Shown here: one piece after another, positions 1-63,856 of the stretch
How the letters are laid out: each line of letters opens with the position of its first letter
Numbering within the stretch: the stretch's first letter is position 1
Assembly: GCA_029212785.1 (NCBI GenBank)
Contig: JARGOG010000025.1
Span: forward strand, 1 to 63,856
From: Thalassobaculaceae bacterium
Lineage (GTDB): Bacteria > Pseudomonadota > Alphaproteobacteria > Thalassobaculales > Thalassobaculaceae
Direction of reading: 5' to 3'
Length of the DNA stretch: 63,856 nucleotides
The notes under the pieces: model-generated
The model's input: the letters and a program-made list of their open reading frames with translations, nothing else
What the model was told of the DNA's origin: nothing
The model's database searches: none
Made by a program: the position numbers and the translations under genes

Positions 1-98
1 TAGCGGGTCGCCGTGAGCATGCGCTCACGCAGCGCCGGTTCGTTCGGATAGTCCCTGTCGGTGACGCGGCGCAGCGTCGCTTGGGCTTGCCGTTTCAT
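1..98 (-). CDS. Partial unrecognised gene, N-terminus only
   Basis: A minus-strand reading frame opens with ATG at 98-96 and runs off the left edge after 32 codons. It begins MKRQAQATLRRVTDRD and is basic, with mixed composition rather than the Arg/Pro/Gly pattern of shadow frames. A GGAG lies directly against the ATG, which is too close for a good ribosome binding site. It starts 13 bases after the stop of the start-less frame at 112-429, so the two may belong to one degraded or truncated unit. No family could be recognised from so little sequence. Confidence 0.35.
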   Translation of the reverse strand, partial: MKRQAQATLRRVTDRDYPNEPALRERMLTATR

Positions 99-111
99 CT
101 CCGGCGGCGGT

Positions 112-429
112 CTACAGTTCCGCCATCGAGCCGAAGACCGAAACCGCCACAGACGGACTCTGGATGAGAGTGGGGGCTAGGGCGAGGGCCTGTTCGGACG
201 CTATGGCGAGTTGCTTGCGTGCGTTGTCCGGTGCGCCGGCATTTTTCAGAATCTTCGCTTCGTCCACCGCGGTCTGAAGAGCGCGGTGGATCGGCGCGCG
301 CTCACAAGCGTCATTGGGAAGATCGAAGCATTCCCCAGCCGTTGCAGGCTCCAGCCAGAACCCAAGGTTCGGTTCAGGGCGATCCCGAACGGACAGGCCC
401 TTCGAATTTACTACAGCTAACTCTAGCTC
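112..429 (-). pseudogene. Start-less coding remnant downstream of pdxY
   Basis: About 105 sense codons follow the pdxY stop in the same frame and end with TAG at 112-114. The translation looks like a real protein (for example EPNLGFWLEPATAGE and DEAKILKNAGAPDNARKQ), with a balanced composition and lower GC than the neighbours. The only plausible starts are an internal GTG near the middle or non-standard CTG codons, and there is no ATG until four codons before the stop. Readings: a 5'-truncated gene remnant, a gene with a poor start, or chance. It is not a natural extension of pyridoxal kinase, which is full length without it. No family recognised. Confidence 0.35.
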
Positions 430-1263
430 TTACGGTAGCGGCGTTACCTGCGCCGGCGCCGCGTTCGTGATCGCGTCCAGGTTGGCGATCAGCGCCAAGT
501 CGACCGAGCCGGCCGCCTGGGTCGCCGCCGTCGCCACTTCCAGCCCGGCCACCGTGCGGGCCAGGGCCGGGGCGGCGCTGCGGTGCTCCAGCCAGTGCGA
601 CAGGAACAGGCCGGCGAACAGGTCGCCGGTGCCGAAGAACGGCCGGTCGTGCCGGGGCGAGCGGGCGACCCAGTTCTCCGTCGCCGTCACGGCGACCACC
701 GCCAGCCGGTCGCCGTCGGGCACCCCGGTCGCCACGACCACCTTCGGCCCCCATTCCAGCAGGGTGACCGCGGCGTCATGGGCGTCGGCGACGCTCTCCA
801 CCCGGTGGCCGGAAAGAAGCGCGAGCTCGAACGCATTCGGCGTGATGATGGTCGCCCGTGGGACGAGCCGGTCGCGGAACAGGTTCTCGATGCCGTCGCG
901 CACGAAGACCCGGCCGTGATCGCCGATGACGGGGTCGCAGAGGTAAACTGCCTGGGGGCTCGCCGCCGTGATCGCATCCAGCGCCTCGGCCAAGGCCCGG
1001 CCGGTCTCCGGCGTGCCGAGATATCCCGAATAGATGCCGTCCAGGTCGCGCCAACCGGTGTGATTGGCGATGCCGCGCAGCAGTTCGGCGATCTCGTGGC
1101 CCTCGCGCACGGCGCCGGTGAACTTGTGGTGGCCCGGGTGGTTGGAGAAGCTGACCGTGTCGACACGCCAGACCTCATGGCCGCGCCGCTCCAGGGCGGG
1201 CACCGCGGCGGCGTTGCCGACATGACCGACGGCGACATGGGAGGAGAGGGCGAGAATCGGCAT
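430..1263 (-). CDS. pdxY: Pyridoxal kinase (PdxY type)
   Basis: This 277-residue ribokinase-fold kinase phosphorylates pyridoxal (and related B6 vitamers) with ATP to pyridoxal 5'-phosphate in the salvage pathway. The family signatures are present: N-terminal SSHVAVGHVGN for substrate binding, DPVIGDHG near the middle, the TPNAFEL motif, and FFGTGDLFAG near residue 210, where the Asp of GTGD is the catalytic base. Length matches PdxY proteins. The start is preceded by a GAGGGG-type ribosome binding site. It is transcribed divergently from the CoA-ester lyase gene, sharing a roughly 125-bp intergenic region in which no clear promoter could be picked out. Confidence 0.88.
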   Translation of the reverse strand: MPILALSSHVAVGHVGNAAAVPALERRGHEVWRVDTVSFSNHPGHHKFTGAVREGHEIAELLRGIANHTGWRDLDGIYSGYLGTPETGRALAEALDAITAASPQAVYLCDPVIGDHGRVFVRDGIENLFRDRLVPRATIITPNAFELALLSGHRVESVADAHDAAVTLLEWGPKVVVATGVPDGDRLAVVAVTATENWVARSPRHDRPFFGTGDLFAGLFLSHWLEHRSAAPALARTVAGLEVATAATQAAGSVDLALIANLDAITNAAPAQVTPLP

Positions 1264-1388
1264 GCCCCCTCATACCCGGTTCGGCCGGCGTCGTCAGCGG
1301 GACAAATCCACTGCGTTGTCGAGCGGAGATCGGCCCGCTACCCTCCCGGTCCCAACGCCACTCCCGCTCCCAACCGGAAGACCCGTCC

Positions 1389-2273
1389 ATGGCTGCCGTC
1401 ACCCGTCCCCGCCGTTCCGTCCTCTACATGCCCGGTTCGAACCCGCGCGCGCTCGACAAGGGGCGCAGCCTCGCCTGCGACGCCATCGTCATGGACCTGG
1501 AGGACGCGGTCGCGCCGGAGTCGAAGCAGGCGGCGCGCGACGCCATCGCCGAGGCGCTGAGTGCCGGCGGCTATGGGGCGCGGGAGATCCTGATCCGGGT
1601 CAACGGCCTGGACACGCCCTGGGGCCATGACGACCTGGTGTTTGCCGCCGGCCAGCCGGCCCATGGTGTGATCCTGTCCAAGGTCGAGAGCGGCGGCACG
1701 GTCCGCCAGGCCGAGTCGTTGCTGGAGCGCAATGGCGCGCCGGAAGCGATGGGCCTCTGGTGTATGGTGGAGACGCCGCGAGGGGTTCTTGCGGCGCAGG
1801 AGATCGCGTCGTCGACCCCGCGCATGGCCGGGCTGATGCTGGGCACCAACGACCTGGCCAAGGACCTGCACTGCCTGCATACGCCGGACCGTATGCCGTT
1901 GATGACATCCTTCGGGCTGTGCCTTCTGGCAGCGCGGGCCTATGGGCTGGCCATCCTCGACGGGGTGCATGCCGACCTGAACGACGATGACGGCTTTGCC
2001 GCCATCTGCCGCCAGGGTGTGGAACTCGGCTTCGACGGCAAGACGCTGATCCATCCCAAGACCATCGCCGCCGCCAATACCGCGTTCTCGCCGCGCGACG
2101 AGGAGATCGCCTGGGCCCGCAAGATCGCCAAGGCCCATGCCGCCGCCATGGCCGAGGGCAAGGGTGTGCTGCAGGTCGACGGTAAGCTGGTCGAGACATT
2201 GCATGTTGCGGAAGCGCAACGATTGGTCGACATGGCGGACATGATCGCGCAGATGGAAGGCTCGGCGGGCTGA
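1389..2273 (+). CDS. CoA-ester lyase, HpcH/HpaI aldolase/citrate lyase family
   Basis: A 294-residue TIM-barrel lyase of the CitE/malyl-CoA lyase family. The N-terminus RRSVLYMPGSNPRALDK and the Mg2+-site segment DAIVMDLEDAV are diagnostic, with further family blocks at WCMVETPRGV, MLGTNDLAKDL and GFDGKTLIHPKTI. Members cleave or hydrolyse (methyl)malyl-CoA or citramalyl-CoA type thioesters; which substrate is used here cannot be told from sequence. It stands alone, without other glyoxylate or ethylmalonyl-CoA genes nearby, and is convergent with the EVE gene across a hairpin terminator. Family is certain, exact reaction is not. Confidence 0.85.
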   Translation: MAAVTRPRRSVLYMPGSNPRALDKGRSLACDAIVMDLEDAVAPESKQAARDAIAEALSAGGYGAREILIRVNGLDTPWGHDDLVFAAGQPAHGVILSKVESGGTVRQAESLLERNGAPEAMGLWCMVETPRGVLAAQEIASSTPRMAGLMLGTNDLAKDLHCLHTPDRMPLMTSFGLCLLAARAYGLAILDGVHADLNDDDGFAAICRQGVELGFDGKTLIHPKTIAAANTAFSPRDEEIAWARKIAKAHAAAMAEGKGVLQVDGKLVETLHVAEAQRLVDMADMIAQMEGSAG

Positions 2274-2304
2274 CAAGCGACGGTCGCCGGGCTAACCCCA
2301 CCCT

Positions 2305-2335
2305 CCGTCGTCCTGAACGCGGTTCAGGAGGACGG
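2305..2335. terminator. Bidirectional hairpin between convergent genes
   Basis: Inverted repeat TCCTGAAC (2311-2318) and GTTCAGGA (2322-2329) with a 3-nt loop, extended by five further pairs after one mismatch. It sits between the convergent CoA-ester lyase and EVE genes. There is no strong T tract, so terminator function is inferred from position and stem stability. Confidence 0.6.
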
Positions 2336-2354
2336 GCGGCAGATTGGGGAACCG

Positions 2355-2774
2355 TTAAAGCTCTGTCTCGGCCATCGCGTGGATCAGCGACCACTGGGCA
2401 TCGGTCACCGGCACCACGGACAGGCGGGATTGGCGCACCAGGGCGAAATCCTCGAGCTGCGGCTCGCCTTTGATGTCGGCCAGGGTCACCGGCTTAGCCA
2501 CCGGCTTGATCGCCTTGATCGTTACCATACCGAAACGCTCTGATTTGTCGGTCGGGTCCGGGTGGTATTCCTCGATCACCTCGACGATGCCGACGATCTG
2601 CTTCTCGTTGACCGAGTGGTAGAAGAAGCCACGGTCGCCGATCTTCATGGCCTTCATGTTGTTGGAGGCCTGGTAGTTGCGCACCCCGTCCCAGCCTTCG
2701 CCGACATCGCCCTTCTTCACCTGATCGTCCCAGGACCAGGTGCCGGGTTCGGATTTGAACAGCCAGTAAGCCAT
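2355..2774 (-). CDS. EVE domain-containing protein
   Basis: A 139-residue single-domain EVE protein (PUA-like fold, thymocyte nuclear protein 1 relatives). The start MAYWLFKSEPGTWSWDD, the segment DGVRNYQASNNMKAMK, and FYHSVNEKQIVGIVEV are the standard EVE blocks. EVE folds bind modified bases in nucleic acids in eukaryotic YTH relatives and bacterial defence fusions; the role of stand-alone alphaproteobacterial versions is unsettled. A GGAG ribosome binding site precedes the ATG. It follows tsaD on the same strand by 39 bp. In many Alphaproteobacteria gpsA and a YciI gene lie between these two, and both are absent here. Confidence 0.88.
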   Translation of the reverse strand: MAYWLFKSEPGTWSWDDQVKKGDVGEGWDGVRNYQASNNMKAMKIGDRGFFYHSVNEKQIVGIVEVIEEYHPDPTDKSERFGMVTIKAIKPVAKPVTLADIKGEPQLEDFALVRQSRLSVVPVTDAQWSLIHAMAETEL

Positions 2775-2813
2775 CGCGTGCGCTCCGTTCGGTTCGTCGC
2801 TTCTATCTATCGT

Positions 2814-3887
2814 TCACGCCTTGACCCGGCCAGCCCCGATTGACGGGGCGGCGTCGGGATCCAGCGGCCAGCGGGGCCGGGGGCGGAAGTCCATGCCGTC
2901 GACCAGGCCCAGCGCCAGCCGCTCCTGTCCGGCCCAGGCGATCATTGCCGCGTTATCGCCGCAAAGCGCCAAGGGCGGGGCGACGAACTGCATCCCGCGT
3001 TTGCCGGCAAGATCGGCCAGGGCGGCGCGGATCACACCGTTCGCCGCCACCCCGCCGGCGACCACCAGAGGCCGACCGACGACGCCCTGCTGGTCGAGCA
3101 GGTCGATGGCCCGGCGGGTCCGGTCGACCAGGGAGGCGGCTACCGCGTGCTGGAAGCCGGCGGCGATATCGGCGATTCGCTGTGCGTCGAGCGTGTCACC
3201 GACCTCCTCGACCCGCCGGCGCACGGCGGTCTTCAAGCCGGAGAACGAGAAGTCGCAGCCGGGCTTGCCGATCATCGGACGCGGCAGCGCGACCGCGGTC
3301 GGGTCGCCGCTTTCGGCCGCCCGTTCGACGGCCGGACCGCCGGGATAGCCGAGGCCGAGCAGTTTCGCGGTCTTGTCAAAGGCCTCGCCGACCGCATCGT
3401 CGATTGTCGTGCCGAGCCGACGGTAGTGCCCAACCCCCTCGACCAGCAGCAGCTGACAATGGCCGCCGGAGACCAGCAGCAGCAGATAGGGAAAGTCGAT
3501 GCCGTCGGTCAGCCGGGCGGTCAGCGCATGGCCTTCCAGATGATTGATCGCCAGGAAGGGCTTGCGATGGGCGAGGGCGATTGCCTTGGCCAGGGTGGCG
3601 CCGACCAGAACGCCGCCGATCAGTCCCGGTCCCGCCGTCGCGGCCACGCCGGCGAGGTCGCTATAGCCGATCCCGGCCTCCGCCATCGCCCGGGCGACGA
3701 TCGCGTCGAGATGGTCGAGATGGGCGCGGGCGGCGATCTCAGGTACGACGCCGCCATAGATCCTGTGATCGTCGAGCTGGCTGAGCACCACACTGGACAG
3801 AATCCGTCGCTCACCGTCGACCACCGCCGCGGCGGTTTCATCGCAACTCGTTTCTATGCCAAGAATGGCGTTCGGCCCGGAAGGCAA
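2814..3887 (-). CDS. tsaD: tRNA threonylcarbamoyladenosine synthase subunit TsaD
   Basis: TsaD transfers the threonylcarbamoyl group from TC-AMP to A37 of ANN-decoding tRNAs, with TsaB and TsaE. The N-terminal [16 protein letters not shown], the metal-binding pair in HLEGH (about residue 120), [10 protein letters not shown], and [11 protein letters not shown] near the end are all present. The frame is open far upstream, antisense to hemC, but the conserved domain begins a few codons after TTG at 3887-3885, which has GGAG 8 nt upstream. That start gives 357 residues, the normal family length, so TTG is chosen. It is divergent from hemC with about 130 bp between them and followed by the EVE gene. 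Confidence 0.93.
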
Positions 3888-4017
3888 GGCGCGGTCTCCG
3901 TCTCGATCGTGCCTTCGTCTACACCAATCCCGGCCGGATGACACGATCCGCCGGACCGGGCCTATCGGCTCCGCGTCCTTACCGGCCCAATCCGGGCCGC
4001 GCCCCTGAGAGAGGCCC

Positions 4018-4956
4018 ATGACCGCCAAGATCACCCTCGGCTCGCGCGGATCGGCGCTGGCCCTCGCCCAGACCCGCGAGACCGTCGACCGGCTGATGGC
4101 CGCCTGGCCGGAGTTACGGGCCGACGGCGCGATCGCGATCCGCACGGTGAAGACCACCGGCGACGTGGTTCGCGACCGGCCGCTGGCCGAGCTCGGCGGC
4201 AAGGGTCTGTTCATCAAGGAGGTCGAGGGCGAGCTGCTGTCCGGCGCGATCGATGCCGCGGTGCATTCCATGAAGGATATGGAGACCACCATCGCCGACG
4301 CCACGATCCTCGCCGCGGTGCTGCCGCGCGAGGATCCGCGCGACGCCTTCATCTCGCCCCATGCCGACAGTTTCGAGGCCCTGCCCGAGGGGGCCAGGCT
4401 CGGGACCGCCTCGGTGCGCCGCGCCGCCCTGGTGCGGCACCGGCGGCCGGACCTGCGGGTGGTGATGTTCCGCGGCAACGTGGATACGCGCCTGCGCAAA
4501 CTGCGCGACGGCGAGGCGGAGGCCACGTTCCTTGCGGTCTGCGGCCTGAAGCGTCTCGACATGGACCACGCCATCACGCGGATCATGGAGCCGGACGTGT
4601 TTCCCCCGCCGGTCAGTCAGGGCGCCATCGGGGTGCAGTGCCGCGACGGAAACGCCTCGGCACGCGACGCCGACATCGCCCGCTGGCTGAGCGCTGTCGA
4701 CGACGGACCGAGCCGCGCCCGGGTGACCGCGGAACGGGCGATGCTGTCCGCCCTGGACGGGTCCTGCCGCACGCCGATCGCCGGCCATGCGGTGCTCGAC
4801 GGCGACCGGTTGACCCTGAACGGCCTCGTTCTCTCTCTCGATGGCGCGCAGAGCCATGCCGGTGCTGCGAGCGCGGCAGCGGGGGATGCCGAGGCGCTCG
4901 GCCGTGGGGTCGGGGAGGACATCTTGTCGCGCTGCGGGCGCGATTTTCTCGCCTGA
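4018..4956 (+). CDS. hemC: Hydroxymethylbilane synthase (porphobilinogen deaminase)
   Basis: A 312-residue enzyme that condenses four porphobilinogen molecules into hydroxymethylbilane, the third step after ALA in tetrapyrrole synthesis. Seen in sequence: [13 protein letters not shown] at the N-terminus, the catalytic-Asp region AVHSMKDME, the arginine cluster around [17 protein letters not shown], and the C-terminal GSCRTPI, whose Cys carries the dipyrromethane cofactor. It heads an apparent operon with hemD (14-bp gap), a mitofilin-like gene and hemY, and is divergent from tsaD. Confidence 0.96.
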
Positions 4957-4970
4957 CGGCGGGGGCGACG

Positions 4971-5708
4971 GTGCGACGGGTCATCGTCACCCGCCCGGCG
5001 GAGGCGTCCGCCGAGCTTCAGGGCGATCTCGCCGCGCGTGGCATCGCGGCGTTGTCGGCGCCGATGCTGGCCGTCGAGGTGGTGACACCGCCGGACGGAA
5101 TTCCCGACCGGGTGCAGGCGTTGCTGGTGACAAGCCGCAACGGTGCGGAGGGGGCGGCGCGGCTGACCGGACGGCGCGATCTGCCGATGCTGGCGGTGGG
5201 TGATGCCACGGCCGAAGCGGCGAGCCGGGCCGGTTTCGTCGATGTGACGACCGCCTCCGGTGATGCCTCGGCCCTGATCGACCTGGTGGTGCGGTGCTGC
5301 GATCCGGGCGCCGGGCCGCTGCTCTGGGTCAGCGGCGCGGCGGTCAGCACCGATCTTGCCGCGTCTCTCGCGCCCCGTGGCTTCACCGTTGAGCGCCGGG
5401 TCGCCTATCGCACCGTCGCGGCCGATCGGATGCCGCCGGAGGCCGCGGCCGCCCTGCGCGAGCGGTCGGTGGAGGGGGTCCTGTTTTTCTCTCCCCGCAG
5501 CGCGGAGGCGTTTGCTAGGTTGCTGTCGGGGTCGGACCTGAGGGCCGCATGTGCGAGCATGGCGGCCTATTGCATGAGCGACGCGATCGCCGAAGCGGCC
5601 TCGAAACTGGCGTGGCAAGCCATACATGTAGCAGAGAGCCCGACGAAGGCGGCACTGGTCGAGGCGTTGGTCCGATATGGGGCCGGGCGCGAGGCGAAAG
5701 AGGATTGA
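4971..5708 (+). CDS. hemD: Uroporphyrinogen-III synthase
   Basis: A 245-residue HemD that cyclises hydroxymethylbilane with inversion of ring D. Sequence divergence is normal for HemD, and identity is supported by RRVIVTRPAEAS at the start, LLVTSRNGAEG, AVGDATAEAASRAGF, GVLFFSPRSAEAF and the C-terminal HVAESPTKAALVEAL. The start is GTG at 4971, since upstream codons in this frame lie inside hemC and lack conservation. It sits directly behind hemC and 3 bp before the mitofilin-like gene, so translation of all three is probably coupled. Confidence 0.9.
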   Translation: MRRVIVTRPAEASAELQGDLAARGIAALSAPMLAVEVVTPPDGIPDRVQALLVTSRNGAEGAARLTGRRDLPMLAVGDATAEAASRAGFVDVTTASGDASALIDLVVRCCDPGAGPLLWVSGAAVSTDLAASLAPRGFTVERRVAYRTVAADRMPPEAAAALRERSVEGVLFFSPRSAEAFARLLSGSDLRAACASMAAYCMSDAIAEAASKLAWQAIHVAESPTKAALVEALVRYGAGREAKED

Positions 5709-5711
5709 TCC

Positions 5712-7406
5712 ATGGCGGAGACGCCGAAGGACGAAAACAAGATCAGCGAAACCGTAGCCGGTGCTCCGGGACACGACTCCGTGGCGGCGGACGCGGCCGT
5801 CTCGGCATCCGAAGACTCGCTCGATGGCGGTGCGGCGCCGGAGGCTGCCGACGCCCTCGCGGACAGCCCGGAGACCGTGAGCGATAGTGTTTCCATCGCC
5901 GATGCCGGCGATCACATCGAAGGCGGTGAGGGCCATGACGGATTGGCCGCGAGCCGAACCGATTCCTCTTCCATCAGCCCCTGGTCGTCCGCGGCCAAGA
6001 CCGATATCCCCCCGGAATCACCCGATCCGACATCCGCGCCAGCCGCCAAGTCGGGCGGCGGGGCCGGACGGCTGGTCGTCTTCCTGATCCTGATCGTGCT
6101 GGTTGCCGGCGTTGGCTATGCGACGTACCCGGAATGGCGCGAGGAAGCGGTACCCTATGCCGAAATGATCGGTGTCTCGCTGCCGGAGGTTCCCGCCGAG
6201 GTCGATGCCGACATACCGCCGCCGGCGGTGGCAGGCGCGGCGGACGGAGGCAGTGCTAGCGCCTCGTCGACCGCCAAGGCTCCTGCGGCCGAGTCTCCGG
6301 CGCAGACGACGGCGACTGAAGCGGCACCCGCACCGACCGCTCCCGCCGATCCGGCGGCGGCTTCCGTGGCCGGAGACCTGTCGACCGGTGGCCCGACGGC
6401 TGGCGATCCGGCCGTATCCGGCGCCGCGTTCCAGGCCCTGGCCGAGCGCGTTGCCGCCGCGGAGACGGAGATCGAGCGGCTGTCGAGCCGGCCGGCGCCG
6501 GCCACGACCAACGGCGCCTCCGCCGATACGGCCGAGATGTCCGACCGCGTCACCACGTTGGAGACCCGGCTTTCGGCTTTGGGCGACGAGATGGCGATTG
6601 TGCGTCAGGGCCTTGGCGCCGCGGACGACACCGATGGGATCGCCGAGGTGGCGTCGGGCCTGACCGGACGCCTTGCCGCCCTGGATACCCGGCTGTCCGC
6701 CCTGGAGACGAAGGTGGGCGCGCCGGCCGTCACCCCGCAGGATGTGTCCGCTCTGGCGACCAGGATCGACGGACTCGCCCAGGAAACGGAGAGCGGAACC
6801 TCGGATCTGACCGCCCGGATCGAGGCACTCGCCGCCTCCCAGAAGGCCCTGGCCGAGCGCTTGGCGGAGGGCCGTAACGTTCAGGAGCGGGCCGGTGCCT
6901 TCCTGCTGGCGACCAATCTCCTGGCCGCGGCGGCCACGGATTCCGGCACCTATTCCGCTGAGCTGGACGCGGTCGAAAGCGCGGCCCTCGATCAGCCGGA
7001 AGTGGCCGCGGCGATCGCCGCGCTCAAATCCCATGCCGGCGGCGTGCCGTCGGTGGCCGACCTGCGGTCGCGCTTCCCGGCCGTGGCGGCATCGGTGATC
7101 GACGCTTCGATCGTCGGCGCCGATGACGGCGTCGTCGGCACGGCGCTCACCCGGATCGCCGCCCTGGTCACGCTGCGGCGTACGGAGACGGCGGAGGGCG
7201 ACGATATCGACGCGATCGTGAACCGGGCCGAGGCAGCCGCAAACGCGGGCGATTTGCCCGCCGCGGTCGAGGCTCTGTCGGCGTTGGACGGTGACCCGGC
7301 CAAGGTTGCGGCTCCCTGGATCGCGGAGGCCAAGGCCCGGATCGCGGTCAATGGGGCGGTCCGTGCGCTGCAGGCGCGCGCGCTGGCCACGCTGTCGGGG
7401 AGCTGA
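5712..7406 (+). CDS. Mitofilin/Mic60-family inner membrane protein
   Basis: A 564-residue protein with an acidic, Ala/Ser/Asp-rich N-terminal region (residues 1 to about 115), one transmembrane segment at about 119-137 (RLVVFLILIVLVAGVGY), a long Ala/Pro linker, and heptad-like coiled coil from about 235 to 400 (repeats such as TTLETRLSALGDEM and LDTRLSALETKV). The C-terminal part is Ala-rich helix resembling the mitofilin domain (COG4223). Alphaproteobacterial Mic60 homologues shape intracytoplasmic membranes and often lie in haem gene clusters, as here between hemD and hemY. Topology suggests a periplasmic coiled coil anchored in the inner membrane. Function is by family and context. Confidence 0.8.
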   Translation: MAETPKDENKISETVAGAPGHDSVAADAAVSASEDSLDGGAAPEAADALADSPETVSDSVSIADAGDHIEGGEGHDGLAASRTDSSSISPWSSAAKTDIPPESPDPTSAPAAKSGGGAGRLVVFLILIVLVAGVGYATYPEWREEAVPYAEMIGVSLPEVPAEVDADIPPPAVAGAADGGSASASSTAKAPAAESPAQTTATEAAPAPTAPADPAAASVAGDLSTGGPTAGDPAVSGAAFQALAERVAAAETEIERLSSRPAPATTNGASADTAEMSDRVTTLETRLSALGDEMAIVRQGLGAADDTDGIAEVASGLTGRLAALDTRLSALETKVGAPAVTPQDVSALATRIDGLAQETESGTSDLTARIEALAASQKALAERLAEGRNVQERAGAFLLATNLLAAAATDSGTYSAELDAVESAALDQPEVAAAIAALKSHAGGVPSVADLRSRFPAVAASVIDASIVGADDGVVGTALTRIAALVTLRRTETAEGDDIDAIVNRAEAAANAGDLPAAVEALSALDGDPAKVAAPWIAEAKARIAVNGAVRALQARALATLSGS

Positions 7407-7409
7407 TCC

Positions 7410-8831
7410 ATGCGGCGCTCCCTGGTCTATCTCATCCAGCTCGCCATCTTCGTCGCGGTGGCCGTCTGGCTCGTCGAAAACCCCGGTGGTGTTCAGATCG
7501 ACTGGCTCGGTTGGCGGCTTGAGGCGCCGTTCGCGCTGTTTCTCGTGGTGCTTGCCGCCGCTCTTTGGATCGCCGCCGTTGGCTGGCGTGCGGCCCTGGC
7601 AACGCTGAAGGCACCGTTCTCCTTCCTGCAGGGCCGCAGCGCCCATCGCCAGGAGGAGGGCTACAAGGCCCTGGTTCAGGGCATGGCCGCGGTCGCGGTT
7701 GGCGACGGCGAAGAGGCCAAGCGTCTCGCCCGCGAGGCCGACCGGCTGTTGCGCGAGCCGAGCCTGACCCGTCTGCTTTCGGCCCAGGCCGCCGCCCTCA
7801 GCGGCGATGCGGTTGCCGCCGCCCGCTACTTCGCGGCCCTGCGCGACGACAAGGAGAGTGCGTTTATCGGTCTGGTCGGTCTGATGCGGCTCGCCGATGC
7901 GCGGGGCGACGATGCCCATGTGCTCGAACTGGCGGAGGAAGCGCATAAGCTGCGGCCGAACTCGATGCAGGTGGCAACCACGCGGGTTTTCGGGCTGGCG
8001 CGGGCCGGTCGCTGGGCCGATGCCCAGTCGGCTCTGTACGACGCCGTCAAGCGCGGCCTGATCCCGCGACCCGAGGGCCGGCGCCATCGCGCCGCGCTGC
8101 TGATCGAGCGCTCACGGCTGTCCGAGACCCAGGCCGAGTCCCTCGAGCTGGCGGCCAAGGCACGCGAGAGCCTGCCGGGCTTCGTGCCGGCGATTGTCGC
8201 CGAGGCGCAACTCACCGGCGCCACCGGACGCAAGGAGAAGGCCCGCAAGCTGGTGAACGACCAATGGAAGGCGGCGCCCCATCCGGATTTGGCGGCCACG
8301 ATGCGAGCGCTCTGGGACACCGAGACGGAAGCGGTCGTGCTGCGCAGGGTCCAGTCCATGGTGGAGACGCTGCCGGCGCATCCCGAAAGCCGTCTTGCCG
8401 TCGCCGAGACGGCGCTTGAGGGCAATTTCTGGGGCGAGGCCCGCGCCCAGCTCTCCGCCCTCGACCCCGAGGATGTGGGTCCGCGTGCCTGTGCGCTGTG
8501 GGCCCGGCTGGAGGAGTCGGAGAAGGGCGACAGCACGGCGGCACGGCGCTGGCTCGAACGGGCGGCTTACGGGCCGAGCGACCCGGCCTGGACCTGCGAC
8601 AGCTGCGGTGCCGTCGCCGCCACCTGGACGGCGACCTGCGGCAATTGCGGTGCCTTCGACACGGTCGGCTGGTCACGCCCGCCGCGGGTGTCGGTGATGC
8701 CGCCGGTTCTGGTGACCCGGGACGGCGATACCGACGGTCCGATCGTTGAGCTGACGGCGGACGTCGACGATGCCGCGGCCACGGCACCCGCTCAGCGGCC
8801 GTCGCCACCGGGCGCGGCGAGTGCCGCCTAG
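7410..8831 (+). CDS. hemY: HemY family tetratricopeptide membrane protein
   Basis: A 473-residue protein with two N-terminal transmembrane helices (YLIQLAIFVAVAVWLV and FALFLVVLAAALWIAAV), the HemY_N region, then TPR-like helical repeats. It ends with a CXXC...CXXC zinc ribbon (CDSCG and CGNCG, about residues 393-415), like the rubredoxin-type module of LapB/YciM. HemY of this type is genetically linked to haem synthesis but has no proven enzymatic step. It is distinct from the protoporphyrinogen oxidase also called HemY. It is the last gene of hemC-hemD-mic60-hemY, 3 bp after the mitofilin gene. The tail after the zinc ribbon is acidic and probably disordered. Confidence 0.87.
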   Translation: MRRSLVYLIQLAIFVAVAVWLVENPGGVQIDWLGWRLEAPFALFLVVLAAALWIAAVGWRAALATLKAPFSFLQGRSAHRQEEGYKALVQGMAAVAVGDGEEAKRLAREADRLLREPSLTRLLSAQAAALSGDAVAAARYFAALRDDKESAFIGLVGLMRLADARGDDAHVLELAEEAHKLRPNSMQVATTRVFGLARAGRWADAQSALYDAVKRGLIPRPEGRRHRAALLIERSRLSETQAESLELAAKARESLPGFVPAIVAEAQLTGATGRKEKARKLVNDQWKAAPHPDLAATMRALWDTETEAVVLRRVQSMVETLPAHPESRLAVAETALEGNFWGEARAQLSALDPEDVGPRACALWARLEESEKGDSTAARRWLERAAYGPSDPAWTCDSCGAVAATWTATCGNCGAFDTVGWSRPPRVSVMPPVLVTRDGDTDGPIVELTADVDDAAATAPAQRPSPPGAASAA

Positions 8832-8887
8832 GGCTGTGCCGACGACGGAGATTCGCGCGAATCGGCGGCACTCCTGAATTCATCGTC

Positions 8888-8901
8888 AATAGGGCCCTAT
8901 T
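8888..8901. promoter_or_regulatory. 14-bp perfect palindrome, possible operator
   Basis: AATAGGGCCCTATT is fully self-complementary and lies between hemY and the orphan gene at 9026, 124 bp before its ATG. A second palindrome lies 29 bp further on. Regulator unknown. Confidence 0.35.
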
Positions 8902-8930
8902 TTGCTGTTGGCATTCTGGAACAGATTGGG

Positions 8931-8944
8931 TAGAATTCGTTCTA
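8931..8944. promoter_or_regulatory. Interrupted palindrome TAGAA-TTCG-TTCTA
   Basis: Five-base perfect arms around TTCG, 81 bp before the orphan gene at 9026. This could be a DNA operator or the loop of a short RNA hairpin with a stable UUCG tetraloop. Its function is not shown by sequence. Confidence 0.3.
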
Positions 8945-9025
8945 TTCAGCGAGAAAGCTGGATGACTAAGGCCGCGCGGACGGCCGGGTGAGGGCAGGTT
9001 CGCGCAGTCCAGAAAGGACAGAGTC

Positions 9026-9814
9026 ATGGTCGCTACGGTAAACAGCGCGGCCGGGTCGCTAAGTGGAACCGGTACGTCAGCTCAAGCGAGTTTTCTGACA
9101 GCAGCAACGCGTCAACAGGCGACGTCGTCTTCCTCCCGCTCGGATGGAACGACCCAGCCGGCGAGCACGCGGACTGTCCTTCCCAATGATCCCAGTTACA
9201 TCACCGTAGAGCCCGATGGCCGCGACGATGTCGGTTTCCGCGATCGGCTACGCCAGGCAATCGAGGCCGTGGCCAGCGCGTTTGCGTCCCGCGAAGGCGT
9301 GGCGGAGGTGGTCGACAGGATATTCGGATCGATCTCCGAGACCTTGGACGAGGCCGAGGCCAAGGGTGAGGCCGTCGCGATTCAGATCCGCATCGCCTCC
9401 CTGGACGTCGCCGTTGCCGAATCCGCCGGCGGCGAGACCTTCGCGTCGATCCGCCAGTTCGCTTTGGAGGTCGGCGTCGCCCGCAACGGCAAGGTCGCGG
9501 CCGAGGATACCCGCGTGTTGGCGACCGACGGTCGGAGCGCCAATCTGAGCCAGGAGCAGGTCCGGGCCGGGCTGAGCACCGGTCGCTTCGCCCGGGTCGA
9601 TACCGGCAGCAATGACAGCGGACTGAGCGAGGCCGCACGCAAGCGGCTTGAGGCGGCGCGCAGCGGGCTGGAGCGGGTCAAGGCGGTGCAGGATGCGCTG
9701 TCGGCGTTCCGTTCGGGCGACGAGACGCCACTGCGCGAGCTTTTCGAAGGTTCGGGTCCGGCGGGGACGCTCGGTCAGGTTTTCCCGGGTGTCGGCGCCC
9801 TCTCCTTCCGCTGA
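9026..9814 (+). CDS. Uncharacterised protein, Ser/Thr-rich N-terminus
   Basis: A 262-residue protein not recognised. The start is supported by AAAGGA 8 bp upstream. Residues 1-65 are Ser/Thr/Gln/Ala-rich and probably disordered. Residues 70-150 form amphipathic helix (RDRLRQAIEAVASAF, VVDRIFGSISETLDEAEAK) followed by a stretch with beta character (AVAIQIRIASLDVAVAE). The C-terminus is again helical and ends in SFR. There is no signal peptide or membrane segment. It is isolated between the haem operon and tRNA-Thr, with two palindromes in its upstream region, and codon use looks native. Confidence 0.7.
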   Translation: MVATVNSAAGSLSGTGTSAQASFLTAATRQQATSSSSRSDGTTQPASTRTVLPNDPSYITVEPDGRDDVGFRDRLRQAIEAVASAFASREGVAEVVDRIFGSISETLDEAEAKGEAVAIQIRIASLDVAVAESAGGETFASIRQFALEVGVARNGKVAAEDTRVLATDGRSANLSQEQVRAGLSTGRFARVDTGSNDSGLSEAARKRLEAARSGLERVKAVQDALSAFRSGDETPLRELFEGSGPAGTLGQVFPGVGALSFR

Positions 9815-9917
9815 TTGCTCCCAGCATTTGGACCGGCGGCGACGCGATGCTTGCATCGTCGCCACTTCCTCCGTATCTAGAGCGCCGAATTCGTTCGGCA
9901 CCTCTGGTGTATACGGG

Positions 9918-9993
9918 GCCGCAATAGCTCAGCTGGTAGAGCAACGCATTCGTAATGCGTGGGTCGGGGGTTCAAGTCCCTCTTGCGGCACCA
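9918..9993 (+). tRNA. tRNA-Thr (anticodon CGU)
   Basis: A full cloverleaf can be folded: acceptor GCCGCAA/TTGCGGC with discriminator A and an encoded CCA (9991-9993), D arm GCTC...GAGC, anticodon stem ACGCA/TGCGT with loop TTCGTAA giving anticodon CGU (9951-9953), a 5-nt variable loop, and T arm GGGGG-TTCAAGT-CCCTC with one G-U pair. It reads ACG codons. No integrase or duplicated 3' end was seen nearby, so it does not look used as an attachment site. Confidence 0.95.
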
Positions 9994-10074
9994 TTCCTTC
10001 CCGACATCGGGCTGCAGGCAATGTGGCAACGTGGCGTCGACCGGAGGAAAACGGTAATCCCGATGAGCGCGGCC

Positions 10075-10584
10075 CTACTGGTCGACCCACTCGCTGCAAC
10101 TGATGATGCAGTCGACATTGTCGGTGTTTGCCGCGAATAGCGGCAACAGGAGGCCGCGCGCCGCTCTGGAGCAGCCGACCTGGTTCTTGTAGGCCATCTC
10201 ATAGAAGATCGGCGCCTTCGTATCGGCGCAGTTCAGGAAAATCTCGCGGACCTGCTCGACCTGCGGATTCCTGGCGACCAGATCGCTGATGCGGATCCCC
10301 TTCAGGTTCACGCCGTATTCGCGTTCGTGCGCGCCGCCGAACAACCGCCACTGAAAGTCACGGTCTTCCGCCAGCACGTCTATCAGCACGATATGACTAA
10401 GTAGCCCGACGCCGAGCCTCAGGGGGTCGATGCTGCCGCGATCCGGCCGGTGGGAGCTTCCAAGCTCCTGCCAATAGGTCAGGAGCTCGAAAGATTTCTC
10501 GAATCCGTTGAGCGTTCGGGCATCGCGTTCGGGGAGCATGACGGTCCGTTCGCTCGGCCGCGCGCTTTCATCAGAACTACGCAT
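10075..10584 (-). CDS. PAS_5-family protein
   Basis: About 169 residues when started at ATG 10584; an in-frame TTG at 10647 would add 21. The body matches the alphaproteobacterial PAS_5 family: FELLTYWQEL, DPLRLGVGLLSHIVLIDVL, FQWRLFGGAHEREYG, then a C-terminal strand-rich part ending IISCSEWVDQ. These small proteins carry a PAS-like fold and no output domain, and their signal is unknown. The gene lies downstream of tRNA-Thr on the opposite strand. The 164-bp upstream gap is AT-rich and likely holds its promoter. No strong ribosome binding site separates the candidate starts. Confidence 0.75.
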   Translation of the reverse strand: MRSSDESARPSERTVMLPERDARTLNGFEKSFELLTYWQELGSSHRPDRGSIDPLRLGVGLLSHIVLIDVLAEDRDFQWRLFGGAHEREYGVNLKGIRISDLVARNPQVEQVREIFLNCADTKAPIFYEMAYKNQVGCSRAARGLLLPLFAANTDNVDCIISCSEWVDQ

Positions 10585-10748
10585 CGTTGTCCGGTCTGAC
10601 CAAGGTCGGTCGGCAATTTTCTCTACAACTTGCGATCTTAGGAACAAGCGGCCTAATTTTGAATTAACGCGAATTATTTAAATACAATGCAATTTTTCAT
10701 GGAGGTTCGCGCACGCGGCGGGCCGACCGTCAATTGACGTTCCGGCCG

Positions 10749-11501
10749 TCAGCTTCCGGCGTTGCCCGGCAGCGGCAGGATCATGGCGTAGTCGCCGCCG
10801 TCACGCAGGGCCTCGCGGATCTTCAGCAGGTCCCGGCCACTACGGCCGGCGCCGGCGAACAGGCGGATATACGGTCCTGCCACCGTGCGTACCTCGACCA
10901 GTGTCGGGGTCTCGTCGCCCAGGACCTCGGGATAGCGTCCGGCCAGGACCTCCCAGCCCGCCAGGGCCGCCTCGTGGGATCTGTAACTGGCGAGGTGCAC
11001 CGCTCGGACGTCGCTGCTGGGCTCCGGCCAGGCGATCCTGCTGGTTCGCAGTTCCAGGCGTTCGAGGCGGGCGCGAACCGCGGCCTCGCCCTCGCGGTCA
11101 CCGCCGGACAGTTGGGCAACCGCCGCGGTCAAGGCGGCGAGATCGCGCTGGATCGACCGGACCTCCGCATTCAGGACCGGCCCGGTTGCGGGCGTGGATT
11201 CGACATAGTTGGTGTCTGCGGGGCCAAGGCGCTCGATCGAATCGAGGCGGCTGGTGATGGCGGAGGCGATGTTCTCCAGCCCGGCCATCCGGTCGGTCAG
11301 GACCCGCTGCTCCTCGAGCATCGTCTCGGTTCGGCGCTCGACAAAGCGGGTCTGCCAGCCGCGTTCCCGCTCCAGGGCGGCGTGCACGGCTGTGTCGATT
11401 CGGGCCTGCCGCTGCTCCTCGGTCTCGAACACCGCTGCGGTACCGCACCCGGTCAGCATGATCAGGAAAAGAAGAAGAAATCCGCGCTGTGCGTTGACCA
11501 T
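10749..11501 (-). CDS. Lipoprotein with coiled coil and SPOR-like C-terminus
   Basis: A 250-residue protein. The signal peptide ends in a lipobox LTGC (Cys about residue 19), so it is a predicted lipoprotein. Residues 30-150 are charged helix with heptad features (QRQARIDTAVHAALERE, RMAGLENIASAITSRLDSIE). The last 80 residues include AVHLASYRSHEAALAGWEVL and VEVRTVAGPYIRLFAG, the pattern of SPOR domains, which bind denuded peptidoglycan glycans at division sites. A GGGGGAGG ribosome binding site precedes the ATG. It is monocistronic. The cell-envelope or division role is inferred from the domain. Confidence 0.75.
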   Translation of the reverse strand: MVNAQRGFLLLFLIMLTGCGTAAVFETEEQRQARIDTAVHAALERERGWQTRFVERRTETMLEEQRVLTDRMAGLENIASAITSRLDSIERLGPADTNYVESTPATGPVLNAEVRSIQRDLAALTAAVAQLSGGDREGEAAVRARLERLELRTSRIAWPEPSSDVRAVHLASYRSHEAALAGWEVLAGRYPEVLGDETPTLVEVRTVAGPYIRLFAGAGRSGRDLLKIREALRDGGDYAMILPLPGNAGS

Positions 11502-11571
11502 TGACGCCTCCCCCGCGAATCGAAGTGTATCAAAATACCGCAGGTTCGGCGAGCAATGGGCGGAATTTAGT

Positions 11572-12405
11572 CTATTTTTTCTTAGGTTTCCGACCCTTCT
11601 TTACATCGGGCTTTGAGGAAGATTTGCCGGTTGGCGCGATGCCGGCGCGGAATGCCTCCACATCGGCTTGCATCCCGGCGCGCAGCAGATAGGCATCGGC
11701 CAGACCGGCGACGAAGGAATACCCCTCGGCCGCCAGGTCAGTCAGGCTGTGGCCCGGACGCGGAATGGTGCCGAGCGGCTTACCCGCCGCGCGGATACCG
11801 CGCTCCGCCCTGGCGATGTGCGGGTTCACCTTGGCGTTGCCTGGCTGTTCCAGCAGTCCGATCGAGCCCGACAGGTCGGCCACACCGATAAAGACGAGAT
11901 CGACCCCGTCCACCGCGGCGATCTCGCGGGCTTTGGTGGCGGCCTTGTCCGACTCGATCTGCACGCAGATCAGCAGGTTCCCGTTCGCCCGTTTCGCATA
12001 ATCAGGAGCGGCGCCGTAGCCGGAAGCGCGCACGGTCGGGGCCGAGTAGCCGCGCCGGCCCTGGGGCGGGTAGCGGCAGGCATCGACGATCGCCCTGGCC
12101 TCGGCGGCACTCTCCACCATCGGGATCATCAGCGCCTCGGCGCCGGCGTCGAGCACCCGCTTCATGTAATCCCTGTCGGAGCCGGGGCAGCGCACCATGC
12201 AGGTCGCGTTACCTGCCTGGGCGGCGCGCATCATGTGCACCGTGGTGTCGAGCGAGGCGAAGCCGTGCTCGTTGTCGAGGATCAGGCAGTCGTAGCCGAC
12301 AAGGCTGGCGATCTCGGCGATCGACGGATCCGACATCTGCAGCCAGACGCCGAGTGTCGGCTCGCCCGCCAGGATCTTCGCCTTCAAAGCGTTGTCACGC
12401 AACAT
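11572..12405 (-). CDS. HpcH/HpaI-family aldolase
   Basis: A 277-residue class II pyruvate aldolase-like protein (2,4-dihydroxyhept-2-enedioate/2-keto-3-deoxyglucarate aldolase family). Family blocks: PTLGVWLQMSDPSIAEI, YDCLILDNEHGF, ALMIPMVESAAEARAIVDA, LLICVQIES and DLVFIGVADLSGSIGL. The frame is open upstream, but ATG 12405 has GGAGG 9 nt before it and begins where homology begins. The C-terminus is odd: after the barrel come about 18 residues dominated by Lys (SSSKPDVKKGRKPKKK), not part of the fold. Divergent from the EEP-family gene. Substrate not predictable. Confidence 0.85.
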   Translation of the reverse strand: MLRDNALKAKILAGEPTLGVWLQMSDPSIAEIASLVGYDCLILDNEHGFASLDTTVHMMRAAQAGNATCMVRCPGSDRDYMKRVLDAGAEALMIPMVESAAEARAIVDACRYPPQGRRGYSAPTVRASGYGAAPDYAKRANGNLLICVQIESDKAATKAREIAAVDGVDLVFIGVADLSGSIGLLEQPGNAKVNPHIARAERGIRAAGKPLGTIPRPGHSLTDLAAEGYSFVAGLADAYLLRAGMQADVEAFRAGIAPTGKSSSKPDVKKGRKPKKK

Positions 12406-12595
12406 TCTCTTGTTTCCTCCCACGGATCCAATTTTCTTGGCGGATTCCTGGGCAAGCGAAGCACGCGCTTCCTGTCCCCGCAACGCCGAGAATGCCCAAT
12501 TCCGCTATCCGGTCGGCGTCGCCGCTCTCCGGCACCGGCGAAATCAGAAAATTTCGGATGCAGCATTTTTTATTAAACTTATTTACTATGTGGTT

Positions 12596-13300
12596 ATGCG
12601 TGTACTCACATGGAATACCTGGAAGAACAGCCCGCCCTACGAGGAGCGGCTGGCGGTGATGACGGCACAGGCTGGTACGGCGGATGCCGACGTCATTCTG
12701 CTGCAGGAGGCCTTCGTCGGCGGCGGAAGCGATACCGCCGCCCATATCGGTCGAGAGCTCGGTTTCAGCGTCATGCCCGCCCCGGCGCGATCGAAGAAGC
12801 GGGCCCATGGCGGCGCGATGCTGGACAGTACCAACGGTCTCGCCATCCTCGCCCGCCAACCGGTGGAGACGCAGCGGGTTCTGGACCTGCCCACCCATCC
12901 CGACGATCCCAATCGGATTGCCCAGATTGCGCGCATCGGCGCCCTGACCTTCGTCAATCTGCACCTCTCCCACCTGGACGGCGCCCATGCCCTGCGGCGG
13001 GGGCAGGCCGTGCATCTGCTGGACCGCCTTGCAGGGGGGATTCCGACGATGATCGGCGGCGATCTGAACGCAGACCCAGAGGACCCGGCGGTGCGGGTGC
13101 TGCTTGAGGCGGGGTTCCATGACCTGGCGGCGGCGACACCCTTCGCCACGGCCGGCGCCCGGCGCATCGATTTCCTGTTGTGCCGCGATCTGCCGGTGAC
13201 GGCGGTCGAGGTCTCCGCGGTGGGCGACCGACCGGTCGACGGTGTCTGCGGCAGCGACCATGTCGGCGTTCTGGCCGCGCTGACGCTGACGCAAGAGTGA
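12596..13300 (+). CDS. Endonuclease/exonuclease/phosphatase family protein
   Basis: A 234-residue metal-dependent hydrolase of the EEP superfamily. The start MRVLTWNTWKNSPPYEERL carries the N-terminal Asn, LQEAF the metal-binding Glu, FVNLHLSH the catalytic His region, IGGDLNADPED the GDxN motif, and CGSDHVGVLAAL the C-terminal SDH. All catalytic positions are intact. There is no signal peptide. Substrate (DNA, phosphoinositide-like or nucleotide) is unknown. The upstream 190 bp shared with the divergent aldolase gene turns AT-rich just before the ATG, likely the promoter, but no clear Shine-Dalgarno is present. Confidence 0.85.
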   Translation: MRVLTWNTWKNSPPYEERLAVMTAQAGTADADVILLQEAFVGGGSDTAAHIGRELGFSVMPAPARSKKRAHGGAMLDSTNGLAILARQPVETQRVLDLPTHPDDPNRIAQIARIGALTFVNLHLSHLDGAHALRRGQAVHLLDRLAGGIPTMIGGDLNADPEDPAVRVLLEAGFHDLAAATPFATAGARRIDFLLCRDLPVTAVEVSAVGDRPVDGVCGSDHVGVLAALTLTQE

Positions 13301-13404
13301 ACACCCGATAGGGCTTATCTTCCGGGGAATAAGCTTGACCTGATACCTCCCCGCTTCTAGAGCCGGAGGTCCGGCGCGCCGCCGCGCGCCCCATGGAGCT
13401 ACAA

Positions 13405-14820
13405 ATGGTCGCCCCGGCCGCCCACATCGACCGCATCAAACCGAAAAGCGCTTATGCGACAGAAGTCGGTGCGACCCTCGCGTTGGCAATCCCGATCGCC
13501 GCCACCCAGCTGGCGCAGATGGCGCTGCAGACCACCGACGTGCTGATGACCGGTCGGCTGGGGCCGCATGCGCTTGCCGCCGCCCAACTCGGCCACAACC
13601 TCTACTTTCCGGTCTTCGTCACCATTCTGGGGACCCTGTTCGCCAGTTCCGCGATGTTCGCCCAGGAGCTCGGCGCGCGGCGGTACAAGGGGGTGCGCCG
13701 GACCTTCCGGCAGGGTTTCTGGCTGATCCTCTCGGTAACGCTGCCGTCCTGGATCTACTTTGCCCATGCCGAAGACATGCTCGTTGCCATGGGCCAGGCG
13801 CCGGACCTGGCGGCGCGGGCTCAGGAATACTGTGACGGGGTGATGTGGGGCCTGCCGTTCATGGCCGGCTTCGCGCTGCTACGGAACTTTATCGCCGCCC
13901 ATGGCCGCCCGCGTCCGGCCCTGTGGCTGCTCGCCATCGGCATCCCGGTCAACGCCCTGATCGACTACGCGTTGATGTTCGGTCATTTCGGTCTGCCGCG
14001 CCTGGAGCTTTACGGGCTCGGAATCGCCACCACGCTGGTGCAGGCGGCGATGTTCTTCCTGCTCCTGGTCTATATCCTGCGCAACCGGCGCTATCGCCGC
14101 TACATGCTGCTGATCCGGTTCTGGCGCTCGGACTGGCCGCGGTTCCGCGAGCTCTGGTCGGTCGGGCTGCCAATCGGTCTGACCAAGCTGGCGGAGGCGG
14201 GCCTGTTCGCGGCGACCGGTTTCCTGATCGGGCTGATCGGCGTGCACGAGCTGGCGGGGCACGCCGTCGCCCTGCAGTTCGCCGCGATCGCCTTCATGAT
14301 CCCATTCGGCGTGGCCCAGGCGGCGACGGTCCGGGTCGGGCTGGCGGTTGGCCGCCGGAATCCCGATGGCGCGGTGCTGGCCAGCCGGGTGGCGACCCTG
14401 GTCGGCGTCGTCGTCATGGTCCCGTCCGCCCTGATCTACGTGTTCTGCGGCGAGATCCTGGTGTCCCTGTTTCTCGATGTCGGCGACCCCAGCGAGCTTC
14501 CGGCTGTCGCCCACGCGGTCACGTATATCGCCATCGCGGGGCTGTTCCAGTTCGCCGATGGCGGGCAGTCGGTGATCGCCGGCGCGCTGCGCGGGTTCAA
14601 GGACACGCGGGTGCCGATGGTGATCGCGCTGATCGGTTACTGGCCGATCGGTGGCGGTGCGGCCGTGCTGTTCGCCTTCCCGATGGGGTATGGCGGCGCA
14701 GGCGTGTGGGCCGGGCTGGCGCTCGGATTGTTCGTGGTGTGGGGCGCCCTGGCCCTCCGACTGCGCCTTGTGGCCGGACAGCTGACGACATCAGCCGTTC
14801 CGGTCGCCGTCAGTGGCTGA
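13405..14820 (+). CDS. MATE family efflux transporter
   Basis: A 471-residue, 12-helix multidrug/cation antiporter of the NorM branch. Helix 1 IPIAATQLAQMALQTTDVLM, the VGLAVGRR motif after helix 7, and the paired halves typical of MATE are visible. The frame also has ATG at 13393, but GGAG at 13395-13398 is 6 nt before ATG 13405, so the latter is preferred. Members export cationic drugs or metabolites using Na+ or H+ gradients; the substrate is unknown. Its 3' end overlaps the convergent DUF4170 gene by 11 bp. Confidence 0.9.
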   Translation: MVAPAAHIDRIKPKSAYATEVGATLALAIPIAATQLAQMALQTTDVLMTGRLGPHALAAAQLGHNLYFPVFVTILGTLFASSAMFAQELGARRYKGVRRTFRQGFWLILSVTLPSWIYFAHAEDMLVAMGQAPDLAARAQEYCDGVMWGLPFMAGFALLRNFIAAHGRPRPALWLLAIGIPVNALIDYALMFGHFGLPRLELYGLGIATTLVQAAMFFLLLVYILRNRRYRRYMLLIRFWRSDWPRFRELWSVGLPIGLTKLAEAGLFAATGFLIGLIGVHELAGHAVALQFAAIAFMIPFGVAQAATVRVGLAVGRRNPDGAVLASRVATLVGVVVMVPSALIYVFCGEILVSLFLDVGDPSELPAVAHAVTYIAIAGLFQFADGGQSVIAGALRGFKDTRVPMVIALIGYWPIGGGAAVLFAFPMGYGGAGVWAGLALGLFVVWGALALRLRLVAGQLTTSAVPVAVSG

Positions 14821-15184
14821 TCTTCTCGATCCGCCAGCGTGAATGGGCGTCATCGACGCTTTCCCACGCCTTTTTCTGCCAGACGCTCTTCGCCTCCTCG
14901 TAGTCCTCGAAGGGGCCGATCTTCTCTTCCGGTGAGCCGTCCGCCGTCTCGCCGAAGTCGGTCGACTTGTAGACCCCGCCGACGACCCAAAACTCCGTCG
15001 CCTCTTCGTGCAGGATGCGATAGCGCACATGCGCGTCATCGACATGCTGCCAGGCGAGCTTGCCCCAGATCGACTTGGCCGTCTCATAGTCGTTGAACGG
15101 GCCGACCTTGTTCTCGGCGTCGCCGCCGACGATGGTCGTGAAGCTCGTGTCGGTGTACTCGCCGCCGATAACCCAATAGACCAT
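14810..15184 (-). CDS. Tandem-duplicated DUF4170 protein
   Basis: A 124-residue protein made of two copies of the DUF4170 unit, about residues 3-58 and 65-120. Copy 1 has YWVIGGEYTDTSF, VGPFNDYETAKSIWGK and VDDAHVRYRI. Copy 2 has FWVVGGVYKSTDFG, IGPFEDYEEAKSVWQK and VDDAHSRWRI. Usual members are single-domain proteins of roughly 70-80 residues found in Alphaproteobacteria with no known function. The ribosome binding site GGAGGG is well placed. The two copies have diverged but keep the aromatic and DDAH positions, so both are probably folded. It overlaps the MATE gene tail to tail. Confidence 0.82.
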   Translation of the reverse strand: MVYWVIGGEYTDTSFTTIVGGDAENKVGPFNDYETAKSIWGKLAWQHVDDAHVRYRILHEEATEFWVVGGVYKSTDFGETADGSPEEKIGPFEDYEEAKSVWQKKAWESVDDAHSRWRIEKISH

Positions 15185-15356
15185 GGCACCCTCCGCCGTA
15201 CGTTCATTCCCCTATACCGAAGCCATGCGCCGGCTTCAATTGCGCCGTCCGTCGCCGGGCGACGTCGGTGGCTGGCGCCGGGGGGTCGCACTGCCGGGAC
15301 AAGGCCCTATCTATGCGGTGGGACAAACCCGCTGAGCCGAGTAGATTGCGCTCGCC

Positions 15357-16925
15357 ATGACCGAGCCAGTGACCACAGATCCCTCTCCTCCCCCCATCGG
15401 GTCCGGCCGGTCCGAGCGGATGCGGCGTGGGCTGATTCTGGCGACCACGGTGCTGGGATCCAGCCTCGCCTTCATCGACGGATCGGTGGTCAATGTCGCG
15501 CTCGCCGACATGCAGCGCGACCTCGCCGCGACGGTCGGCGACCTGCAATGGATCGCCAACAGCTACATGCTGAGCCTCGCGGCCCTGTTGCTCCTCGGCG
15601 GGGCGTTCGGCGACCGGATCGGCCGCCGGCGGGTGTTCCTGTGGGGCCTTGTCATCTTCGCCGCCACCAGCATCGCCTGCGCCCTGGCGGAGAATGCGCT
15701 GGTGCTGATCGTCGCCCGGGCGTTCCAGGGGGTCGGTGCAGCCCTGCTGGTACCCAACAGCCTGGCGATCCTCTCGGCCTCCTATCCCCGCGAGAAGCGC
15801 GGTCGGGCGATCGGCGCCTGGTCGGCCTTCGCGGCGGTGACGTCGGCCGGGGGGCCGGTGCTCGGCGGCTGGCTGGTCGATACGTTCGGCTGGGCCTCGG
15901 TGTTCTGGATCAACCCGCCGATCGCCTTGGTCGCGATCGTCCTGGCGTTGGTTTCCATCGAGGAGAACCGGAATCCGCAGGTCCGCGGGGAGCCGGACTG
16001 GCTCGGCGGGCTGCTGGCCATGGTCGGTCTGGGGCTGGTCTCCTACGCGTTGATTCAGGCCGGCGAGGCGACCTTCGACTCACGCATCGGTCTCGGCGCC
16101 GGATTGCTGGGACTGCTGGCGCTGGTTCTGTTCGTCCGGGTCGAGGCGCGTAGCGGAGCGGCGTTGATGCCACTGCATCTCTTCGCCGACCGGGAGTTCG
16201 CTGCCGCCAACCTGCTCACCCTGCTGTTGTACGGCGCCCTCGGTGCCGCGGTGTTCCTGTTTCCTTTCGGCCTGATCCGGCTCTACGGCTATTCCGCGAC
16301 CGAGTCCGGAGCGGCCTTCCTGCCATTCGCGCTGATGCTGTTCCTGTTGGCGCGCTGGGGGGGCGCGTTGATCGACCGTTACGGCGCCCGGCTGCCGCTG
16401 GTCGCAGGAACCCTGATCACCGCCCTCGGCCTCGGCCTGCTGGCGATCCCGACGACCGGTACTCCCTACTGGTCGACCTTCCTGCCCGGCGTGCTCGTGC
16501 TCGGGATCGGCATGGCGGTGTGCATTCCGCCGCTGACAACCGGTGTGATGAACGCGGTCGATGACCGCCATGCCGGCATCGCCTCGGCGGTGAACAACGC
16601 CGCCAGCCGGGTGGCGTTTCTGATCGCGGTCGCCGCGGTGGGACCGCTGCTGCTGATCGCGTTCAACTGGCTGCAGGCGCCGCTGATGGCCGAGATCGAG
16701 ATGCCGGCGGCGGTTCGGGAAGCGATCCGCCGGGATCCCGGCAGCCTCGCCGCCCTGACCGCCCCGGCCGGAGCCGGGGAGGCGTCGGCACAGATCGTCG
16801 CCGCCGCCCGCCACGCGCTCATCGACGCTTTCCGCATCGCCATCGTGGCCCTGGCCCTGCTGGCGACCGCCTCAGGGGTGGTGGCGGCGGTGATGTACCC
16901 GAAAGGCCGCGGCAAGAAGCGGTGA
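15357..16925 (+). CDS. MFS transporter, DHA2 (14-helix) family
   Basis: A 522-residue major facilitator of the EmrB/QacA type. Motifs: LGSSLAFIDGSVVNVAL (helix 1, motif D1), GGAFGDRIGRRRVF (motif A), ARAFQGVGAALLVPNSLAIL (motif B), and SAGGPVLGGWLVD (motif C, the antiporter motif). Fourteen hydrophobic segments are apparent. Such pumps expel drugs or lipophilic compounds by proton exchange. No TetR-type regulator or membrane-fusion partner lies beside it. Divergent from the DUF4170 gene with 172 bp between them; no clear ribosome binding site. Confidence 0.9.
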   Translation: MTEPVTTDPSPPPIGSGRSERMRRGLILATTVLGSSLAFIDGSVVNVALADMQRDLAATVGDLQWIANSYMLSLAALLLLGGAFGDRIGRRRVFLWGLVIFAATSIACALAENALVLIVARAFQGVGAALLVPNSLAILSASYPREKRGRAIGAWSAFAAVTSAGGPVLGGWLVDTFGWASVFWINPPIALVAIVLALVSIEENRNPQVRGEPDWLGGLLAMVGLGLVSYALIQAGEATFDSRIGLGAGLLGLLALVLFVRVEARSGAALMPLHLFADREFAAANLLTLLLYGALGAAVFLFPFGLIRLYGYSATESGAAFLPFALMLFLLARWGGALIDRYGARLPLVAGTLITALGLGLLAIPTTGTPYWSTFLPGVLVLGIGMAVCIPPLTTGVMNAVDDRHAGIASAVNNAASRVAFLIAVAAVGPLLLIAFNWLQAPLMAEIEMPAAVREAIRRDPGSLAALTAPAGAGEASAQIVAAARHALIDAFRIAIVALALLATASGVVAAVMYPKGRGKKR

Positions 16926-17132
16926 ACAGACCGCATTCCCCGCACGTCGCCCTCCCTATCTTTCGGCCGCGGCCAAATTGAGTCAGACGTTCCCCGACAG
17001 GAGCCTCCGACAGGAGCGGACTCACAGCGACTCCCTGTGCGAATCTTATGAAATACAATTTTAAATAGTAATATTTGAGTATCATGCTATTCTGCTGCCA
17101 TAGGTTGTTATTTTCCGTGGAAGGAGATGGCC

Positions 17133-18152
17133 ATGAGCCAGTGGAACGATTTTCTGTTGCGGTCCAGCCTGTCTGATACGGGCGCCATTCCCCGAACGTT
17201 CGGCTGGGAATCCCCTGACATCATTCCCGCCGGGATCATCCCGGTCGCCAATCCGGGGTCCGTCTACACGACGGCGTCGAGCTATGCGACGGATCCCGGA
17301 ACGAATCTCACCTACAACGCGACCAACTATATCTATGTCCGCGCGAAGAACCTCGCGGACGGCGCCAATGCCGGCGTCGTGAACCTGTACTACTCCAACA
17401 GCGATCTGCTGAACTACCCGAGCAACTGGTCGCAGATCGGCGGCGACGGCGGTCTGGCGATATCCGCGGCGGGGAATGGCGATATCGTCACGCCAAGCCA
17501 GGGTTTCGTGTGGCCCAGCGTCCCGCCGCAGCCGGCGAACTTTCACTACTGCCTGATTTCCTGGGTGAAGACCGCCGCGCACCCCAACCCGCCTACCGGC
17601 GACTCGATCGGCAACCTGGCCACCTTCATCAGCCAGAACGGGAACTGGTCGCAGCGCAACATCGCGATCGTCGACTCCAACTCACCCACCTTCGTGAAGT
17701 CGGTGAACTACAATCAGGGGTCGGAGGCGGCGACGATGAACTTCTCGCTGACCTGGACCGATGCGCCGGTCGGCGCGCAGGTCCAGCTTGTTGCCCGCAC
17801 TCCGGTGAACGGGCATACCATCAACAGCGAGTTGCAGACGATCCAGGCGCCGAATACCGGCTTCGTCATCCCGCAGATCGACATACCCGCGAACTACAGC
17901 TCAGTGATGGACATCAACTATTATGCGAACGGGAAGACGTCGACGTCGAGCTGGAACTTTACGCTCAACGCATACTACTTCGTTCCGCCGAGTAACAAGG
18001 AACTGACCAAGTTCGGCCAGTCCATGGAGGCCTTCGGGATCGGTCACCTGCCGATCGCGCAGACCAATGTGCCGATGAGGGCGGCTGGCGAGGAGATCGG
18101 GCCGACCCCGGCCGTTCTCGTCGGCAGCCAGGTGATCAAAGTCGGCCTGTAA
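17133..18152 (+). CDS. Uncharacterised low-GC protein, Asn/Ser/Tyr-rich
   Basis: A 339-residue protein not recognised. AAGGAG at 17121-17126 lies 6 nt before ATG 17133 and abuts ATG 17127, so 17133 is chosen. Residues 30-130 look like a beta-rich module (PDIIPAGIIPVANPGSVYTT, NYIYVRAKNL, NLYYSNSDLL). Residues 195-285 form a second strand-rich segment (NFSLTWTDAPVGAQVQLVA, WNFTLNAYYFVPP). No signal peptide, lipobox or membrane helix. Asn, Ser, Thr and Tyr content is high and GC visibly lower than neighbours, suggesting acquisition by transfer. It is a single gene behind an AT-rich upstream region and followed by a strong terminator. A surface, secreted or particle-associated role is possible but unsupported. 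Confidence 0.7.
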   Translation: MSQWNDFLLRSSLSDTGAIPRTFGWESPDIIPAGIIPVANPGSVYTTASSYATDPGTNLTYNATNYIYVRAKNLADGANAGVVNLYYSNSDLLNYPSNWSQIGGDGGLAISAAGNGDIVTPSQGFVWPSVPPQPANFHYCLISWVKTAAHPNPPTGDSIGNLATFISQNGNWSQRNIAIVDSNSPTFVKSVNYNQGSEAATMNFSLTWTDAPVGAQVQLVARTPVNGHTINSELQTIQAPNTGFVIPQIDIPANYSSVMDINYYANGKTSTSSWNFTLNAYYFVPPSNKELTKFGQSMEAFGIGHLPIAQTNVPMRAAGEEIGPTPAVLVGSQVIKVGL

Positions 18153-18177
18153 CGCGCGGACCGCGCATTGAACAGAA

Positions 18178-18210
18178 CGCCCCATCGGGCCCAAGCGGAC
18201 CGATGGGGCG
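18178..18210. terminator. Bidirectional terminator hairpin
   Basis: CGCCCCATCGG (18178-18188) pairs perfectly with CCGATGGGGCG (18200-18210) around an 11-nt loop. It lies between the convergent low-GC orphan and creatinase genes and could terminate both. Confidence 0.7.
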
Positions 18211-18220
18211 TGGCGCCGGA

Positions 18221-19432
18221 TCAGCCCACCACGTTCTTCTCGGGGCCGGTGGGGAAGCCGGTGATGTTCTCGGCGCCGTCCGCGGTGACGATCAGGATGT
18301 CGTGCTCGCGATAGCCACCGGCACCCGGCTGGCCCTCCGGGATCGTGATCATCGGCTCCATCGAGACCACCATGCCCGGTTCCAGCACCGTCTCCACATC
18401 CTCGCGCAGTTCCAGCCCGGCCTCGCGGCCGTAGTAATGCGACAGCACGCCAAAGGAATGGCCGTAGCCGAAGGTGCGGTTCTCCAGCACGCCGTGGCGG
18501 GCGTAGATCCCGTTCAAGGCCTGGGCGATGTCGCAGCACCGGGTGCCCGGTCGGATCAGATCCAGACCCGCATGGTAGACCTCGAGATTGATGTCCCAGT
18601 AGCGCCGATGGGCATCGGAGACCGACGAGCAGAACAGGGTGCGCTCCAGGGCGGTGTAATAGCCGGCGATCATTGGGAAGCAGTTCAGCGACAGGATGTC
18701 GCCGGCCCCGATCCGCCTCGACGTCACCGGATTGTGGGCGCCGTCGGTGTTGATGCCGGACTGGAACCAGGTCCAGGTGTCCATCAGGTCGCCATGGGGA
18801 AAGGTCCGGGCGATCTCGCGCACCATTGCCTGGGTCGCATGCAGGGCGACCTCATGCTCCGGCACGCCGACGCCGATCGCCTCCACACAGGCCGCCCCGC
18901 CGATATCGGCGATCCGCGTGCCGTGGCGGATCAGGGCGATCTCCTCGGCGGATTTGGTCATGCGCTGGCGCATGGAGGCGGCGGCCACGTCCGAGAATTC
19001 GGCGTCGGGGAACGCCTCGCCGAGCAGGCGTCGGGTGTCCAGATCGACATGGTCGTATTCGATGCCGATGCGTGTCGCGCCCGGCAGCAGGGTCTGCAGG
19101 GCGTGGAACCAGTTGTCGCGACGCCAGTCGGTATAGACGAGGTTGCTGCCGGCGGTCCGGCGCCAGGGCTGGCCGGCATCGATATTGGCGCTGACGGTGG
19201 TGACCGCGTCGGCGGTGACGACGCAGGCGTAACGCCGGCCGAACCGGGTGTAGAGGAAGTCGGTGTAGTAGTTGATCGCGTGATACGAGGTCAGCACTGC
19301 GGCCTCCATCCCCTGCTCCGCCAGGATGGTCCGCAGGCCGGCCTGACGGCGGGCCATTTCTTCGGCTGAGAACGTGCCCTGAACCTTCTCCCCGTTCTCA
19401 ATGCGCTTGAGACGCTCCATATCCAAGGTCAT
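18221..19432 (-). CDS. Creatinase (creatine amidinohydrolase)
   Basis: A 403-residue pita-bread-fold protein, the same length as Pseudomonas putida creatinase, which hydrolyses creatine to sarcosine and urea. It keeps creatinase-specific blocks as I recall them from that enzyme: SYHAINYYTDFLYTRFGRRY, WFQSGINTDGAHNPVTSRR with the catalytic His near residue 232, LNCFPMIAGYYTALERTLF, RTFGYGHSFGVLSHYYGREA and PGAGGYREHDILIV. Unlike metallopeptidases of the M24 family it lacks the metal ligands. ATG 19432 has GGAGGGG upstream and is preferred to an upstream in-frame start. No creatininase, sarcosine oxidase or urease genes lie in the window. Confidence 0.88.
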   Translation of the reverse strand: MTLDMERLKRIENGEKVQGTFSAEEMARRQAGLRTILAEQGMEAAVLTSYHAINYYTDFLYTRFGRRYACVVTADAVTTVSANIDAGQPWRRTAGSNLVYTDWRRDNWFHALQTLLPGATRIGIEYDHVDLDTRRLLGEAFPDAEFSDVAAASMRQRMTKSAEEIALIRHGTRIADIGGAACVEAIGVGVPEHEVALHATQAMVREIARTFPHGDLMDTWTWFQSGINTDGAHNPVTSRRIGAGDILSLNCFPMIAGYYTALERTLFCSSVSDAHRRYWDINLEVYHAGLDLIRPGTRCCDIAQALNGIYARHGVLENRTFGYGHSFGVLSHYYGREAGLELREDVETVLEPGMVVSMEPMITIPEGQPGAGGYREHDILIVTADGAENITGFPTGPEKNVVG

Positions 19433-19528
19433 CGACCCCTCCGGTAAACACGGGCGCAAGGTTGCGCCATCCCTCTCAGCCCTCTAATTGGTCGAGGGAC
19501 GAGACGCCAGCCCGAATAGGAAGCCTCC

Positions 19529-20875
19529 ATGACCGATCTGAAGCCGCAGGATCTGCTCGACGATCTCCTCACCCGGGCGAAGCGTGCCGGCGCCGACGCC
19601 GCGGACGCTATTCTGGCCCAGGGCGTTTCCCAGTCGGTGTCCCAGCGCCTCGGCAAACCGGAATCGGTGGAACGGTCCGAGGGCAAGGATCTCGGCCTGC
19701 GGGTCTTCGTCGGCCGGCGTCAGGCGGTGGTCTCGACCACCGACTTCAAGGGCGACGCGCTGGACGACATGATCGCGCGGGCGGTCGCCATGGCCAAGGT
19801 GGCGCCGGAGGATCCCTATGCCGGCCTCGCCGAACCGGGGCAGATCGCGTCCGACTGGCCGCAGATCGAGATGTTCGACCCGACCGAGCCCAGCGCCGAC
19901 ACCCTGGTCGAGCGCGCCCGCGCTGCCGAGGACGCGGCCCGCGCGGTCGCCGGCGTGACCAACTCGGAAGGGGCGGAGGCCGGGTTCGGCGTGACCGACG
20001 TGACCCTGGCCGCGAGCAACGGCTTCGCCGGCGGCTACAAACGCTCCAGCTACTCCCTCGGCGTCTCCGTGATCGCCGGGACGGGCCAGAAGATGGAGCG
20101 CGACTACGACTATAGCGCCAAGGTGTTCGACGTCGACCTGGAGGACCCCGCCGCGGTCGGCCGCCGCGCCGGCGAGCGCGCGGTGCGCCGTCTTAACCCG
20201 CGCCGCCCGAAGACGTCCCGTGTGCCCGTGGTGATGGAGCCTCGGGCCGCGCGATCCATGCTGGGCTATCTGGCCTCGGCGATCAGCGGCTCGGCGATCG
20301 CCCGCGGCACCAGCTTCCTGAAGGATTCCATGGGCGCGCAGCTGTTCGGCCCGGAGATCCAGATCCTCGACGATCCGCATCGCCCGCGCGGCTTCCGCTC
20401 CAAGCCGTTCGATGCCGAGGGGCTGGCGACCAATCCGCGCGCGGTGATCGACGGCGGCCGGCTGACAAGCTGGACCCTGGATCTCGCCACCGCCCGCCAG
20501 CTCGGCCTGGAGAGCACCGCCAGCGCCTCGCGCGGAACCGGTGGCACGCCCGGGCCGAGCGTCAGCAATTTCTATCTCGCTGCCGGTACGGTCTCGCCCG
20601 AGGATCTGATCAAGGACATCGGGAGCGGTTTCTTCGTTACCGAGATGATGGGGACCAGCGTCAACCTGGTCACCGGCGACTACAGCCGCGGGGCGTCGGG
20701 CTATTGGATCGAGAACGGCGAGATTACCTTTCCGGTCTCCGAGATGACGATCGGCGGCCATCTGCGCGACATGTTCGCCTCCCTGGTCGCGGCCGACGAT
20801 CTCGAGTTCAAGTACGGTATGGACAGCCCGACCCTGCGGATCGAGGGACTTCTGGTCGGCGGCGGCGAGGGCTGA
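19529..20875 (+). CDS. pmbA: Metalloprotease-related protein PmbA/TldE
   Basis: A 448-residue TldD/PmbA family member. PmbA (TldE) pairs with TldD in a protease that degrades unfolded peptides and matures modified peptides such as microcin B17. TldE lacks the HExxxH zinc site of TldD, and none is visible here. Family blocks: GKDLGLRVFVGRRQAVVSTTD, VPVVMEPRAARSMLGYLASA, AISGSAIARGTSFLKD, FYLAAGTVSPEDLIKDI and GYWIENGEITFPVSEMTI. AGGAAG precedes the ATG. No TldD is encoded in the window; in Alphaproteobacteria it is often elsewhere. Confidence 0.9.
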   Translation: MTDLKPQDLLDDLLTRAKRAGADAADAILAQGVSQSVSQRLGKPESVERSEGKDLGLRVFVGRRQAVVSTTDFKGDALDDMIARAVAMAKVAPEDPYAGLAEPGQIASDWPQIEMFDPTEPSADTLVERARAAEDAARAVAGVTNSEGAEAGFGVTDVTLAASNGFAGGYKRSSYSLGVSVIAGTGQKMERDYDYSAKVFDVDLEDPAAVGRRAGERAVRRLNPRRPKTSRVPVVMEPRAARSMLGYLASAISGSAIARGTSFLKDSMGAQLFGPEIQILDDPHRPRGFRSKPFDAEGLATNPRAVIDGGRLTSWTLDLATARQLGLESTASASRGTGGTPGPSVSNFYLAAGTVSPEDLIKDIGSGFFVTEMMGTSVNLVTGDYSRGASGYWIENGEITFPVSEMTIGGHLRDMFASLVAADDLEFKYGMDSPTLRIEGLLVGGGEG

Positions 20876-21003
20876 CTCGGGCGGCGAGAGTGCTCCCGCA
20901 TTCGTGAAAGATTTCCTCTGGTAGGGGCGCTGCGTCCACCCCATATGCGGGCTCGGGCGGAGGAGACCGGCGTGAAGGCGCCGGGCACCCAGAGGAGCAG
21001 ACC

Positions 21004-21522
21004 ATGCGCACCCTACCCGCCATTCTCAGGTTTTCCGTCATCTTGGGCCTGGGCGTCGTTGGCGCATTCATCGTCACGTGCGGTGCCGGATTCTCGGCGC
21101 GCGGCGCGGCGGGTGTGGCGGCGAGGCCGGTGTTCGAGCGCGGCGGGGTCGCGCTGGGCGGTTACGACACCGTGGCCTATTTCCTCGACCGCGAGCCGGT
21201 GGAGGGTTCGGAAACCCATCGGGTCGACTGGAACGGTGTCGTGTGGCATTTCACGTCGGATGAAAACGCGCTTCTGTTTCGTGGCGAGCCGGAGCGTTTC
21301 GCCCCGCAATACGGCGGCTACAGCCTCTACGGCATGTCGCGCGGCAAGGCCTACGCGGCCGACCCCCGGGTATTCGACATCATCGACGGCAAGCTCTACC
21401 TGTCGCGCAACGACGCCGTGCGCGGGATCTGGCAACGCAATCCGGACGGATATATCGCCGCTGCCGACAAGGCTTGGCAGGAGGCCCACTGGTCGGAAGC
21501 GCCGACCCTGCTCGTTCGCTGA
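21004..21522 (+). CDS. YHS domain protein, exported or membrane-anchored
   Basis: A 172-residue protein with an N-terminal hydrophobic segment (ILGLGVVGAFIVTCGAGF), which could be a signal peptide or anchor, then a YHS domain: FERGGVALGGYDTVAYFLD, WNGVVWHFTSDENALLF and RFAPQYGGYSLYGMSRGKA. YHS domains are small folds linked to metal handling; canonical ones keep Cys residues that are absent from this part. The C-terminus includes AVRGIWQRNPDGYIAAADK. AGAGGAG precedes the ATG. Convergent with the diacylglycerol kinase gene. Confidence 0.85.
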   Translation: MRTLPAILRFSVILGLGVVGAFIVTCGAGFSARGAAGVAARPVFERGGVALGGYDTVAYFLDREPVEGSETHRVDWNGVVWHFTSDENALLFRGEPERFAPQYGGYSLYGMSRGKAYAADPRVFDIIDGKLYLSRNDAVRGIWQRNPDGYIAAADKAWQEAHWSEAPTLLVR

Positions 21523-21546
21523 GCGGGCGGATCCGGCCGGGCGGGC

Positions 21547-22524
21547 TCATGTCGGCTTTGGCGGCATCCGCAGGAAGATCGTCTCGGCGGCGACGGACAT
21601 GCTGACCGGAAGCCGGGTGATGATGTCGCCGTCGCCCTGGACTGGTCCTTCCCGGCCATTCTCGACCGAGATCACGCGTCCGGGGATGACCCGGTAGGTG
21701 TTCAGACGATCCAGGAAACCGCCGAACAGCGCCATCATGTAGTAGATCGCCTGCCAGCGACCGGGCTTCTCGAACAGACAGACATGCAGGCCGGGCTCGG
21801 TGATGCGCGCGTCCTCGGCGCAGATGAACTTTCCGGCGTAGTAGTGGCCGTTGGCGACGATCGCCGACGCCGCCTCGTGAACGGTGCCGTCGATCGTGAC
21901 GCGGTACCGGTGGTTCCGGTAGGCGGCCCAGCGTTTCGCGGTCGCCAGCGCATAGGCGAGCTTGCCGGTTCGCCGCTTCAGCTTGACGTCGACCGTCGCC
22001 ACGACTTCCGCATCCAGGCCGACGCCGGCCATCAGGGCGAAGTAACGGTCGTTGGCCATACCCAGATGCACCTGCGTCGACACCCCCGACAGGATTGTGA
22101 CCACGACCGATTGCGGGTCGGTCTCCAGACCGATCTCGGCGGCCAGGACGTTGGCCGTCCCGATCGGCAGCAAAGCCAGCGGGGTGTTCCCGCCCGCCAG
22201 GCCATTGACCACCTCGTTGATCGTCCCGTCGCCGCCGGCGCAGATTACGACGTCGGGACCGGACCCGATGGTCTTGGCGTCGGCGGCGGTCTGCTGGGCA
22301 TCGCCGGCGAACGCGGTTTCATGCACCTCGACGTCGACGCCGGCTTCCCGCAACAGCGCGACGACCTCTTCCAGGCGCGCCACCTTGCGGCCGCCCCCCG
22401 CATTCCGGTTGAAGATGATCAGAGCCCGGCGAATCGCGGCGGGAGACCGATCTCCTTGCGCCTCCGGGGCTGCCTCCGGATCACCGGTCGAATTCTTCGA
22501 AGTGGCCGCGCTGTCGGTGCGCAT
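21547..22524 (-). CDS. Diacylglycerol/lipid kinase family protein (YegS/BmrU type)
   Basis: A 325-residue kinase of the DAGK catalytic family. ALIIFNRNAGGGRK, the nucleotide-binding GGDGTINEVVNGLAG, LPIGTANVLAAEIGL and IVANGHYYAGKFICAEDARI are diagnostic. Soluble members phosphorylate diacylglycerol or related lipids at the membrane. The first 40 residues are polar linker; ATG 22524 is chosen, with an upstream in-frame start possible. The gene is divergent from plcP-agt, so all three act on or produce diacylglycerol. A role in returning PlcP-derived diacylglycerol to phosphatidate is inferred from that arrangement. Confidence 0.87.
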   Translation of the reverse strand: MRTDSAATSKNSTGDPEAAPEAQGDRSPAAIRRALIIFNRNAGGGRKVARLEEVVALLREAGVDVEVHETAFAGDAQQTAADAKTIGSGPDVVICAGGDGTINEVVNGLAGGNTPLALLPIGTANVLAAEIGLETDPQSVVVTILSGVSTQVHLGMANDRYFALMAGVGLDAEVVATVDVKLKRRTGKLAYALATAKRWAAYRNHRYRVTIDGTVHEAASAIVANGHYYAGKFICAEDARITEPGLHVCLFEKPGRWQAIYYMMALFGGFLDRLNTYRVIPGRVISVENGREGPVQGDGDIITRLPVSMSVAAETIFLRMPPKPT

Positions 22525-22652
22525 GTCCAAGTGCCCTCTCAACCGGTCTCGTGATTTTGTGTGTAGAAACTCAACGTATTCAATAACGTTAAGGATTTGT
22601 GACGTGTAATTCAAATGCTATCGAATATTTTAACTTAATCATGGTCTGTGAA

Positions 22653-22670
22653 TTGTCATCTATATTTCAC
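22653..22670 (+). promoter_or_regulatory. Possible PHO box upstream of plcP-agt
   Basis: TTGTCAT-CTAT-ATTTCAC has the architecture of a PhoB site: two 7-bp direct repeats related to CTGTCAT/CTGTCAC around a 4-bp A/T-rich spacer. The first repeat differs from CTGTCAT at one position and the second from CTGTCAC at two. It lies in the AT-rich 231-bp gap, 86 bp before plcP. The similarity is modest and found by eye, but it matches the expected phosphate control of these genes. Confidence 0.4.
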
Positions 22671-22755
22671 TTTACTACATATTGAGTGTCAAGTATCTGC
22701 GCTCCCAACTTATTGAATTTCATGCGTAGGCCATGGCTACGATGGGGGATGCGGC

Positions 22756-23529
22756 ATGAACGCGGAACGGGGCGTGGCGAGATATCGGGCGATCTGGATT
22801 TCCGATATCCATCTCGGCACCCGGGGCTGTCAGGCAGAATACCTGCTCGATTTCCTCAAGCATACCGATTCCGAGTACCTCTACCTGGTCGGTGACATCC
22901 TCGACATCTGGCGGATGAAGCGCAGCTGGGCTTGGCGTCAGAGCCATAACGACGTGGTGCAGAAACTGCTGCGCAAGGCGCGCAAGGGCACCAAGGTCAT
23001 CTTCATCCCCGGTAACCACGACGATCTGTTCCGCGAGTTCCTGAACTCGGATTTCGGTCAGATCGAGATCCGACCCGAACACATTCATGTCACCAAGCAG
23101 GGCAAGCGCTTCCTGGTGATCCATGGGGACGAGTTCGACGTGGTGGTGACCTATGCCAAGTGGCTCGCGGTGCTGGGGGACTGGTCCTACAACGCGCTGC
23201 TCTCGTTCAACACGGTCTTCAACGAGATCCGCCGCCGCCTCGGTTATCCGTATTGGTCGCTCTCGGCCTATCTGAAGCAGAAAGCCAAGCGCGCGGTGGA
23301 GTTCGTCGGCGCGTTCGAGGACGCGCTCGCCGACGAGGCCCGCAAGCGCGGCGTCGACGGTGTCGTGTGCGGCCACATCCACAAGGCCGAGATGCGGATG
23401 ATCGACGACATCCTGTATTGCAACGACGGCGACTGGGTGGAGAGCTGTACAGCCCTGGTGGAAAACATGGATGGCGAGATGGAGATCCTGCACTGGGCGG
23501 AGATCCGCCAGCTCTCCTTCGCCGCCTGA
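22756..23529 (+). CDS. plcP: PlcP-type phospholipase C / metallophosphoesterase
   Basis: A 257-residue calcineurin-like phosphoesterase, often annotated UDP-2,3-diacylglucosamine diphosphatase-like. Metal-site motifs: WISDIHLGT (DxH), YLVGDILDIW (GD), FIPGNHDDLF (GNHD), VIHGDEFD (H) and VCGHIHKAEMR (GHxH). In Sinorhizobium and marine Alphaproteobacteria this group contains PlcP, which under phosphate starvation removes phosphocholine or phosphoethanolamine head groups to give diacylglycerol. Identification as PlcP rather than LpxH rests on the glycosyltransferase 24 bp downstream and on local motifs. Promoter region AT-rich with a possible PHO box. Confidence 0.78.
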   Translation: MNAERGVARYRAIWISDIHLGTRGCQAEYLLDFLKHTDSEYLYLVGDILDIWRMKRSWAWRQSHNDVVQKLLRKARKGTKVIFIPGNHDDLFREFLNSDFGQIEIRPEHIHVTKQGKRFLVIHGDEFDVVVTYAKWLAVLGDWSYNALLSFNTVFNEIRRRLGYPYWSLSAYLKQKAKRAVEFVGAFEDALADEARKRGVDGVVCGHIHKAEMRMIDDILYCNDGDWVESCTALVENMDGEMEILHWAEIRQLSFAA

Positions 23530-23553
23530 CCGCGTGCGGGCGAGGCGGCGACC

Positions 23554-24606
23554 GTGACTGGCAGCCCCGTGCTCGGCGACCCGTTGCATATCGCGGTCGT
23601 CTCCGACGCTTGGTATCCCCAGCTCAACGGCGTGGTGCGCACGCTGGCAACCACCGCCGACCAGCTTGAGGGGATGGGGCACAGGGTGACCTTCGTCACG
23701 CCGGACAAGTTCCGCACCGTGCCCTGCCCGACCTATCCGGAGATCCGGCTGGCGCTGTTCCCGGATCGCCGGATCGCCGAACTGCTGGACGCGGCCCATC
23801 CCTGTGCGATCCACATCGCCACCGAAGGTCCGCTCGGCCATGCCGCACGGCGCTACTGCCTGAACCGCGGCCTGCCGTTCACCACCGCCTATCACACCAA
23901 GTTTCCGGAATACGTCCATGCCCGTACCGGCATCCCGGTATCCTGGACCTATCGGATGATGCGCCGGTTTCACGGCGCGTCCGGCGGCGTGATGGTGGCC
24001 ACCGCGTCGCTGCGCCGCGAGTTGGAGGCCAACGGCTTCACCAATATCCGCGACTGGACCCGCGGCGTCGACGTAGCCCTGTTCTACCCCCGCCCCTCGA
24101 TCCTGGATCTGCCGCGCCCGATCATGATGTATGTCGGCCGGGTCGCTGTGGAGAAGAACATCGGTGCCTTCCTGGCGCTGGACCATCCGGGCACCAAGGT
24201 GGTGGTCGGCGACGGCCCGCAGCGTGCCGACCTGGCGCGCAAGTATTCCGACGTGGTTTTTGTCGGCGCCAAGGAGGGCGAGGCGCTGGCCGCGCATTAC
24301 GCCTCGGCCGATGTCTTTGTCTTCCCGAGCCGCACCGACACTTTCGGTCTGGTGCTGGTCGAGGCGCTGGCCAGTGGCGTGCCGGTGGCGGCCTATCCGG
24401 TGGCGGGCCCGCTCGATGTGATCGCCGACAGCGGGGCGGGGGTCCTGGACGAGGATCTGGCCAAAGCCGTCGAAGGAGCGTTGCGGATTGACCGGGAGGT
24501 GGCTCGGGCGCGCGGGCTCCAATTCACCTGGAAACGCTGTGCCGAGATGTTCGTGGAGAACCTGCAGCCCTTCGATCCGGCGGCACGTCTGGTGCAGGCG
24601 GCCTGA
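23554..24606 (+). CDS. agt: GT4 glycosyltransferase, Agt-like glycolipid synthase
   Basis: A 350-residue GT-B enzyme of family GT4. N-terminal IAVVSDAWYPQLNGVVRTL, acceptor-side TAYHTKFPEYVHARTGI, the nucleotide-sugar site segment MYVGRVAVEKNI, and VFPSRTDTFGLVLVEALASG with the E-x7-E-type motif. The GTG start has GAGG upstream. Lying 24 bp after plcP, it matches the plcP-agt pair in which Agt glycosylates diacylglycerol to glucosyl- or glucuronosyl-diacylglycerol, replacing phospholipids when phosphate is short. Sugar donor cannot be read from sequence. It is convergent with the SIMPL gene. Confidence 0.78.
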   Translation: MTGSPVLGDPLHIAVVSDAWYPQLNGVVRTLATTADQLEGMGHRVTFVTPDKFRTVPCPTYPEIRLALFPDRRIAELLDAAHPCAIHIATEGPLGHAARRYCLNRGLPFTTAYHTKFPEYVHARTGIPVSWTYRMMRRFHGASGGVMVATASLRRELEANGFTNIRDWTRGVDVALFYPRPSILDLPRPIMMYVGRVAVEKNIGAFLALDHPGTKVVVGDGPQRADLARKYSDVVFVGAKEGEALAAHYASADVFVFPSRTDTFGLVLVEALASGVPVAAYPVAGPLDVIADSGAGVLDEDLAKAVEGALRIDREVARARGLQFTWKRCAEMFVENLQPFDPAARLVQAA

Positions 24607-24629
24607 GCCCTCTCAAACCGTCACACGCG

Positions 24630-25361
24630 TCAATCCCTCAGGAAGAAGTCGATCGTCGAAACCACGCGCACGCGCTTCTCGATGGCGCCGGCCGGGTTGC
24701 CGCTGTTCCATCCGACCAGCGGGCCGATGGTGAACACGCCCTGATTTGCCTGACGGATGGCGCCCACCGTGCTGCCGCTGTCCTCGGCGAAACGCTGGGC
24801 GCCCTCGCGGGCCGCTTTCGTCGCCTCGGCGATCATGTCCGGTTTGATCTCGTTCAAGCCGGTGAAGACATAGCTCGGGCCACCGGTCTCGGCGAAGACC
24901 ACGCCCATCTTCACCAGCTCGCCGATCCGCGCGGCGGCGGTATCGACCAGCGTCACGTTGTCGGTGCGCACGGTGACCGTCTGGGCCAGGATGTAGCGGC
25001 CCTTCTCGATGCCGTCCGGGCGATAGGCCTGGGCCAGCAGATCCTGCACCTCGGCCCGGCCGCGCAGGATGTTTTCCTGGAGGATGCCTTCTCCCACCAG
25101 AAACACGATCAGCGCGTCGACATCCTGCTCGAGGCGCGACTGGGTGGCACCCAGATCGTCGCCGGTCTCGGTAATCCGCACCGGCCAGACGGCCAGATTG
25201 GCGGTCACCTCGCGCTCGGCCACACCCTTGACGCTGACGAAGCGGTCGGCCGCCCGGCCGTCGCGGAACCCGTCGCCGATGAACTTGCCTCCGACCGCGA
25301 CGCCGATGGCGACGACAACGGCGGAGAGCAGCAGAGCGATGATGCGCAGTTGATCCGGCAT
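24630..25361 (-). CDS. SIMPL domain (DUF541) protein, membrane-anchored
   Basis: A 243-residue protein with an uncleaved-looking N-terminal hydrophobic segment (IIALLLSAVVVAIGVAVGG) followed by the SIMPL/DUF541 domain: FVSVKGVAEREVTANLAVW, ILAQTVTVRTDNVTLVDTA, and AREGAQRFAEDSGSTVGAI. DUF541 proteins are periplasmic or outer-surface and include BP26 of Brucella, which forms channel-like oligomers. ATG 25361 has GGAGG upstream and begins just before the membrane segment; an earlier in-frame start lacks support. Monocistronic, downstream of nothing related. Function unknown. Confidence 0.85.
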   Translation of the reverse strand: MPDQLRIIALLLSAVVVAIGVAVGGKFIGDGFRDGRAADRFVSVKGVAEREVTANLAVWPVRITETGDDLGATQSRLEQDVDALIVFLVGEGILQENILRGRAEVQDLLAQAYRPDGIEKGRYILAQTVTVRTDNVTLVDTAAARIGELVKMGVVFAETGGPSYVFTGLNEIKPDMIAEATKAAREGAQRFAEDSGSTVGAIRQANQGVFTIGPLVGWNSGNPAGAIEKRVRVVSTIDFFLRD

Positions 25362-25495
25362 GGACTCGTTTCCTCCCAGGGCGACCGTTCTGGCCGGGCC
25401 GGCATCATACGCCAGCAATCATGACCGGTGTTAGGCCCGAGTGCGGCGATATCGGAACGCGATCAGGGCGTTGCCCCTCCCGTCGTCGGCCCGCT

Positions 25496-25807
25496 TCAGG
25501 GCTTGGCCTGGGCGTCGAACGCGGCCTTCTGATCGGCGGTCGCCTCGGCCTGGTGCTTCGCCTTCCACGCGCCATAGGGCATGCCGTAGACGATCTCGCG
25601 CGCCTGCTCGTAGTCGAGGTCGAGGCCCTTGTCCTCGGCGGCGGCCCGGTACCATTTGGACAGGCAGTTGCGGCAGAAGCCGGCCAGATTCATCAGGTCG
25701 ATGTTCTGGACGTCCGTGCGCTCACGCAGATGCGCCACCAAGGTGCGGAAGGCGGCGGCCTCGAGCTCGGTGCGGGTCGTCTCGTCGAGATTGGACTGGT
25801 CGGCCAT
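25496..25807 (-). CDS. DUF1244 family protein
   Basis: A 103-residue member of DUF1244, a small family common in Alpha- and Gammaproteobacteria. The core RTDVQNIDLMNLAGFCRNCLSKWYR is near-invariant in the family and contains a CxxC; GMPYGAWKAKHQ follows. No function is established. The ribosome binding site is GGAGG. It is the last gene of a probable operon with the DUF1028 and N-formylglutamate amidohydrolase genes. Confidence 0.9.
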   Translation of the reverse strand: MADQSNLDETTRTELEAAAFRTLVAHLRERTDVQNIDLMNLAGFCRNCLSKWYRAAAEDKGLDLDYEQAREIVYGMPYGAWKAKHQAEATADQKAAFDAQAKP

Positions 25808-25867
25808 GGTCGATCCTCCGGTTGGTCGTCTCTTGGTTCCGAATATCGGTCCTCGGACCGCAGGGCG

Positions 25868-26656
25868 CTAGTCCCCGGTGCCGGTGCGCAGCAGTTCCGC
25901 CAGCGCATCGCCGAACCGGTCGGCCCAGAGATCGCCGCCGGCATCGTCGCCGATCAGGTCCTGGCGGAACTCCAGACAGAGATTGCTGAGTCCGCGCCGG
26001 TCGGCATGGACGTCCATGGTGTAGCCCTGGGGCGAGGAGCCGGAATAGGGCTGGTTGGCGCCGACGCACACATCGGGGAACAGCCGGCGGAAGAGCGCCA
26101 TCGTCTGTGCGGAGGTGGCCGCATCCTCGGCCCACAGGAAGCCGATTTCCCAGGGCCGGTCCGCCGGCGCGCTGACCAGCCGTGGCGTGAAGCTGTGCAG
26201 GCCGACGAAAAGCGGGCGTGCGCCTGTCCTGACCCGTGCGTCCAGCAGATTGGCGATCGCCCCGTGATAGGGGTGGAACAGCGCGTCGTAGCGCGCCCGG
26301 CGGTCGTCGGCATGCAGGCCCCGGTTCGCCGGCACCGGGGTGCCGTCGGAGATCTCCGGGATCGAGGCCGGGGAATAGGGCACCCGGTTCACATCGCAGA
26401 CCAGCCGGGAATAGCCGCTGGCGATCAGCGGCGCGTCGAACCGGGCGGCCAGATGCCGGGCCACACGGGCGATGCCGATGTCGTAGCCGATATGCCGCGC
26501 CAGATCGGCCGGCGCGAGGCCGAGATCGTCGAGGCAAGCCGGGACGGCGTTGGAATCGTGGTCGGAGACGAAGATCACGGGGGCCCGACCGTCGGGGTTC
26601 ACCACCTCGAAAGCCGGGCGGTCGATGTCGCTGAGCAGTGTCATGCCGGGTGTCAT
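25868..26656 (-). CDS. N-formylglutamate amidohydrolase family protein
   Basis: About 262 residues from ATG 26656; a second in-frame ATG at 26644 would remove four. Family markers: APVIFVSDHDSNAVP, LARHIGYDIGIARVARHL, SGYSRLVCDVNRVP and GLHSFTP, with the metal-site His and Glu residues in place. Canonical members release formate from N-formyl-glutamate in histidine catabolism, but many alphaproteobacterial copies lie outside hut operons as here, so another N-acyl amide may be the substrate. It is 20 bp behind the DUF1028 gene and ahead of DUF1244. Confidence 0.85.
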   Translation of the reverse strand: MTPGMTLLSDIDRPAFEVVNPDGRAPVIFVSDHDSNAVPACLDDLGLAPADLARHIGYDIGIARVARHLAARFDAPLIASGYSRLVCDVNRVPYSPASIPEISDGTPVPANRGLHADDRRARYDALFHPYHGAIANLLDARVRTGARPLFVGLHSFTPRLVSAPADRPWEIGFLWAEDAATSAQTMALFRRLFPDVCVGANQPYSGSSPQGYTMDVHADRRGLSNLCLEFRQDLIGDDAGGDLWADRFGDALAELLRTGTGD

Positions 26657-26676
26657 AGAATCCGCCGCCGCAACGC

Positions 26677-27378
26677 TCAAGCGCGGGCGGCGATCAGCTC
26701 CTGGTGGCGGCGCACCATCTCGGCATTGTTGGGGACGGTTTCCGGCGCGACGACGACCTGGCGGATGCCGGCAGCACTCGGCGCATAGGCCTCGGCCAGG
26801 GCGCGCAGGTCGGCCAGCGGCTCGGCCGACCGGTCGATGCGCAGGTCCATCCATGGGAACGGATCGTCGCGCACGATCAGCAGGGCGGCGGTCTGCAGGG
26901 TGCCGAGCTCGCCGCCCGCCGCCAGCCCGGCGTCGAGCGCCGTGACCAGCCGGATTTCGAGCGGGTCGGCGGCAGAGCCGAGAAATCCGTCGAGGATCGC
27001 GCCCGGCACCGCTTCATCGCCGAGGATATTGCCAATGGCGATCGCGCCGTCGCGGGTGGCGTGACCGTGCAGGGAGTAGATCTCGCTGCCGTGGAAGGCG
27101 GCGGTCCGACCGGCATTGTCGACCACCGCAATTTCCCGCCAGGCGGCGTCGTTGCGTCCGGCGACCAGGGCGGCCAGGGTCTCCTCGGCCGTCAGTCCGC
27201 GGGCCAGAAGGTCGAGGCCGAGCGGACCAAGGCGAGGGTCCGTGCGGTGCTGGCTCATCACCGCGCCTATTCCGGCGCGGGCATGCGGGCAGCGGCTGCC
27301 GACACACAGGCCGGACGTGGTCACGGCAAGGCCGAAGGCCCCGGTTTCGGGATCGCGCGCCGCGATGGAGAAGGTCAT
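26677..27378 (-). CDS. DUF1028 family protein
   Basis: A 233-residue DUF1028 protein. The N-terminal TFSIAARDPETGAFGLAVTTSG, the block GIGAVMSQHRTDPRLGPLGLDLL and EETLAALVAGRNDAAWREIAVVD are diagnostic. The second residue after Met is Thr, and the family shows an Ntn-hydrolase-like pattern, but no reaction is proven. It is the first gene of a minus-strand operon with the amidohydrolase and DUF1244 genes; both neighbours fit amide or peptide breakdown. The ribosome binding site is GGAG. Confidence 0.87.
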   Translation of the reverse strand: MTFSIAARDPETGAFGLAVTTSGLCVGSRCPHARAGIGAVMSQHRTDPRLGPLGLDLLARGLTAEETLAALVAGRNDAAWREIAVVDNAGRTAAFHGSEIYSLHGHATRDGAIAIGNILGDEAVPGAILDGFLGSAADPLEIRLVTALDAGLAAGGELGTLQTAALLIVRDDPFPWMDLRIDRSAEPLADLRALAEAYAPSAAGIRQVVVAPETVPNNAEMVRRHQELIAARA

Positions 27379-27484
27379 CGGGAGTCTCCGGTTCGTGCTG
27401 CAGAGGGCGCGGCCCCTTGTGGCGTCGGCCGGCCGGGCGCGCTATGGAGGTGAGGTTGCCTATCGAAGCACGGGATCTGGCGAA

Positions 27485-28702
27485 GTGCGCATACTTTTTG
27501 GGTGGGAGTTCGGGGCCGGCCTCGGTCACGTCACGCGGTTCCGGCCGATCGCCGAGCGCCTGTCGGCCGAAGGTTGGGAGATCGTCTGCGCGCTGCAGGA
27601 GATCGAACGCGGCGACGCGCTGATCGATCGGACGACCGGCCGGCGCCTGCCAGGGGTCTCGGTGATCCAGGCGCCGCGCTGGAACATTCCCAACGATCCG
27701 AAGATCCGCCAGATCCCGACCCACAATTTCGCCGATGTGCTGCGCATCATCGGCTATGGCAATGCCGAGGCGCTGCGTCACCGGATTTCGGCCTGGCGCG
27801 ACCTGATCTCGGTGGTGAAGCCGGATGTGGTGGTCGGCGACTTCTCGCCAACGCTGAATCTGGCGGCGCGCGGCCGGGTGCCGCGGATCGGCGTCGGCAA
27901 TGGCTACACCACGCCGCCGGCGGGCCGTGCCATGCCGCCGATCCGTCCCTGGCAGACGGCGCTGCAGGATTTCAGCATCGAGAACGAGCGGGCTCTGCAT
28001 CAGGCGGTGAACACGGCGTTGGGGGTGCTTGGTGATCCGGGCGTGGACTATCTCGCCGACGTGCTGCACGGCGACGAGACCTTCGTCTTCACCCTGCCGC
28101 TGGTCGACCCGTATGCCGCCTACCGCCCGGCACCGACCCTGCCGCCGTTCAACATGCCGCGGAACATCACCCCGCGCCCGGTGGCCGAGCGGCGCGCACG
28201 CGGCGTGTTCCTCTACCTGCCGCGCACCCACAAGCTGACGGCGACGGCGGCCAAGGCGGTCAAGGCGGCCAAGGTCGCGGGCGAGGCCTATATCTCCGAC
28301 CTGTCGCCGGACGGGGCGCGGAAGGAGAGCGGGCCGGGCCTGAAGATCCACACCACGCCCCAGGATTTCGCGACCATGCTCCCCTCGGTCCGGCTGGTGG
28401 TGCACCATGGCGGGCTGTCGACGGCGGTGGCCGCCCTGCTCGCCGGGACACCGCAGTTCATCCTGCCCTGGAACCTGGAACATGCGGTGACGGCGCGCCG
28501 GCTCGAGGAGACCGGCGGGACGGTGGCGCTGGCCACCGGGCGCGAGGACGAGGCCAGCCTGCGCAACGCGATCTCAAGACTCTGTGCCGACGAGGGGATT
28601 GCCGAACGGGCCATGACGGCCGCCGGCAGCGTCGATCTCGGCGATCCGGAGGCCGGTATCGAGACGGTGCTGCAGCGGATCAAGACGCTGGCGTCGGGAT
28701 AG
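27485..28702 (+). CDS. Glycosyltransferase-like protein (YjiC/GT1 fold)
   Basis: A 405-residue GT-B protein related to UDP-glucosyltransferases. The conserved N-terminus MRILFGWEFGAGLGHVTRF is reached from GTG 27485; longer in-frame extensions cross the divergent gene's region and are not conserved. The C-terminal donor-site region LVVHHGGLSTAVAALLAGTPQ has the HGG...ALxxGxP pattern of the family. Many close relatives in Alphaproteobacteria stand alone with no known acceptor. Divergent from the DUF1028 gene and convergent with the SDR gene across a large palindrome. No good Shine-Dalgarno precedes the GTG. Confidence 0.78.
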   Translation: MRILFGWEFGAGLGHVTRFRPIAERLSAEGWEIVCALQEIERGDALIDRTTGRRLPGVSVIQAPRWNIPNDPKIRQIPTHNFADVLRIIGYGNAEALRHRISAWRDLISVVKPDVVVGDFSPTLNLAARGRVPRIGVGNGYTTPPAGRAMPPIRPWQTALQDFSIENERALHQAVNTALGVLGDPGVDYLADVLHGDETFVFTLPLVDPYAAYRPAPTLPPFNMPRNITPRPVAERRARGVFLYLPRTHKLTATAAKAVKAAKVAGEAYISDLSPDGARKESGPGLKIHTTPQDFATMLPSVRLVVHHGGLSTAVAALLAGTPQFILPWNLEHAVTARRLEETGGTVALATGREDEASLRNAISRLCADEGIAERAMTAAGSVDLGDPEAGIETVLQRIKTLASG

Positions 28703-28740
28703 GGCCCGGCGGGGAGCCCGGCCACTTTCTCAAGCTCTAA

Positions 28741-28817
28741 CCGACTTCCAGAACGCGCCAAGCGCGATCCAGGATCCACGTTCCGCACCGGATCCTGGAT
28801 CAAGTCCAGGAAGTCGG
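28741..28817. repeat. Nested intergenic inverted repeats (dispersed repeat copy A)
   Basis: Outer arms CCGACTTCC (28741-28749) and GGAAGTCGG (28809-28817), and inner arms GATCCAGGATCC (28766-28777) and GGATCCTGGATC (28790-28801), all perfect. The inner right part, TCCTGGATCAAGTCCAGGA (28793-28811), is itself a palindrome resembling copies near 43766, 50370 and 50443. It lies between convergent genes and may also terminate transcription. Confidence 0.65.
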
Positions 28818-28842
28818 AAGAAGGATGCGACGCCTTCCCGGG

Positions 28843-29616
28843 TCAGACCTGCACGCTCATACCCCCGTCGACGCCGAGGATCTGGCCGCTGACGAAGCTG
28901 CCGGAATCGGCCATCAGATAGACCGCCGCGCCGCCAAGTTCCGCCGGATCGGCCCAGCGCCCGAGCGGTGTCTTGCCGACGACCCACCCGTTGAATTCCT
29001 GGTTCTCGATCAGGGCCGTGTTCATCTCCGTCGCCACATAGCCAGGGGCGACCGCGTTGACGGTGATGCCCCTGCCGCCGAGTTCGACGGCCATCGCCCG
29101 GGTCAGGGCGCGCAGGCCTTCCTTGGCGGCGATATAGGCCGGAACGGTCGGCCGCGCCTGAGGGCCGAGCATGGAGACGGTATTGACGATGCGCCCGCCG
29201 CCGGCCTCGGCCATGTGCCGGGCGGCGTCGCGGCCCAGCGTGAAGCAGGCGGTCAGGTTGGTCTCGACCACCCGGCGAAAATCGTCGGTCGGAAAGTCGA
29301 GCACCGGCACCCGATGTTGGACGCCGGCATTGGCGATCAGGCCCCAGAGCCGGCCGTGGCGGTCGATCACCCGTTCCAGGGCGGCGCGTGCCGCCACCTC
29401 ATCGGTGACGTCGAAGGCTTCCGTCTCGGCCGGTATCCCCTCGGCGGCCAGGGCGTCGGCCGCGCTCTGCAGGGCGTCGGCATTGCGGCCGTTCAGCACG
29501 ACCGTGGCGCCGTGGACGCCGCAGGCCCGGGCCATGGCAAGGCCGATGCCGCGCGAGGCACCGGTGATCAGGATCACCCGGTCGGTGAGGTCAAACAGAT
29601 CGGTCGCGACGCCCAT
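28843..29616 (-). CDS. Short-chain dehydrogenase/reductase (SDR)
   Basis: A 257-residue classical SDR. The cofactor motif ILITGASRGIGLA, the NAG motif (LIANAGVQH), catalytic Ser in NTVSMLG, and YxxxK as VPAYIAAK are all present; the C-terminus ends ILGVDGGMSVQV. The sequence resembles the gluconate 5-dehydrogenase branch. Basic residues after the glycine motif (NGRNADA) suggest NADP(H). Substrate unknown. Probably co-transcribed with the EamA, ChaC and DUF1194 genes upstream on the same strand. A GGGGGA ribosome binding site precedes the ATG. Confidence 0.87.
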   Translation of the reverse strand: MGVATDLFDLTDRVILITGASRGIGLAMARACGVHGATVVLNGRNADALQSAADALAAEGIPAETEAFDVTDEVAARAALERVIDRHGRLWGLIANAGVQHRVPVLDFPTDDFRRVVETNLTACFTLGRDAARHMAEAGGGRIVNTVSMLGPQARPTVPAYIAAKEGLRALTRAMAVELGGRGITVNAVAPGYVATEMNTALIENQEFNGWVVGKTPLGRWADPAELGGAAVYLMADSGSFVSGQILGVDGGMSVQV

Positions 29617-29655
29617 CGGTGTGTTCCCCCTTTGAAGTCTTGTTGGCTTCGGGCC

Positions 29656-30555
29656 TTAGCGTTCGGCCTTGCGGATCTGTTCACGGTGGAAGACGTAGAG
29701 CCCGCTGGCAACCACGATCACCGCGCCTGCGATCGTCCATTCGTCCGGCAGGTCGCCGAACACCAGGTAGCCCGAGATCGTCATCCACACGATCGCGCTG
29801 TAGGTGAAGGGGGCGAGCACCGACGCTCCGGCATAGCGGTGGGCGATGATCACCAGCCAGTGCCCGACGCCACCGAATACGCCGGTCAGGCAGAGCAGCA
29901 CCCAGTGCATGGCCGTCTCCGGCGGGCTCCAGATATAGGGCAGGGCCGGCAGCAGGATCACGGCGCCGACCAGGGGCGAATAGATCGACGTGGTGTCGGA
30001 ATGATCGCGCGCCGCCAGCTTGCGGGTGGCAATGCTGTACAGGGCCGCGACCAGGGCGTTGGCGAGGCAGAGCCCGATCGCCCAATGCACCTCGGCCGCG
30101 CCGGGGCGGATGATCACCAGCACGCCGATGAAGCCGACGCCGATCGCCGACCAGCGCCGCCAGCCGACATTCTCGCCGAGCATCGGCACCGACAGGGCGG
30201 CGACCAGCAGCGGCGCGGTGAAGAAGATCGAGGCCGTGGTGGTCAGCGGCAGGTAGCTGACGGCAGTGAAGTTCAGCACCGTCGACATCACCAGCAGCAC
30301 CGAGCGGGCGAGCTGCAGGCGCAGGTTGCTGGTGGCGAAGACCCGCGGTCCCTTGCGCGGCATGAGGACGACCGTCACCAAGACCGCGTGGCCGACGAAG
30401 CGGGCCCAGGCGATCTGCAGGGTGTCCAGATCGCGGCTCAGGACCTTGGCCGAGGTGTCGAGGCAGGCGAACAGCAGAAACGCGCCGCAAATCAGCGCGA
30501 TGCCGCGCCCGACATGGCCGTCGTCCAGATAGCTCTGCGTGTTCGGCGGGGCCAC
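29656..30555 (-). CDS. EamA/DMT family transporter
   Basis: A 299-residue, ten-helix drug/metabolite transporter with two EamA repeats (for example VGWRRWSAIGVGFIGVLVII in repeat 1 and WTIAGAVIVVASGLYVF at the end of repeat 2). The GTG start has GAGGG 5 nt upstream. It is clearly paralogous to the plus-strand EamA gene at 32583: both share PFTYSAIVW/PFIYAEIV, GYLVFGDLPDEWT/GYLWFGDFPDAFT and VVASGLY/LVASGIY. Substrate unknown. Confidence 0.88.
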   Translation of the reverse strand: MAPPNTQSYLDDGHVGRGIALICGAFLLFACLDTSAKVLSRDLDTLQIAWARFVGHAVLVTVVLMPRKGPRVFATSNLRLQLARSVLLVMSTVLNFTAVSYLPLTTTASIFFTAPLLVAALSVPMLGENVGWRRWSAIGVGFIGVLVIIRPGAAEVHWAIGLCLANALVAALYSIATRKLAARDHSDTTSIYSPLVGAVILLPALPYIWSPPETAMHWVLLCLTGVFGGVGHWLVIIAHRYAGASVLAPFTYSAIVWMTISGYLVFGDLPDEWTIAGAVIVVASGLYVFHREQIRKAER

Positions 30556-30584
30556 GGCACCCTCAAGCGTGGAAGACCTTCGTC

Positions 30585-31374
30585 TTACGCGGTCTCGCCG
30601 CCCGCGTCGAGACCGGCGTCCAGCGCCGATGCCGCGTCGGCGGCGCGTTTGGCGATCACCCGGCGGGCCAGACGCTCAAGCCCGGCATCGGGCATACCGA
30701 GCTCGCGCAGATGCTCGACCGTGTTGAACAGATACTCGCAGCACGGCCCGAGAAAGCCGCAGGCCCGGGCGATGGTCTCCGCCGCCTCGTCTTCCGGAAG
30801 CTGGCCGCAGTAGCGGTCATGGGTGCGGTTGATGACGAAGCCGATGACCCGGATCGGGCCCTGATCGGTCGCCGCCTTCAGCCAGCGTGGCCGATAGGCG
30901 TAGGTCACCATCTCGCGGCGCCAGACGATGTCCAGTTCCGCCTCGGCGATGTCCCGGGGGATTCGGAACGCCACGCCCCGGCAGCGCCCGCCCCGGTCGA
31001 GGCCGAGCACCAGGCCCGGCTGCTCCGGCGTGCCGCGGCCGAGCCGGGTGCGCAGGCAGAACCGCCGGTGCAGGCCATGGACCGTCGCCGTGCGCTTTTC
31101 GGCGAATTCGATCGCCGGATTCCAGATCAGCGAGCCGTAGCCGAACAGCCAGACATCGCTCTCGGGCCTGCCGGTGGCTGGGAACATCGCGGCACGGGAC
31201 GCCGCCAGTTCCTCGTCGGAGAGTGCTTTGAAGGTCGGTTCGTGCTTCTGGACGAGGTCCCGGATCTTGCCCGACCGCAGGGTGTCGCGGGTCAGAGCCA
31301 CGGTGAACGGCGTGCCGGTGGTGTCGGGGCGTCCAGGGTCGTCGGCATTGGGTGAATCGGCCATGGACAGTTGA
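30585..31374 (-). CDS. Gamma-glutamylcyclotransferase, ChaC family
   Basis: About 262 residues from ATG 31374; in-frame ATG and GTG starts near 31440 would add about 22 unconserved residues. ChaC-type enzymes split glutathione to 5-oxoproline and Cys-Gly. The glycine-rich VWLFGYGSLIWNPAIEF motif, FCLRTRLGRGTPEQPGLVLGL, and the region RREMVTYAYRPRWL are typical, and GPCCEYLFNTVEHLRELG closes the domain. The N-terminal 60 residues are an extension. No strong ribosome binding site distinguishes the starts. It lies 29 bp before the EamA gene. Confidence 0.87.
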
Positions 31375-31469
31375 TATACCTCATGGACGACTGGTTCCGA
31401 GGGGGTCGGTCTGGAATTGAATTCATTCCAATCTGGCATCACGTCATGCGTATTCGTGGTTGACCATGG

Positions 31470-32294
31470 CTATTCCATGCCGTTCATCCATGCGTCCCAC
31501 AACTTCTCGCCAATCTGACAGTCGGTCTGTGCGCTCAACTGTGCGGATCTCGGGGCCGTAAACTGCGCCGGGACGATGCGCGGCGACGGGGTGCTGCCGG
31601 CGATCTCCAGGATCAGCTTGCGGCGGATCGCGTCGGCGAATCTGGCCGCGTCCTGCACGGTGACGATGAAGGCGCCGAAGCCGCCAATGACACAGTCCTC
31701 GTAGTAGAGGTCGAGGTCGCGGACGTCGAAGAACCCGCTCGGCAGCCCGGTCTTCAGCATGATCGGCAGGCCGTTGATGGTGATGCCTTGTTCCAGCACG
31801 GCGTCGCGGGCGCCGGTGACCAGGAAGCCGCTGTTGTTCGGCCCGTCGCCGGACACGTCGATGACCCGCCGCGGACTGGTGAAGCCGGAGGTCTCGAAAT
31901 GCCGGGACGAAAAGCTGAGCGCGTCGCTGATCGAGGTGCGGCGCAGGCGTTGCAGCGGCAGGGCCGCGAGCCGGTCGGCGACCCGGGCGGCGGCGGCGCT
32001 GCCATCGACCAGGGTCCAGGGCACCAGGATGGTCTGCAGGCCCTGGCCGGCCCATTCCACATAGGTCACGGCAATCCGGCCGAGCGGCCCGTCCTCGATT
32101 GCCCGGATCACCTCGGGATCGCGCAGCGCCGCGACATACCCGGCGCGCTGCAGGCGCTGCTCGTCATGGTCCATGGAGCGGGAGATATCGACGGCCAGAA
32201 CCAGCTGCAGGTCGACTGTCGACGGAGTGGATTGGGCTTGCGCCCGGATTGGCGCGAGCAGGAGCAGTAGGGCGACCGGCAGCAGGCGGAGCAT
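31470..32294 (-). CDS. DUF1194 (VWA-like) exported protein
   Basis: A 274-residue protein with a signal peptide (LLPVALLLLLAPIRAQA) and a von Willebrand factor A-like domain of the DUF1194 family. The metal-site motif is DISRSMD (DxSxS), followed by VDVSGDGPNN-like IDVSGDGPNNSGF, and TSISDALSF. It is predicted periplasmic. DUF1194 proteins are frequent in Alphaproteobacteria without known partners; MIDAS motifs usually bind a protein ligand through a divalent cation. GGAGGT lies 6 nt before the ATG. First gene of a minus-strand group with ChaC, EamA and SDR. Confidence 0.87.
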   Translation of the reverse strand: MLRLLPVALLLLLAPIRAQAQSTPSTVDLQLVLAVDISRSMDHDEQRLQRAGYVAALRDPEVIRAIEDGPLGRIAVTYVEWAGQGLQTILVPWTLVDGSAAAARVADRLAALPLQRLRRTSISDALSFSSRHFETSGFTSPRRVIDVSGDGPNNSGFLVTGARDAVLEQGITINGLPIMLKTGLPSGFFDVRDLDLYYEDCVIGGFGAFIVTVQDAARFADAIRRKLILEIAGSTPSPRIVPAQFTAPRSAQLSAQTDCQIGEKLWDAWMNGME

Positions 32295-32582
32295 GCGAAC
32301 ACCTCCGGTTCTCGGGTCCCTGCGCGCTGGTATCCCCGGTTGGGGCGGCCCTGTTGCGCAGCGGCTTACCCTCGAGCAGGCGACCGAAATTGTCGAACAC
32401 GAGATCCGACGTCCCAGGAATATAGTCCGTATCGTCATCAAACGAGACATCGGGCGTCGGAATTCGCGCCGCCTCGATTGTTCTTGACGTGCGGGCGCAC
32501 GCGGTCGAGACCAGATCTTCCCTCGTTGGCGCCGGTATCGCCGGATGCCTGATCGCTCTCCAACACCCCTTCCGGGACGCCG
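32295..32582. other. Intergenic region with protein-like minus-strand segment
   Basis: A 288-bp gap between divergent genes. On the minus strand about 32,320-32,480 translates to a segment with unusual composition for a shadow frame (IPTPDVSFDDDTDYIPG, DLVFDNFGRLLEGKPL), with no convincing start or ribosome binding site; it runs on into the DUF1194 gene in another frame. It may be a gene remnant. No promoter could be assigned with confidence. Confidence 0.3.
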
Positions 32583-33524
32583 ATGACCGAGCCGACCGCT
32601 GCCATCGCCACCGACCAGACACCGCTCCAGGTGCCACACCCGCCGGACCGGGTGCTGTTCGGGATCGTGCTGATGCTGTTGTCGGTCGCATTGCTGCCGA
32701 TCATGGAGGGGCTGGCGAAGTCGATGAGCGACCGCTACGTCGTCGTTCAGCTGGTCTTCGCCCGCTTCGCCTTCCAGTCGCTGTTCATCGTGCCGATCGC
32801 CGCGATTCGGCACGGCCGCGACCTCAAGCAGGGCAACCGGTGGCGGTTGCAGATCGCGCGCGGTGTGGCGATCCTGGCCGGCACCGGGTTCTTCTACTGG
32901 TCGCTCCGCACCTTGCCGCTGGCCGACGGGCTGGCGCTGATGTTCGTCGCGCCACTGATTGTCACGGCGATCTCGGCCCTGTTCCTCGGCGAGCAGGTCG
33001 GCATGCGGCGCTGGGGCGCGGTTCTGGTCGGGTTCCTCGGTGTGCTGGTGATCCTGCGCCCCGGTCTCGGCGTGTTCCAGCCGGGAGCGGTTCTGGCGCT
33101 GGCGGCCGGCGGTTGTGTCGCCGCCTATGCCCTGCTGACCCGTCATCTCAGCACGGCGGCTCCGCCATTGGTGACCCTCGCCTATACCTCTCTCGTCGGC
33201 ATGATTGGCGCGGGCCTGCTGCTGCCCTTCGTGTGGAACGCGCCGGATGCGGGCGATTGGTTGCGGATGGCGGTGATGGGCTCGGTCGGGGCGTTCGGTC
33301 ACTACTTCATGATTCGCGCCTTCGAGCAGGCACCGGCCTCGGTGATCTCGCCCTTCATCTACGCCGAGATCGTGATGGCGACATTGGTCGGCTATCTTTG
33401 GTTCGGCGATTTCCCTGATGCCTTCACTTGGACCGGCATCGCCATCCTGGTCGCCAGCGGGATCTATCTTTCGTGGCGCGAGCATGTCGCCCAGCGGCGG
33501 TCGCAGCGCGCCGGTTCCGGCTGA
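32583..33524 (+). CDS. EamA/DMT family transporter
   Basis: A 313-residue, ten-helix transporter of the S-adenosylmethionine-uptake-like EamA group. It begins after a polar leader with FGIVLMLLSVALLPIMEGLAK, and has VGMRRWGAVLVGFLGVLVIL at the end of repeat 1 and TWTGIAILVASGIYLSWRE at the end. It is a diverged paralogue of the minus-strand transporter at 29656-30555, in opposite orientation, with ChaC and DUF1194 genes between them. Substrate unknown. Confidence 0.88.
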   Translation: MTEPTAAIATDQTPLQVPHPPDRVLFGIVLMLLSVALLPIMEGLAKSMSDRYVVVQLVFARFAFQSLFIVPIAAIRHGRDLKQGNRWRLQIARGVAILAGTGFFYWSLRTLPLADGLALMFVAPLIVTAISALFLGEQVGMRRWGAVLVGFLGVLVILRPGLGVFQPGAVLALAAGGCVAAYALLTRHLSTAAPPLVTLAYTSLVGMIGAGLLLPFVWNAPDAGDWLRMAVMGSVGAFGHYFMIRAFEQAPASVISPFIYAEIVMATLVGYLWFGDFPDAFTWTGIAILVASGIYLSWREHVAQRRSQRAGSG

Positions 33525-33605
33525 TCGCCGAACTGTGAAGCGTTACAGGCTTGGTCCGGCCTCGTCGGGAGCTATCCTCTCGCTCGGGGGGCCAAGGAGG
33601 GCCCG

Positions 33606-34733
33606 ATGGCACTACGCAACTCAGAGACCGCATTCGGGTGGATGGCCAAGGGATTCCATTGGCTCACGGCCCTTGCGATCGCCGCCATGTTCGTCATCGC
33701 CTGGCGCATGGACGCCCTGCCGATCGGGCTCGCCAAGCTGCAGGCCTATGGCTGGCACAAGTCGATCGGCCTGACGATCCTGGTGGTGACGGCCCTTCGC
33801 CTGCTCTGGCGTCTCGTCAATCCTCAGCCGCCATTTCTCGGCAACAGCCGGTGGCAAGGCCGGGCGTCGACCGCGGCCCATTGGCTGCTCTATGCCTGCC
33901 TGATCGCGCTGCCGGTGCTGGGCTGGCTGATGTCGGCGGCGGCGAACACCCCTGTCAACCTGTTCGGCCTTGTCGTCCTGCCGAACCCGATCGCGCCGGA
34001 TCGGGAGCTGGCGCATCTGTTCGAGGAAGCGCACGAGACCCTGGCCTACGGGCTGCTCGGTCTCGTCGCGCTGCATGCGGCGGCCGCGCTGAAACACCAT
34101 CTGGTTGACCGCGACGCCACGCTGCGTCGCATGCTGACGCTGCTGCCGCTGTTCGTGCTGATCGGTGCGGCAACCGCGGGGGCCGCACCGTCGGAAGAGA
34201 TGCCGCCATGGCGGGCCGATCCGGCGAAGAGCCGCATCGCCTTTACCTTCACCCAGCTCGGGGCGCCGATCGAAGGGGTGTTCGAGAGCTACGATGTCGA
34301 CATTCAGTTCAATCCGGAGGGGCCGGCCGGCGAGGTCCGCGTGGTGATCGATACCGACTCTATCGATACCGGGGACGATGACCGTGACGACCAGGCCCGG
34401 GGCGACGACTTCTTCGCCGTCGCCTATTTCCCCCAGGCGGTCTTCGAGGCGCACGAGATCCGGCGCGTCGCCAGCGGGTACGAGGCCGTCGGCGCGCTCA
34501 CCCTGAAAGGCAGCACCAAGTCGATCGTCCTGCCCTTCACCCTCGAGATCGACGGCGGTACCGCGCGTGCCGAAGGCATGTTGGTGGTCAATCGGCAGGA
34601 TTTCGCCATCGGCACCGGTGAATGGGCCACGAACCTTGCCGTCGGCGACGAGGTCACCATTGCGATCTCAGTGACGGCGACCCGGACCTATGAGCCTGTG
34701 GTCGCCGGAGAAGCGGCTGTTCAGAAGCCGTAG
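33606..34733 (+). CDS. Cytochrome b561-YceI fusion protein
   Basis: A 375-residue fusion. Residues 1 to about 190 form a four-helix cytochrome b561 of the bacterial type, with haem-ligand histidines in KGFHWLTAL, YGWHKSIGL, ASTAAHWLLYAC and HEAH/LLGLVALHAAA regions. Residues 195-375 form a YceI-like lipocalin-fold domain (WRADPAKSRIAFTFTQLGAPIEGVF, GALTLKGSTKSIVLPFTLEI, NRQDFAIGTGEWATN), placed in the periplasm by the last helix. YceI proteins bind isoprenoid lipids such as quinones. In E. coli yceJ (b561) and yceI are separate adjacent genes, so the fusion supports their joint action. GGAGG precedes the ATG. Confidence 0.87.
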   Translation: MALRNSETAFGWMAKGFHWLTALAIAAMFVIAWRMDALPIGLAKLQAYGWHKSIGLTILVVTALRLLWRLVNPQPPFLGNSRWQGRASTAAHWLLYACLIALPVLGWLMSAAANTPVNLFGLVVLPNPIAPDRELAHLFEEAHETLAYGLLGLVALHAAAALKHHLVDRDATLRRMLTLLPLFVLIGAATAGAAPSEEMPPWRADPAKSRIAFTFTQLGAPIEGVFESYDVDIQFNPEGPAGEVRVVIDTDSIDTGDDDRDDQARGDDFFAVAYFPQAVFEAHEIRRVASGYEAVGALTLKGSTKSIVLPFTLEIDGGTARAEGMLVVNRQDFAIGTGEWATNLAVGDEVTIAISVTATRTYEPVVAGEAAVQKP

Positions 34734-35602
34734 AGCCGAGCCGGGTTGTCCACCAGGATCGCCCGGCGCTGGGCCTCGTCCGGCACCCAGACCGCGAGCT
34801 CGTCCATCAGGTCGCCGTCGTTCGGCATTGGGATCTGGCAGAACGGATGCGGCCAGTCGGTGCCCCACACGCAGCGTTCCGGCGCGGTCTCGACAAGCGC
34901 CCGGGCGATCGGCACCACGTCGGTATAGGGCGGTGTCTGCAGGTTGGTGCTCCGGTAGGCGCCGGAGAGCTTGACCCAGGTCCGGCCGGCCGTCAGCAGG
35001 TCGAGCAGGGTGGCAAAACCGGGTTCGCCCAGGCCCTTGGCCGGATCCATGTGGCCCATGTGGTCGACCACGATCTCCACCGGCAGCTCGCCATAACACG
35101 TCAGATCGAAGGTCGAGACGTCGACCAGGAACTGGATGTGCCAGCCCAGCTCGGCGATCCGGCCGGCCATGGCGCGGATCTCGTTGGCCGGCGGCCCGCC
35201 CTTGTACAGCAGGTTGTAGCGCACGCCGCGCACGCCGAGCCGGTCCAGCCGGCGCAGCGCCGCGTCGTCGATCCCGGCATCCAGCACGGCGATGCCGCGC
35301 ATCTCGATCCCGGCCCAGCCCGCGGCCTCCTCGAGCAGCCATTCGGTGATGGCGTTGTCGGTGCCGTAGACGCTCGGATGGATCGTCACGCAGCGGGTCA
35401 CGCCAAGCGTGTCGATCAGGTGGCGATAGGCGTCGGTCAGGTGATCCGGCGGCGTGTAGGTCCGGTACGCGGTGTACGGAAACCGGTCGGCCGGGCCGAA
35501 TACATGGAAATGGGAGTCGGTCGCTCCGGCCGGAACAGAGAAGCCGGGCGCACGCGGGTTCGGGTCTGCCGGCAGGCAGAAGGGGATCGGATCATCGGTC
35601 AT
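34721..35602 (-). CDS. Amidohydrolase, 2-pyrone-4,6-dicarboxylate lactonase-like
   Basis: A 293-residue metal-dependent hydrolase of the amidohydrolase-2 family, resembling LigI and galactarolactone isomerase. GATDSHFHVFGP carries the HxH motif; CVTIHPSVYGTDN, VVDHMGHMD and RCVWGTDWPHPF supply further His residues and the catalytic Asp. The likely role is opening a lactone in sugar-acid or aromatic catabolism, but no such pathway genes adjoin it. Its 3' end overlaps the convergent b561-YceI gene by 13 bp. AGGA precedes the ATG. Confidence 0.82.
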   Translation of the reverse strand: MTDDPIPFCLPADPNPRAPGFSVPAGATDSHFHVFGPADRFPYTAYRTYTPPDHLTDAYRHLIDTLGVTRCVTIHPSVYGTDNAITEWLLEEAAGWAGIEMRGIAVLDAGIDDAALRRLDRLGVRGVRYNLLYKGGPPANEIRAMAGRIAELGWHIQFLVDVSTFDLTCYGELPVEIVVDHMGHMDPAKGLGEPGFATLLDLLTAGRTWVKLSGAYRSTNLQTPPYTDVVPIARALVETAPERCVWGTDWPHPFCQIPMPNDGDLMDELAVWVPDEAQRRAILVDNPARLYGF

Positions 35603-35696
35603 GGCGGCGATCCTGGCGGGGCGGGCAGTTGAAGTAAACCTGTCGAATCACCAGAACCGCACTCCGCACTGATTTACTTATCTCGGCGGTCCGCTT

Positions 35697-36242
35697 ATGT
35701 TTTTAGCGAAATTGCAGGGATCACTGGAGAGGCCGAGAAACGGCGCGCGCATGCCCGAAAAAATCGACTTCTCCAAAGTGAGCTTTTTAATCGTCGATCA
35801 GAACAAACTGTCGACCCAGCTCATTCGCGACATCCTGGCCATGCTTGAAGTGAGCCGGGTCCGCAGCGTCACATCCGTGGAGCGCGCCCGCAACGTCATG
35901 CGCGGCGAGTCCGTGGATATCGTGATCACCGAGTATTACATGGAACCGGAGGACGGCATCGACCTTATCGAGTGGGTCCGGACCGGCATCGACTCGCCGG
36001 ACCGCATGATCCCGATCATCATGCTGACGGCCAATTCCGAGGAGGAATACGTCATGCGCGCGCGCGACCGCGGCGTGACCGAGTTCCTGGCCAAGCCCTT
36101 CAACGTCGAGGGGCTGTATCGCCGCCTTGTCTCGGTGATCGCCCGACCCCGCGCCTTCGTCAATATCGACGACTATTTCGGACCGGACCGGCGGCGCCGG
36201 CAGGTCACCTACGACGGTCCCGACCGTCGGCGGACCGACTGA
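35697..36242 (+). CDS. Receiver-domain protein with Glu at the phosphorylation site
   Basis: A 181-residue stand-alone receiver (163 if ATG 35751 is the start; neither has a clear ribosome binding site). Beta-1 FLIVDQN has only one of the two usual acidic residues (D34, then Q35). The expected phospho-Asp at the end of beta-3 is Glu79 (DIVITEYYMEPEDG). Conserved Thr111 (IMLTAN) and Lys133 (FLAKPF) remain. The C-terminus carries two GPDRRR-type motifs. Glu at this site cannot take part in normal phosphorylation and often mimics the active state. Its stop overlaps the start of the HPt-like gene (TGATG). Confidence 0.87.
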   Translation: MFLAKLQGSLERPRNGARMPEKIDFSKVSFLIVDQNKLSTQLIRDILAMLEVSRVRSVTSVERARNVMRGESVDIVITEYYMEPEDGIDLIEWVRTGIDSPDRMIPIIMLTANSEEEYVMRARDRGVTEFLAKPFNVEGLYRRLVSVIARPRAFVNIDDYFGPDRRRRQVTYDGPDRRRTD

Positions 36243-36736
36243 TGGCGCGTCGGGCCCAGATCATTCCGCCGCGTCCGGACCTGCGGCGCAAGGCGGTCAA
36301 TTACACCAAAGGTTTCGATCTCAAGCTTTCTCCGGCGATGGTCGAGAAGCTCGAGCAGGTTGTCCACAAGGCGCGTGACAACTTCACCACCGATATCGCC
36401 GGGCGTCTGGTCGCCATGCGCAAGGCCCTGCGCGAGATCGGCGAGGCGGAGGGCGGCGACAAGAGCGTCCTGGCTCTGATCTACGCGAACTCGCTGGAGA
36501 TCAAGGGGGCCGGCGGAACCATCGGCTACGATCTGCTCACGGCGATCGGCAAATCGCTGAACGATTTCGTCACGGGTCTCGGTGAACTCGACCGCCGGCG
36601 GACCGACATCATCGACCTGCATATCGACGCCCTCTATGTCGTGCTCGCCAACCGCATCACCGGGCGCGGCGGGCCCACCGAGGCCGCCGTGCTCAAGGCA
36701 TTCTCGGCGGTGCGGGCGAAGTTCAAGGATGATTGA
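36242..36736 (+). CDS. HPt-like protein lacking the phospho-histidine
   Basis: A 164-residue, mainly helical protein. The segment ANSLEIKGAGGTIGYDLL (about 82-99) aligns with the HPt motif HxxKGxxGxxG: Lys88, Gly89 and the later glycines are kept, but the His position is Leu85. Around it lie amphipathic helices (NFTTDIAGRLVAMRKALREI, IIDLHIDALYVVLANRI). HPt assignment is by pattern only. The TGATG overlap with the receiver gene implies tight translational coupling, so the two products probably work together, perhaps as a phosphorylation-independent pair. No histidine kinase lies nearby. Confidence 0.72.
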   Translation: MARRAQIIPPRPDLRRKAVNYTKGFDLKLSPAMVEKLEQVVHKARDNFTTDIAGRLVAMRKALREIGEAEGGDKSVLALIYANSLEIKGAGGTIGYDLLTAIGKSLNDFVTGLGELDRRRTDIIDLHIDALYVVLANRITGRGGPTEAAVLKAFSAVRAKFKDD

Positions 36737-36828
36737 TCGCGGGCCCAAAACGGCTGACAACCGCGGTGCAGTGGCATACCCTTTACAGGCCGATGAAATC
36801 GGACCGCTAACCGCTGAGTGGGAAACGG

Positions 36829-37197
36829 ATGTCTGAGATCGACCCGCTGGATCGCCGCGCGCTTGGCGTGCTGTCGGAAACCGTCAGTGCCGAACTCGGT
36901 GCCGGCAGTATTGTGGCACGCGAGGTCAACCGGGCTTTCCGCTCCGGCCGCAGCGCCGATCTACGGACCGCCTCCGCTGCCTTCGACGCGTTGCCGTCCT
37001 GGCAGCGTTCCAGCATTGGTGACGACGCCAGCCGCCGGGCGCGGCGCCTGCGGGCCAAGCCGGCCGAGCCCCGGCGCACGCCGGTACGCGAGATTGATCG
37101 TGACACCGCGCGCGACTGGCGGGACCTGCGGGACGGGCAGGACAGGGTGGTGATTCCCTCGCCGCCACGCTTTCTCAAGCCACGGGTGACCCGCTGA
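36829..37197 (+). CDS. Uncharacterised 122-residue protein
   Basis: Not recognised. A soluble protein with a helical N-terminal half (DRRALGVLSETVSAELGAG, VAREVNRAFRSG) and a strongly basic second half (ARRLRAKPAEPRRTP, PRFLKPRVTR) that may bind nucleic acid or an acidic partner. GGGAAACGG lies just before the ATG. It follows the HPt-like gene by 92 bp on the same strand, possibly in the same transcript. No signal peptide or membrane segment. Confidence 0.6.
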   Translation: MSEIDPLDRRALGVLSETVSAELGAGSIVAREVNRAFRSGRSADLRTASAAFDALPSWQRSSIGDDASRRARRLRAKPAEPRRTPVREIDRDTARDWRDLRDGQDRVVIPSPPRFLKPRVTR

Positions 37198-37244
37198 TTG
37201 AGTGTTGATTTCAAAGCATTCACCAAATTCGGACTCGTTCACAC

Positions 37245-37272
37245 TTCAAAAAATACACATGATCGCTATAGT
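37245..37272 (+). promoter_or_regulatory. Promoter-like element, TTCAAA-16-TATAGT
   Basis: A -35-like TTCAAA (37245-37250) and -10-like TATAGT (37267-37272) separated by 16 bp in an otherwise AT-rich patch. It would place the start of transcription near 37279, giving a leader of about 215 nt before the gene at 37494. Assigned by eye. Confidence 0.45.
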
Positions 37273-37278
37273 CTGCGG

Positions 37279-37493
37279 CGAAGACCATGCCAGGGATAGC
37301 CGAACGACCTGGCAACCCGGCGTCGCTTGGAAGACAGTGGCCGGCATCCTCGACGCCTAGAACTAGGTGTGGCATAGGTCATAGACGGGTCGAGCCCGTG
37401 CGGTGACGATGCGAAGAAAGTTGGGGAGCGTTGGCGGATTTCCGGCTTTGAGCCGGCCCGCAGACGGCGCACCAGAACGTTAGGGTGATAGCG
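37279..37493 (+). promoter_or_regulatory. Hairpin-rich leader, possible cis-regulatory RNA
   Basis: Several perfect short stems lie in order: TGCCAGG/CCTGGCA (37288-37294 with 37308-37314), GGCGTCG/CGACGCC (37319-37325 with 37351-37357), CCTAG/CTAGG (37356-37367, competing with the former), ACGGG/CCCGT (37385-37399), and CCGGCT/AGCCGG (37442-37456). This exceeds what an ordinary 5' leader shows. It matches no riboswitch class I can name. Alternatives are a free small RNA or an attenuator. Confidence 0.4.
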
Positions 37494-38135
37494 ATGCGTG
37501 GCAGGAACACGGCAGCAGTCAATCAACAGCCGTCCGTCGTAGAGTATTTCGCGAAGGAATTCGCGCGCTTCCTCAATAACGTCCAGAACAATGAAGTCGA
37601 TTTCCTTGGATCGTTTCTGATCGAGAACGAGTGGGAGAACTACCGCAAGGACGCCGAGGAGGTTGTCGAGTCACTCACGCTGGCGGGTTTCGTCATCGTG
37701 CCGCGCTCCCCGACGGATGCGATGGTGCAGGCCGCCGATCAGACCCTGTCCAAGGGCATGATGGCCTCCGCGTCGCGTACCTATGTCAGTGCGGTGTGGG
37801 GCGCCATGGTCACCGAGTGGATCGAAAGCCGGAATTCGAACCTGATCCTGGATATCTTCTCGATGGCCCTGTCGCGGGCCTCCAGCCCGGGCAAGAAGGA
37901 TGCCGGCAAGTTCGATTCCTCGTTCCAGCGCTTCCGCAAGCAGAGCCAGGACATCATGGCGAGCTTGGAGAAGACCGGCTTGGCCATCTGCCCGGATGAG
38001 GCGGCGCCGAACATGGTGGGTGCCGGCGTGTCGGAGACGGCGGAACACCGCTCGCGCACCAACCAGCAGATCGGTGCGGATCCGACCTACATCGCCAAGC
38101 TCTACGAGAACATGGTGAAGTCCCGCCCGGCTTGA
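37494..38135 (+). CDS. Uncharacterised 213-residue protein behind structured leader
   Basis: Not recognised. A soluble, mostly helical protein without signal peptide: VVEYFAKEFARFLNNVQNNE, WENYRKDAEEVVESLTLAGF, SAVWGAMVTEWIESRNSNLI, SLEKTGLAICPDEAAPN. Aromatic and Asn/Gln content is higher than in neighbours and composition is well balanced, so it is clearly coding. ATG 37494 is preferred because AGGGTG lies about 7 nt upstream; GTG 37485 is an alternative. A long hairpin-rich leader precedes it, which implies post-transcriptional control. It is convergent with the small basic-protein gene at 38172. Confidence 0.72.
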   Translation: MRGRNTAAVNQQPSVVEYFAKEFARFLNNVQNNEVDFLGSFLIENEWENYRKDAEEVVESLTLAGFVIVPRSPTDAMVQAADQTLSKGMMASASRTYVSAVWGAMVTEWIESRNSNLILDIFSMALSRASSPGKKDAGKFDSSFQRFRKQSQDIMASLEKTGLAICPDEAAPNMVGAGVSETAEHRSRTNQQIGADPTYIAKLYENMVKSRPA

Positions 38136-38171
38136 TCCGGCGGGCCTGCCTTCCGGCGGCCCGACTTCCGA

Positions 38172-38585
38172 TCAGCTGGACGGCTTGCGTCGATATGCTG
38201 AGGCGAGCAGCGTGACGGCCTGTTTGTGCCGGGCGCTGCCTTGGGCCGGCGGTGCCGCCGACTGGCGATAGCTCGACATGGTCTGGCCGGTGCGCGAGCC
38301 GATGGCGGCCAGGAGATCCGCCTCGGCGATCGGTTGCTTGCGGCCCTTTGCGCCTTTTTTCCGCCCGCCCTTGCCGCCGATTTCGTGGCCGTCGGACGCA
38401 CCGGTCGCCCGCTGAATGGCCAGTGCCGTCAGGTTTGCCATCAGCGGCGCGGTGAGCGCGCGGTAGAGTTTGTCATCGGCGTCCGCCCAGACCCGCAGCA
38501 GCAGCGCCGCTTCGTGGCGGTTTCCCTCGGCCGCTTCGACCGCTTCCAGCGCCTTGGCTTTCACGTAGTCCTGTCCGCGTGCCAT
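38172..38585 (-). CDS. Uncharacterised 137-residue basic protein
   Basis: Not recognised. The N-terminal half is helical (YVKAKALEAVEAAEGNRHEAALLLRVW is mostly one predicted helical hairpin). The middle has a glycine/lysine linker (GGKGGRKKGAKGRK), and the C-terminus is polar and basic. GGAG lies 6 nt before ATG 38585. The basic linker suggests nucleic-acid binding, but nothing more specific is visible. Divergent from the HtrA-like gene and convergent with the gene at 37494. Confidence 0.6.
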   Translation of the reverse strand: MARGQDYVKAKALEAVEAAEGNRHEAALLLRVWADADDKLYRALTAPLMANLTALAIQRATGASDGHEIGGKGGRKKGAKGRKQPIAEADLLAAIGSRTGQTMSSYRQSAAPPAQGSARHKQAVTLLASAYRRKPSS

Positions 38586-38731
38586 CGCCGTCTCCCGCAC
38601 TCGTGCCGCCGACCCTGTGAGACCGGCCCTAACTCCTCACGATATCAAGCTTTCAGAAAATCGACACGTCCCGACTGGACCGCTGCCCATCGGGACCTAT
38701 CCTTTATCGGTAGAGATAGAGGAGGTGCGCC

Positions 38732-39688
38732 ATGCGCAGACTTGCCTTCTTGATCATGGCCCTGCTGTCCTGCGCGCCCTTCGCGACGCCACGGGCCGAC
38801 GACAACCCTTTGAATGCCGTCATTGAAATCCACAGCGCCGTCCCAGCCGACGCGCGGACCGCCGACTCGCTCGGCACCGAGCGGGTGGGCGGTGGCATCC
38901 TGATCGATTCCGGCGGGCTGATCCTCACCATCGGCTATCTGATCATGGAATCGGACGCGGTCTGGGCGGTCGACACGGCGGCGAATCGGGTGCCGGCGGA
39001 GATGGTCGCCTACGATCACGAGACCGGCTTCGGCCTGATCCGTGCCCTCGACGCCCTGCAGGCAACGCCCGCCCGCCTCGGGACGGTGGCGGACCTGTCG
39101 GTCGGCGACACCCTGCTGGCCGCCGGACCCGGCTATGCCCGCTCGACCGTTTTGGTCGGTATCCGTCCGTTCGCCGGCGGCTGGGAGTATCTGCTGGAGA
39201 ACGCGCTCTATACGTCGCCGCCGATTCCCAATTTCGGCGGGGCGGCGCTGTTTGCCGGTGATGGACGGTTGGTCGGAGTCGGCTCGCTGATCCTGCAGGA
39301 TGTTGGTGTCGGCCTGCCGGGCAACCTCTATGTCCCGGTCGACCTGCTGCCACCGATCCTGGGCGACCTGCTCGCCTTCGGGCACGCGACCACCCCGGCG
39401 CACCCATGGATCGGCCTCTATCCGAACGAGGTCAACGGCGCGCTGGTGGTCGGCCGCGTCGCCAAGGGCGGTCCGGCCCAGACCGCCGGGATCGGCCCGG
39501 GCGACGTGATCCTCGGCATCGGCGAGGAGCCGGTGCGCGAGATGGAGCAGCTCTGGCGCAAGGTCCGGAATCTCGGCCCCGCCGGGGTCGATGTGCCGCT
39601 CAAGGTGCTGAGCGGCTCCGGCGTCCGCGATGTGGTGCTCACGTCCCGCGATCGCCGGAATTGGCTGAAGCTCGAACGGAGCTACTGA
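38732..39688 (+). CDS. HtrA-like PDZ protein with all catalytic residues lost
   Basis: A 318-residue exported protein: signal peptide (LAFLIMALLSCAPFATPRA), a trypsin-like domain of the S1C/HtrA type (about 30-210), and one PDZ domain (about 222-305: PWIGLYPNEVNG, GPAQTAGIGPGDVILGIGEE). The fold blocks are kept but the triad is not: ILTIGYLI has Tyr69 where HtrA has His, DHETGFGLI has Gly99 for Asp, and IPNFGGAAL has Phe168 for Ser of GNSGGP. It should therefore be a non-proteolytic periplasmic binding protein. GAGGAGG precedes the ATG. Divergent from a small basic-protein gene. Confidence 0.85.
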   Translation: MRRLAFLIMALLSCAPFATPRADDNPLNAVIEIHSAVPADARTADSLGTERVGGGILIDSGGLILTIGYLIMESDAVWAVDTAANRVPAEMVAYDHETGFGLIRALDALQATPARLGTVADLSVGDTLLAAGPGYARSTVLVGIRPFAGGWEYLLENALYTSPPIPNFGGAALFAGDGRLVGVGSLILQDVGVGLPGNLYVPVDLLPPILGDLLAFGHATTPAHPWIGLYPNEVNGALVVGRVAKGGPAQTAGIGPGDVILGIGEEPVREMEQLWRKVRNLGPAGVDVPLKVLSGSGVRDVVLTSRDRRNWLKLERSY

Positions 39689-39762
39689 GTCGGGGTGGAT
39701 TTCGCGCGGCGGGTGGATCATCGTTCGCACGGATTCTCCCGCACCAATCCCGGCCCACACCC

Positions 39763-40653
39763 ATGCACGATTCCCCACTCTCCGTCAGGGTCCTTGCGCC
39801 TCCCGACATCGACGCCCTGAACGGCTTTCTGGCGCGCCATGTGGCGTCCAGCATGTTCCTTCTGGGAAACGCGCGGCGCGAGGGGCTCGAGTATTCGGGC
39901 CGGGTCTATTCCGGGCGGTATTGGGGGGCGTTCGACGGAACCGACTCCCTGCGCGGGGTCATCGCGCATTACTGGAACGGCAACCTCCTCTTCCAGGCGC
40001 CGGAGGCACCGGTACTGATCCGGTTGGTCGATGCGGTGCACCGGGAGACGGATAGGCAGATCGCCGGCGTGGTCGGGGACGACGGTCAATCCCGGACGGT
40101 CCTTGACCGGCTTGGCCTGACCGGTGCCGATTTCCTGGTGAATGAAAGCGAGGGTCTGTTCGATCTGGACCTGCGCGACTTGCGGGTGCCGGTGTCCGCG
40201 ACGCGGGCGCCCTGCCGGGTGGCTCCCGCGCGGGAGGCCGGGCGGGCGGTGCTGACCGACTGGATCCGGCGTTACGAGATCGAGGCGCTGAAGACGCCTG
40301 AGGGTCCGGGTCTGGACACGATCGCGACGCGGCGCACCGATGGTTTCATGACCGGTGACCAGGCCTGGGTCCTGTTTGAGGCCGACCGGCCGGTCAGCCT
40401 GTCCGGATTCAATGCGAGCCTGCCGGCCGTGGTTCAGGTCGGGCCGGTCTGGACCCCGCCCGAGCAGCGCGGCCGCGGCTTCGCTCGTCACCTCGTGGCG
40501 ATGACGCTGCGGGCGGCCCGGGACCGAGGCGTGGAACGCTCTCTTCTGTACACCAACACGCCGGCCGCCGTGGCCGCCTACGAGGCGGTCGGCTTCCGGC
40601 GGATCGGAGCCTACCGGGTCGCCCTGCTGCGCGACCCGATCGCACCGCGGTGA
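39763..40653 (+). CDS. GNAT family N-acetyltransferase
   Basis: A 296-residue protein with a C-terminal GNAT domain. The acetyl-CoA loop is GPVWTPPEQRGRGFARHLV (Q/RxxGxG/A), and the following helix and YTNTPAAVAAYEAVGFRRIG complete motifs A and B. The N-terminal 160 residues form a degenerate second domain of the kind seen in two-domain GNATs, with FLARHVASSMFLLGNARREGL typical of this subgroup. Substrate unknown. The frame extends upstream into the HtrA-like gene; ATG 39763 is where homology begins, although no ribosome binding site is visible. Convergent with mscS. Confidence 0.85.
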   Translation: MHDSPLSVRVLAPPDIDALNGFLARHVASSMFLLGNARREGLEYSGRVYSGRYWGAFDGTDSLRGVIAHYWNGNLLFQAPEAPVLIRLVDAVHRETDRQIAGVVGDDGQSRTVLDRLGLTGADFLVNESEGLFDLDLRDLRVPVSATRAPCRVAPAREAGRAVLTDWIRRYEIEALKTPEGPGLDTIATRRTDGFMTGDQAWVLFEADRPVSLSGFNASLPAVVQVGPVWTPPEQRGRGFARHLVAMTLRAARDRGVERSLLYTNTPAAVAAYEAVGFRRIGAYRVALLRDPIAPR

Positions 40654-40671
40654 GCCGAGAGCCCGCGCGGC

Positions 40672-41508
40672 TCAGCCGGCGGTTTCGTCTTCCTGCCGCA
40701 GATGCACGACCCGTTGCGGGAACGGGATCTCGATGCCGGCGGCGTCGAGGGCTTCCTTGACCGCCTTGTTCATCGCCCATTTGCAGGGCCAGTAGTCGGC
40801 GGCGTTGACCCAGAAACGCAGGTTGATGGTGATCGCGCTGTCGCCGAGTTCCATCACCATGACCTCTGGTGCCGGCGTCGCCAGCGCCCGGCCGTCGGCA
40901 TCGATCGTACCGCGCAGAACCTCGAGCGCCCGGGTCAGGTCGGTGTCGTAGCCGACACCCACCGGGATATCCAGGCGCCGCGTGGCGTGGCGCGAATAGT
41001 TGGAGATGTCCCGGCTGAAAATCGAGGAGTTCGGCACGACGATGTAGACATTGTCCGCCGTGGCGAGCTCGGTGTTGAACAGGCCGACTTCCTTGACCGT
41101 CCCGCTGGCGCCGCCCGCTTCGACGAAATCGCCGACCTTGAAGGGGCGCAGGAACAACAGCATCACGCCGGCCGCCACATTCGACAGCGTGCCCTGCAGC
41201 GCCAGGCCGACGGCCAGGCCGGCGGCACCGAGAACGGCGATGATCGAGGCAGTCTGCACGCCGAATTGGTTCAGCACCGCGATCAGGGTGATGACCAGCA
41301 CCAGATAGCCGACAATGGCGGCGAAGATCGGCCGCACGGTGTCGTCCATCCACCGCACCCGGTTGAGCGCGCGGCGCGTGCCGGACCTGGCCCAGCCGGC
41401 GACGATCCAGCCGACAATGAGGATGGCGATCGCGCCAAGCACCTCGAGTCCATAGGTGGTGAGGATCTCCATCACCTGGTCCCGGAGTTCAATCAGATCT
41501 TCGCTCAC
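40672..41508 (-). CDS. Small-conductance mechanosensitive channel (MscS family)
   Basis: A 278-residue MscS of near-minimal size: three transmembrane helices (VLGAIAILIVGWIVAGWA, FAAIVGYLVLVITLIAVL, IIAVLGAAGLAVGLALQG) followed by the beta domain with RPFKVGDFVEAGGASGTVKE and the C-terminal alpha/beta domain. The pore helix has the Gly/Ala packing pattern of MscS. It opens under membrane tension during hypo-osmotic shock. Start is GTG with AAGGAG 6 nt upstream. Confidence 0.92.
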   Translation of the reverse strand: MSEDLIELRDQVMEILTTYGLEVLGAIAILIVGWIVAGWARSGTRRALNRVRWMDDTVRPIFAAIVGYLVLVITLIAVLNQFGVQTASIIAVLGAAGLAVGLALQGTLSNVAAGVMLLFLRPFKVGDFVEAGGASGTVKEVGLFNTELATADNVYIVVPNSSIFSRDISNYSRHATRRLDIPVGVGYDTDLTRALEVLRGTIDADGRALATPAPEVMVMELGDSAITINLRFWVNAADYWPCKWAMNKAVKEALDAAGIEIPFPQRVVHLRQEDETAG

Positions 41509-41545
41509 GGAATACTCCTTCGATCATGGCAACCGGACATCCGAC

Positions 41546-42562
41546 TTATACGTCCGCCCGCGCTCTCAAGTCATCCGCCAGGACGTCGGGAATGGTGATC
41601 CCGCCCGGTGCGGCGGCCCGCTTGGCCAGCCGGCTGTCGCCCGGCAGACGGGTGCCGTCCTGCTTCAGGATTTCGGCGAACATCTCCTCCGAGCGGGCGG
41701 CGAAACCGGCACCGCCACCGAAGGCCTTGGGGTCCATGACCAGGATCAGGTGGCCGATCGACGGCGGCGCACCGGTCGGCTCGAAGAAGGAGGACCCTTG
41801 ATAGCCGAAATTGGAACCGGTGAGGGCGCCGCACAGCAACTCGACCATCAGGCCGAGAGCGGCACCTTTCGCGCCGGCGGTGCGCCCGCCGAGCGGGGCC
41901 ATGGACCCGACCAGCGCCGCCTCGGCATCGGTGGTGATGTTGCCCTCGGCGTCGAGCGCCCAGTCGTCGGGGATGGCCTCGCCCTTCTTCGCCGCCAGCA
42001 CGACCTTGCCGCGGGCGACGGTGGACACCGACAGGTCGATCACCAGCGGCGCCTTGCCGTCGGCACGGGGCGCGGCGAAGGCGACGGGGTTGGTGCCGTA
42101 AAGCGCCGTCTTGCCGCCCCAGGGCGCGATCGCCGCCGGGGTATTGGAGAAGGCGAGCGCTACCAATCCTCGGTTGGCCGCATCCTCCACATGGTGGCCG
42201 GCGACCCCGAAATGATGACTGTGTTTTATCGAGATCGCGACGATGCCGGTGTCGCCGACGATCTCCGCCGCCGCGTCCAGTCCGGCGCGGATCGCCGGGA
42301 AGGCGAAGCCGATATTGCTGTCGACGTCGAGCACGGCCTGGGCGCTGCGGGTCACCGTCGGTCGTGCATGGCCGTCGACCTTGCCGTTCATCGCCTGTTC
42401 GGCGTAGGGCGGAACCCGGGCGACGCCGTGGCTGGAGATGCCGTCGGCCTCGGCCCGGACCAGGGCGTCGGCGACCACTCCGGCGATGTCCGGCGCCACA
42501 CCGGACTTCGTGAACACGTCGGCGATGAGGGCACGCAGATCGGCGGGAGCGAAAGTCGCCAC
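41546..42562 (-). CDS. Ldh family (type-2 malate/L-lactate) oxidoreductase
   Basis: A 338-residue NAD(P)-dependent 2-hydroxyacid dehydrogenase of the malate/L-sulfolactate/ureidoglycolate group, structurally unlike classical LDH. Markers: ADGISSHGVARVPPYAEQ, ISIKHSHHFGVAGHHVEDA, AIAPWGGKTALYGTNPVAFA, GAKGAALGLMVELLCGALTG. GTG 42562 has GGAG 8 nt upstream and begins just before the conserved domain; an ATG further up lacks support. Substrate is not predictable. A perfect palindrome (42639-42656) lies about 80 bp upstream in the region shared with the peroxiredoxin gene. Confidence 0.87.
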   Translation of the reverse strand: MATFAPADLRALIADVFTKSGVAPDIAGVVADALVRAEADGISSHGVARVPPYAEQAMNGKVDGHARPTVTRSAQAVLDVDSNIGFAFPAIRAGLDAAAEIVGDTGIVAISIKHSHHFGVAGHHVEDAANRGLVALAFSNTPAAIAPWGGKTALYGTNPVAFAAPRADGKAPLVIDLSVSTVARGKVVLAAKKGEAIPDDWALDAEGNITTDAEAALVGSMAPLGGRTAGAKGAALGLMVELLCGALTGSNFGYQGSSFFEPTGAPPSIGHLILVMDPKAFGGGAGFAARSEEMFAEILKQDGTRLPGDSRLAKRAAAPGGITIPDVLADDLRARADV

Positions 42563-42638
42563 GGATATTTCTCCTGTTCGGACATCGGTGATGCGGGGCT
42601 GAAACGCCATGAAACCGGCTTGAAACGAAGCTAACATT

Positions 42639-42656
42639 TATCACGTACCCGTGATA
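42639..42656. promoter_or_regulatory. Palindromic operator TATCACG-TACC-CGTGATA
   Basis: Seven-base perfect arms around a 4-bp centre, in the 288-bp gap between the divergent dehydrogenase and peroxiredoxin genes, 77 bp from the dehydrogenase start. The form resembles operators of GntR/FadR-type or LacI-type repressors. No regulator gene is adjacent. The rest of the gap shows only GC-rich partial inverted repeats. Confidence 0.5.
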
Positions 42657-42850
42657 CGTCAGGGCCGATAAAAGCAAAGTCCGGACAGGCCCTTTGAGGT
42701 TAACGTCCGCGCGCGGCCAGCGGGCCGCCCTGGAGGAAGACGCCGGCCGGTAGGCGATAACCGGCAGCGACGCCTCGGCGATAAGGATCGATTTGACGAG
42801 ACGCGGCCGGGTTTCCGGCGCGTGATGCTGAAAACGATGGAGTGACCCAC

Positions 42851-43510
42851 ATGACTCTCAAGATCGGCCAGACCGCTCCGGATTTCACCGCGACGACGAC
42901 CGAAGGTGAGATCTCTTTCCACAACTGGATCGGCGACAGCTGGTGCGTGCTGTTCTCGCACCCCAAGGACTTCACCCCGGTCTGCACGACCGAGCTCGGC
43001 TACATGGCCCGTCTGAAGCCGGAATTCGACAAGCGCGGCGTGAAGATCATCGGCCTCAGCGTCGACAAGGTGGACAACCATGCCAAATGGGCCGTCGACA
43101 TCGAGGAGACCCAGGGCACGAAGCCGAACTATCCGATGATCGGCGATACCGACCTCAAGGTTTCCAAGCTGTACAGCATGCTGCCGGAAGGGGCCGGTGA
43201 GACCTCCGAGGGCCGCACCGCGGTCGACAACCTGACGGTCCGCAACGTCTTCGTCATCGGTCCGGATAAGCAGGTCAAGCTGATCCTGGTCTACCCGATG
43301 GCCACCGGTCGCAACTTCGACGAGATTCTGCGGGTCATCGATTCCCTGCAGCTGACCGCCAAGCACCAGGTCGCCACTCCGGTGAACTGGAAGAACGGCG
43401 ACGAGGTGATCATCGTGCCGGCGCTCAATGACGAGGCGGCGAAGGCGAAGTTCCCGGACGGCTGGCGCGCCGAGAAGCCGTATCTGCGCTACGTCCCGCA
43501 GCCGAAGTAA
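42851..43510 (+). CDS. Peroxiredoxin, 1-Cys (Prx6) type
   Basis: A 219-residue peroxiredoxin that reduces hydrogen and alkyl peroxides. The peroxidatic Cys45 lies in KDFTPVCTTELGYM. There is no resolving Cys in the C-terminal part; the only other Cys is Cys32 in SWCVLF. Length and the long C-terminal arm (KNGDEVIIVPALNDEAA, LRYVPQPK) are those of the Prx6 group. GGAG at 42839-42842 is 8 nt before ATG 42851, which is preferred to an in-frame GTG at 42842. A strong hairpin follows the gene. Confidence 0.93.
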   Translation: MTLKIGQTAPDFTATTTEGEISFHNWIGDSWCVLFSHPKDFTPVCTTELGYMARLKPEFDKRGVKIIGLSVDKVDNHAKWAVDIEETQGTKPNYPMIGDTDLKVSKLYSMLPEGAGETSEGRTAVDNLTVRNVFVIGPDKQVKLILVYPMATGRNFDEILRVIDSLQLTAKHQVATPVNWKNGDEVIIVPALNDEAAKAKFPDGWRAEKPYLRYVPQPK

Positions 43511-43530
43511 CGCGCCCCGCGCGTGACGTC

Positions 43531-43595
43531 GCCCCGGACGCGATCCGGGGCCGTGAAAGAAATGAAGGGCCGGCGCATAGATCGCGCCGGCCCTT
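43531..43595 (+). terminator. Two hairpins downstream of peroxiredoxin
   Basis: The first is GCCCCGGA/TCCGGGGC (43531-43551), 21 bp after the stop. The second is a 12-bp perfect stem AAGGGCCGGCGC/GCGCCGGCCCTT (43565-43576 with 43584-43595) with a 7-nt loop. No T tract follows. Terminator role is inferred; the first stem also resembles the dispersed repeat. Confidence 0.6.
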
Positions 43596-43812
43596 CTCAT
43601 GCCATTATCCCGTTCCGGACCAGATCCGGGATCGAGGGAGACGCTCGCCGGGACGTTGCAGAATGCGCCCGAGCGCTCCAGCGGCTCCAATCCTGGATTC
43701 CGGTGCAAGGCAGGGAAGACGGGAGGGGGAACGTCCTCCGGCATCCCCGCAATCCCGGACCGCGCCCCCGGAACAAGTCCGGGGAGTGGGATAGGGTGTT
43801 GAGAAGCCTTTC
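43596..43812. repeat. Intergenic mosaic of dispersed palindromic repeats (copy B)
   Basis: Non-coding stretch between the convergent peroxiredoxin and DapA-like genes. It holds CCGGA-CCAGA-TCCGG near 43616 and CCCCGGA-ACAAG-TCCGGGG at 43766-43784. These cores resemble those at 28793, 50370 and 50443. Short reading frames here are not credible genes. Confidence 0.55.
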
Positions 43813-44712
43813 TCAGATCGCCCCCAGCCCCTTCAGCGCCGCCTCGATATCCTTCTTCTGCTTGGCCGTGGCCGGCGCCATCGGCTGGCGCGGCAGGCCG
43901 GAGGGCACGCCCTGGAGGGCCTGGGCGTATTTGGTCGCCGCCGGCAGGTTGTCGTGCGGCATCAGCGCGTTCCAGGTCCTGAGCAGCTTCCAGTGCAGGT
44001 CGAGGGCGGCCGCATGGTCGCCCGCCTTCACCAGATCCCAGAGCTTCACCGACGCACCTGGCGCCGCCGCCAGGATCGCCGCGATCGAGCCGTGGGCGCC
44101 CATGGCGTAGGACGGATACATCAGGGCGTCGACCGCGCTGAAGATCGATTTTCCCGGCTTCACGTCCATCATCAGGTCGGCGAACAGCTTCAGGTCGCCG
44201 GCGGATTGCTTGACGCCGATCACTTCGGGCACTTCGTCGAAGATCCGCAGCAGCAGGGCGGGTGAGAGATAGGTCCAGGGCACCACGTTGTAGATGATGA
44301 TCTTCTGCCCGGTCTCGCCCGCCATGGTGCGGAAATGCTCGACCATGTCGTCGTCGGAGGGCCGGAACAGGTAATGCACCGGCGTGACTTGCAGGGCGGC
44401 CGGCTTCAGCCCTGCCACCAGCTTGCCGCGCCGCACCGCCTCGCGGGTGCTGTCGCAGATGATGCCGGCGACCACCGGAACCCGCCCGGCCGCGGCATCG
44501 GTGGCGGCGGCGACCAGGTCGCGGGTCTCCTCTGCGTCCAGCGTATGGCCCTCGCCGGTGGAGCCGCCGACCGCCACGCCGGCGGCGCCCTCGCGGATCA
44601 GCCAGTCGATCTGCTTGCCGGCGGCGGCGAAATCGATGGCGCCGGCGGCGTCGAACGGGGTGGTGGACGGCGGGATGACCCCGGCGAGCTCGGTCCCAGC
44701 AGTCTGGGGCAT
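43813..44712 (-). CDS. Dihydrodipicolinate synthase family aldolase/lyase
   Basis: A 299-residue class I TIM-barrel lyase of the DapA/N-acetylneuraminate lyase family. GVIPPSTTPFDAAG opens the barrel, VGGSTGEGHTL is the carboxylate-binding loop, IIIYNVVPWTYL holds the active-site Tyr, and PEVIGVKQSAGDL the Schiff-base Lys. It is unlikely to be the biosynthetic DapA, because it is divergent from an IclR regulator and lies in a catabolic region; keto-sugar-acid or hydroxy-proline type substrates are possible. ATG 44712 has GGAGG upstream; the frame continues further but without conservation. Confidence 0.85.
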   Translation of the reverse strand: MPQTAGTELAGVIPPSTTPFDAAGAIDFAAAGKQIDWLIREGAAGVAVGGSTGEGHTLDAEETRDLVAAATDAAAGRVPVVAGIICDSTREAVRRGKLVAGLKPAALQVTPVHYLFRPSDDDMVEHFRTMAGETGQKIIIYNVVPWTYLSPALLLRIFDEVPEVIGVKQSAGDLKLFADLMMDVKPGKSIFSAVDALMYPSYAMGAHGSIAAILAAAPGASVKLWDLVKAGDHAAALDLHWKLLRTWNALMPHDNLPAATKYAQALQGVPSGLPRQPMAPATAKQKKDIEAALKGLGAI

Positions 44713-44813
44713 GGCGCTTCCTCCTGATGAATGCCCGGCACGTTCTTCATTGCGGAACAGGCGGCCGGTACATGGGCTTTTATGGAGCGCATTCTGCCGT
44801 GTCTTGCGCAATG

Positions 44814-44850
44814 TGGAACAATGGCGTTCCATGAATTCCGACATTCGGAA
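44814..44850. promoter_or_regulatory. Paired palindromes, likely IclR operators
   Basis: TGGAAC-AATGGC-GTTCCA (44814-44831) and TTCCGA-CAT-TCGGAA (44836-44850) lie side by side in the 206-bp gap between the divergent DapA-like and iclR-type genes. Both contain GGAA/TTCC half-sites of the sort bound by IclR proteins, and a further GCGGAACA half-site lies near 44753. Control of both genes by the adjacent regulator is inferred. Confidence 0.55.
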
Positions 44851-44918
44851 CAATTCTCTTCTGTGACCCTCCCGCGAGATCCAGCCTCCCATGACGTTCC
44901 AGCCATGAAATCCCAGCC

Positions 44919-45668
44919 ATGAAATCTCTGCGCAAGACTTCGGCGGTGCTCGATTGCTTCACCCGCGACGCCCGCCGCCTGACCTTGGCCGAGATCGCCG
45001 CGCGCACCGGCCTGCCGAAGACGACGGTCCACCGCCAGCTCGCCGCCCTGCGCGAGATCGGCTTTCTGGTCCAGGACGGGCGACGCGATGCCTACCGGCT
45101 CGGCTTCCGGTTGCTGGCGCTGGGCGGCGTGGTGCTGGCGGATGTCGACCTGATGCGCCACGCAAGGGGACCGGCGGAGACGCTGACCAACCAAAGCGGC
45201 GAGGCCGTCCATATCTGCGTGTTCGACGGCCGCAACGTGGTCTCTATCGAGCGCCGCGAGATGGAGGGAGCGAGCAACGAGATCGTCCGGATCGAGCGCG
45301 AGCCGCCGCATTGCACCAGCACCGGCAAGGCAATCCTGTCGACCCTGGGCGAGGCCGATTGCGACCTGCTCACCGCGGACCTGCTTGCCGATGACGAGTT
45401 GCCGCGGTTTGGGCCGAACACGATCACCGATCGGACACGGTTGCGACGCGACCTCGCGGTCTGCCGGGCGCGCGGCTATGCGGTTGATGACGAGGAGCGC
45501 AATCCGGGCGTGCGCTGTGTCGGCGCGCCGATCCGCCGCCATGGTACGGTGGTCGGCGCGATCAGCGTGACCGGACCGGCGCCCCGCTTTCCCGATGCAA
45601 GGCTGCCGGCCCTGGCGGAGATGGTGATGGCCACGGCGGCCAAGATCGGGCTCAATCTGGAGCGATAG
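44919..45668 (+). CDS. IclR family transcriptional regulator
   Basis: A 249-residue regulator: N-terminal winged helix-turn-helix (LTLEIAARTGLPKTTVHRQL-like LAEIAARTGLPKTTVHRQLA, about 23-45) and C-terminal effector domain (GEAVHICVFDGRNVVSIE, PPHCTSTGKAILSTL, RGYAVDDEERNPGVRCVGAP). IclR proteins bind small carboxylates or aromatics. A 14-bp direct repeat at the start (CAGCCATGAAATC) creates an upstream decoy ATG that stops after five codons. It likely controls the divergent DapA-like gene and perhaps MAPEG and pobA downstream. Confidence 0.92.
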   Translation: MKSLRKTSAVLDCFTRDARRLTLAEIAARTGLPKTTVHRQLAALREIGFLVQDGRRDAYRLGFRLLALGGVVLADVDLMRHARGPAETLTNQSGEAVHICVFDGRNVVSIERREMEGASNEIVRIEREPPHCTSTGKAILSTLGEADCDLLTADLLADDELPRFGPNTITDRTRLRRDLAVCRARGYAVDDEERNPGVRCVGAPIRRHGTVVGAISVTGPAPRFPDARLPALAEMVMATAAKIGLNLER

Positions 45669-45705
45669 GGTCGACGGGCGCAGTTCGAACGACAGGAGGC
45701 ATGCG

Positions 45706-46239
45706 ATGGCATTTTCCGAGAAGCAGCGCGGCGTGTTGACCGGCATGGTCGGGGCTGTCGTCGTTCTGATCGTTGTCATGGCCGGTGCCATCTGGCTGGC
45801 GCCGACTCTGCTGATCCCGACCGCCGATCTCGCCGGCCGGCTCTCCCAGATCCTGCGCTGGGATCTGCTGGTCGTGGTCTGGCTGATCGCTGCGGTCGGC
45901 AGCCTTGCCGGCCATCGGTTCCGTACGCCGCAGGACATCGACGGTGCCGGGCTGACCGTCGCGACCGAGGTGGCAAAGGTCAAGCAGGCGATCCTGCAGA
46001 ACACGCTGGAGCAGGTGGTTCTGGCGCTGGCGGTGCACATGATATCGGCGGCGGTCCTGCCGTCCGCATGGTTGCCCGCGGTGCCTGCCGCCGCCGTGCT
46101 GTTCGCCGCGGGGCGTCTGCTGTTCTGGGTCGGGTATCGCCGAGGGGCGGCGGCGCGATCGATGGGCTTCGCCCTGACCTTCTACCCGTCGGTGGCGCTG
46201 TTTGCGCTCTGCGTGATCTCCCTGGTTTGGACGGGGTGA
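45706..46239 (+). CDS. MAPEG family membrane protein
   Basis: A 177-residue, four-helix integral membrane protein of the MAPEG (eicosanoid/glutathione metabolism) superfamily. Helix 1 is LTGMVGAVVVLIVVMAGAIW. The family motif region is seen as KQAILQNTLEQVVLALAVHM, where the usual RAxxNxxE appears as QNTLEQ, and the last part is AAGRLLFWVGYRRGAAARSMGF. Bacterial members include glutathione S-transferases, but function of this subgroup is unknown. It lies 37 bp after the IclR gene and 85 bp before pobA. GGAGG precedes the ATG. Confidence 0.87.
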   Translation: MAFSEKQRGVLTGMVGAVVVLIVVMAGAIWLAPTLLIPTADLAGRLSQILRWDLLVVVWLIAAVGSLAGHRFRTPQDIDGAGLTVATEVAKVKQAILQNTLEQVVLALAVHMISAAVLPSAWLPAVPAAAVLFAAGRLLFWVGYRRGAAARSMGFALTFYPSVALFALCVISLVWTG

Positions 46240-46288
46240 TCCCGCGCCCGCCGCGGCGTAGGTGGACGGGCTGAGGGCAGCGATCTAA

Positions 46289-47518
<1,230 letters not shown>

Positions 47519-47609
47519 GCGTCGGAAGTACTATCTAGAATAGAAAATTCATCGCCTCCTGCGTTTATGGCATCATGTCGGTCTACACGGCACGACAGCG
47601 GAGGAGGCG

Positions 47610-48752
47610 ATGCGAGGTGCAAAGACGGTTCGGACCGGTGTCGCGTTGATGGGGTTCGCGCTGGCCGCCTGCGCCGGACCCACCGGCCAGGTCGACCGTG
47701 TCGTCGGCTTCGCCAATGGCCAGGCGGTCCTGACCAGCGCCGATGTCCGCCTGGTCAACCGGACGATGCCCGGCGCCGGCAGTGTTCATGGGCGGGTCGT
47801 TCCCGCGACCATCGTTTGTGCGGAGCCGAGCCCGGACCTGGCCCGCGCCCTGTCGAACTCCTCGAATTTCGGCCTGAGCGGCGCGCTGCAGGGGCTGCAG
47901 GGATTGTCGCCGAAGGCGGCGGTCCAGGTGGCGGCCGCGATCGCCCGCTCCCAGGCCCAGACCGCCGCGCAGTTGGGCGAGCGTCTGGCGACGATCCAGA
48001 TCCTGCGGGACGCGCTATACCGGGCGTGCGAGGCCTATGCCAACGGGGCGCTGTCGGATGTGAGCTACGCGGCCATCCTGGCCGGCTACCCGGATACCTC
48101 GGTGTCGATGCTGCAGACCGAGATCGCCGGCGGCGCGTTCGGCCGGAAATTGTTCGCCGGCACGACCGAGGCGGCGGGCGGCGGGTCCTCGGCAGCGGAC
48201 ATCTCGGCGTCGGACTCCCGCAAGGCGCTGATGAAATCCGCCCTGTCGACCAGCGATATCCGCAGGCTCGAGGGCGATCTCGCCTCCGCCGCCGACGCGG
48301 TCAGGGACACCCAGGCGCAGATCGACGCGGAGACGGCCAATCCCGCACCGGATCCGCAGAGGCTCGCGACGCTGAACCGGCAGCTGAAGCGCGATACGCA
48401 GCAAACCCTCGACACCGTGTCCAACCTGACCGCATCGCTCAAATCCGCGGCCGAAGCCACCGCCACCGCCGCCGTCGCGCCGGATATCGGCACGATCACC
48501 GCTCGGCAGAATCCGGAGATCGCCCGGTCGATCGTCGAGATGAACGCCCGCTTCCTCGCCAACGCGCCGATCGGGGCGATCTATCTGCCCTGCATCGTTG
48601 CCCTGTCGGACAGTCAACCCTCGGATCTGGACACGGAGTGCAGGGGGCTGATCGCCAAGGTCGCCGAGGCCCGCGTCGCGGCGGCCAAAATGGCACTGCG
48701 GCAGATCGAGGCGATGTCGTCGCAGGCCGCGGCGCCGTCGCGGCCGGAATAG
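47610..48752 (+). CDS. Uncharacterised lipoprotein, coiled coil
   Basis: A 380-residue protein whose signal peptide ends in a lipobox LAAC (Cys about residue 21). The mature part is Ala-rich and helical, with a coiled-coil stretch around 200-270 (RRLEGDLASAADAVRDTQAQ, RLATLNRQLKRDTQQTLDTV) and a second helical segment near the C-terminus. Two short conserved-looking Cys-containing blocks occur: RACEAYANGALSDVSYAAIL and YLPCIVAL. Not assigned to a named family. GGAGGAGG precedes the ATG. Monocistronic between pobA and the amidase. Confidence 0.75.
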   Translation: MRGAKTVRTGVALMGFALAACAGPTGQVDRVVGFANGQAVLTSADVRLVNRTMPGAGSVHGRVVPATIVCAEPSPDLARALSNSSNFGLSGALQGLQGLSPKAAVQVAAAIARSQAQTAAQLGERLATIQILRDALYRACEAYANGALSDVSYAAILAGYPDTSVSMLQTEIAGGAFGRKLFAGTTEAAGGGSSAADISASDSRKALMKSALSTSDIRRLEGDLASAADAVRDTQAQIDAETANPAPDPQRLATLNRQLKRDTQQTLDTVSNLTASLKSAAEATATAAVAPDIGTITARQNPEIARSIVEMNARFLANAPIGAIYLPCIVALSDSQPSDLDTECRGLIAKVAEARVAAAKMALRQIEAMSSQAAAPSRPE

Positions 48753-48860
48753 GGAGCCTGGGCGAGGGCGACAATTCCAGGAGCACGTCCTCGGCTGCTT
48801 GCCATGGGGAAAGCGGGGCGCTTTGATGGCGCCTCCCTGATCCAACGCCCTGGTACCGCC

Positions 48861-50270
48861 ATGTCCACCGCCGACCTGATCCCCAAGACCGCGACCGAGA
48901 TCGTTGCCCTGCTGAAGCGGGGCGAGGTCACCACCGGCGATCTTCTGGACGCGCTGGAGCAGCGTATCGAGGCGGTCGACGGGACGATCAACGCGCTGCC
49001 GACCCGGTGCTTCGAGCGCGCGCGGGAGCGGGCTGCCACCGCGTCGAAGGACAGCGTGCTCGCCGGCCTGCCGGTGGCGATCAAGGATCTGACCGCGACC
49101 GAGGGGGTACTGACCACCTACGGCTCGCCGATCTACAAGGACAATGTGCCGGACAGCTCCGACATCCTGGTGGAGATGCTGGAGGCGGAGGGCGGCGTGA
49201 TCTACGCCAAAGCCAACACGCCGGAATTCGGCGCCGGAGCGAACACCTTTAACGAAGTTTTCGGGCGCACGGTGAACCCGTGGAACACGTCGCGCAGCGT
49301 CGCCGGCTCCTCCGGCGGCTCGGCGGCGGCGTTGGCCTCGGGGACGGCGTGGCTGGCGTCGGGCTCCGATCTCGGCGGCAGCCTGCGCAACCCGGCGAGC
49401 TTCTGTGGCATCGTCGGCTTTCGACCCAGCCCCGGTCGGGTCGCCCACGGCCCCAGCGACCTGCCGTTCATGACCATGTCGGTCGAGGGTCCGATGGCGC
49501 GCAATGTGCCGGACGTGGCGTTGATGCTCGACGCCATGACGGGCCAGCATCCGGTCGACCCGATCTCGCTGGCGCGCCCGGTCGAGTCGTTCACCGATGC
49601 GGTCAAGGCGCAGCGCAAGCCGACGCGGGTGGCGCTCAGCACCGATCTCGGCGGCATCACGCCGGTCGACAAGGAGGTCGCCGCCATCGTCGAGAAGGCG
49701 GCCAAAGTGTTCGAGGACATGGGCTGCATCGTCGAGCAGGCGAGCCCTGACTTCACCGACGTCCAGATGGTGTTCCAGACCCTGCGCGCCATGCAGTTCG
49801 CCGCCGGCAAGAAGACCCTGCTGGAGAAGCACCGCGACCTGCTGAAGCCGGAGGTGGTGTGGAACATCGAGAAGGGCCTGGAACTCACCATGGAGGAAAT
49901 CGCCCAGGCGGAGCTGGCCCGCGGCCGGCTCTATCACCGGGTCGAGCAGTTCTACCGGACCTACGATCTGGTGCTGTCGCCGGCGACCATCGTGCCGCCG
50001 TATCCGGTCGAGCATCGCTATGTCGAGGAGTGCAACGGCCACACTTTTTCGAACTATATCGAGTGGTGCACGGTCGCCTATGCCTTCACCTGCGCGAGCT
50101 GCCCGGCGATCTCGGTGCCGGCGGGTTTCACCGCCGAGGGCCTGCCCGTCGGCCTGCAGATCGCCGGCAAGCCACGCGGCGAGGCCGATCTGCTGAGTGC
50201 GGCCGCGTTGTACGAGGCGGCGGCGGGCGTCCAGTCCGGCGTCCCGATCGATCCCCGCGCGGGAAACTGA
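48861..50270 (+). CDS. Amidase signature family hydrolase
   Basis: A 469-residue amidase. The Ser-cisSer-Lys triad is present: Lys in LPVAIKDLTATEGV, cis-Ser in RSVAGSSGGSAAALASG, and nucleophile Ser in SDLGGSLRNPASFCGIVGF. The amidase-signature region is complete and the C-terminal ISVPAGFTAEGLPVGLQIAG is typical. It is not GatA, since gatB and gatC are absent and the insertions differ; substrate is an unknown amide. ATG 48861 is chosen because conserved sequence starts there; an upstream in-frame start adds 19 unlikely residues. Confidence 0.9.
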   Translation: MSTADLIPKTATEIVALLKRGEVTTGDLLDALEQRIEAVDGTINALPTRCFERARERAATASKDSVLAGLPVAIKDLTATEGVLTTYGSPIYKDNVPDSSDILVEMLEAEGGVIYAKANTPEFGAGANTFNEVFGRTVNPWNTSRSVAGSSGGSAAALASGTAWLASGSDLGGSLRNPASFCGIVGFRPSPGRVAHGPSDLPFMTMSVEGPMARNVPDVALMLDAMTGQHPVDPISLARPVESFTDAVKAQRKPTRVALSTDLGGITPVDKEVAAIVEKAAKVFEDMGCIVEQASPDFTDVQMVFQTLRAMQFAAGKKTLLEKHRDLLKPEVVWNIEKGLELTMEEIAQAELARGRLYHRVEQFYRTYDLVLSPATIVPPYPVEHRYVEECNGHTFSNYIEWCTVAYAFTCASCPAISVPAGFTAEGLPVGLQIAGKPRGEADLLSAAALYEAAAGVQSGVPIDPRAGN

Positions 50271-50274
50271 GGGC

Positions 50275-50505
50275 GCGGGTCATCCCACTCGGTCTCCCCG
50301 GCGCCGTACCGGGGCCGAGAGGTGCAGGATGATGGAGCCTTCGCCGTTCCGGCGCGCTCACGTATGGATCCCGGGCCAAGCCCGGGAAGGCGGGAGAGGG
50401 GCGTTGTCCCCATTCATACCCGCCACCCTTCGACACGCCCCGTCCCGGATCAAGTCCTGAGCAGCGCCCAACGGGCGCATGTCGAAGGGCCGGCCGCAGA
50501 AACCC
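50275..50505. repeat. Intergenic mosaic of dispersed palindromic repeats (copies C and D)
   Basis: Non-coding stretch between the amidase and the convergent hydratase gene. It contains CCCGGGCCAAGCCCGGG (50370-50386) and CCCGGATCAAGTCC (50444-50457), both variants of the core seen at 28793 and 43766. Other partial palindromes (CCCCGGCGCC...CCGGGG near 50297) surround them. Confidence 0.55.
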
Positions 50506-50510
50506 TCAGA

Positions 50511-51311
50511 TCAGGTGAAGTCGACCGTGACCGTTCCGAGCTTGCCGTAATCCGCGACGATCTTCTCGTTCGGCTGGGCCGGGTAGGGCGGGGTGGTGGA
50601 GCCGGTGGTGACGTAGTCGCCGGCCTTGATCGATTTGCCGTGTTTGGCGAGTTCGTTCACCAACCAGGCGGTGACGGCGAACGGGCCGCCCTCGACATTA
50701 CCGCCCTTGCCCTCACGCACGCTCTGGCCGTCGGCGGTCAGGGTGACGGCGAGATCGAGCAGGTTCATGTCCTTCGCCCCGTCGACCGGCTTGCCCATGA
50801 TCCAGGCGCCGTGCGCGCCGTCATCGGCGATCAGCGAGGCACCGCCCGCCTTCGTCCAGCCGGCGCCGTACGGGGTGTCGACGATCTCGATCGCCGGCAG
50901 CACCGCGTCGACGGCGTCGATCACGTCGGCCTCGGTGATGGTTTTCTTCAGCCCGTCCAGCGGCTTGGCGAAGCGCAGCGCGATCTCCGGCTCGATCACC
51001 CGGATGTAGAGGTCCTTGCTCGGGAAGGCCGAGGGGCTTTCGGTGGTCATGGTCGAGAGCAGCACGCCCCAGAACATGTCGGGCAGGCCGAGCAGCTCGC
51101 GCGCGCCGGCATTGGTCGCGCCGATCTTGTAGCCAATCGACGTCGCCCCTTCGGCGGCGCGCATCTCGATGAGTGCCGCCTGGATGGCGTAGCCGTCATC
51201 CAGCGCCTCCGGCTTCTGGCCGTCGGGCAGCGCGTCCAGGCTCGCCTTGCGGGCACGGTGATCCATCAGAGTGGTGGCGGCGGCTTTGACGGCTTCGGCG
51301 GACATCGGCAT
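50511..51311 (-). CDS. 2-keto-4-pentenoate hydratase family protein (MhpD/DmpH-like)
   Basis: A 266-residue member of the hydratase/4-oxalocrotonate decarboxylase family of meta-cleavage pathways, related to fumarylacetoacetate hydrolase fold. GYAIQAALIEMRAAEGA, SIGYKIGATNAGARELLGL and VIEPEIALRFAKPL with the metal-binding ExE pattern, and PAIEIVDTPYGAGWTKAG, are diagnostic. Hydratase versus decarboxylase cannot be decided. No extradiol dioxygenase genes are close. GGGAG precedes ATG 51311. Confidence 0.85.
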   Translation of the reverse strand: MPMSAEAVKAAATTLMDHRARKASLDALPDGQKPEALDDGYAIQAALIEMRAAEGATSIGYKIGATNAGARELLGLPDMFWGVLLSTMTTESPSAFPSKDLYIRVIEPEIALRFAKPLDGLKKTITEADVIDAVDAVLPAIEIVDTPYGAGWTKAGGASLIADDGAHGAWIMGKPVDGAKDMNLLDLAVTLTADGQSVREGKGGNVEGGPFAVTAWLVNELAKHGKSIKAGDYVTTGSTTPPYPAQPNEKIVADYGKLGTVTVDFT

Positions 51312-51367
51312 GACGGGCTCCCTTCGGTTTTTTAGCTGAGACTTCCTACGACGCGCCGGCCCCCGTG

Positions 51368-52138
51368 TCACCCCGGCTGCTGTGCCGCCGGTTGCGGCGG
51401 TGGACCGAAGAACAGGTCGCCCGCGGAAAGCGCCCGAACCGTGCCGTCGGCCGTTTCGATCTCGGCCCGGCACTGGGCATCGAGGCCGCGCAGGGTGCCG
51501 GTGACATCGTCGCCTGGATCGTCGGAGACCCGGGCGGTGATCGGCCCGCCGACCCCGGCCAGATGAGTGAGGACGCGGTCGCGGATCACCGGGAGGCCGC
51601 CGGCGAGATAGGCCGCGAGGTGGTGCGAGAAATACCCGGCCAGATCACCGACCGCGGCGTCCCGGTCGATCGCCGTCGCACCCGAGGATTGCAGATCGGT
51701 CGCCTGGTAGAGCTGACCGGTGGGCGGGGAGGAGACGAGATTGACGCCGATGCCGCAGATCACCCAATGCCGGCCGGCCTGCTCTCCACTTTCGAGCAGA
51801 ATGCCGGCCAACTTCTTGCCCTGGACCAGCACGTCGTTCGGCCATTTCAGGGCGATCGGCGCCGCGGCCGGCAGGGCGGCCCGGGCGAGATCGCGAACCG
51901 CCAGGGCGGAGACCATCGACAGACCCCAGGCGGGCGGCCAGTCGCCCGTCGGATAGCGGATCTGGGTCCAGTACAGGTTGCCGGGCGGGCTGGTCCAACT
52001 CCGCCCTCGCCGGGCGCGGCCGCCGGTCTGCTCCCGGGCGGTGACGATGGTGCCGTCGGCGGCCCCGTCGGCAATCCGCCGGCGAGCCTCCAGATTGGTG
52101 CTGTCGACGGTCTCGAGATCGATGATCGTTGCGCTCAT
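51368..52138 (-). CDS. birA: Biotin-[acetyl-CoA-carboxylase] ligase
   Basis: A 256-residue, single-function BirA lacking the N-terminal DNA-binding domain of the E. coli protein. ETVDSTNLEARRRIADGA opens the catalytic domain; GGRARRGRSWTSPPGNLY is the biotinyl-AMP binding loop (GRGRxGR variant), and LKWPNDVLVQGKKLAGIL the KWPND motif. A short C-terminal SH3-like domain follows. It biotinylates the carboxyl carrier protein. In several Alphaproteobacteria birA follows the nuo operon, but here it is alone and divergent from the MaoC gene. Confidence 0.92.
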   Translation of the reverse strand: MSATIIDLETVDSTNLEARRRIADGAADGTIVTAREQTGGRARRGRSWTSPPGNLYWTQIRYPTGDWPPAWGLSMVSALAVRDLARAALPAAAPIALKWPNDVLVQGKKLAGILLESGEQAGRHWVICGIGVNLVSSPPTGQLYQATDLQSSGATAIDRDAAVGDLAGYFSHHLAAYLAGGLPVIRDRVLTHLAGVGGPITARVSDDPGDDVTGTLRGLDAQCRAEIETADGTVRALSAGDLFFGPPPQPAAQQPG

Positions 52139-52292
52139 GGGGCTGGCGATGCCATGTCGGGCGCCGGCGATCAAGCCTCCGGTGGACGTCCGCCCACCCT
52201 CGCTTGAGGCGGTCCGGCTGCGCCTGTATAGTCCGCGCGACGGAATATCGCGCTGCAGCATAAGCGGTGGATGAGATCGGGAGAGGGGCGGC

Positions 52293-52751
52293 ATGGGCGA
52301 CGGAAACGGCGAGGAGGTCGGGCAATACTTCCTCGAGGATCTCACGGTGGGCATGACGTCCGACTATGACCGCGTCGTGACCGGCGATATGATCGAGCAG
52401 TTCGCCGAGGTCTCCGGCGACCACAACCCGCTGCATCTCGATGACGAGTACGCCAAGACCACCATGTTCAAGGGCCGTATCGCCCACGGCATGCTGGGGG
52501 CGGCGTTCATCTCCAAGGTCTTCGGGACCCAGATGCCGGGCAAGGGCTCGGTCTATATTTCCCAGACCCTGCGGTTTCTGGCTCCGGTGCGGATCGGCGA
52601 CACGGTCACGACCACCGTCGAGGTGACGGAGATCAACCCCGAGAAGAAGCGGGTCGCCTTCCGCTCGCGCTGCCGGGTCGGGCGCACCGTCGTCATCGAC
52701 GGCGATGCGACGATCCTGGTGCCGTCGCGCGCGGCAAGCCAGGCAGCCTGA
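52293..52751 (+). CDS. MaoC-like (R)-specific enoyl-CoA hydratase
   Basis: A 152-residue hot-dog-fold hydratase. The catalytic dyad lies in FAEVSGDHNPLHLDDEYAK (Asp and His of the D-x4-H hydratase-2 motif), followed by FKGRIAHGMLGAAFISKVFG and FLAPVRIGDTVTTTVEV. PhaJ-like proteins hydrate trans-2-enoyl-CoA to (R)-3-hydroxyacyl-CoA, linking fatty-acid oxidation to polyhydroxyalkanoate. It lies 19 bp before ribF, and co-transcription is likely although function differs. Confidence 0.88.
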   Translation: MGDGNGEEVGQYFLEDLTVGMTSDYDRVVTGDMIEQFAEVSGDHNPLHLDDEYAKTTMFKGRIAHGMLGAAFISKVFGTQMPGKGSVYISQTLRFLAPVRIGDTVTTTVEVTEINPEKKRVAFRSRCRVGRTVVIDGDATILVPSRAASQAA

Positions 52752-52770
52752 GCGTCGGAGAGGATTGCCC

Positions 52771-53712
52771 GTGGAGATCCTGCGTTCGCTAGAGGCCGTG
52801 GAGGCGCGCCACCGGGGCTCGGTGGCGGCGATCGGCAATTTCGACGGCGTCCATCTCGGCCACCGGGCGGTGATCGGCGAGGCGGCGCGGATTGCCGGTG
52901 ACCTGCACGCGCCGTTGTCGGTGGTCACCTTCGAGCCGCATCCGCGTCAGTTCTTCCAGGCCAATCTGGAACCGTTCCGCCTGACCACGTCGACGGGCCG
53001 GGCGGCACGGCTCGAAGATCAGGGCGTCGACACCCTGTTCGAGATCCCGTTCAACCTGGACTTCGCCCAGCTCAGCGCCGAAGCCTTCATCGACGACGTA
53101 CTGCTCACCCGCCTCGGCCTGCGCCATGTGGTGATCGGCTACGACTTCAATTTCGGCCACCGCCGGCGGGGCACGCCGGACATGCTGGTCGATCGCGCGG
53201 CCCATAAGGGCTTCGCCGCCACCAAGGTCGCCGCCGTGCATGAGAGCGACGGCGCGGTCTACTCCTCCTCGCGCATCCGCCAGTGCCTGATGGAAGGTGA
53301 TCCGCGCGGGGCCGCCTCCCTGCTCGGCGCGCCTTGGGAGATCACGGCGACGGTCGAAGAGGGGGACCGGCGCGGCCGGACCATCGGTTTCCCGACCGCC
53401 AACCTGCGCCTCGGCGATTTGCTCTGCCCGCGGCTCGGGGTCTATGCGGTGCGCGCGATGCTCATGTCGGGCGCGGAGGCGGGCACCTGGATGACGGGTG
53501 TGGCCAATCTCGGCATCCGTCCGACGGTCAACGACCGGGGCGTGTTGCTGGAGGTGCATTTGTTCGATCGCGAAATCGACCTCTATGGCCGCGATTTACG
53601 CGTGAGATTGGTTGACTTTATCCGGCCGGAGCGGAAGTTTGGCGGCCTGGACGAGCTGACGGCGCAGATTGCTGCCGATGCGGCTCAGGCGCGGGAGCTT
53701 CTGGGGCACTGA
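52771..53712 (+). CDS. ribF: Bifunctional riboflavin kinase/FAD synthetase
   Basis: A 313-residue RibF. The N-terminal FMN adenylyltransferase domain has AIGNFDGVHLGHRAVI (nucleotide-binding HxGH), VVTFEPHPRQFF, VVIGYDFNFGHRRRG and YSSSRIRQCLMEGD. The C-terminal riboflavin kinase domain has GRTIGFPTANLRL and GVANLGIRPTVN. It makes FMN and then FAD from riboflavin. The start is GTG with GGAGAGGA upstream. The ribF-ileS-lspA order is common in Proteobacteria. Confidence 0.95.
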   Translation: MEILRSLEAVEARHRGSVAAIGNFDGVHLGHRAVIGEAARIAGDLHAPLSVVTFEPHPRQFFQANLEPFRLTTSTGRAARLEDQGVDTLFEIPFNLDFAQLSAEAFIDDVLLTRLGLRHVVIGYDFNFGHRRRGTPDMLVDRAAHKGFAATKVAAVHESDGAVYSSSRIRQCLMEGDPRGAASLLGAPWEITATVEEGDRRGRTIGFPTANLRLGDLLCPRLGVYAVRAMLMSGAEAGTWMTGVANLGIRPTVNDRGVLLEVHLFDREIDLYGRDLRVRLVDFIRPERKFGGLDELTAQIAADAAQARELLGH

Positions 53713-53757
53713 CATCGCCCCGATTGACCCGGCTCCCCAACGATACGGACGTTCGAG

Positions 53758-56580
53758 ATGACGACGGACTACAAGAGCACGGTGTTCCTGCCGAAGACGG
53801 ATTTTCCCATGCGCGCCGGCCTGCCGAAGCGCGAACCGGAGATTCTCGCCTGGTGGAAGGAGATCGATCTCGACCGGCGCATTCGCGAGGTCCGCAAAGG
53901 GGCCGAACCGTTCATCCTGCATGACGGCCCGCCCTACGCGAACGGCCACCTGCATATGGGTCACGCGCTGAACAAGATCCTCAAGGATCTGGTCAACCGC
54001 ACCCAGCACATGGCCGGAAAGCGCACCCATTATGTCCCCGGCTGGGACTGCCACGGCCTGCCGATCGAATGGAAGATCGAGGAGGACTACCGCTCCAGGG
54101 GCAAGGACAAGGACGCCGTTCCGGTGGTCGAGTTCCGCAAGGAATGCCGCGACTTCGCCGACAAGTGGATCGACACCCAGCGCGAGGAGTTCAAGCGCCT
54201 GGGCGTGACCGGCGACTGGGACAACTACTACACCACCATGACCTTCAAGGCCGAGGCGCAGATCGCGCGCGAGATCGGCAAGTTCCTGATGAACGGCAGC
54301 CTGTACAAGGGCGCGCGTCCGGTCATGTGGTCGGTGGTGGAGAAGACCGCGCTGGCCGATGCCGAGGTCGAATATCACGACCACACCTCGACCACGATCC
54401 ATGTCCGCTTCCCGGTCGTGAAGGCGAGCGTTCCGGCGTTGGAGGGAGCGGCGATCGTCATCTGGACGACCACCCCCTGGACCATGCCGGGCAACCGCGC
54501 CGTCGCCTATGGCGATGACATCGACTACGTGGTGATCGAGCCGACTGAAGTCGCCGAGAACAGTCTGGTGGTGGTCGGCGAAAAGCTGGTGGTTGCCCGC
54601 AAGCTGGTGGACGATTTCAAGGCCCAGGCGAAGATCGCGGCGGTGAAGGAACTGGCGAGCCTCAAAGGGTCCGAGTTCGCCGGCACCGTCTGCGCCCATC
54701 CGTTGCGCGGCCACGGCTACGACTACGACGTGCCGGCGCTGGCGGCCGAATTCGCGACCGACGATGCCGGTACCGGCATCGTGCATATCGCACCGGGCCA
54801 TGGCGCCGACGACTTCCAACTGGGCCGGGCCAACGATCTGGAAGTGCCGCAGACGGTCGCCGATGACGGGTTGTTCTACGACCATGTGCCGATCTTCGCC
54901 GGCATGCATGTGCTCGACGACAACATGAAGATCGCGGCCATCATCCGCGACCATGGCGGCCTGGTGGCGCGCGGCAAGGTCAAGCACTCCTATCCGCATT
55001 CCTGGCGCTCCAAGGCGCCGCTGATCTTCCGCAATACCTCCCAGTGGTTCATCTCCATGGAGACCACCGGGCTGCGCGAGAAGGCACTGAAGGCGATCGA
55101 CGAGACCCGCTTCGTGCCGGCTGCCGGCCAGTCCCGCCTGCGGGGCATGATCGAGTCCCGGCCGGACTGGTGCATCAGTCGTCAGCGCGCCTGGGGCGTG
55201 CCGATCCCGGTGTTCACCTCGAAGGAAACCGGCGAGCCGCTGCGCGACCAGGCGGTGATCGACCGGGTGGCCGAGGCGTTCGAGCAGGAAGGGGCCGATG
55301 CCTGGTTCGCCAGCGATCCGGCGCGCTTCCTCGGCTCGGACCACGACCCCAAGGATTACGAACAGGTCACCGACATCGCCGATGTCTGGTTCGACAGCGG
55401 CTCGACCCACGCCTTCGTGCTGGAGTCCGAGGACGCGTGCTGGGCCGATCTGCCCTGGCCGGCGCAGCTCTATCTCGAAGGCTCGGATCAGCATCGCGGC
55501 TGGTTCCATTCCTCGCTGCTGGTCGGCTGCGGCACCCGCGGGCGGGCGCCTTACGAGGCGGTGCTGACCCACGGCTTCATCAATGCCGAGGACGGCCGCA
55601 AGATGTCGAAGTCGCTCGGCAACGGCGTCGACCCGCTGGAGGTGATCGAGCAGAGTGGCGCCGACATCCTGCGCATCTGGGTGGTCAGCTCCGACTTCAC
55701 CGAGGATCTGCGCGTCGGTCCGGGCATCCTGAAGCATGCGGTCGACCATTACCGGCGCCTGCGCAACACGCTGCGCTACGTGCTCGGCGCGCTCGAGGGC
55801 TATACGGACGCGGAAGCTCTCCCGATCGAGCGGATGCCGGAGCTGGAGCGCTGGGTGCTGCACCGCATCTCCGAGGTCGACACCGCGGTGCGCCAATGCA
55901 CCCGCGACTTCGACTTCCACACCATGTTCCTGACCCTGCACCAGTTCTGCGCCGGCGACCTGTCGGCCTTCTATTTCGACATCCGCAAGGACTCGCTCTA
56001 CTGCGACGATCCGCAGAGCGACCGGCGCCGGGCTGTGCGCACGGTAATGAAGACGCTGTTCGACTGCCTGACCACCTGGTTGGCGCCGATCTGCTGCTTC
56101 ACTGCCGAGGAAGCCTGGCGGGCCCGCAACACCGGCGAGGCCGATTCGGTCCATCTGCAGGCCTATCCGACGGTCCCGACCGCCTGGCGCGATGAGGCGC
56201 TCGCCGAGAAATGGGCGAAGATCCGCTCGGTACGCCGCGTGGTGACCGGTGCGCTGGAACTCGAGCGCGCTGAGAAGCGCATCGGTTCCTCCCTGCAGGC
56301 ATCGCCCACGGTCTACATGTCGGCCTCGGAGAAGGCGGCGTTCGAAGGGCAGGATCCGGCGGAAATCTTCATCACCTCCGGCGCAACCCTGCTCGAGGGC
56401 GACGGACCGGAAGCGGCCTACCGCCTGGCGGAGGTGACCGGCGTGGCCTGCGATCCGGGGACCGCCGAGGGCGAGAAATGCGAGCGCTGCTGGCGCGTCC
56501 TGCCCGAGGTGTCGGCCGATGCGCCGATCTGCGGGCGCTGCGAGGACGCGGTCTCCGGTCTGGTCGACGCGGCCGAATGA
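53758..56580 (+). CDS. ileS: Isoleucyl-tRNA synthetase
   Basis: A 940-residue class I synthetase of the type-1 (bacterial) IleRS. The HIGH motif appears as HMGH in PYANGHLHMGHALNKIL, the KMSKS loop as GRKMSKSLGNG, and the editing domain is present (for example WTTTPWTMPGNRAVAYGD). The C-terminal zinc finger is KCERCWRV...ICGRCEDAV. It charges tRNA-Ile and edits valine. Lies 45 bp after ribF and 10 bp before lspA. A very long antisense frame covers the gene but is a GC-driven shadow. Confidence 0.97.
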   Translation: MTTDYKSTVFLPKTDFPMRAGLPKREPEILAWWKEIDLDRRIREVRKGAEPFILHDGPPYANGHLHMGHALNKILKDLVNRTQHMAGKRTHYVPGWDCHGLPIEWKIEEDYRSRGKDKDAVPVVEFRKECRDFADKWIDTQREEFKRLGVTGDWDNYYTTMTFKAEAQIAREIGKFLMNGSLYKGARPVMWSVVEKTALADAEVEYHDHTSTTIHVRFPVVKASVPALEGAAIVIWTTTPWTMPGNRAVAYGDDIDYVVIEPTEVAENSLVVVGEKLVVARKLVDDFKAQAKIAAVKELASLKGSEFAGTVCAHPLRGHGYDYDVPALAAEFATDDAGTGIVHIAPGHGADDFQLGRANDLEVPQTVADDGLFYDHVPIFAGMHVLDDNMKIAAIIRDHGGLVARGKVKHSYPHSWRSKAPLIFRNTSQWFISMETTGLREKALKAIDETRFVPAAGQSRLRGMIESRPDWCISRQRAWGVPIPVFTSKETGEPLRDQAVIDRVAEAFEQEGADAWFASDPARFLGSDHDPKDYEQVTDIADVWFDSGSTHAFVLESEDACWADLPWPAQLYLEGSDQHRGWFHSSLLVGCGTRGRAPYEAVLTHGFINAEDGRKMSKSLGNGVDPLEVIEQSGADILRIWVVSSDFTEDLRVGPGILKHAVDHYRRLRNTLRYVLGALEGYTDAEALPIERMPELERWVLHRISEVDTAVRQCTRDFDFHTMFLTLHQFCAGDLSAFYFDIRKDSLYCDDPQSDRRRAVRTVMKTLFDCLTTWLAPICCFTAEEAWRARNTGEADSVHLQAYPTVPTAWRDEALAEKWAKIRSVRRVVTGALELERAEKRIGSSLQASPTVYMSASEKAAFEGQDPAEIFITSGATLLEGDGPEAAYRLAEVTGVACDPGTAEGEKCERCWRVLPEVSADAPICGRCEDAVSGLVDAAE

Positions 56581-56590
56581 GCCGCGCGGC

Positions 56591-57097
56591 ATGAATTCGG
56601 CGCTGATCCGCGGCCTGGGTCTTGGTGTTCTGGTCGTCAGTCTCGACCAGGCGGCCAAACTGTGGGCGCTGTCGGTGCTGTTCCATCCGCCGCGCCGCGT
56701 CGAGATCCTGCCGGTGCTGGACTTCGTGCCGGTGTGGAACCGCGGGGTGAGCTTTGGATTGCTGTCGAACACCTCCGCCTGGGGGCCCTGGGCCTTGAGC
56801 GGATTCGCGGTGGTGGTCTGCATCTTCATGGCGGTCTGGCTGGCGCGGGCGCGGACGTGGCCGCTGGTCTGGGGCCTTGGTGCGGTGATCGGCGGGGCGG
56901 TCGGCAACGTGGTCGATCGCGTGCTATACGGCGCGGTGGTCGACTTCATCGACGTGCACTATGGGGGATGGCACTGGCCAGCCTTCAATATTGCCGATTC
57001 TGCGATTACCTTAGGTGTCGGCCTCTTGCTGCTCGATGCGTTCGGCATCGGTACGCGCAGACGGGAGACCGAGGGAGGACAAGTGAACGATGGGTAA
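56591..57097 (+). CDS. lspA: Signal peptidase II (prolipoprotein signal peptidase)
   Basis: A 168-residue, four-helix aspartyl protease that removes signal peptides from prolipoproteins after diacylglyceryl transfer. SLDQAAKLWAL, VWNRGVSFGLL, GGAVGNVVDRVLYGAVVDFIDV and WPAFNIADSAITLGV are the family blocks; the catalytic Asp pair is in NVVDR and NIADS. It follows ileS by 10 bp and overlaps by 8 bp the next gene, which itself encodes a predicted LspA substrate. Confidence 0.95.
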   Translation: MNSALIRGLGLGVLVVSLDQAAKLWALSVLFHPPRRVEILPVLDFVPVWNRGVSFGLLSNTSAWGPWALSGFAVVVCIFMAVWLARARTWPLVWGLGAVIGGAVGNVVDRVLYGAVVDFIDVHYGGWHWPAFNIADSAITLGVGLLLLDAFGIGTRRRETEGGQVNDG

Positions 57098-57701
57098 GAC
57101 CGTCGAGCTCGGGCGCGTTGCCCGTATCGTTCCTGCCGCCGTGCTGGCGGTGATCGTGACCGTCGGCCTGGGCGGCTGTGGCCAGTTGCGTGATGCGCTC
57201 GGCCAGACCAAGGAACCGCCGGACGAGTTCCAGGTGGTGGCTCGAGCGCCGCTGGCGCTGCCGCCGAACTACGATCTGCGTCCGCCAAACCCAGGTGCGC
57301 CGCGCCCGCAGGAACGGTCGACCACGGATGCGGCCGCCGAGCGGATTCTCGGCCGGTCGTCGCGCGCGTCGACCGCCAATCCGAACGCGGTTCCGGCGGC
57401 ACCGGTCGTGGTCAACTCGATCGGCGAGGCGAAGTTCCGCCAGCAGCTCGGCCTCGAGCAGGCCGAGCCCGACATCCGTCAGCGGGTCGATCAGGAGACG
57501 GCGGATTACGTCTACGAGACCCAGTATCCGATCGACCGTCTGCTGTTCTGGAAGGACGACCCGGTACCCGGGGTGCTGCTGGACGCCACCAAGGAGCAGC
57601 AGCGCCTGCAGGAAAACGCCGCTCTCGGCCGCAAGCCGAACGAGGGCGAGGCGCCGGTCATTGAGCGTCGCCGCGAGGGTCTGCTGCAGCGGATCTTCTA
57701 G
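57090..57701 (+). CDS. DUF3035 lipoprotein
   Basis: A 203-residue predicted lipoprotein: signal peptide (VPAAVLAVIVTVGLGGC) with Cys of the lipobox near residue 30, then a Pro-rich region typical of DUF3035 (PPDEFQVVARAPLALPPNYD, LRPPNPGAPRPQE). The C-terminus is charged and helical. DUF3035 proteins occur widely in Alphaproteobacteria next to lspA, and their function is unknown. The 8-bp overlap with lspA indicates translational coupling, and a strong terminator follows. Confidence 0.88.
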   Translation: MGKTVELGRVARIVPAAVLAVIVTVGLGGCGQLRDALGQTKEPPDEFQVVARAPLALPPNYDLRPPNPGAPRPQERSTTDAAAERILGRSSRASTANPNAVPAAPVVVNSIGEAKFRQQLGLEQAEPDIRQRVDQETADYVYETQYPIDRLLFWKDDPVPGVLLDATKEQQRLQENAALGRKPNEGEAPVIERRREGLLQRIF

Positions 57702-57724
57702 CGGCCGCGCAATCCGCGACGACC

Positions 57725-57762
57725 CGGCCGGCACCGTGCTTCCTTCAACTCGGTGCCGGCCG
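57725..57762 (+). terminator. Terminator of the ribF-ileS-lspA operon
   Basis: GGCCGGCACCG (57726-57736) pairs perfectly with CGGTGCCGGCC (57751-57761), with one further C-G pair outside and a 14-nt loop. It lies 24 bp after the DUF3035 stop and before the M16 protease genes. Confidence 0.7.
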
Positions 57763-57876
57763 TGAAACCGCCTCATTTGCCGACGCTGAATGGTCGGCCC
57801 CTTCAGGCGGTTTGACGAACGGGCATCGGACCGCCATCTGAAACGGGTGTATTTGCCCGCGCGGAGATCCCTGTCG

Positions 57877-59229
57877 ATGCGACTCCCCCTGACGGCCGGC
57901 CGTCTGCTCGGCCTCGCAATCCTTTTCCTGACCCTCGCGGCACCGGCCCGCGCCGGTGTGTTCGACCCGACCGCCTTCACCCTCGACAACGGGCTGCAGG
58001 TCGTGGTGGTCGAGAACGACCGCGCGCCGGTCGTCAGCCACATGGTGTTCTACAAGGTCGGTTCGGCCGACGAGGAGAAGGGCAAGTCGGGCATCGCCCA
58101 CTTCCTCGAGCACCTTATGTTCAAAGGCACCGACACGGTGGCGCCGGGCGAGTTCTCGGCGATCATCAAGCGCATCGGCGGCCAGGAGAACGCGTTCACC
58201 ACCTACGACTACACCGGCTATTACCAGAACGTGGCCAAGCAGCATCTGGGGCGGATGATGGCGCTCGAGGCTGACCGGATGGCCAATCTGAAGCTTCCGG
58301 CCGATCAGATCGCGCCGGAGCTCGAGGTGGTGCGCGAGGAGCGTCGGTCACGGATCGACAACGACCCTTCCTCGCTGCACGGCGAGCAGGTCAACGCCGC
58401 CACATACCTCGCCTATCCCTATCGCATTCCCATCATCGGCTGGGAGGATGAGGTCGCGGCCCTGACCCGAGCCGATGCCGAGGCGTTCTATCGGACCTGG
58501 TATGCGCCCAACAACGCCGTGCTGGTGGTTGCCGGCGACGTGACGCCGGACGAGGTCCGCCGCCTGGCCGAGGACACCTACGGCAAGATTCCCGCCCGCG
58601 CCGTGCCGGATCGGACCGCGTTGCGCGGCGGCGAGCCGGAGCAGCTCGCGGCCCGCCGGGTCGAGGGCACCCATCCGCGCATCGATCAGCCGAGCTGGTC
58701 GCGCCGCTGGCTGGCTCCCGGTCAGGTCTGGGGCGATAGCACGGAGACCCCGGCCCTGGAGGTCGCGGCCGAGATCCTCGGCGGTGGCACCACAAGCCGG
58801 CTCTACCGCGCGCTGGTGGTCGAACAGGCCAAGGCGGTCTATGCCGGCGCCGGCTATTCGCCCTCGGGCCTCGGCCCGCAGACCTTCGCGGTCTATGCCA
58901 GCCCCCGTGCCGATGTGAGCGTCGAGGATCTGGAAGACGCGGCGGAGGCGGAGATCGGCCGGCTGCTGCGCGACGGCGTCACCGCCGAAGAGGTGGACGC
59001 CGCGGTCACGCGGATGACGCGCGGCGCGGTCTTCTCCCGCGACGATTCCCTCGCCCCGGCGCGGGTTTTCGGCACCGAACTCGCCGCCGGCGGTACCGTC
59101 GCCGATGTCGAGGAGTGGCCGGAGCGGATCGGCGCGGTGACCCCCGACGATGTGCTGGCAGCACTGCGCAAGGTGCTGGTCGACCGGCGCTCCGTCACCA
59201 GTGTTCTGCGCCCCGAGCCCCGGAGCTGA
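57877..59229 (+). CDS. M16 family zinc peptidase, catalytic subunit
   Basis: A 450-residue periplasmic protease with a signal peptide (LLGLAILFLTLAAPARA). The inverted zinc motif HxxEH is intact in IAHFLEHLMFKGT, with the distal Glu in LEVVREERRSRID. The second, inactive half-domain follows (LGGGTTSRLYRALVVEQAKA). Related to PqqL/mitochondrial processing peptidase. ATG 57877 with GGAG 10 nt upstream is chosen, since it begins the signal peptide. It pairs with the next gene, 6 bp downstream, which lacks the zinc site. Confidence 0.9.
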   Translation: MRLPLTAGRLLGLAILFLTLAAPARAGVFDPTAFTLDNGLQVVVVENDRAPVVSHMVFYKVGSADEEKGKSGIAHFLEHLMFKGTDTVAPGEFSAIIKRIGGQENAFTTYDYTGYYQNVAKQHLGRMMALEADRMANLKLPADQIAPELEVVREERRSRIDNDPSSLHGEQVNAATYLAYPYRIPIIGWEDEVAALTRADAEAFYRTWYAPNNAVLVVAGDVTPDEVRRLAEDTYGKIPARAVPDRTALRGGEPEQLAARRVEGTHPRIDQPSWSRRWLAPGQVWGDSTETPALEVAAEILGGGTTSRLYRALVVEQAKAVYAGAGYSPSGLGPQTFAVYASPRADVSVEDLEDAAEAEIGRLLRDGVTAEEVDAAVTRMTRGAVFSRDDSLAPARVFGTELAAGGTVADVEEWPERIGAVTPDDVLAALRKVLVDRRSVTSVLRPEPRS

Positions 59230-59235
59230 GCGGCC

Positions 59236-60564
59236 ATGCGATCCCTTCTGCGACTAGCCGTCATTGTCCTCGTCCTGCTGCCCGGCAGTGCCTTCGCGCT
59301 GGACATCCAGCCGGTCACCAGCCCCGGCGGCGTGCACGCCTGGCTGGTGGAGGACCACCGCAACCCTATTCTGGCTCTGACCTTCTCCTTTCGGGGAGGG
59401 GAGTCCGTCGACCCTGAGGGCAAGGAAGGCCGGGCCCGCATGGTGTCGGGCCTGCTGGACGAAGGCGCCGGAAACCTCGACTCTCAGGCCTTCCAGAAGG
59501 CGCTGGCCGACAATTCGATCACGCTGCGGTTCGACAGCCGGTCCGACCGGTTCTCCGGGCGTCTGGTCACCCTGACCGAGACCCGGGAGACGGCGACCGA
59601 CCTGCTGCGTCTGGCCCTGACCAAACCGCGATTCGATCCCGAGCCGGTCGAGCGGATCCGGGCGCAGATTTCTGCCTCCCTGCGCCGCGACCTGCAAAGC
59701 CCGCAGACCATCGCCGGGCGGACCTGGTGGGCGACCAGCTTCCCGGGCCATCCCTATGGCCGCTCCGGCGATGGCACCCTGGACAGCATCGAGGCGGTGA
59801 CGGCGGCGGATCTGCACGCCTTCACCGATGCGGTCCTGGCCCGCGAAGACCTGATGATCGGCGCGGTCGGTGACATCTCGGCCGAGGATCTCGGTACCCT
59901 GCTCGACCAGGTGTTCGGCGGCCTGCCGGAGGCTTCCGAAGCACCGACGGTGGCGGATGTGACCCCGGTGCATGGCGGCGAGACCATCGTCGTCGATATG
60001 GAGATCCCGCAATCGGTTGTCGTCTTCGGCCAGGGCGGGATCGATCGCGAAGACCCGGACTGGTACACCGCCAACCTGCTGAACCGGGTGATGGCCGGCG
60101 GCTTCGGCTCCAGGCTGATGGAGGAAATCCGCGAGAAGCGGGGTCTGGTCTACGGCGTGTGGGCCTATCTGCTGCCACTGGAGCACGCGCCGATGATGAT
60201 GGGCGGGCTCGCCTCGCAGAACGCCCGGGTGGCGGAAGCGGTGGATCTGGTGCGCCGAGAATGGGCGCGCATGGCCGAGGCGGGTCCGACCCAGGCGGAG
60301 CTGGACGACGCCCGCACCTATCTGCTCGGCTCGTTCCCTCTCAGCCTGACCGATTCGGGTGGTATCGCCTCGATCTTGGTGTCGTTGCAGGAGAACGAGC
60401 GGCCGATCGACTATCTCGACCGGCTGCAGGAGATCTATGGCGGCATCACCCTGGAGGATGCCCGCCGGGTCGCGGCAAAACTCTATCAGGCTAAGGAATT
60501 GACGGTCGTCGTCGCCGGTCAACCCATTGGGATCGAGCCCGCCCGCCCCTCCTCCGGCGGGTGA
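59236..60564 (+). CDS. M16 family protein, non-catalytic partner subunit
   Basis: A 442-residue M16 homologue with signal peptide (LLRLAVIVLVLLPGSAFA). Where the catalytic subunit has HxxEH this one reads ARMVSGLLDEGAG, so the zinc site is missing. The C-terminal half keeps the domain that contacts substrate (GGFGSRLMEEIREKRGLVYG). Such pairs assemble into heterodimers like mitochondrial processing peptidase, in which the inactive subunit positions substrate. It lies 6 bp after its partner, so equal expression is expected. Confidence 0.9.
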   Translation: MRSLLRLAVIVLVLLPGSAFALDIQPVTSPGGVHAWLVEDHRNPILALTFSFRGGESVDPEGKEGRARMVSGLLDEGAGNLDSQAFQKALADNSITLRFDSRSDRFSGRLVTLTETRETATDLLRLALTKPRFDPEPVERIRAQISASLRRDLQSPQTIAGRTWWATSFPGHPYGRSGDGTLDSIEAVTAADLHAFTDAVLAREDLMIGAVGDISAEDLGTLLDQVFGGLPEASEAPTVADVTPVHGGETIVVDMEIPQSVVVFGQGGIDREDPDWYTANLLNRVMAGGFGSRLMEEIREKRGLVYGVWAYLLPLEHAPMMMGGLASQNARVAEAVDLVRREWARMAEAGPTQAELDDARTYLLGSFPLSLTDSGGIASILVSLQENERPIDYLDRLQEIYGGITLEDARRVAAKLYQAKELTVVVAGQPIGIEPARPSSGG

Positions 60565-60629
60565 TGCGTCCGCAGCACGGATGACGGCACGGGCAGCGAT
60601 CGACTACCTTTGTGGGATAGGAGAGCCGG

Positions 60630-61937
60630 ATGCTGCATGAACTGCCGATCGCCATCGATGTCGAAGCGTGCTTCGCGCCGAAGGCTGCTGCCGGTCTTCC
60701 GCGCCAGACCTTCGAGGCGATGGGCGAGGCGGGATCGGCGGCGCTCACGTGGATCCGCGACCGGCGGTCAGACGGCAGCCTGCCGCTGCTGGCTCTGCCG
60801 GGACGGCGTGACGACATCGCCGCCTGGAAGACCATCGTCGATCGGTATCGGTCGCTCTACGACAACGTGGTGGTGCTCGGCATCGGCGGATCGTCGCTCG
60901 GCGGCGCCACTCTCTGCGCGCTTGTCGACGGCGGCGGCGTGACCGGTCCGCGCGTGCTTTTCCTCGACAATATCGACCCCATCGGCTTCGACGCCCGGCT
61001 CGCCCGCCTCGATCTGGCGCGCACCGGCTTCCTGGCGATCTCGAAGTCCGGTGGTACGGCGGAGACGCTGACCCAGCTTCTGATCGTGATCGACCGGCTG
61101 ACCGAGCGGATCGGCATCGAGAATCTGGGCACGCACATCACCTGCATCGCCGAGGCGACCGAGAATCCGCTCCGCCAGATCGCCTCCGAGCATGGGCTGT
61201 TCTGCCTGGAGCACGATCCGAATATCGGCGGTCGGTTCTCGGCCCTGTCGGTCACCGGCCTGCTGCCGGCGGCGATTGCCGGCGTCGATGTCGATGCCGT
61301 GCGCCGGGGGGCGGCGGCGGTGTTGGACGCGACCCTGTCGGCCGAGGTTGCGCTGGACAGCCCGGTGATCGCGGGGGCGGCGATCAACGTGGCGCTCGCC
61401 CGCGACCAGGGGGTCAACCAGACCGTCCTGCTGCCCTATCTCGACCGGCTCGACCGGCTGTCCTTCTGGTTCCGCCAACTCTGGGCCGAGAGTCTCGGCA
61501 AGGACGGGCACGGCACCACCCCGATCAACGCGCTCGGCGCCGTCGATCAGCATAGCCAGATGCAGCTCTACCTCGCCGGCCCACGGGACAAGCTGTTCAC
61601 CGTGATCTGCAGCGATCCGCGCGGCCGGGGCGGCCGGGTCCGGGGCGAGGTGGCGGGCAGTGCCGCCGGCGTGCTCGATTATCTGGTCGGCCGCACCATG
61701 GGCGACCTGATGGCGGCCGAGCAACGGGCGACGATCGACACTCTGGTCCGGAACGGCTGTCCGACCCGGGTCATTCGTTTCAACACCCTGAACGAAGAGG
61801 TGATGGGCGGGCTGATGATGCAGTTCATCCTGGAGACCATTGCCGCGGCCCAGATGCTCGGCATCGACGCTTTCGACCAGCCGGCCGTCGAGGAGAGCAA
61901 GGTGCTCGCCCGGCAGTTCCTGCGCGAGGCGACCTGA
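60630..61937 (+). CDS. pgi: Glucose-6-phosphate isomerase
   Basis: A 435-residue PGI, shorter than the roughly 550-residue E. coli enzyme and closer to the compact form. [12 protein letters not shown] and [11 protein letters not shown] bind the phosphate; the catalytic Glu lies in [15 protein letters not shown], His in [15 protein letters not shown] and Lys near the end in [12 protein letters not shown]. It interconverts glucose-6-P and fructose-6-P. GGAG precedes the ATG. Its stop overlaps the mutL start (TGATG), an odd pairing of functions. Confidence 0.94.
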
Positions 61938-63850
61938 TGCCGGAGGGCGCCGGTTCCTCACCCGCTGTCCGGATGCCGACCCTGCGGCGCCTGCCGGAGA
62001 CGCTGGTCAACCAGATCGCCGCCGGCGAGGTGGTGGAGCGGCCGGCCAGCGCGCTCAAGGAACTGGTGGAGAACGCGCTGGATGCCGATGCGCGCCGCGT
62101 CGATATCGTGCTGCGCGAGGGCGGACGGACCTTGATCCAGGTCTCCGACGACGGCTGCGGAATGGACGGCGAGGCGCTGTCGCTGGCGGTCGAGCGCCAC
62201 GCCACCTCGAAACTTCCCGATGACGACCTCACCCATATCGCCACTCTCGGGTTCCGCGGCGAGGCGCTGCCGTCGATCGGCGCGGTCAGCCGGCTCTCGA
62301 TCACCTCGCGGGCCCGCGATGCGGACGGGGCCTGGCGGATCCGGGTCGAGGGCGGCCGGCTGAGCCCGCCGGAGCCGGCGGCGCTGACCGCCGGCACCCG
62401 GGTCGAGGTCCGCGACCTGTTCTTCGCCACCCCGGCCCGGCTCAAGTTCCTGAAGGCGCCGCGCACCGAGCAGGGCCATGCGGTCGAAATCGTCCAGCGC
62501 CTCGCCATGGCCCATCCGGAGGTCGCCTTCTCGCTCGGCGACGGCAGCCGCACGCTGCTCGATCTGGCCCCGGCCGCCGATCTGGCGGGCAGCGGCGACC
62601 TGTATGCCGCCCGCCTCGCCCGTCTCGGCGCGATTCTGGGGCGCGAATTCGAGGATAACGCACTGGCGGTCGATGCCGAGCGCGCGGGTTACCGGTTGAC
62701 CGGTCATGCCGGCCTGCCGACCTTGCATAAGCGGACCAGCGCGCAGCAGTTCCTGTTCGTCAACGGCCGCCCGGTGCGCGACAAGCTGCTGCTTGGGGCG
62801 GTGCGCGGCGCCTACATGGATTTCATCTCCTCCGACCGCCACCCGATGGTGGTGCTGTTTCTGGAAATGCCGGCCGAAGAGGTCGATGTGAACGTGCACC
62901 CGGCCAAGACCGAGGTGCGGTTCCGCGATCCGGGTCTGGTCCGCGGCCTGATCGTCGGGGCGCTCAAGCATGCGCTGGCGGAAGCCGGACACCGGGCATC
63001 GACCACGGTCGGCACCGCCACGCTCGGCGCGTTCCGACCCCAGGGAGAGGGATATCCGAGAGAGGGATATCCGCGCCCGCATACCGGGGCGGCGGCGTCC
63101 TGGGCCGCGCGGTATCCGACCCACCCGTCCCGGGGTCTGGCCGAGGCGCAGGCGGCCTGGCAGGCACCGAACGATCAAGGGGCCGGGTTCGGCGGCGGCT
63201 TCGCCCTCGACGGCGCGCCGGCCGCCCGGGTCGAGGGTGGCAAGTCCGCAGCGGCCGAGTTTGATCCGGCCCATCCGCTGGGGGCTGCCAAGGCCCAGGT
63301 GCATGCCAATTACATCATCGCCCAGACGGGGGATGGGCTGGTCATCGTCGACCAGCATGCCGCCCATGAGCGTCTGGTCTACGAACGCATGAAAGAGGCG
63401 CTGGCGGCCGGCGGCGTTGCCCGCCAGGCGCTGCTGCTGCCCGAAGTGGTCGAACTCGAGGAGGCGGCGGTCGACCGGCTGGTGGCGCGGGCGCCGGAGC
63501 TGGAGGCGCTGGGGCTGGTGCTGGAAGGATTCGGGCCCGGCGCGGTGGTGGTACGCGAGGTGCCCGCGCTGCTCGGACAGACCGACGCGGCCGGACTGGT
63601 GCGCGATCTGGCCGAGGACCTGGCGGAGGCCGACGCGGCGCTGTCGCTGGAGGACCGTCTGGCCGATGTCTGCGGCACCATGGCCTGTCACGGCTCGGTG
63701 CGCTCGGGACGGCGGCTGAATGCGGAGGAGATGAACGCCCTGCTGCGGCAGATGGAGGCGACCCCGCATTCCGGCCAGTGCAACCACGGCCGCCCGACCT
63801 ATGTGGAGCTCAAGCTCAGCGACATCGAACGCCTGTTCGGCCGGCGGTGA
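61937..63850 (+). CDS. mutL: DNA mismatch repair protein MutL (endonuclease type)
   Basis: A 637-residue MutL, complete to 6 bp before the window end. The N-terminal GHKL ATPase has [31 protein letters not shown] and [15 protein letters not shown]. The C-terminal dimerisation domain holds [15 protein letters not shown], the DQHAx2Ex4E nicking motif absent from E. coli MutL, and CNHGRP near the end, which completes the metal site. Organisms with it usually lack MutH. ATG 61937 overlaps the pgi stop; ATG 61973 is an alternative closer to the conserved start. The linker contains a 15-bp tandem repeat. Confidence 0.96.
63045..63074 (+). repeat. 15-bp tandem repeat in the mutL linker
   Basis: Two copies of GAGAGGGATATCCG plus one variable base encode [10 protein letters not shown] in the disordered linker between the ATPase and dimerisation domains. 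Copy number changes would stay in frame. Confidence 0.7.
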
Positions 63851-63856
63851 TGGCGC

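Follow-up and report, generated by a model that had tools for sequence, protein, structure and literature searches.

A linked receiver and HPt-like gene pair of Alphaproteobacteria with both phospho-residues replaced and a predicted c-di-GMP-binding tail

The Cle proteins of Caulobacter are single CheY-like receivers with a C-terminal tandem [YF]xGP[DE][RK]R tail, the arginine-rich (ARR) motif, which binds c-di-GMP; their activity needs c-di-GMP, not phosphate (Nesper et al. 2017, PMC5677366). Binding to the flagellar switch is a further trait of the Cle proteins. By its residue numbers, CleD would carry a glutamate where CleA has its phospho-Asp, and this glutamate is dispensable there, as the E70A variant is functional (PMC5677366). 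The text of that paper lacks the term "HPt" and has "phosphotransfer" in its references only. Bacterial pseudo-receivers were reviewed by Bourret et al. (2025, PMC12632262). That review calls the switching of these proteins a mystery and a major unknown, gives loss rates of 2.0% for the receiver Asp and 0.9% for the Hpt His, and describes Asp-to-Glu pseudo-receivers as common in plants and in fungal Rim15p. HmrX of Caulobacter is presented (PMC11481889) as a stand-alone CheA-P1-like fold in a pathway linked to c-di-GMP.

Here we analyzed a stretch of 63,856 nucleotides (the window) from a Thalassobaculaceae bacterium (contig JARGOG010000025.1), in which a receiver gene overlaps an HPt-like gene and the pair has neither the phospho-Asp nor the phospho-His of a canonical two-component phosphorelay. 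In plants, AHP6 is a pseudo-HPt that lacks the His and is used in signalling; it and the Glu-bearing plant pseudo-receivers resemble the window pair in having a His-less HPt and an Asp-to-Glu replacement, respectively. They differ from it in having no linked gene pair and a separate origin, and to our knowledge neither carries an ARR tail. CheA P1 and CheY, for example in the complex of R. sphaeroides CheA3 P1 with CheY6 (PDB 3kyj, 3kyi), are among the best fold matches of our two models; unlike them, the window pair has both phospho-residues replaced and no kinase in the chain.

The window receiver shares the Cle architecture and the Glu of CleD, and differs in adjoining a His-less HPt-like gene and in belonging to a type in which Glu is kept throughout (E-type, the class defined by Glu at the phospho-Asp position). 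Like bacterial pseudo-receivers (PMC12632262), it lacks the Asp and the second metal-binding acid; set against them, the window partner is null too, and a Thr/Ser, a Lys and an aromatic residue at K-3 are kept in 39/39 E-type receivers. HmrX, which resembles the window partner by its published description, differs from it in retaining a candidate His81 (PMC11481889). The receiver class is already described, as are, separately, pseudo-receivers and HPt domains that lack His; a conserved, linked, double-null pair with a c-di-GMP-type tail was not found in searches of an open-access library, outside which most subscription papers lie.

The two genes of the window

The features of the locus are as follows.

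35751..36242, + strand: pseudo-receiver gene (conserved start MPEK; CheY-fold model)
35796..35801, + strand: Asp16-Gln17, second metal-binding acid lost (from sequence)
35931..35933, + strand: Glu61, codon GAG at the phospho-Asp position (Glu in 39/39 E-type pairs)
36063..36065, + strand: Arg105 in α4, spaced as the Arg needed in CleA and CleD (Arg in 39/39)
36093..36095, + strand: Lys115, the conserved receiver lysine (Lys in 39/39)
36174..36230, + strand: tandem ARR tail YFGPDRR...YDGPDRR, predicted c-di-GMP site (from motif)
36240..36244, + strand: TGATG overlap of stop with start (from sequence)
36242..36736, + strand: HPt-like gene without phospho-His (Hpt matches of the family; CheA-P1-like fold model)
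36494..36508, + strand: Leu85-Glu-Ile-Lys88-Gly89 replacing His-x-x-Lys-Gly (no His in 39/39)
36829..37197, + strand: conserved downstream gene, context (relatives in 14/18 loci compared)
37485..38135, + strand: second conserved downstream gene, context (relatives in 13/18 loci compared)

The open reading frame at 35697-36242 encodes 181 aa and matches Pfam Response_reg at 4.5e-19. In an alignment of 15 relatives, the proteins begin with M(P/A/T)EK, corresponding to position 35751; the start at 35697 used in an earlier, sequence-only reading lies 54 bases (18 codons) further upstream. Its Glu79 at the phospho-site and its reduced acidic pocket D34-Q35 are therefore renumbered Glu61 and D16-Q17; both observations stand, as does the TGATG overlap that it reported between the two genes. 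Within the genus, this one-base overlap occurs in the four loci L001 and L003-L005; in other loci the two genes are neighbours, but such an overlap is not the rule. Neither downstream gene (36829-37197 and 37485-38135) matches Pfam.

The receiver is recognised as such with key catalytic residues missing, through Glu61 and Gln17, which makes it a pseudo-receiver as that term is used in PMC12632262. The second metal-binding position is acidic in 2/39 E-type receivers, where ten different residues occupy it, compared to 46/46 rows with an Asp-receiver and a His partner (D/H rows); the acid pair is broken in 37/39 E-type receivers. Other parts of the domain are held: Ala94, Thr/Ser93 and the aromatic residue at K-3 are kept in 39/39, and 34 columns are invariant over the 39 rows. 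As read from this alignment, E-type receivers appear to have been released from metal-dependent phosphorylation with the remainder of the switch retained. The window proteins, together with named relatives, served as input for structure prediction. The window receiver model (pLDDT 80.7, with the tail below 50) matches CheY among solved structures with a Z score of 21.4 and 1.5 Å over 128 residues.

In the partner, codon CTG (36494-36496) places Leu85 where the paralogues have the His of HDLRG, and Lys88-Gly89 are retained, just as the first description of the locus had stated. Partners of E-type receivers have His at this site in 0/39, Lys at +3 in 39/39 and Gly at +4 in 37/39; the His is replaced by Leu in 26, Phe in 8, Arg in 2, Tyr in 2 and Ile in 1. 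The flanking residues also distinguish the two kinds, with Ile at +2 and Lys at +3 in E-type partners and Leu/Met and mostly Arg at these positions in the His-bearing kind. With both phospho-residues and half of the metal-binding acid pair lost, ordinary His-Asp phosphotransfer is not expected of the pair.

The window HPt-like protein gave no match to Pfam at E≤1, none at E≤5 when searched as a family member, and nothing when run alone against Pfam and NCBIfam; it does not reach the gathering score of Pfam Hpt. At the family level, 14 of 16 members matched Pfam Hpt at E≤5 (best 1.1e-4). A profile search of the PDB returned CheA entries at 1.7e-4 to 1.5e-3. The top sequence match of that search was 6ff6 (BRIC1, at 2.1e-10), whose entry title describes a novel repeat protein; it was set aside. 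The model (pLDDT 79.7) found CheA P1 as its best Foldseek match at E 9.7e-3, with none at or below 0.001. Structural comparison gave Z scores of 14.3-15.1 with CheA P1 (2.3-3.0 Å over 120-126 residues), matches that include P1 in complex with CheY6. The non-HPt repeat protein 6ff6 scores equally high, Z 15.0, at a worse rmsd of 4.7 Å, and a designed four-helix bundle matches at Z 13.0; the comparison tool warns that helical bundles below about Z 13 may share a common arrangement only. Because the model matches CheA P1 and the sequences match Hpt and CheA, the predicted HPt fold of the partner is well supported. The second protein is modelled as an HPt/CheA-P1 bundle, and the non-HPt structure that would have refuted the sequence-only reading was not obtained.

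Conservation and origin of the double loss

The orthologous pair is present in 16/36 genomes of the order, and in every one of these a paralogous Asp/His pair is found as well (L002, L020-L028, L030, L170-L174). A survey of the class (386 genomes, with at most nine candidates scored per genome) and a search through named genomes added Nisaea, Ferrovibrio and other members to the family; the survey placed the E-type pair in at least 19 of the 386 genomes. The survey added 29 new loci among the matches listed, and 60 further stretches were taken with the best scores first; the sample thus favours high-scoring, hence E-type, loci, and absences in it are not proven. Removal of identical rows reduced 146 HPt matches to 130 distinct ones. 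Two short contig-edge fragments were counted only in a 51-row tally.

Among the 130 distinct HPt-like proteins, 39 have a Glu-receiver as their neighbour, and every one of the 39 lacks His. Where labels exist, the 39 E-type pairs fall under 15 genus labels and 8 family labels within the Alphaproteobacteria. Relatives therefore keep Glu and non-His with synteny, and the local mutation that the earlier reading had named as its refutation is not borne out. Rows assigned to an Asp-receiver have His in 46/62; in three of the 62 the receiver lies downstream (L089_1152, L096 and L126, the last two more than 1.1 kb away). The figure of 62 refers to HPt rows rather than receivers, a few of which serve more than one row. 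His partners stand beside Asn-receivers in 5/5 rows and beside the Ala-receiver in 1/1. The 23 remaining rows are unclassified, 20 with no receiver detected nearby and three with a gap at the phospho-site. The combination of Glu in 39/39, which defines the class, with His in 0/39 is, by these counts, more than chance would give. Comparison of four genomes of the genus shows purifying selection on both genes, with pN/pS values of 0.10-0.15 for the receiver and 0.18-0.29 for the partner.

Trees were calculated from 101 receiver rows, with the phospho-column removed, and from 125 HPt rows, leaving out rows of 120 residues or fewer. The Glu-receivers form one clade of 39 rows (support 100/99), which was recovered in 100% of 200 bootstrap trees, and the E-type partners fall in one clade of 49 rows of the HPt tree (100/98). 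The latter includes 10 His-less proteins with no adjacent receiver detected, nine of them from one family label. As the Glu-receivers make up one clade and their partners lie in one clade, the trees indicate that Glu arose once, at the same time as the partner's loss of His or later, and was then kept across families. A single origin would also mean that the co-occurrence amounts to one evolutionary event. A narrower order of events, loss of His before Asp, was suggested by L054, which combines an Asp-receiver with a Leu partner and neighbours the E clade in the HPt tree; it was rejected, as L054 lies elsewhere in the receiver tree and its branches are long.

Outside the Glu clade, the rows with an Asp-receiver and a non-His partner require six changes on the receiver tree, at least three of which are forced by well-supported branches. 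The trees thus point to loss of His beside Asp-receivers on more than one occasion, and in this HPt-like family the His appears to be unusually dispensable. Co-replacement does not hold as a strict general rule outside the Glu clade, where 16 of 62 Asp rows lack His and six Asn/Ala rows have it.

Several further loci carry unusual combinations. The 16 His-less Asp rows have Leu (6), Arg (3), Trp (2), Asp (2), Asn (2) or Gln (1) at the His position (L052, L054, L089, L096, L100, L107, L108, L121, L122, L124, L126, L130, L135 and L137). The reverse half-replacement, an Asn-receiver (once Ala) with a His partner, is found at L056-L058, L099, L133 and L136. Nine extra His-less HPt-like genes, with no adjacent receiver detected, form an expansion in Ferrovibrio-like genomes (family label f84; L079, L081-L084, L086-L088).

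The arginine-rich tail and c-di-GMP

The receiver tail was overlooked in the earlier reading. It consists of a tandem [YF]xGP[DE][RK]R motif, YFGPDRRR followed by a second GPDRR-like copy, at residues 142-148 and 154-160, and ends with Asp163, which several relatives lack. Two strict copies of the motif occur in 25 of the 39 E-type receivers and a single one in the other 14; arginines 147-149, 159 and 160 as well as Gly156 and Arg134 are present in 39/39. Published residue numbers, used in place of an alignment, give 86 residues between the phospho-site and the first ARR arginine in the window receiver, CleA and CleD alike, and 44 residues between the phospho-site and the α4 arginine in the window and CleA compared to 43 in CleD. 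By motif, the window receiver is a Cle-type protein, and c-di-GMP binding is predicted for it. Arg147 is also present in 46/46 D/H receivers, which have the same tail as the E-type. The tail therefore predates the double loss and is no marker of it on its own, nor is it, being shared with D/H relatives, proof of phosphate independence.

The genome of the window holds nine matches to the ARR pattern, four of them outside receiver-like frames; the reversed pattern also gave four matches, so these four look like chance. Four receiver-like frames of this genome carry at least one ARR copy. Two of these lie beside an HPt or HPt-like gene (the window pair and L002), one is fused (L189), and one (L140, 1492-1983, - strand) follows a hybrid kinase that, by our reading of its sequence, appears to end in an HPt-like stretch.

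Within the order, GGDEF matches number 9-16 in 15 of the 16 genomes that have the pair (3 in G011) and 0-5 in 19 of the 20 that lack it (9 in G009); genome size and common descent confound this association. FliM was found in 15/16 genomes with the pair and in 10/20 without, and is missing from G011, which is 84% complete. A strict tie of the pair to flagella was therefore rejected, and a motor role is not supported, genome size and descent again confounding the comparison.

Proposed mechanism and alternatives

We consider it probable that the window receiver is a c-di-GMP pseudo-receiver of the Cle type and docks on its phosphate-dead HPt-like neighbour, with c-di-GMP replacing phosphorylation. 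The residues and their conservation, the single origin, the motif, the predicted folds, the synteny and the fusions are what the data show; we infer the ligand binding, the docking, the direction of control and the output of the pair. The tandem ARR tail would bind c-di-GMP as in CleD, a function suggested by its motif, and binding would fold the tail onto the α4-β5-α5 face through Arg105 and switch the receiver. Glu61, with Lys115 and Thr93, may hold the former phospho-site in one state; the fact that Glu is dispensable in CleD yet kept in the E-type argues that it has a role beyond the Cle model, which counts against the proposal. The HPt-like protein would dock on the receiver as CheA P1 does on CheY, as a binding partner rather than a phosphate donor, a step suggested by the retained residues, the co-inheritance of the two genes and the fused relatives described below. 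c-di-GMP might then gate or redirect the receiver/HPt-like complex, and the output could, speculatively, be motility or surface behaviour. The suggestion in the sequence-only reading of a phosphorylation-independent interaction module fits this picture, in which the interaction itself is deduced. Its other suggestion, a fixed state, appears less likely because the conserved tandem c-di-GMP-type tail would make the receiver a switch.

The main rival to c-di-GMP-gated docking is an AHP6-like competitor, in which the dead HPt-like protein, possibly with the dead receiver, would bind the partners of the paralogous Asp/His pair and damp that phosphorelay, with c-di-GMP secondary. It predicts docking too and differs in the partner and in c-di-GMP control. 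The Asp/His ARR pair found in all 16 pair-bearing genomes of the order, the Lys and Gly kept at +3 and +4 beside the lost His, and the plant precedent are all consistent with such competition. Yet one dead member would suffice for it, and here both are dead, linked and co-inherited; moreover, the differing residues beside the HPt site (Ile and Lys in place of Leu/Met and mostly Arg) hint at separate partners, and we regard the competitor as unlikely. A fixed-state scaffold, in which Glu61 mimics phospho-Asp, the receiver stays permanently on with the HPt-like protein bound constitutively, and expression is the only control, would account for the strict conservation of Glu with Lys115 and Thr/Ser93 and has parallels in the Asp-to-Glu pseudo-receivers of plants and Rim15p (PMC12632262). 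It has, however, no need for the tandem ARR tail and α4 Arg that are invariant in 39/39, and CleD, which has Glu, remains ligand-controlled; we therefore judge this scaffold to be quite improbable.

Phosphorylation might also proceed by another route, through a different His of the partner or a different acceptor in the receiver. A His at residue 127, in the numbering of the window protein, is present in 32/39 E-type partners and could serve as a surrogate, but no His column is invariant among them (the next best reaches 19/39), the same His is equally common (43/46) in rows with the canonical His, and the acid pair is broken in 37/39, all of which make this route highly improbable. Decay of both genes as drifting duplicates without function would explain the loss of both phospho-sites and the metal pocket; it is scarcely credible given the purifying selection, the 34 invariant receiver columns and the synteny over 15 genus labels.

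Returning to c-di-GMP-gated docking, a broader reading is that the second messenger took over a whole CheA-P1/CheY-like couple. ARR receivers paired or fused with HPt-like domains, with c-di-GMP-gated docking, would then form a widespread alphaproteobacterial family, whose Glu/non-His lineage would be an end point that relays binding without phosphate. We find the arguments for and against this generalization evenly balanced. The findings on the pair also suggest that ARR-type c-di-GMP receivers commonly act together with HPt-like partners, of which we found no report in the open-access library searched or in the text of PMC5677366. In this pair a conserved pseudo-receiver comes with a candidate ligand and a candidate partner, both named; a canonical paralogous pair in the same cell can serve as a control, natural one-chain relatives exist, and the genus has cultured members.

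In the one-chain relatives, a single open frame spans the receiver, the ARR tail and the HPt-like domain; such frames lie at L093, L095, L098, L118, L124 and L130 and at L180-L185 and L189. The L180-L183 frames align Asp at the receiver site and have no His at the HPt site. L189 lies in the window's own genome (G000:C49, 1760-2992, - strand); in its weak alignment the receiver phospho-site is Asn and the HPt column is a gap. A different arrangement is seen in Nisaea genomes (L175-L179), where an HPt domain is followed by a partial receiver in one frame without ARR, and these frames adjoin further receivers and HPt genes.
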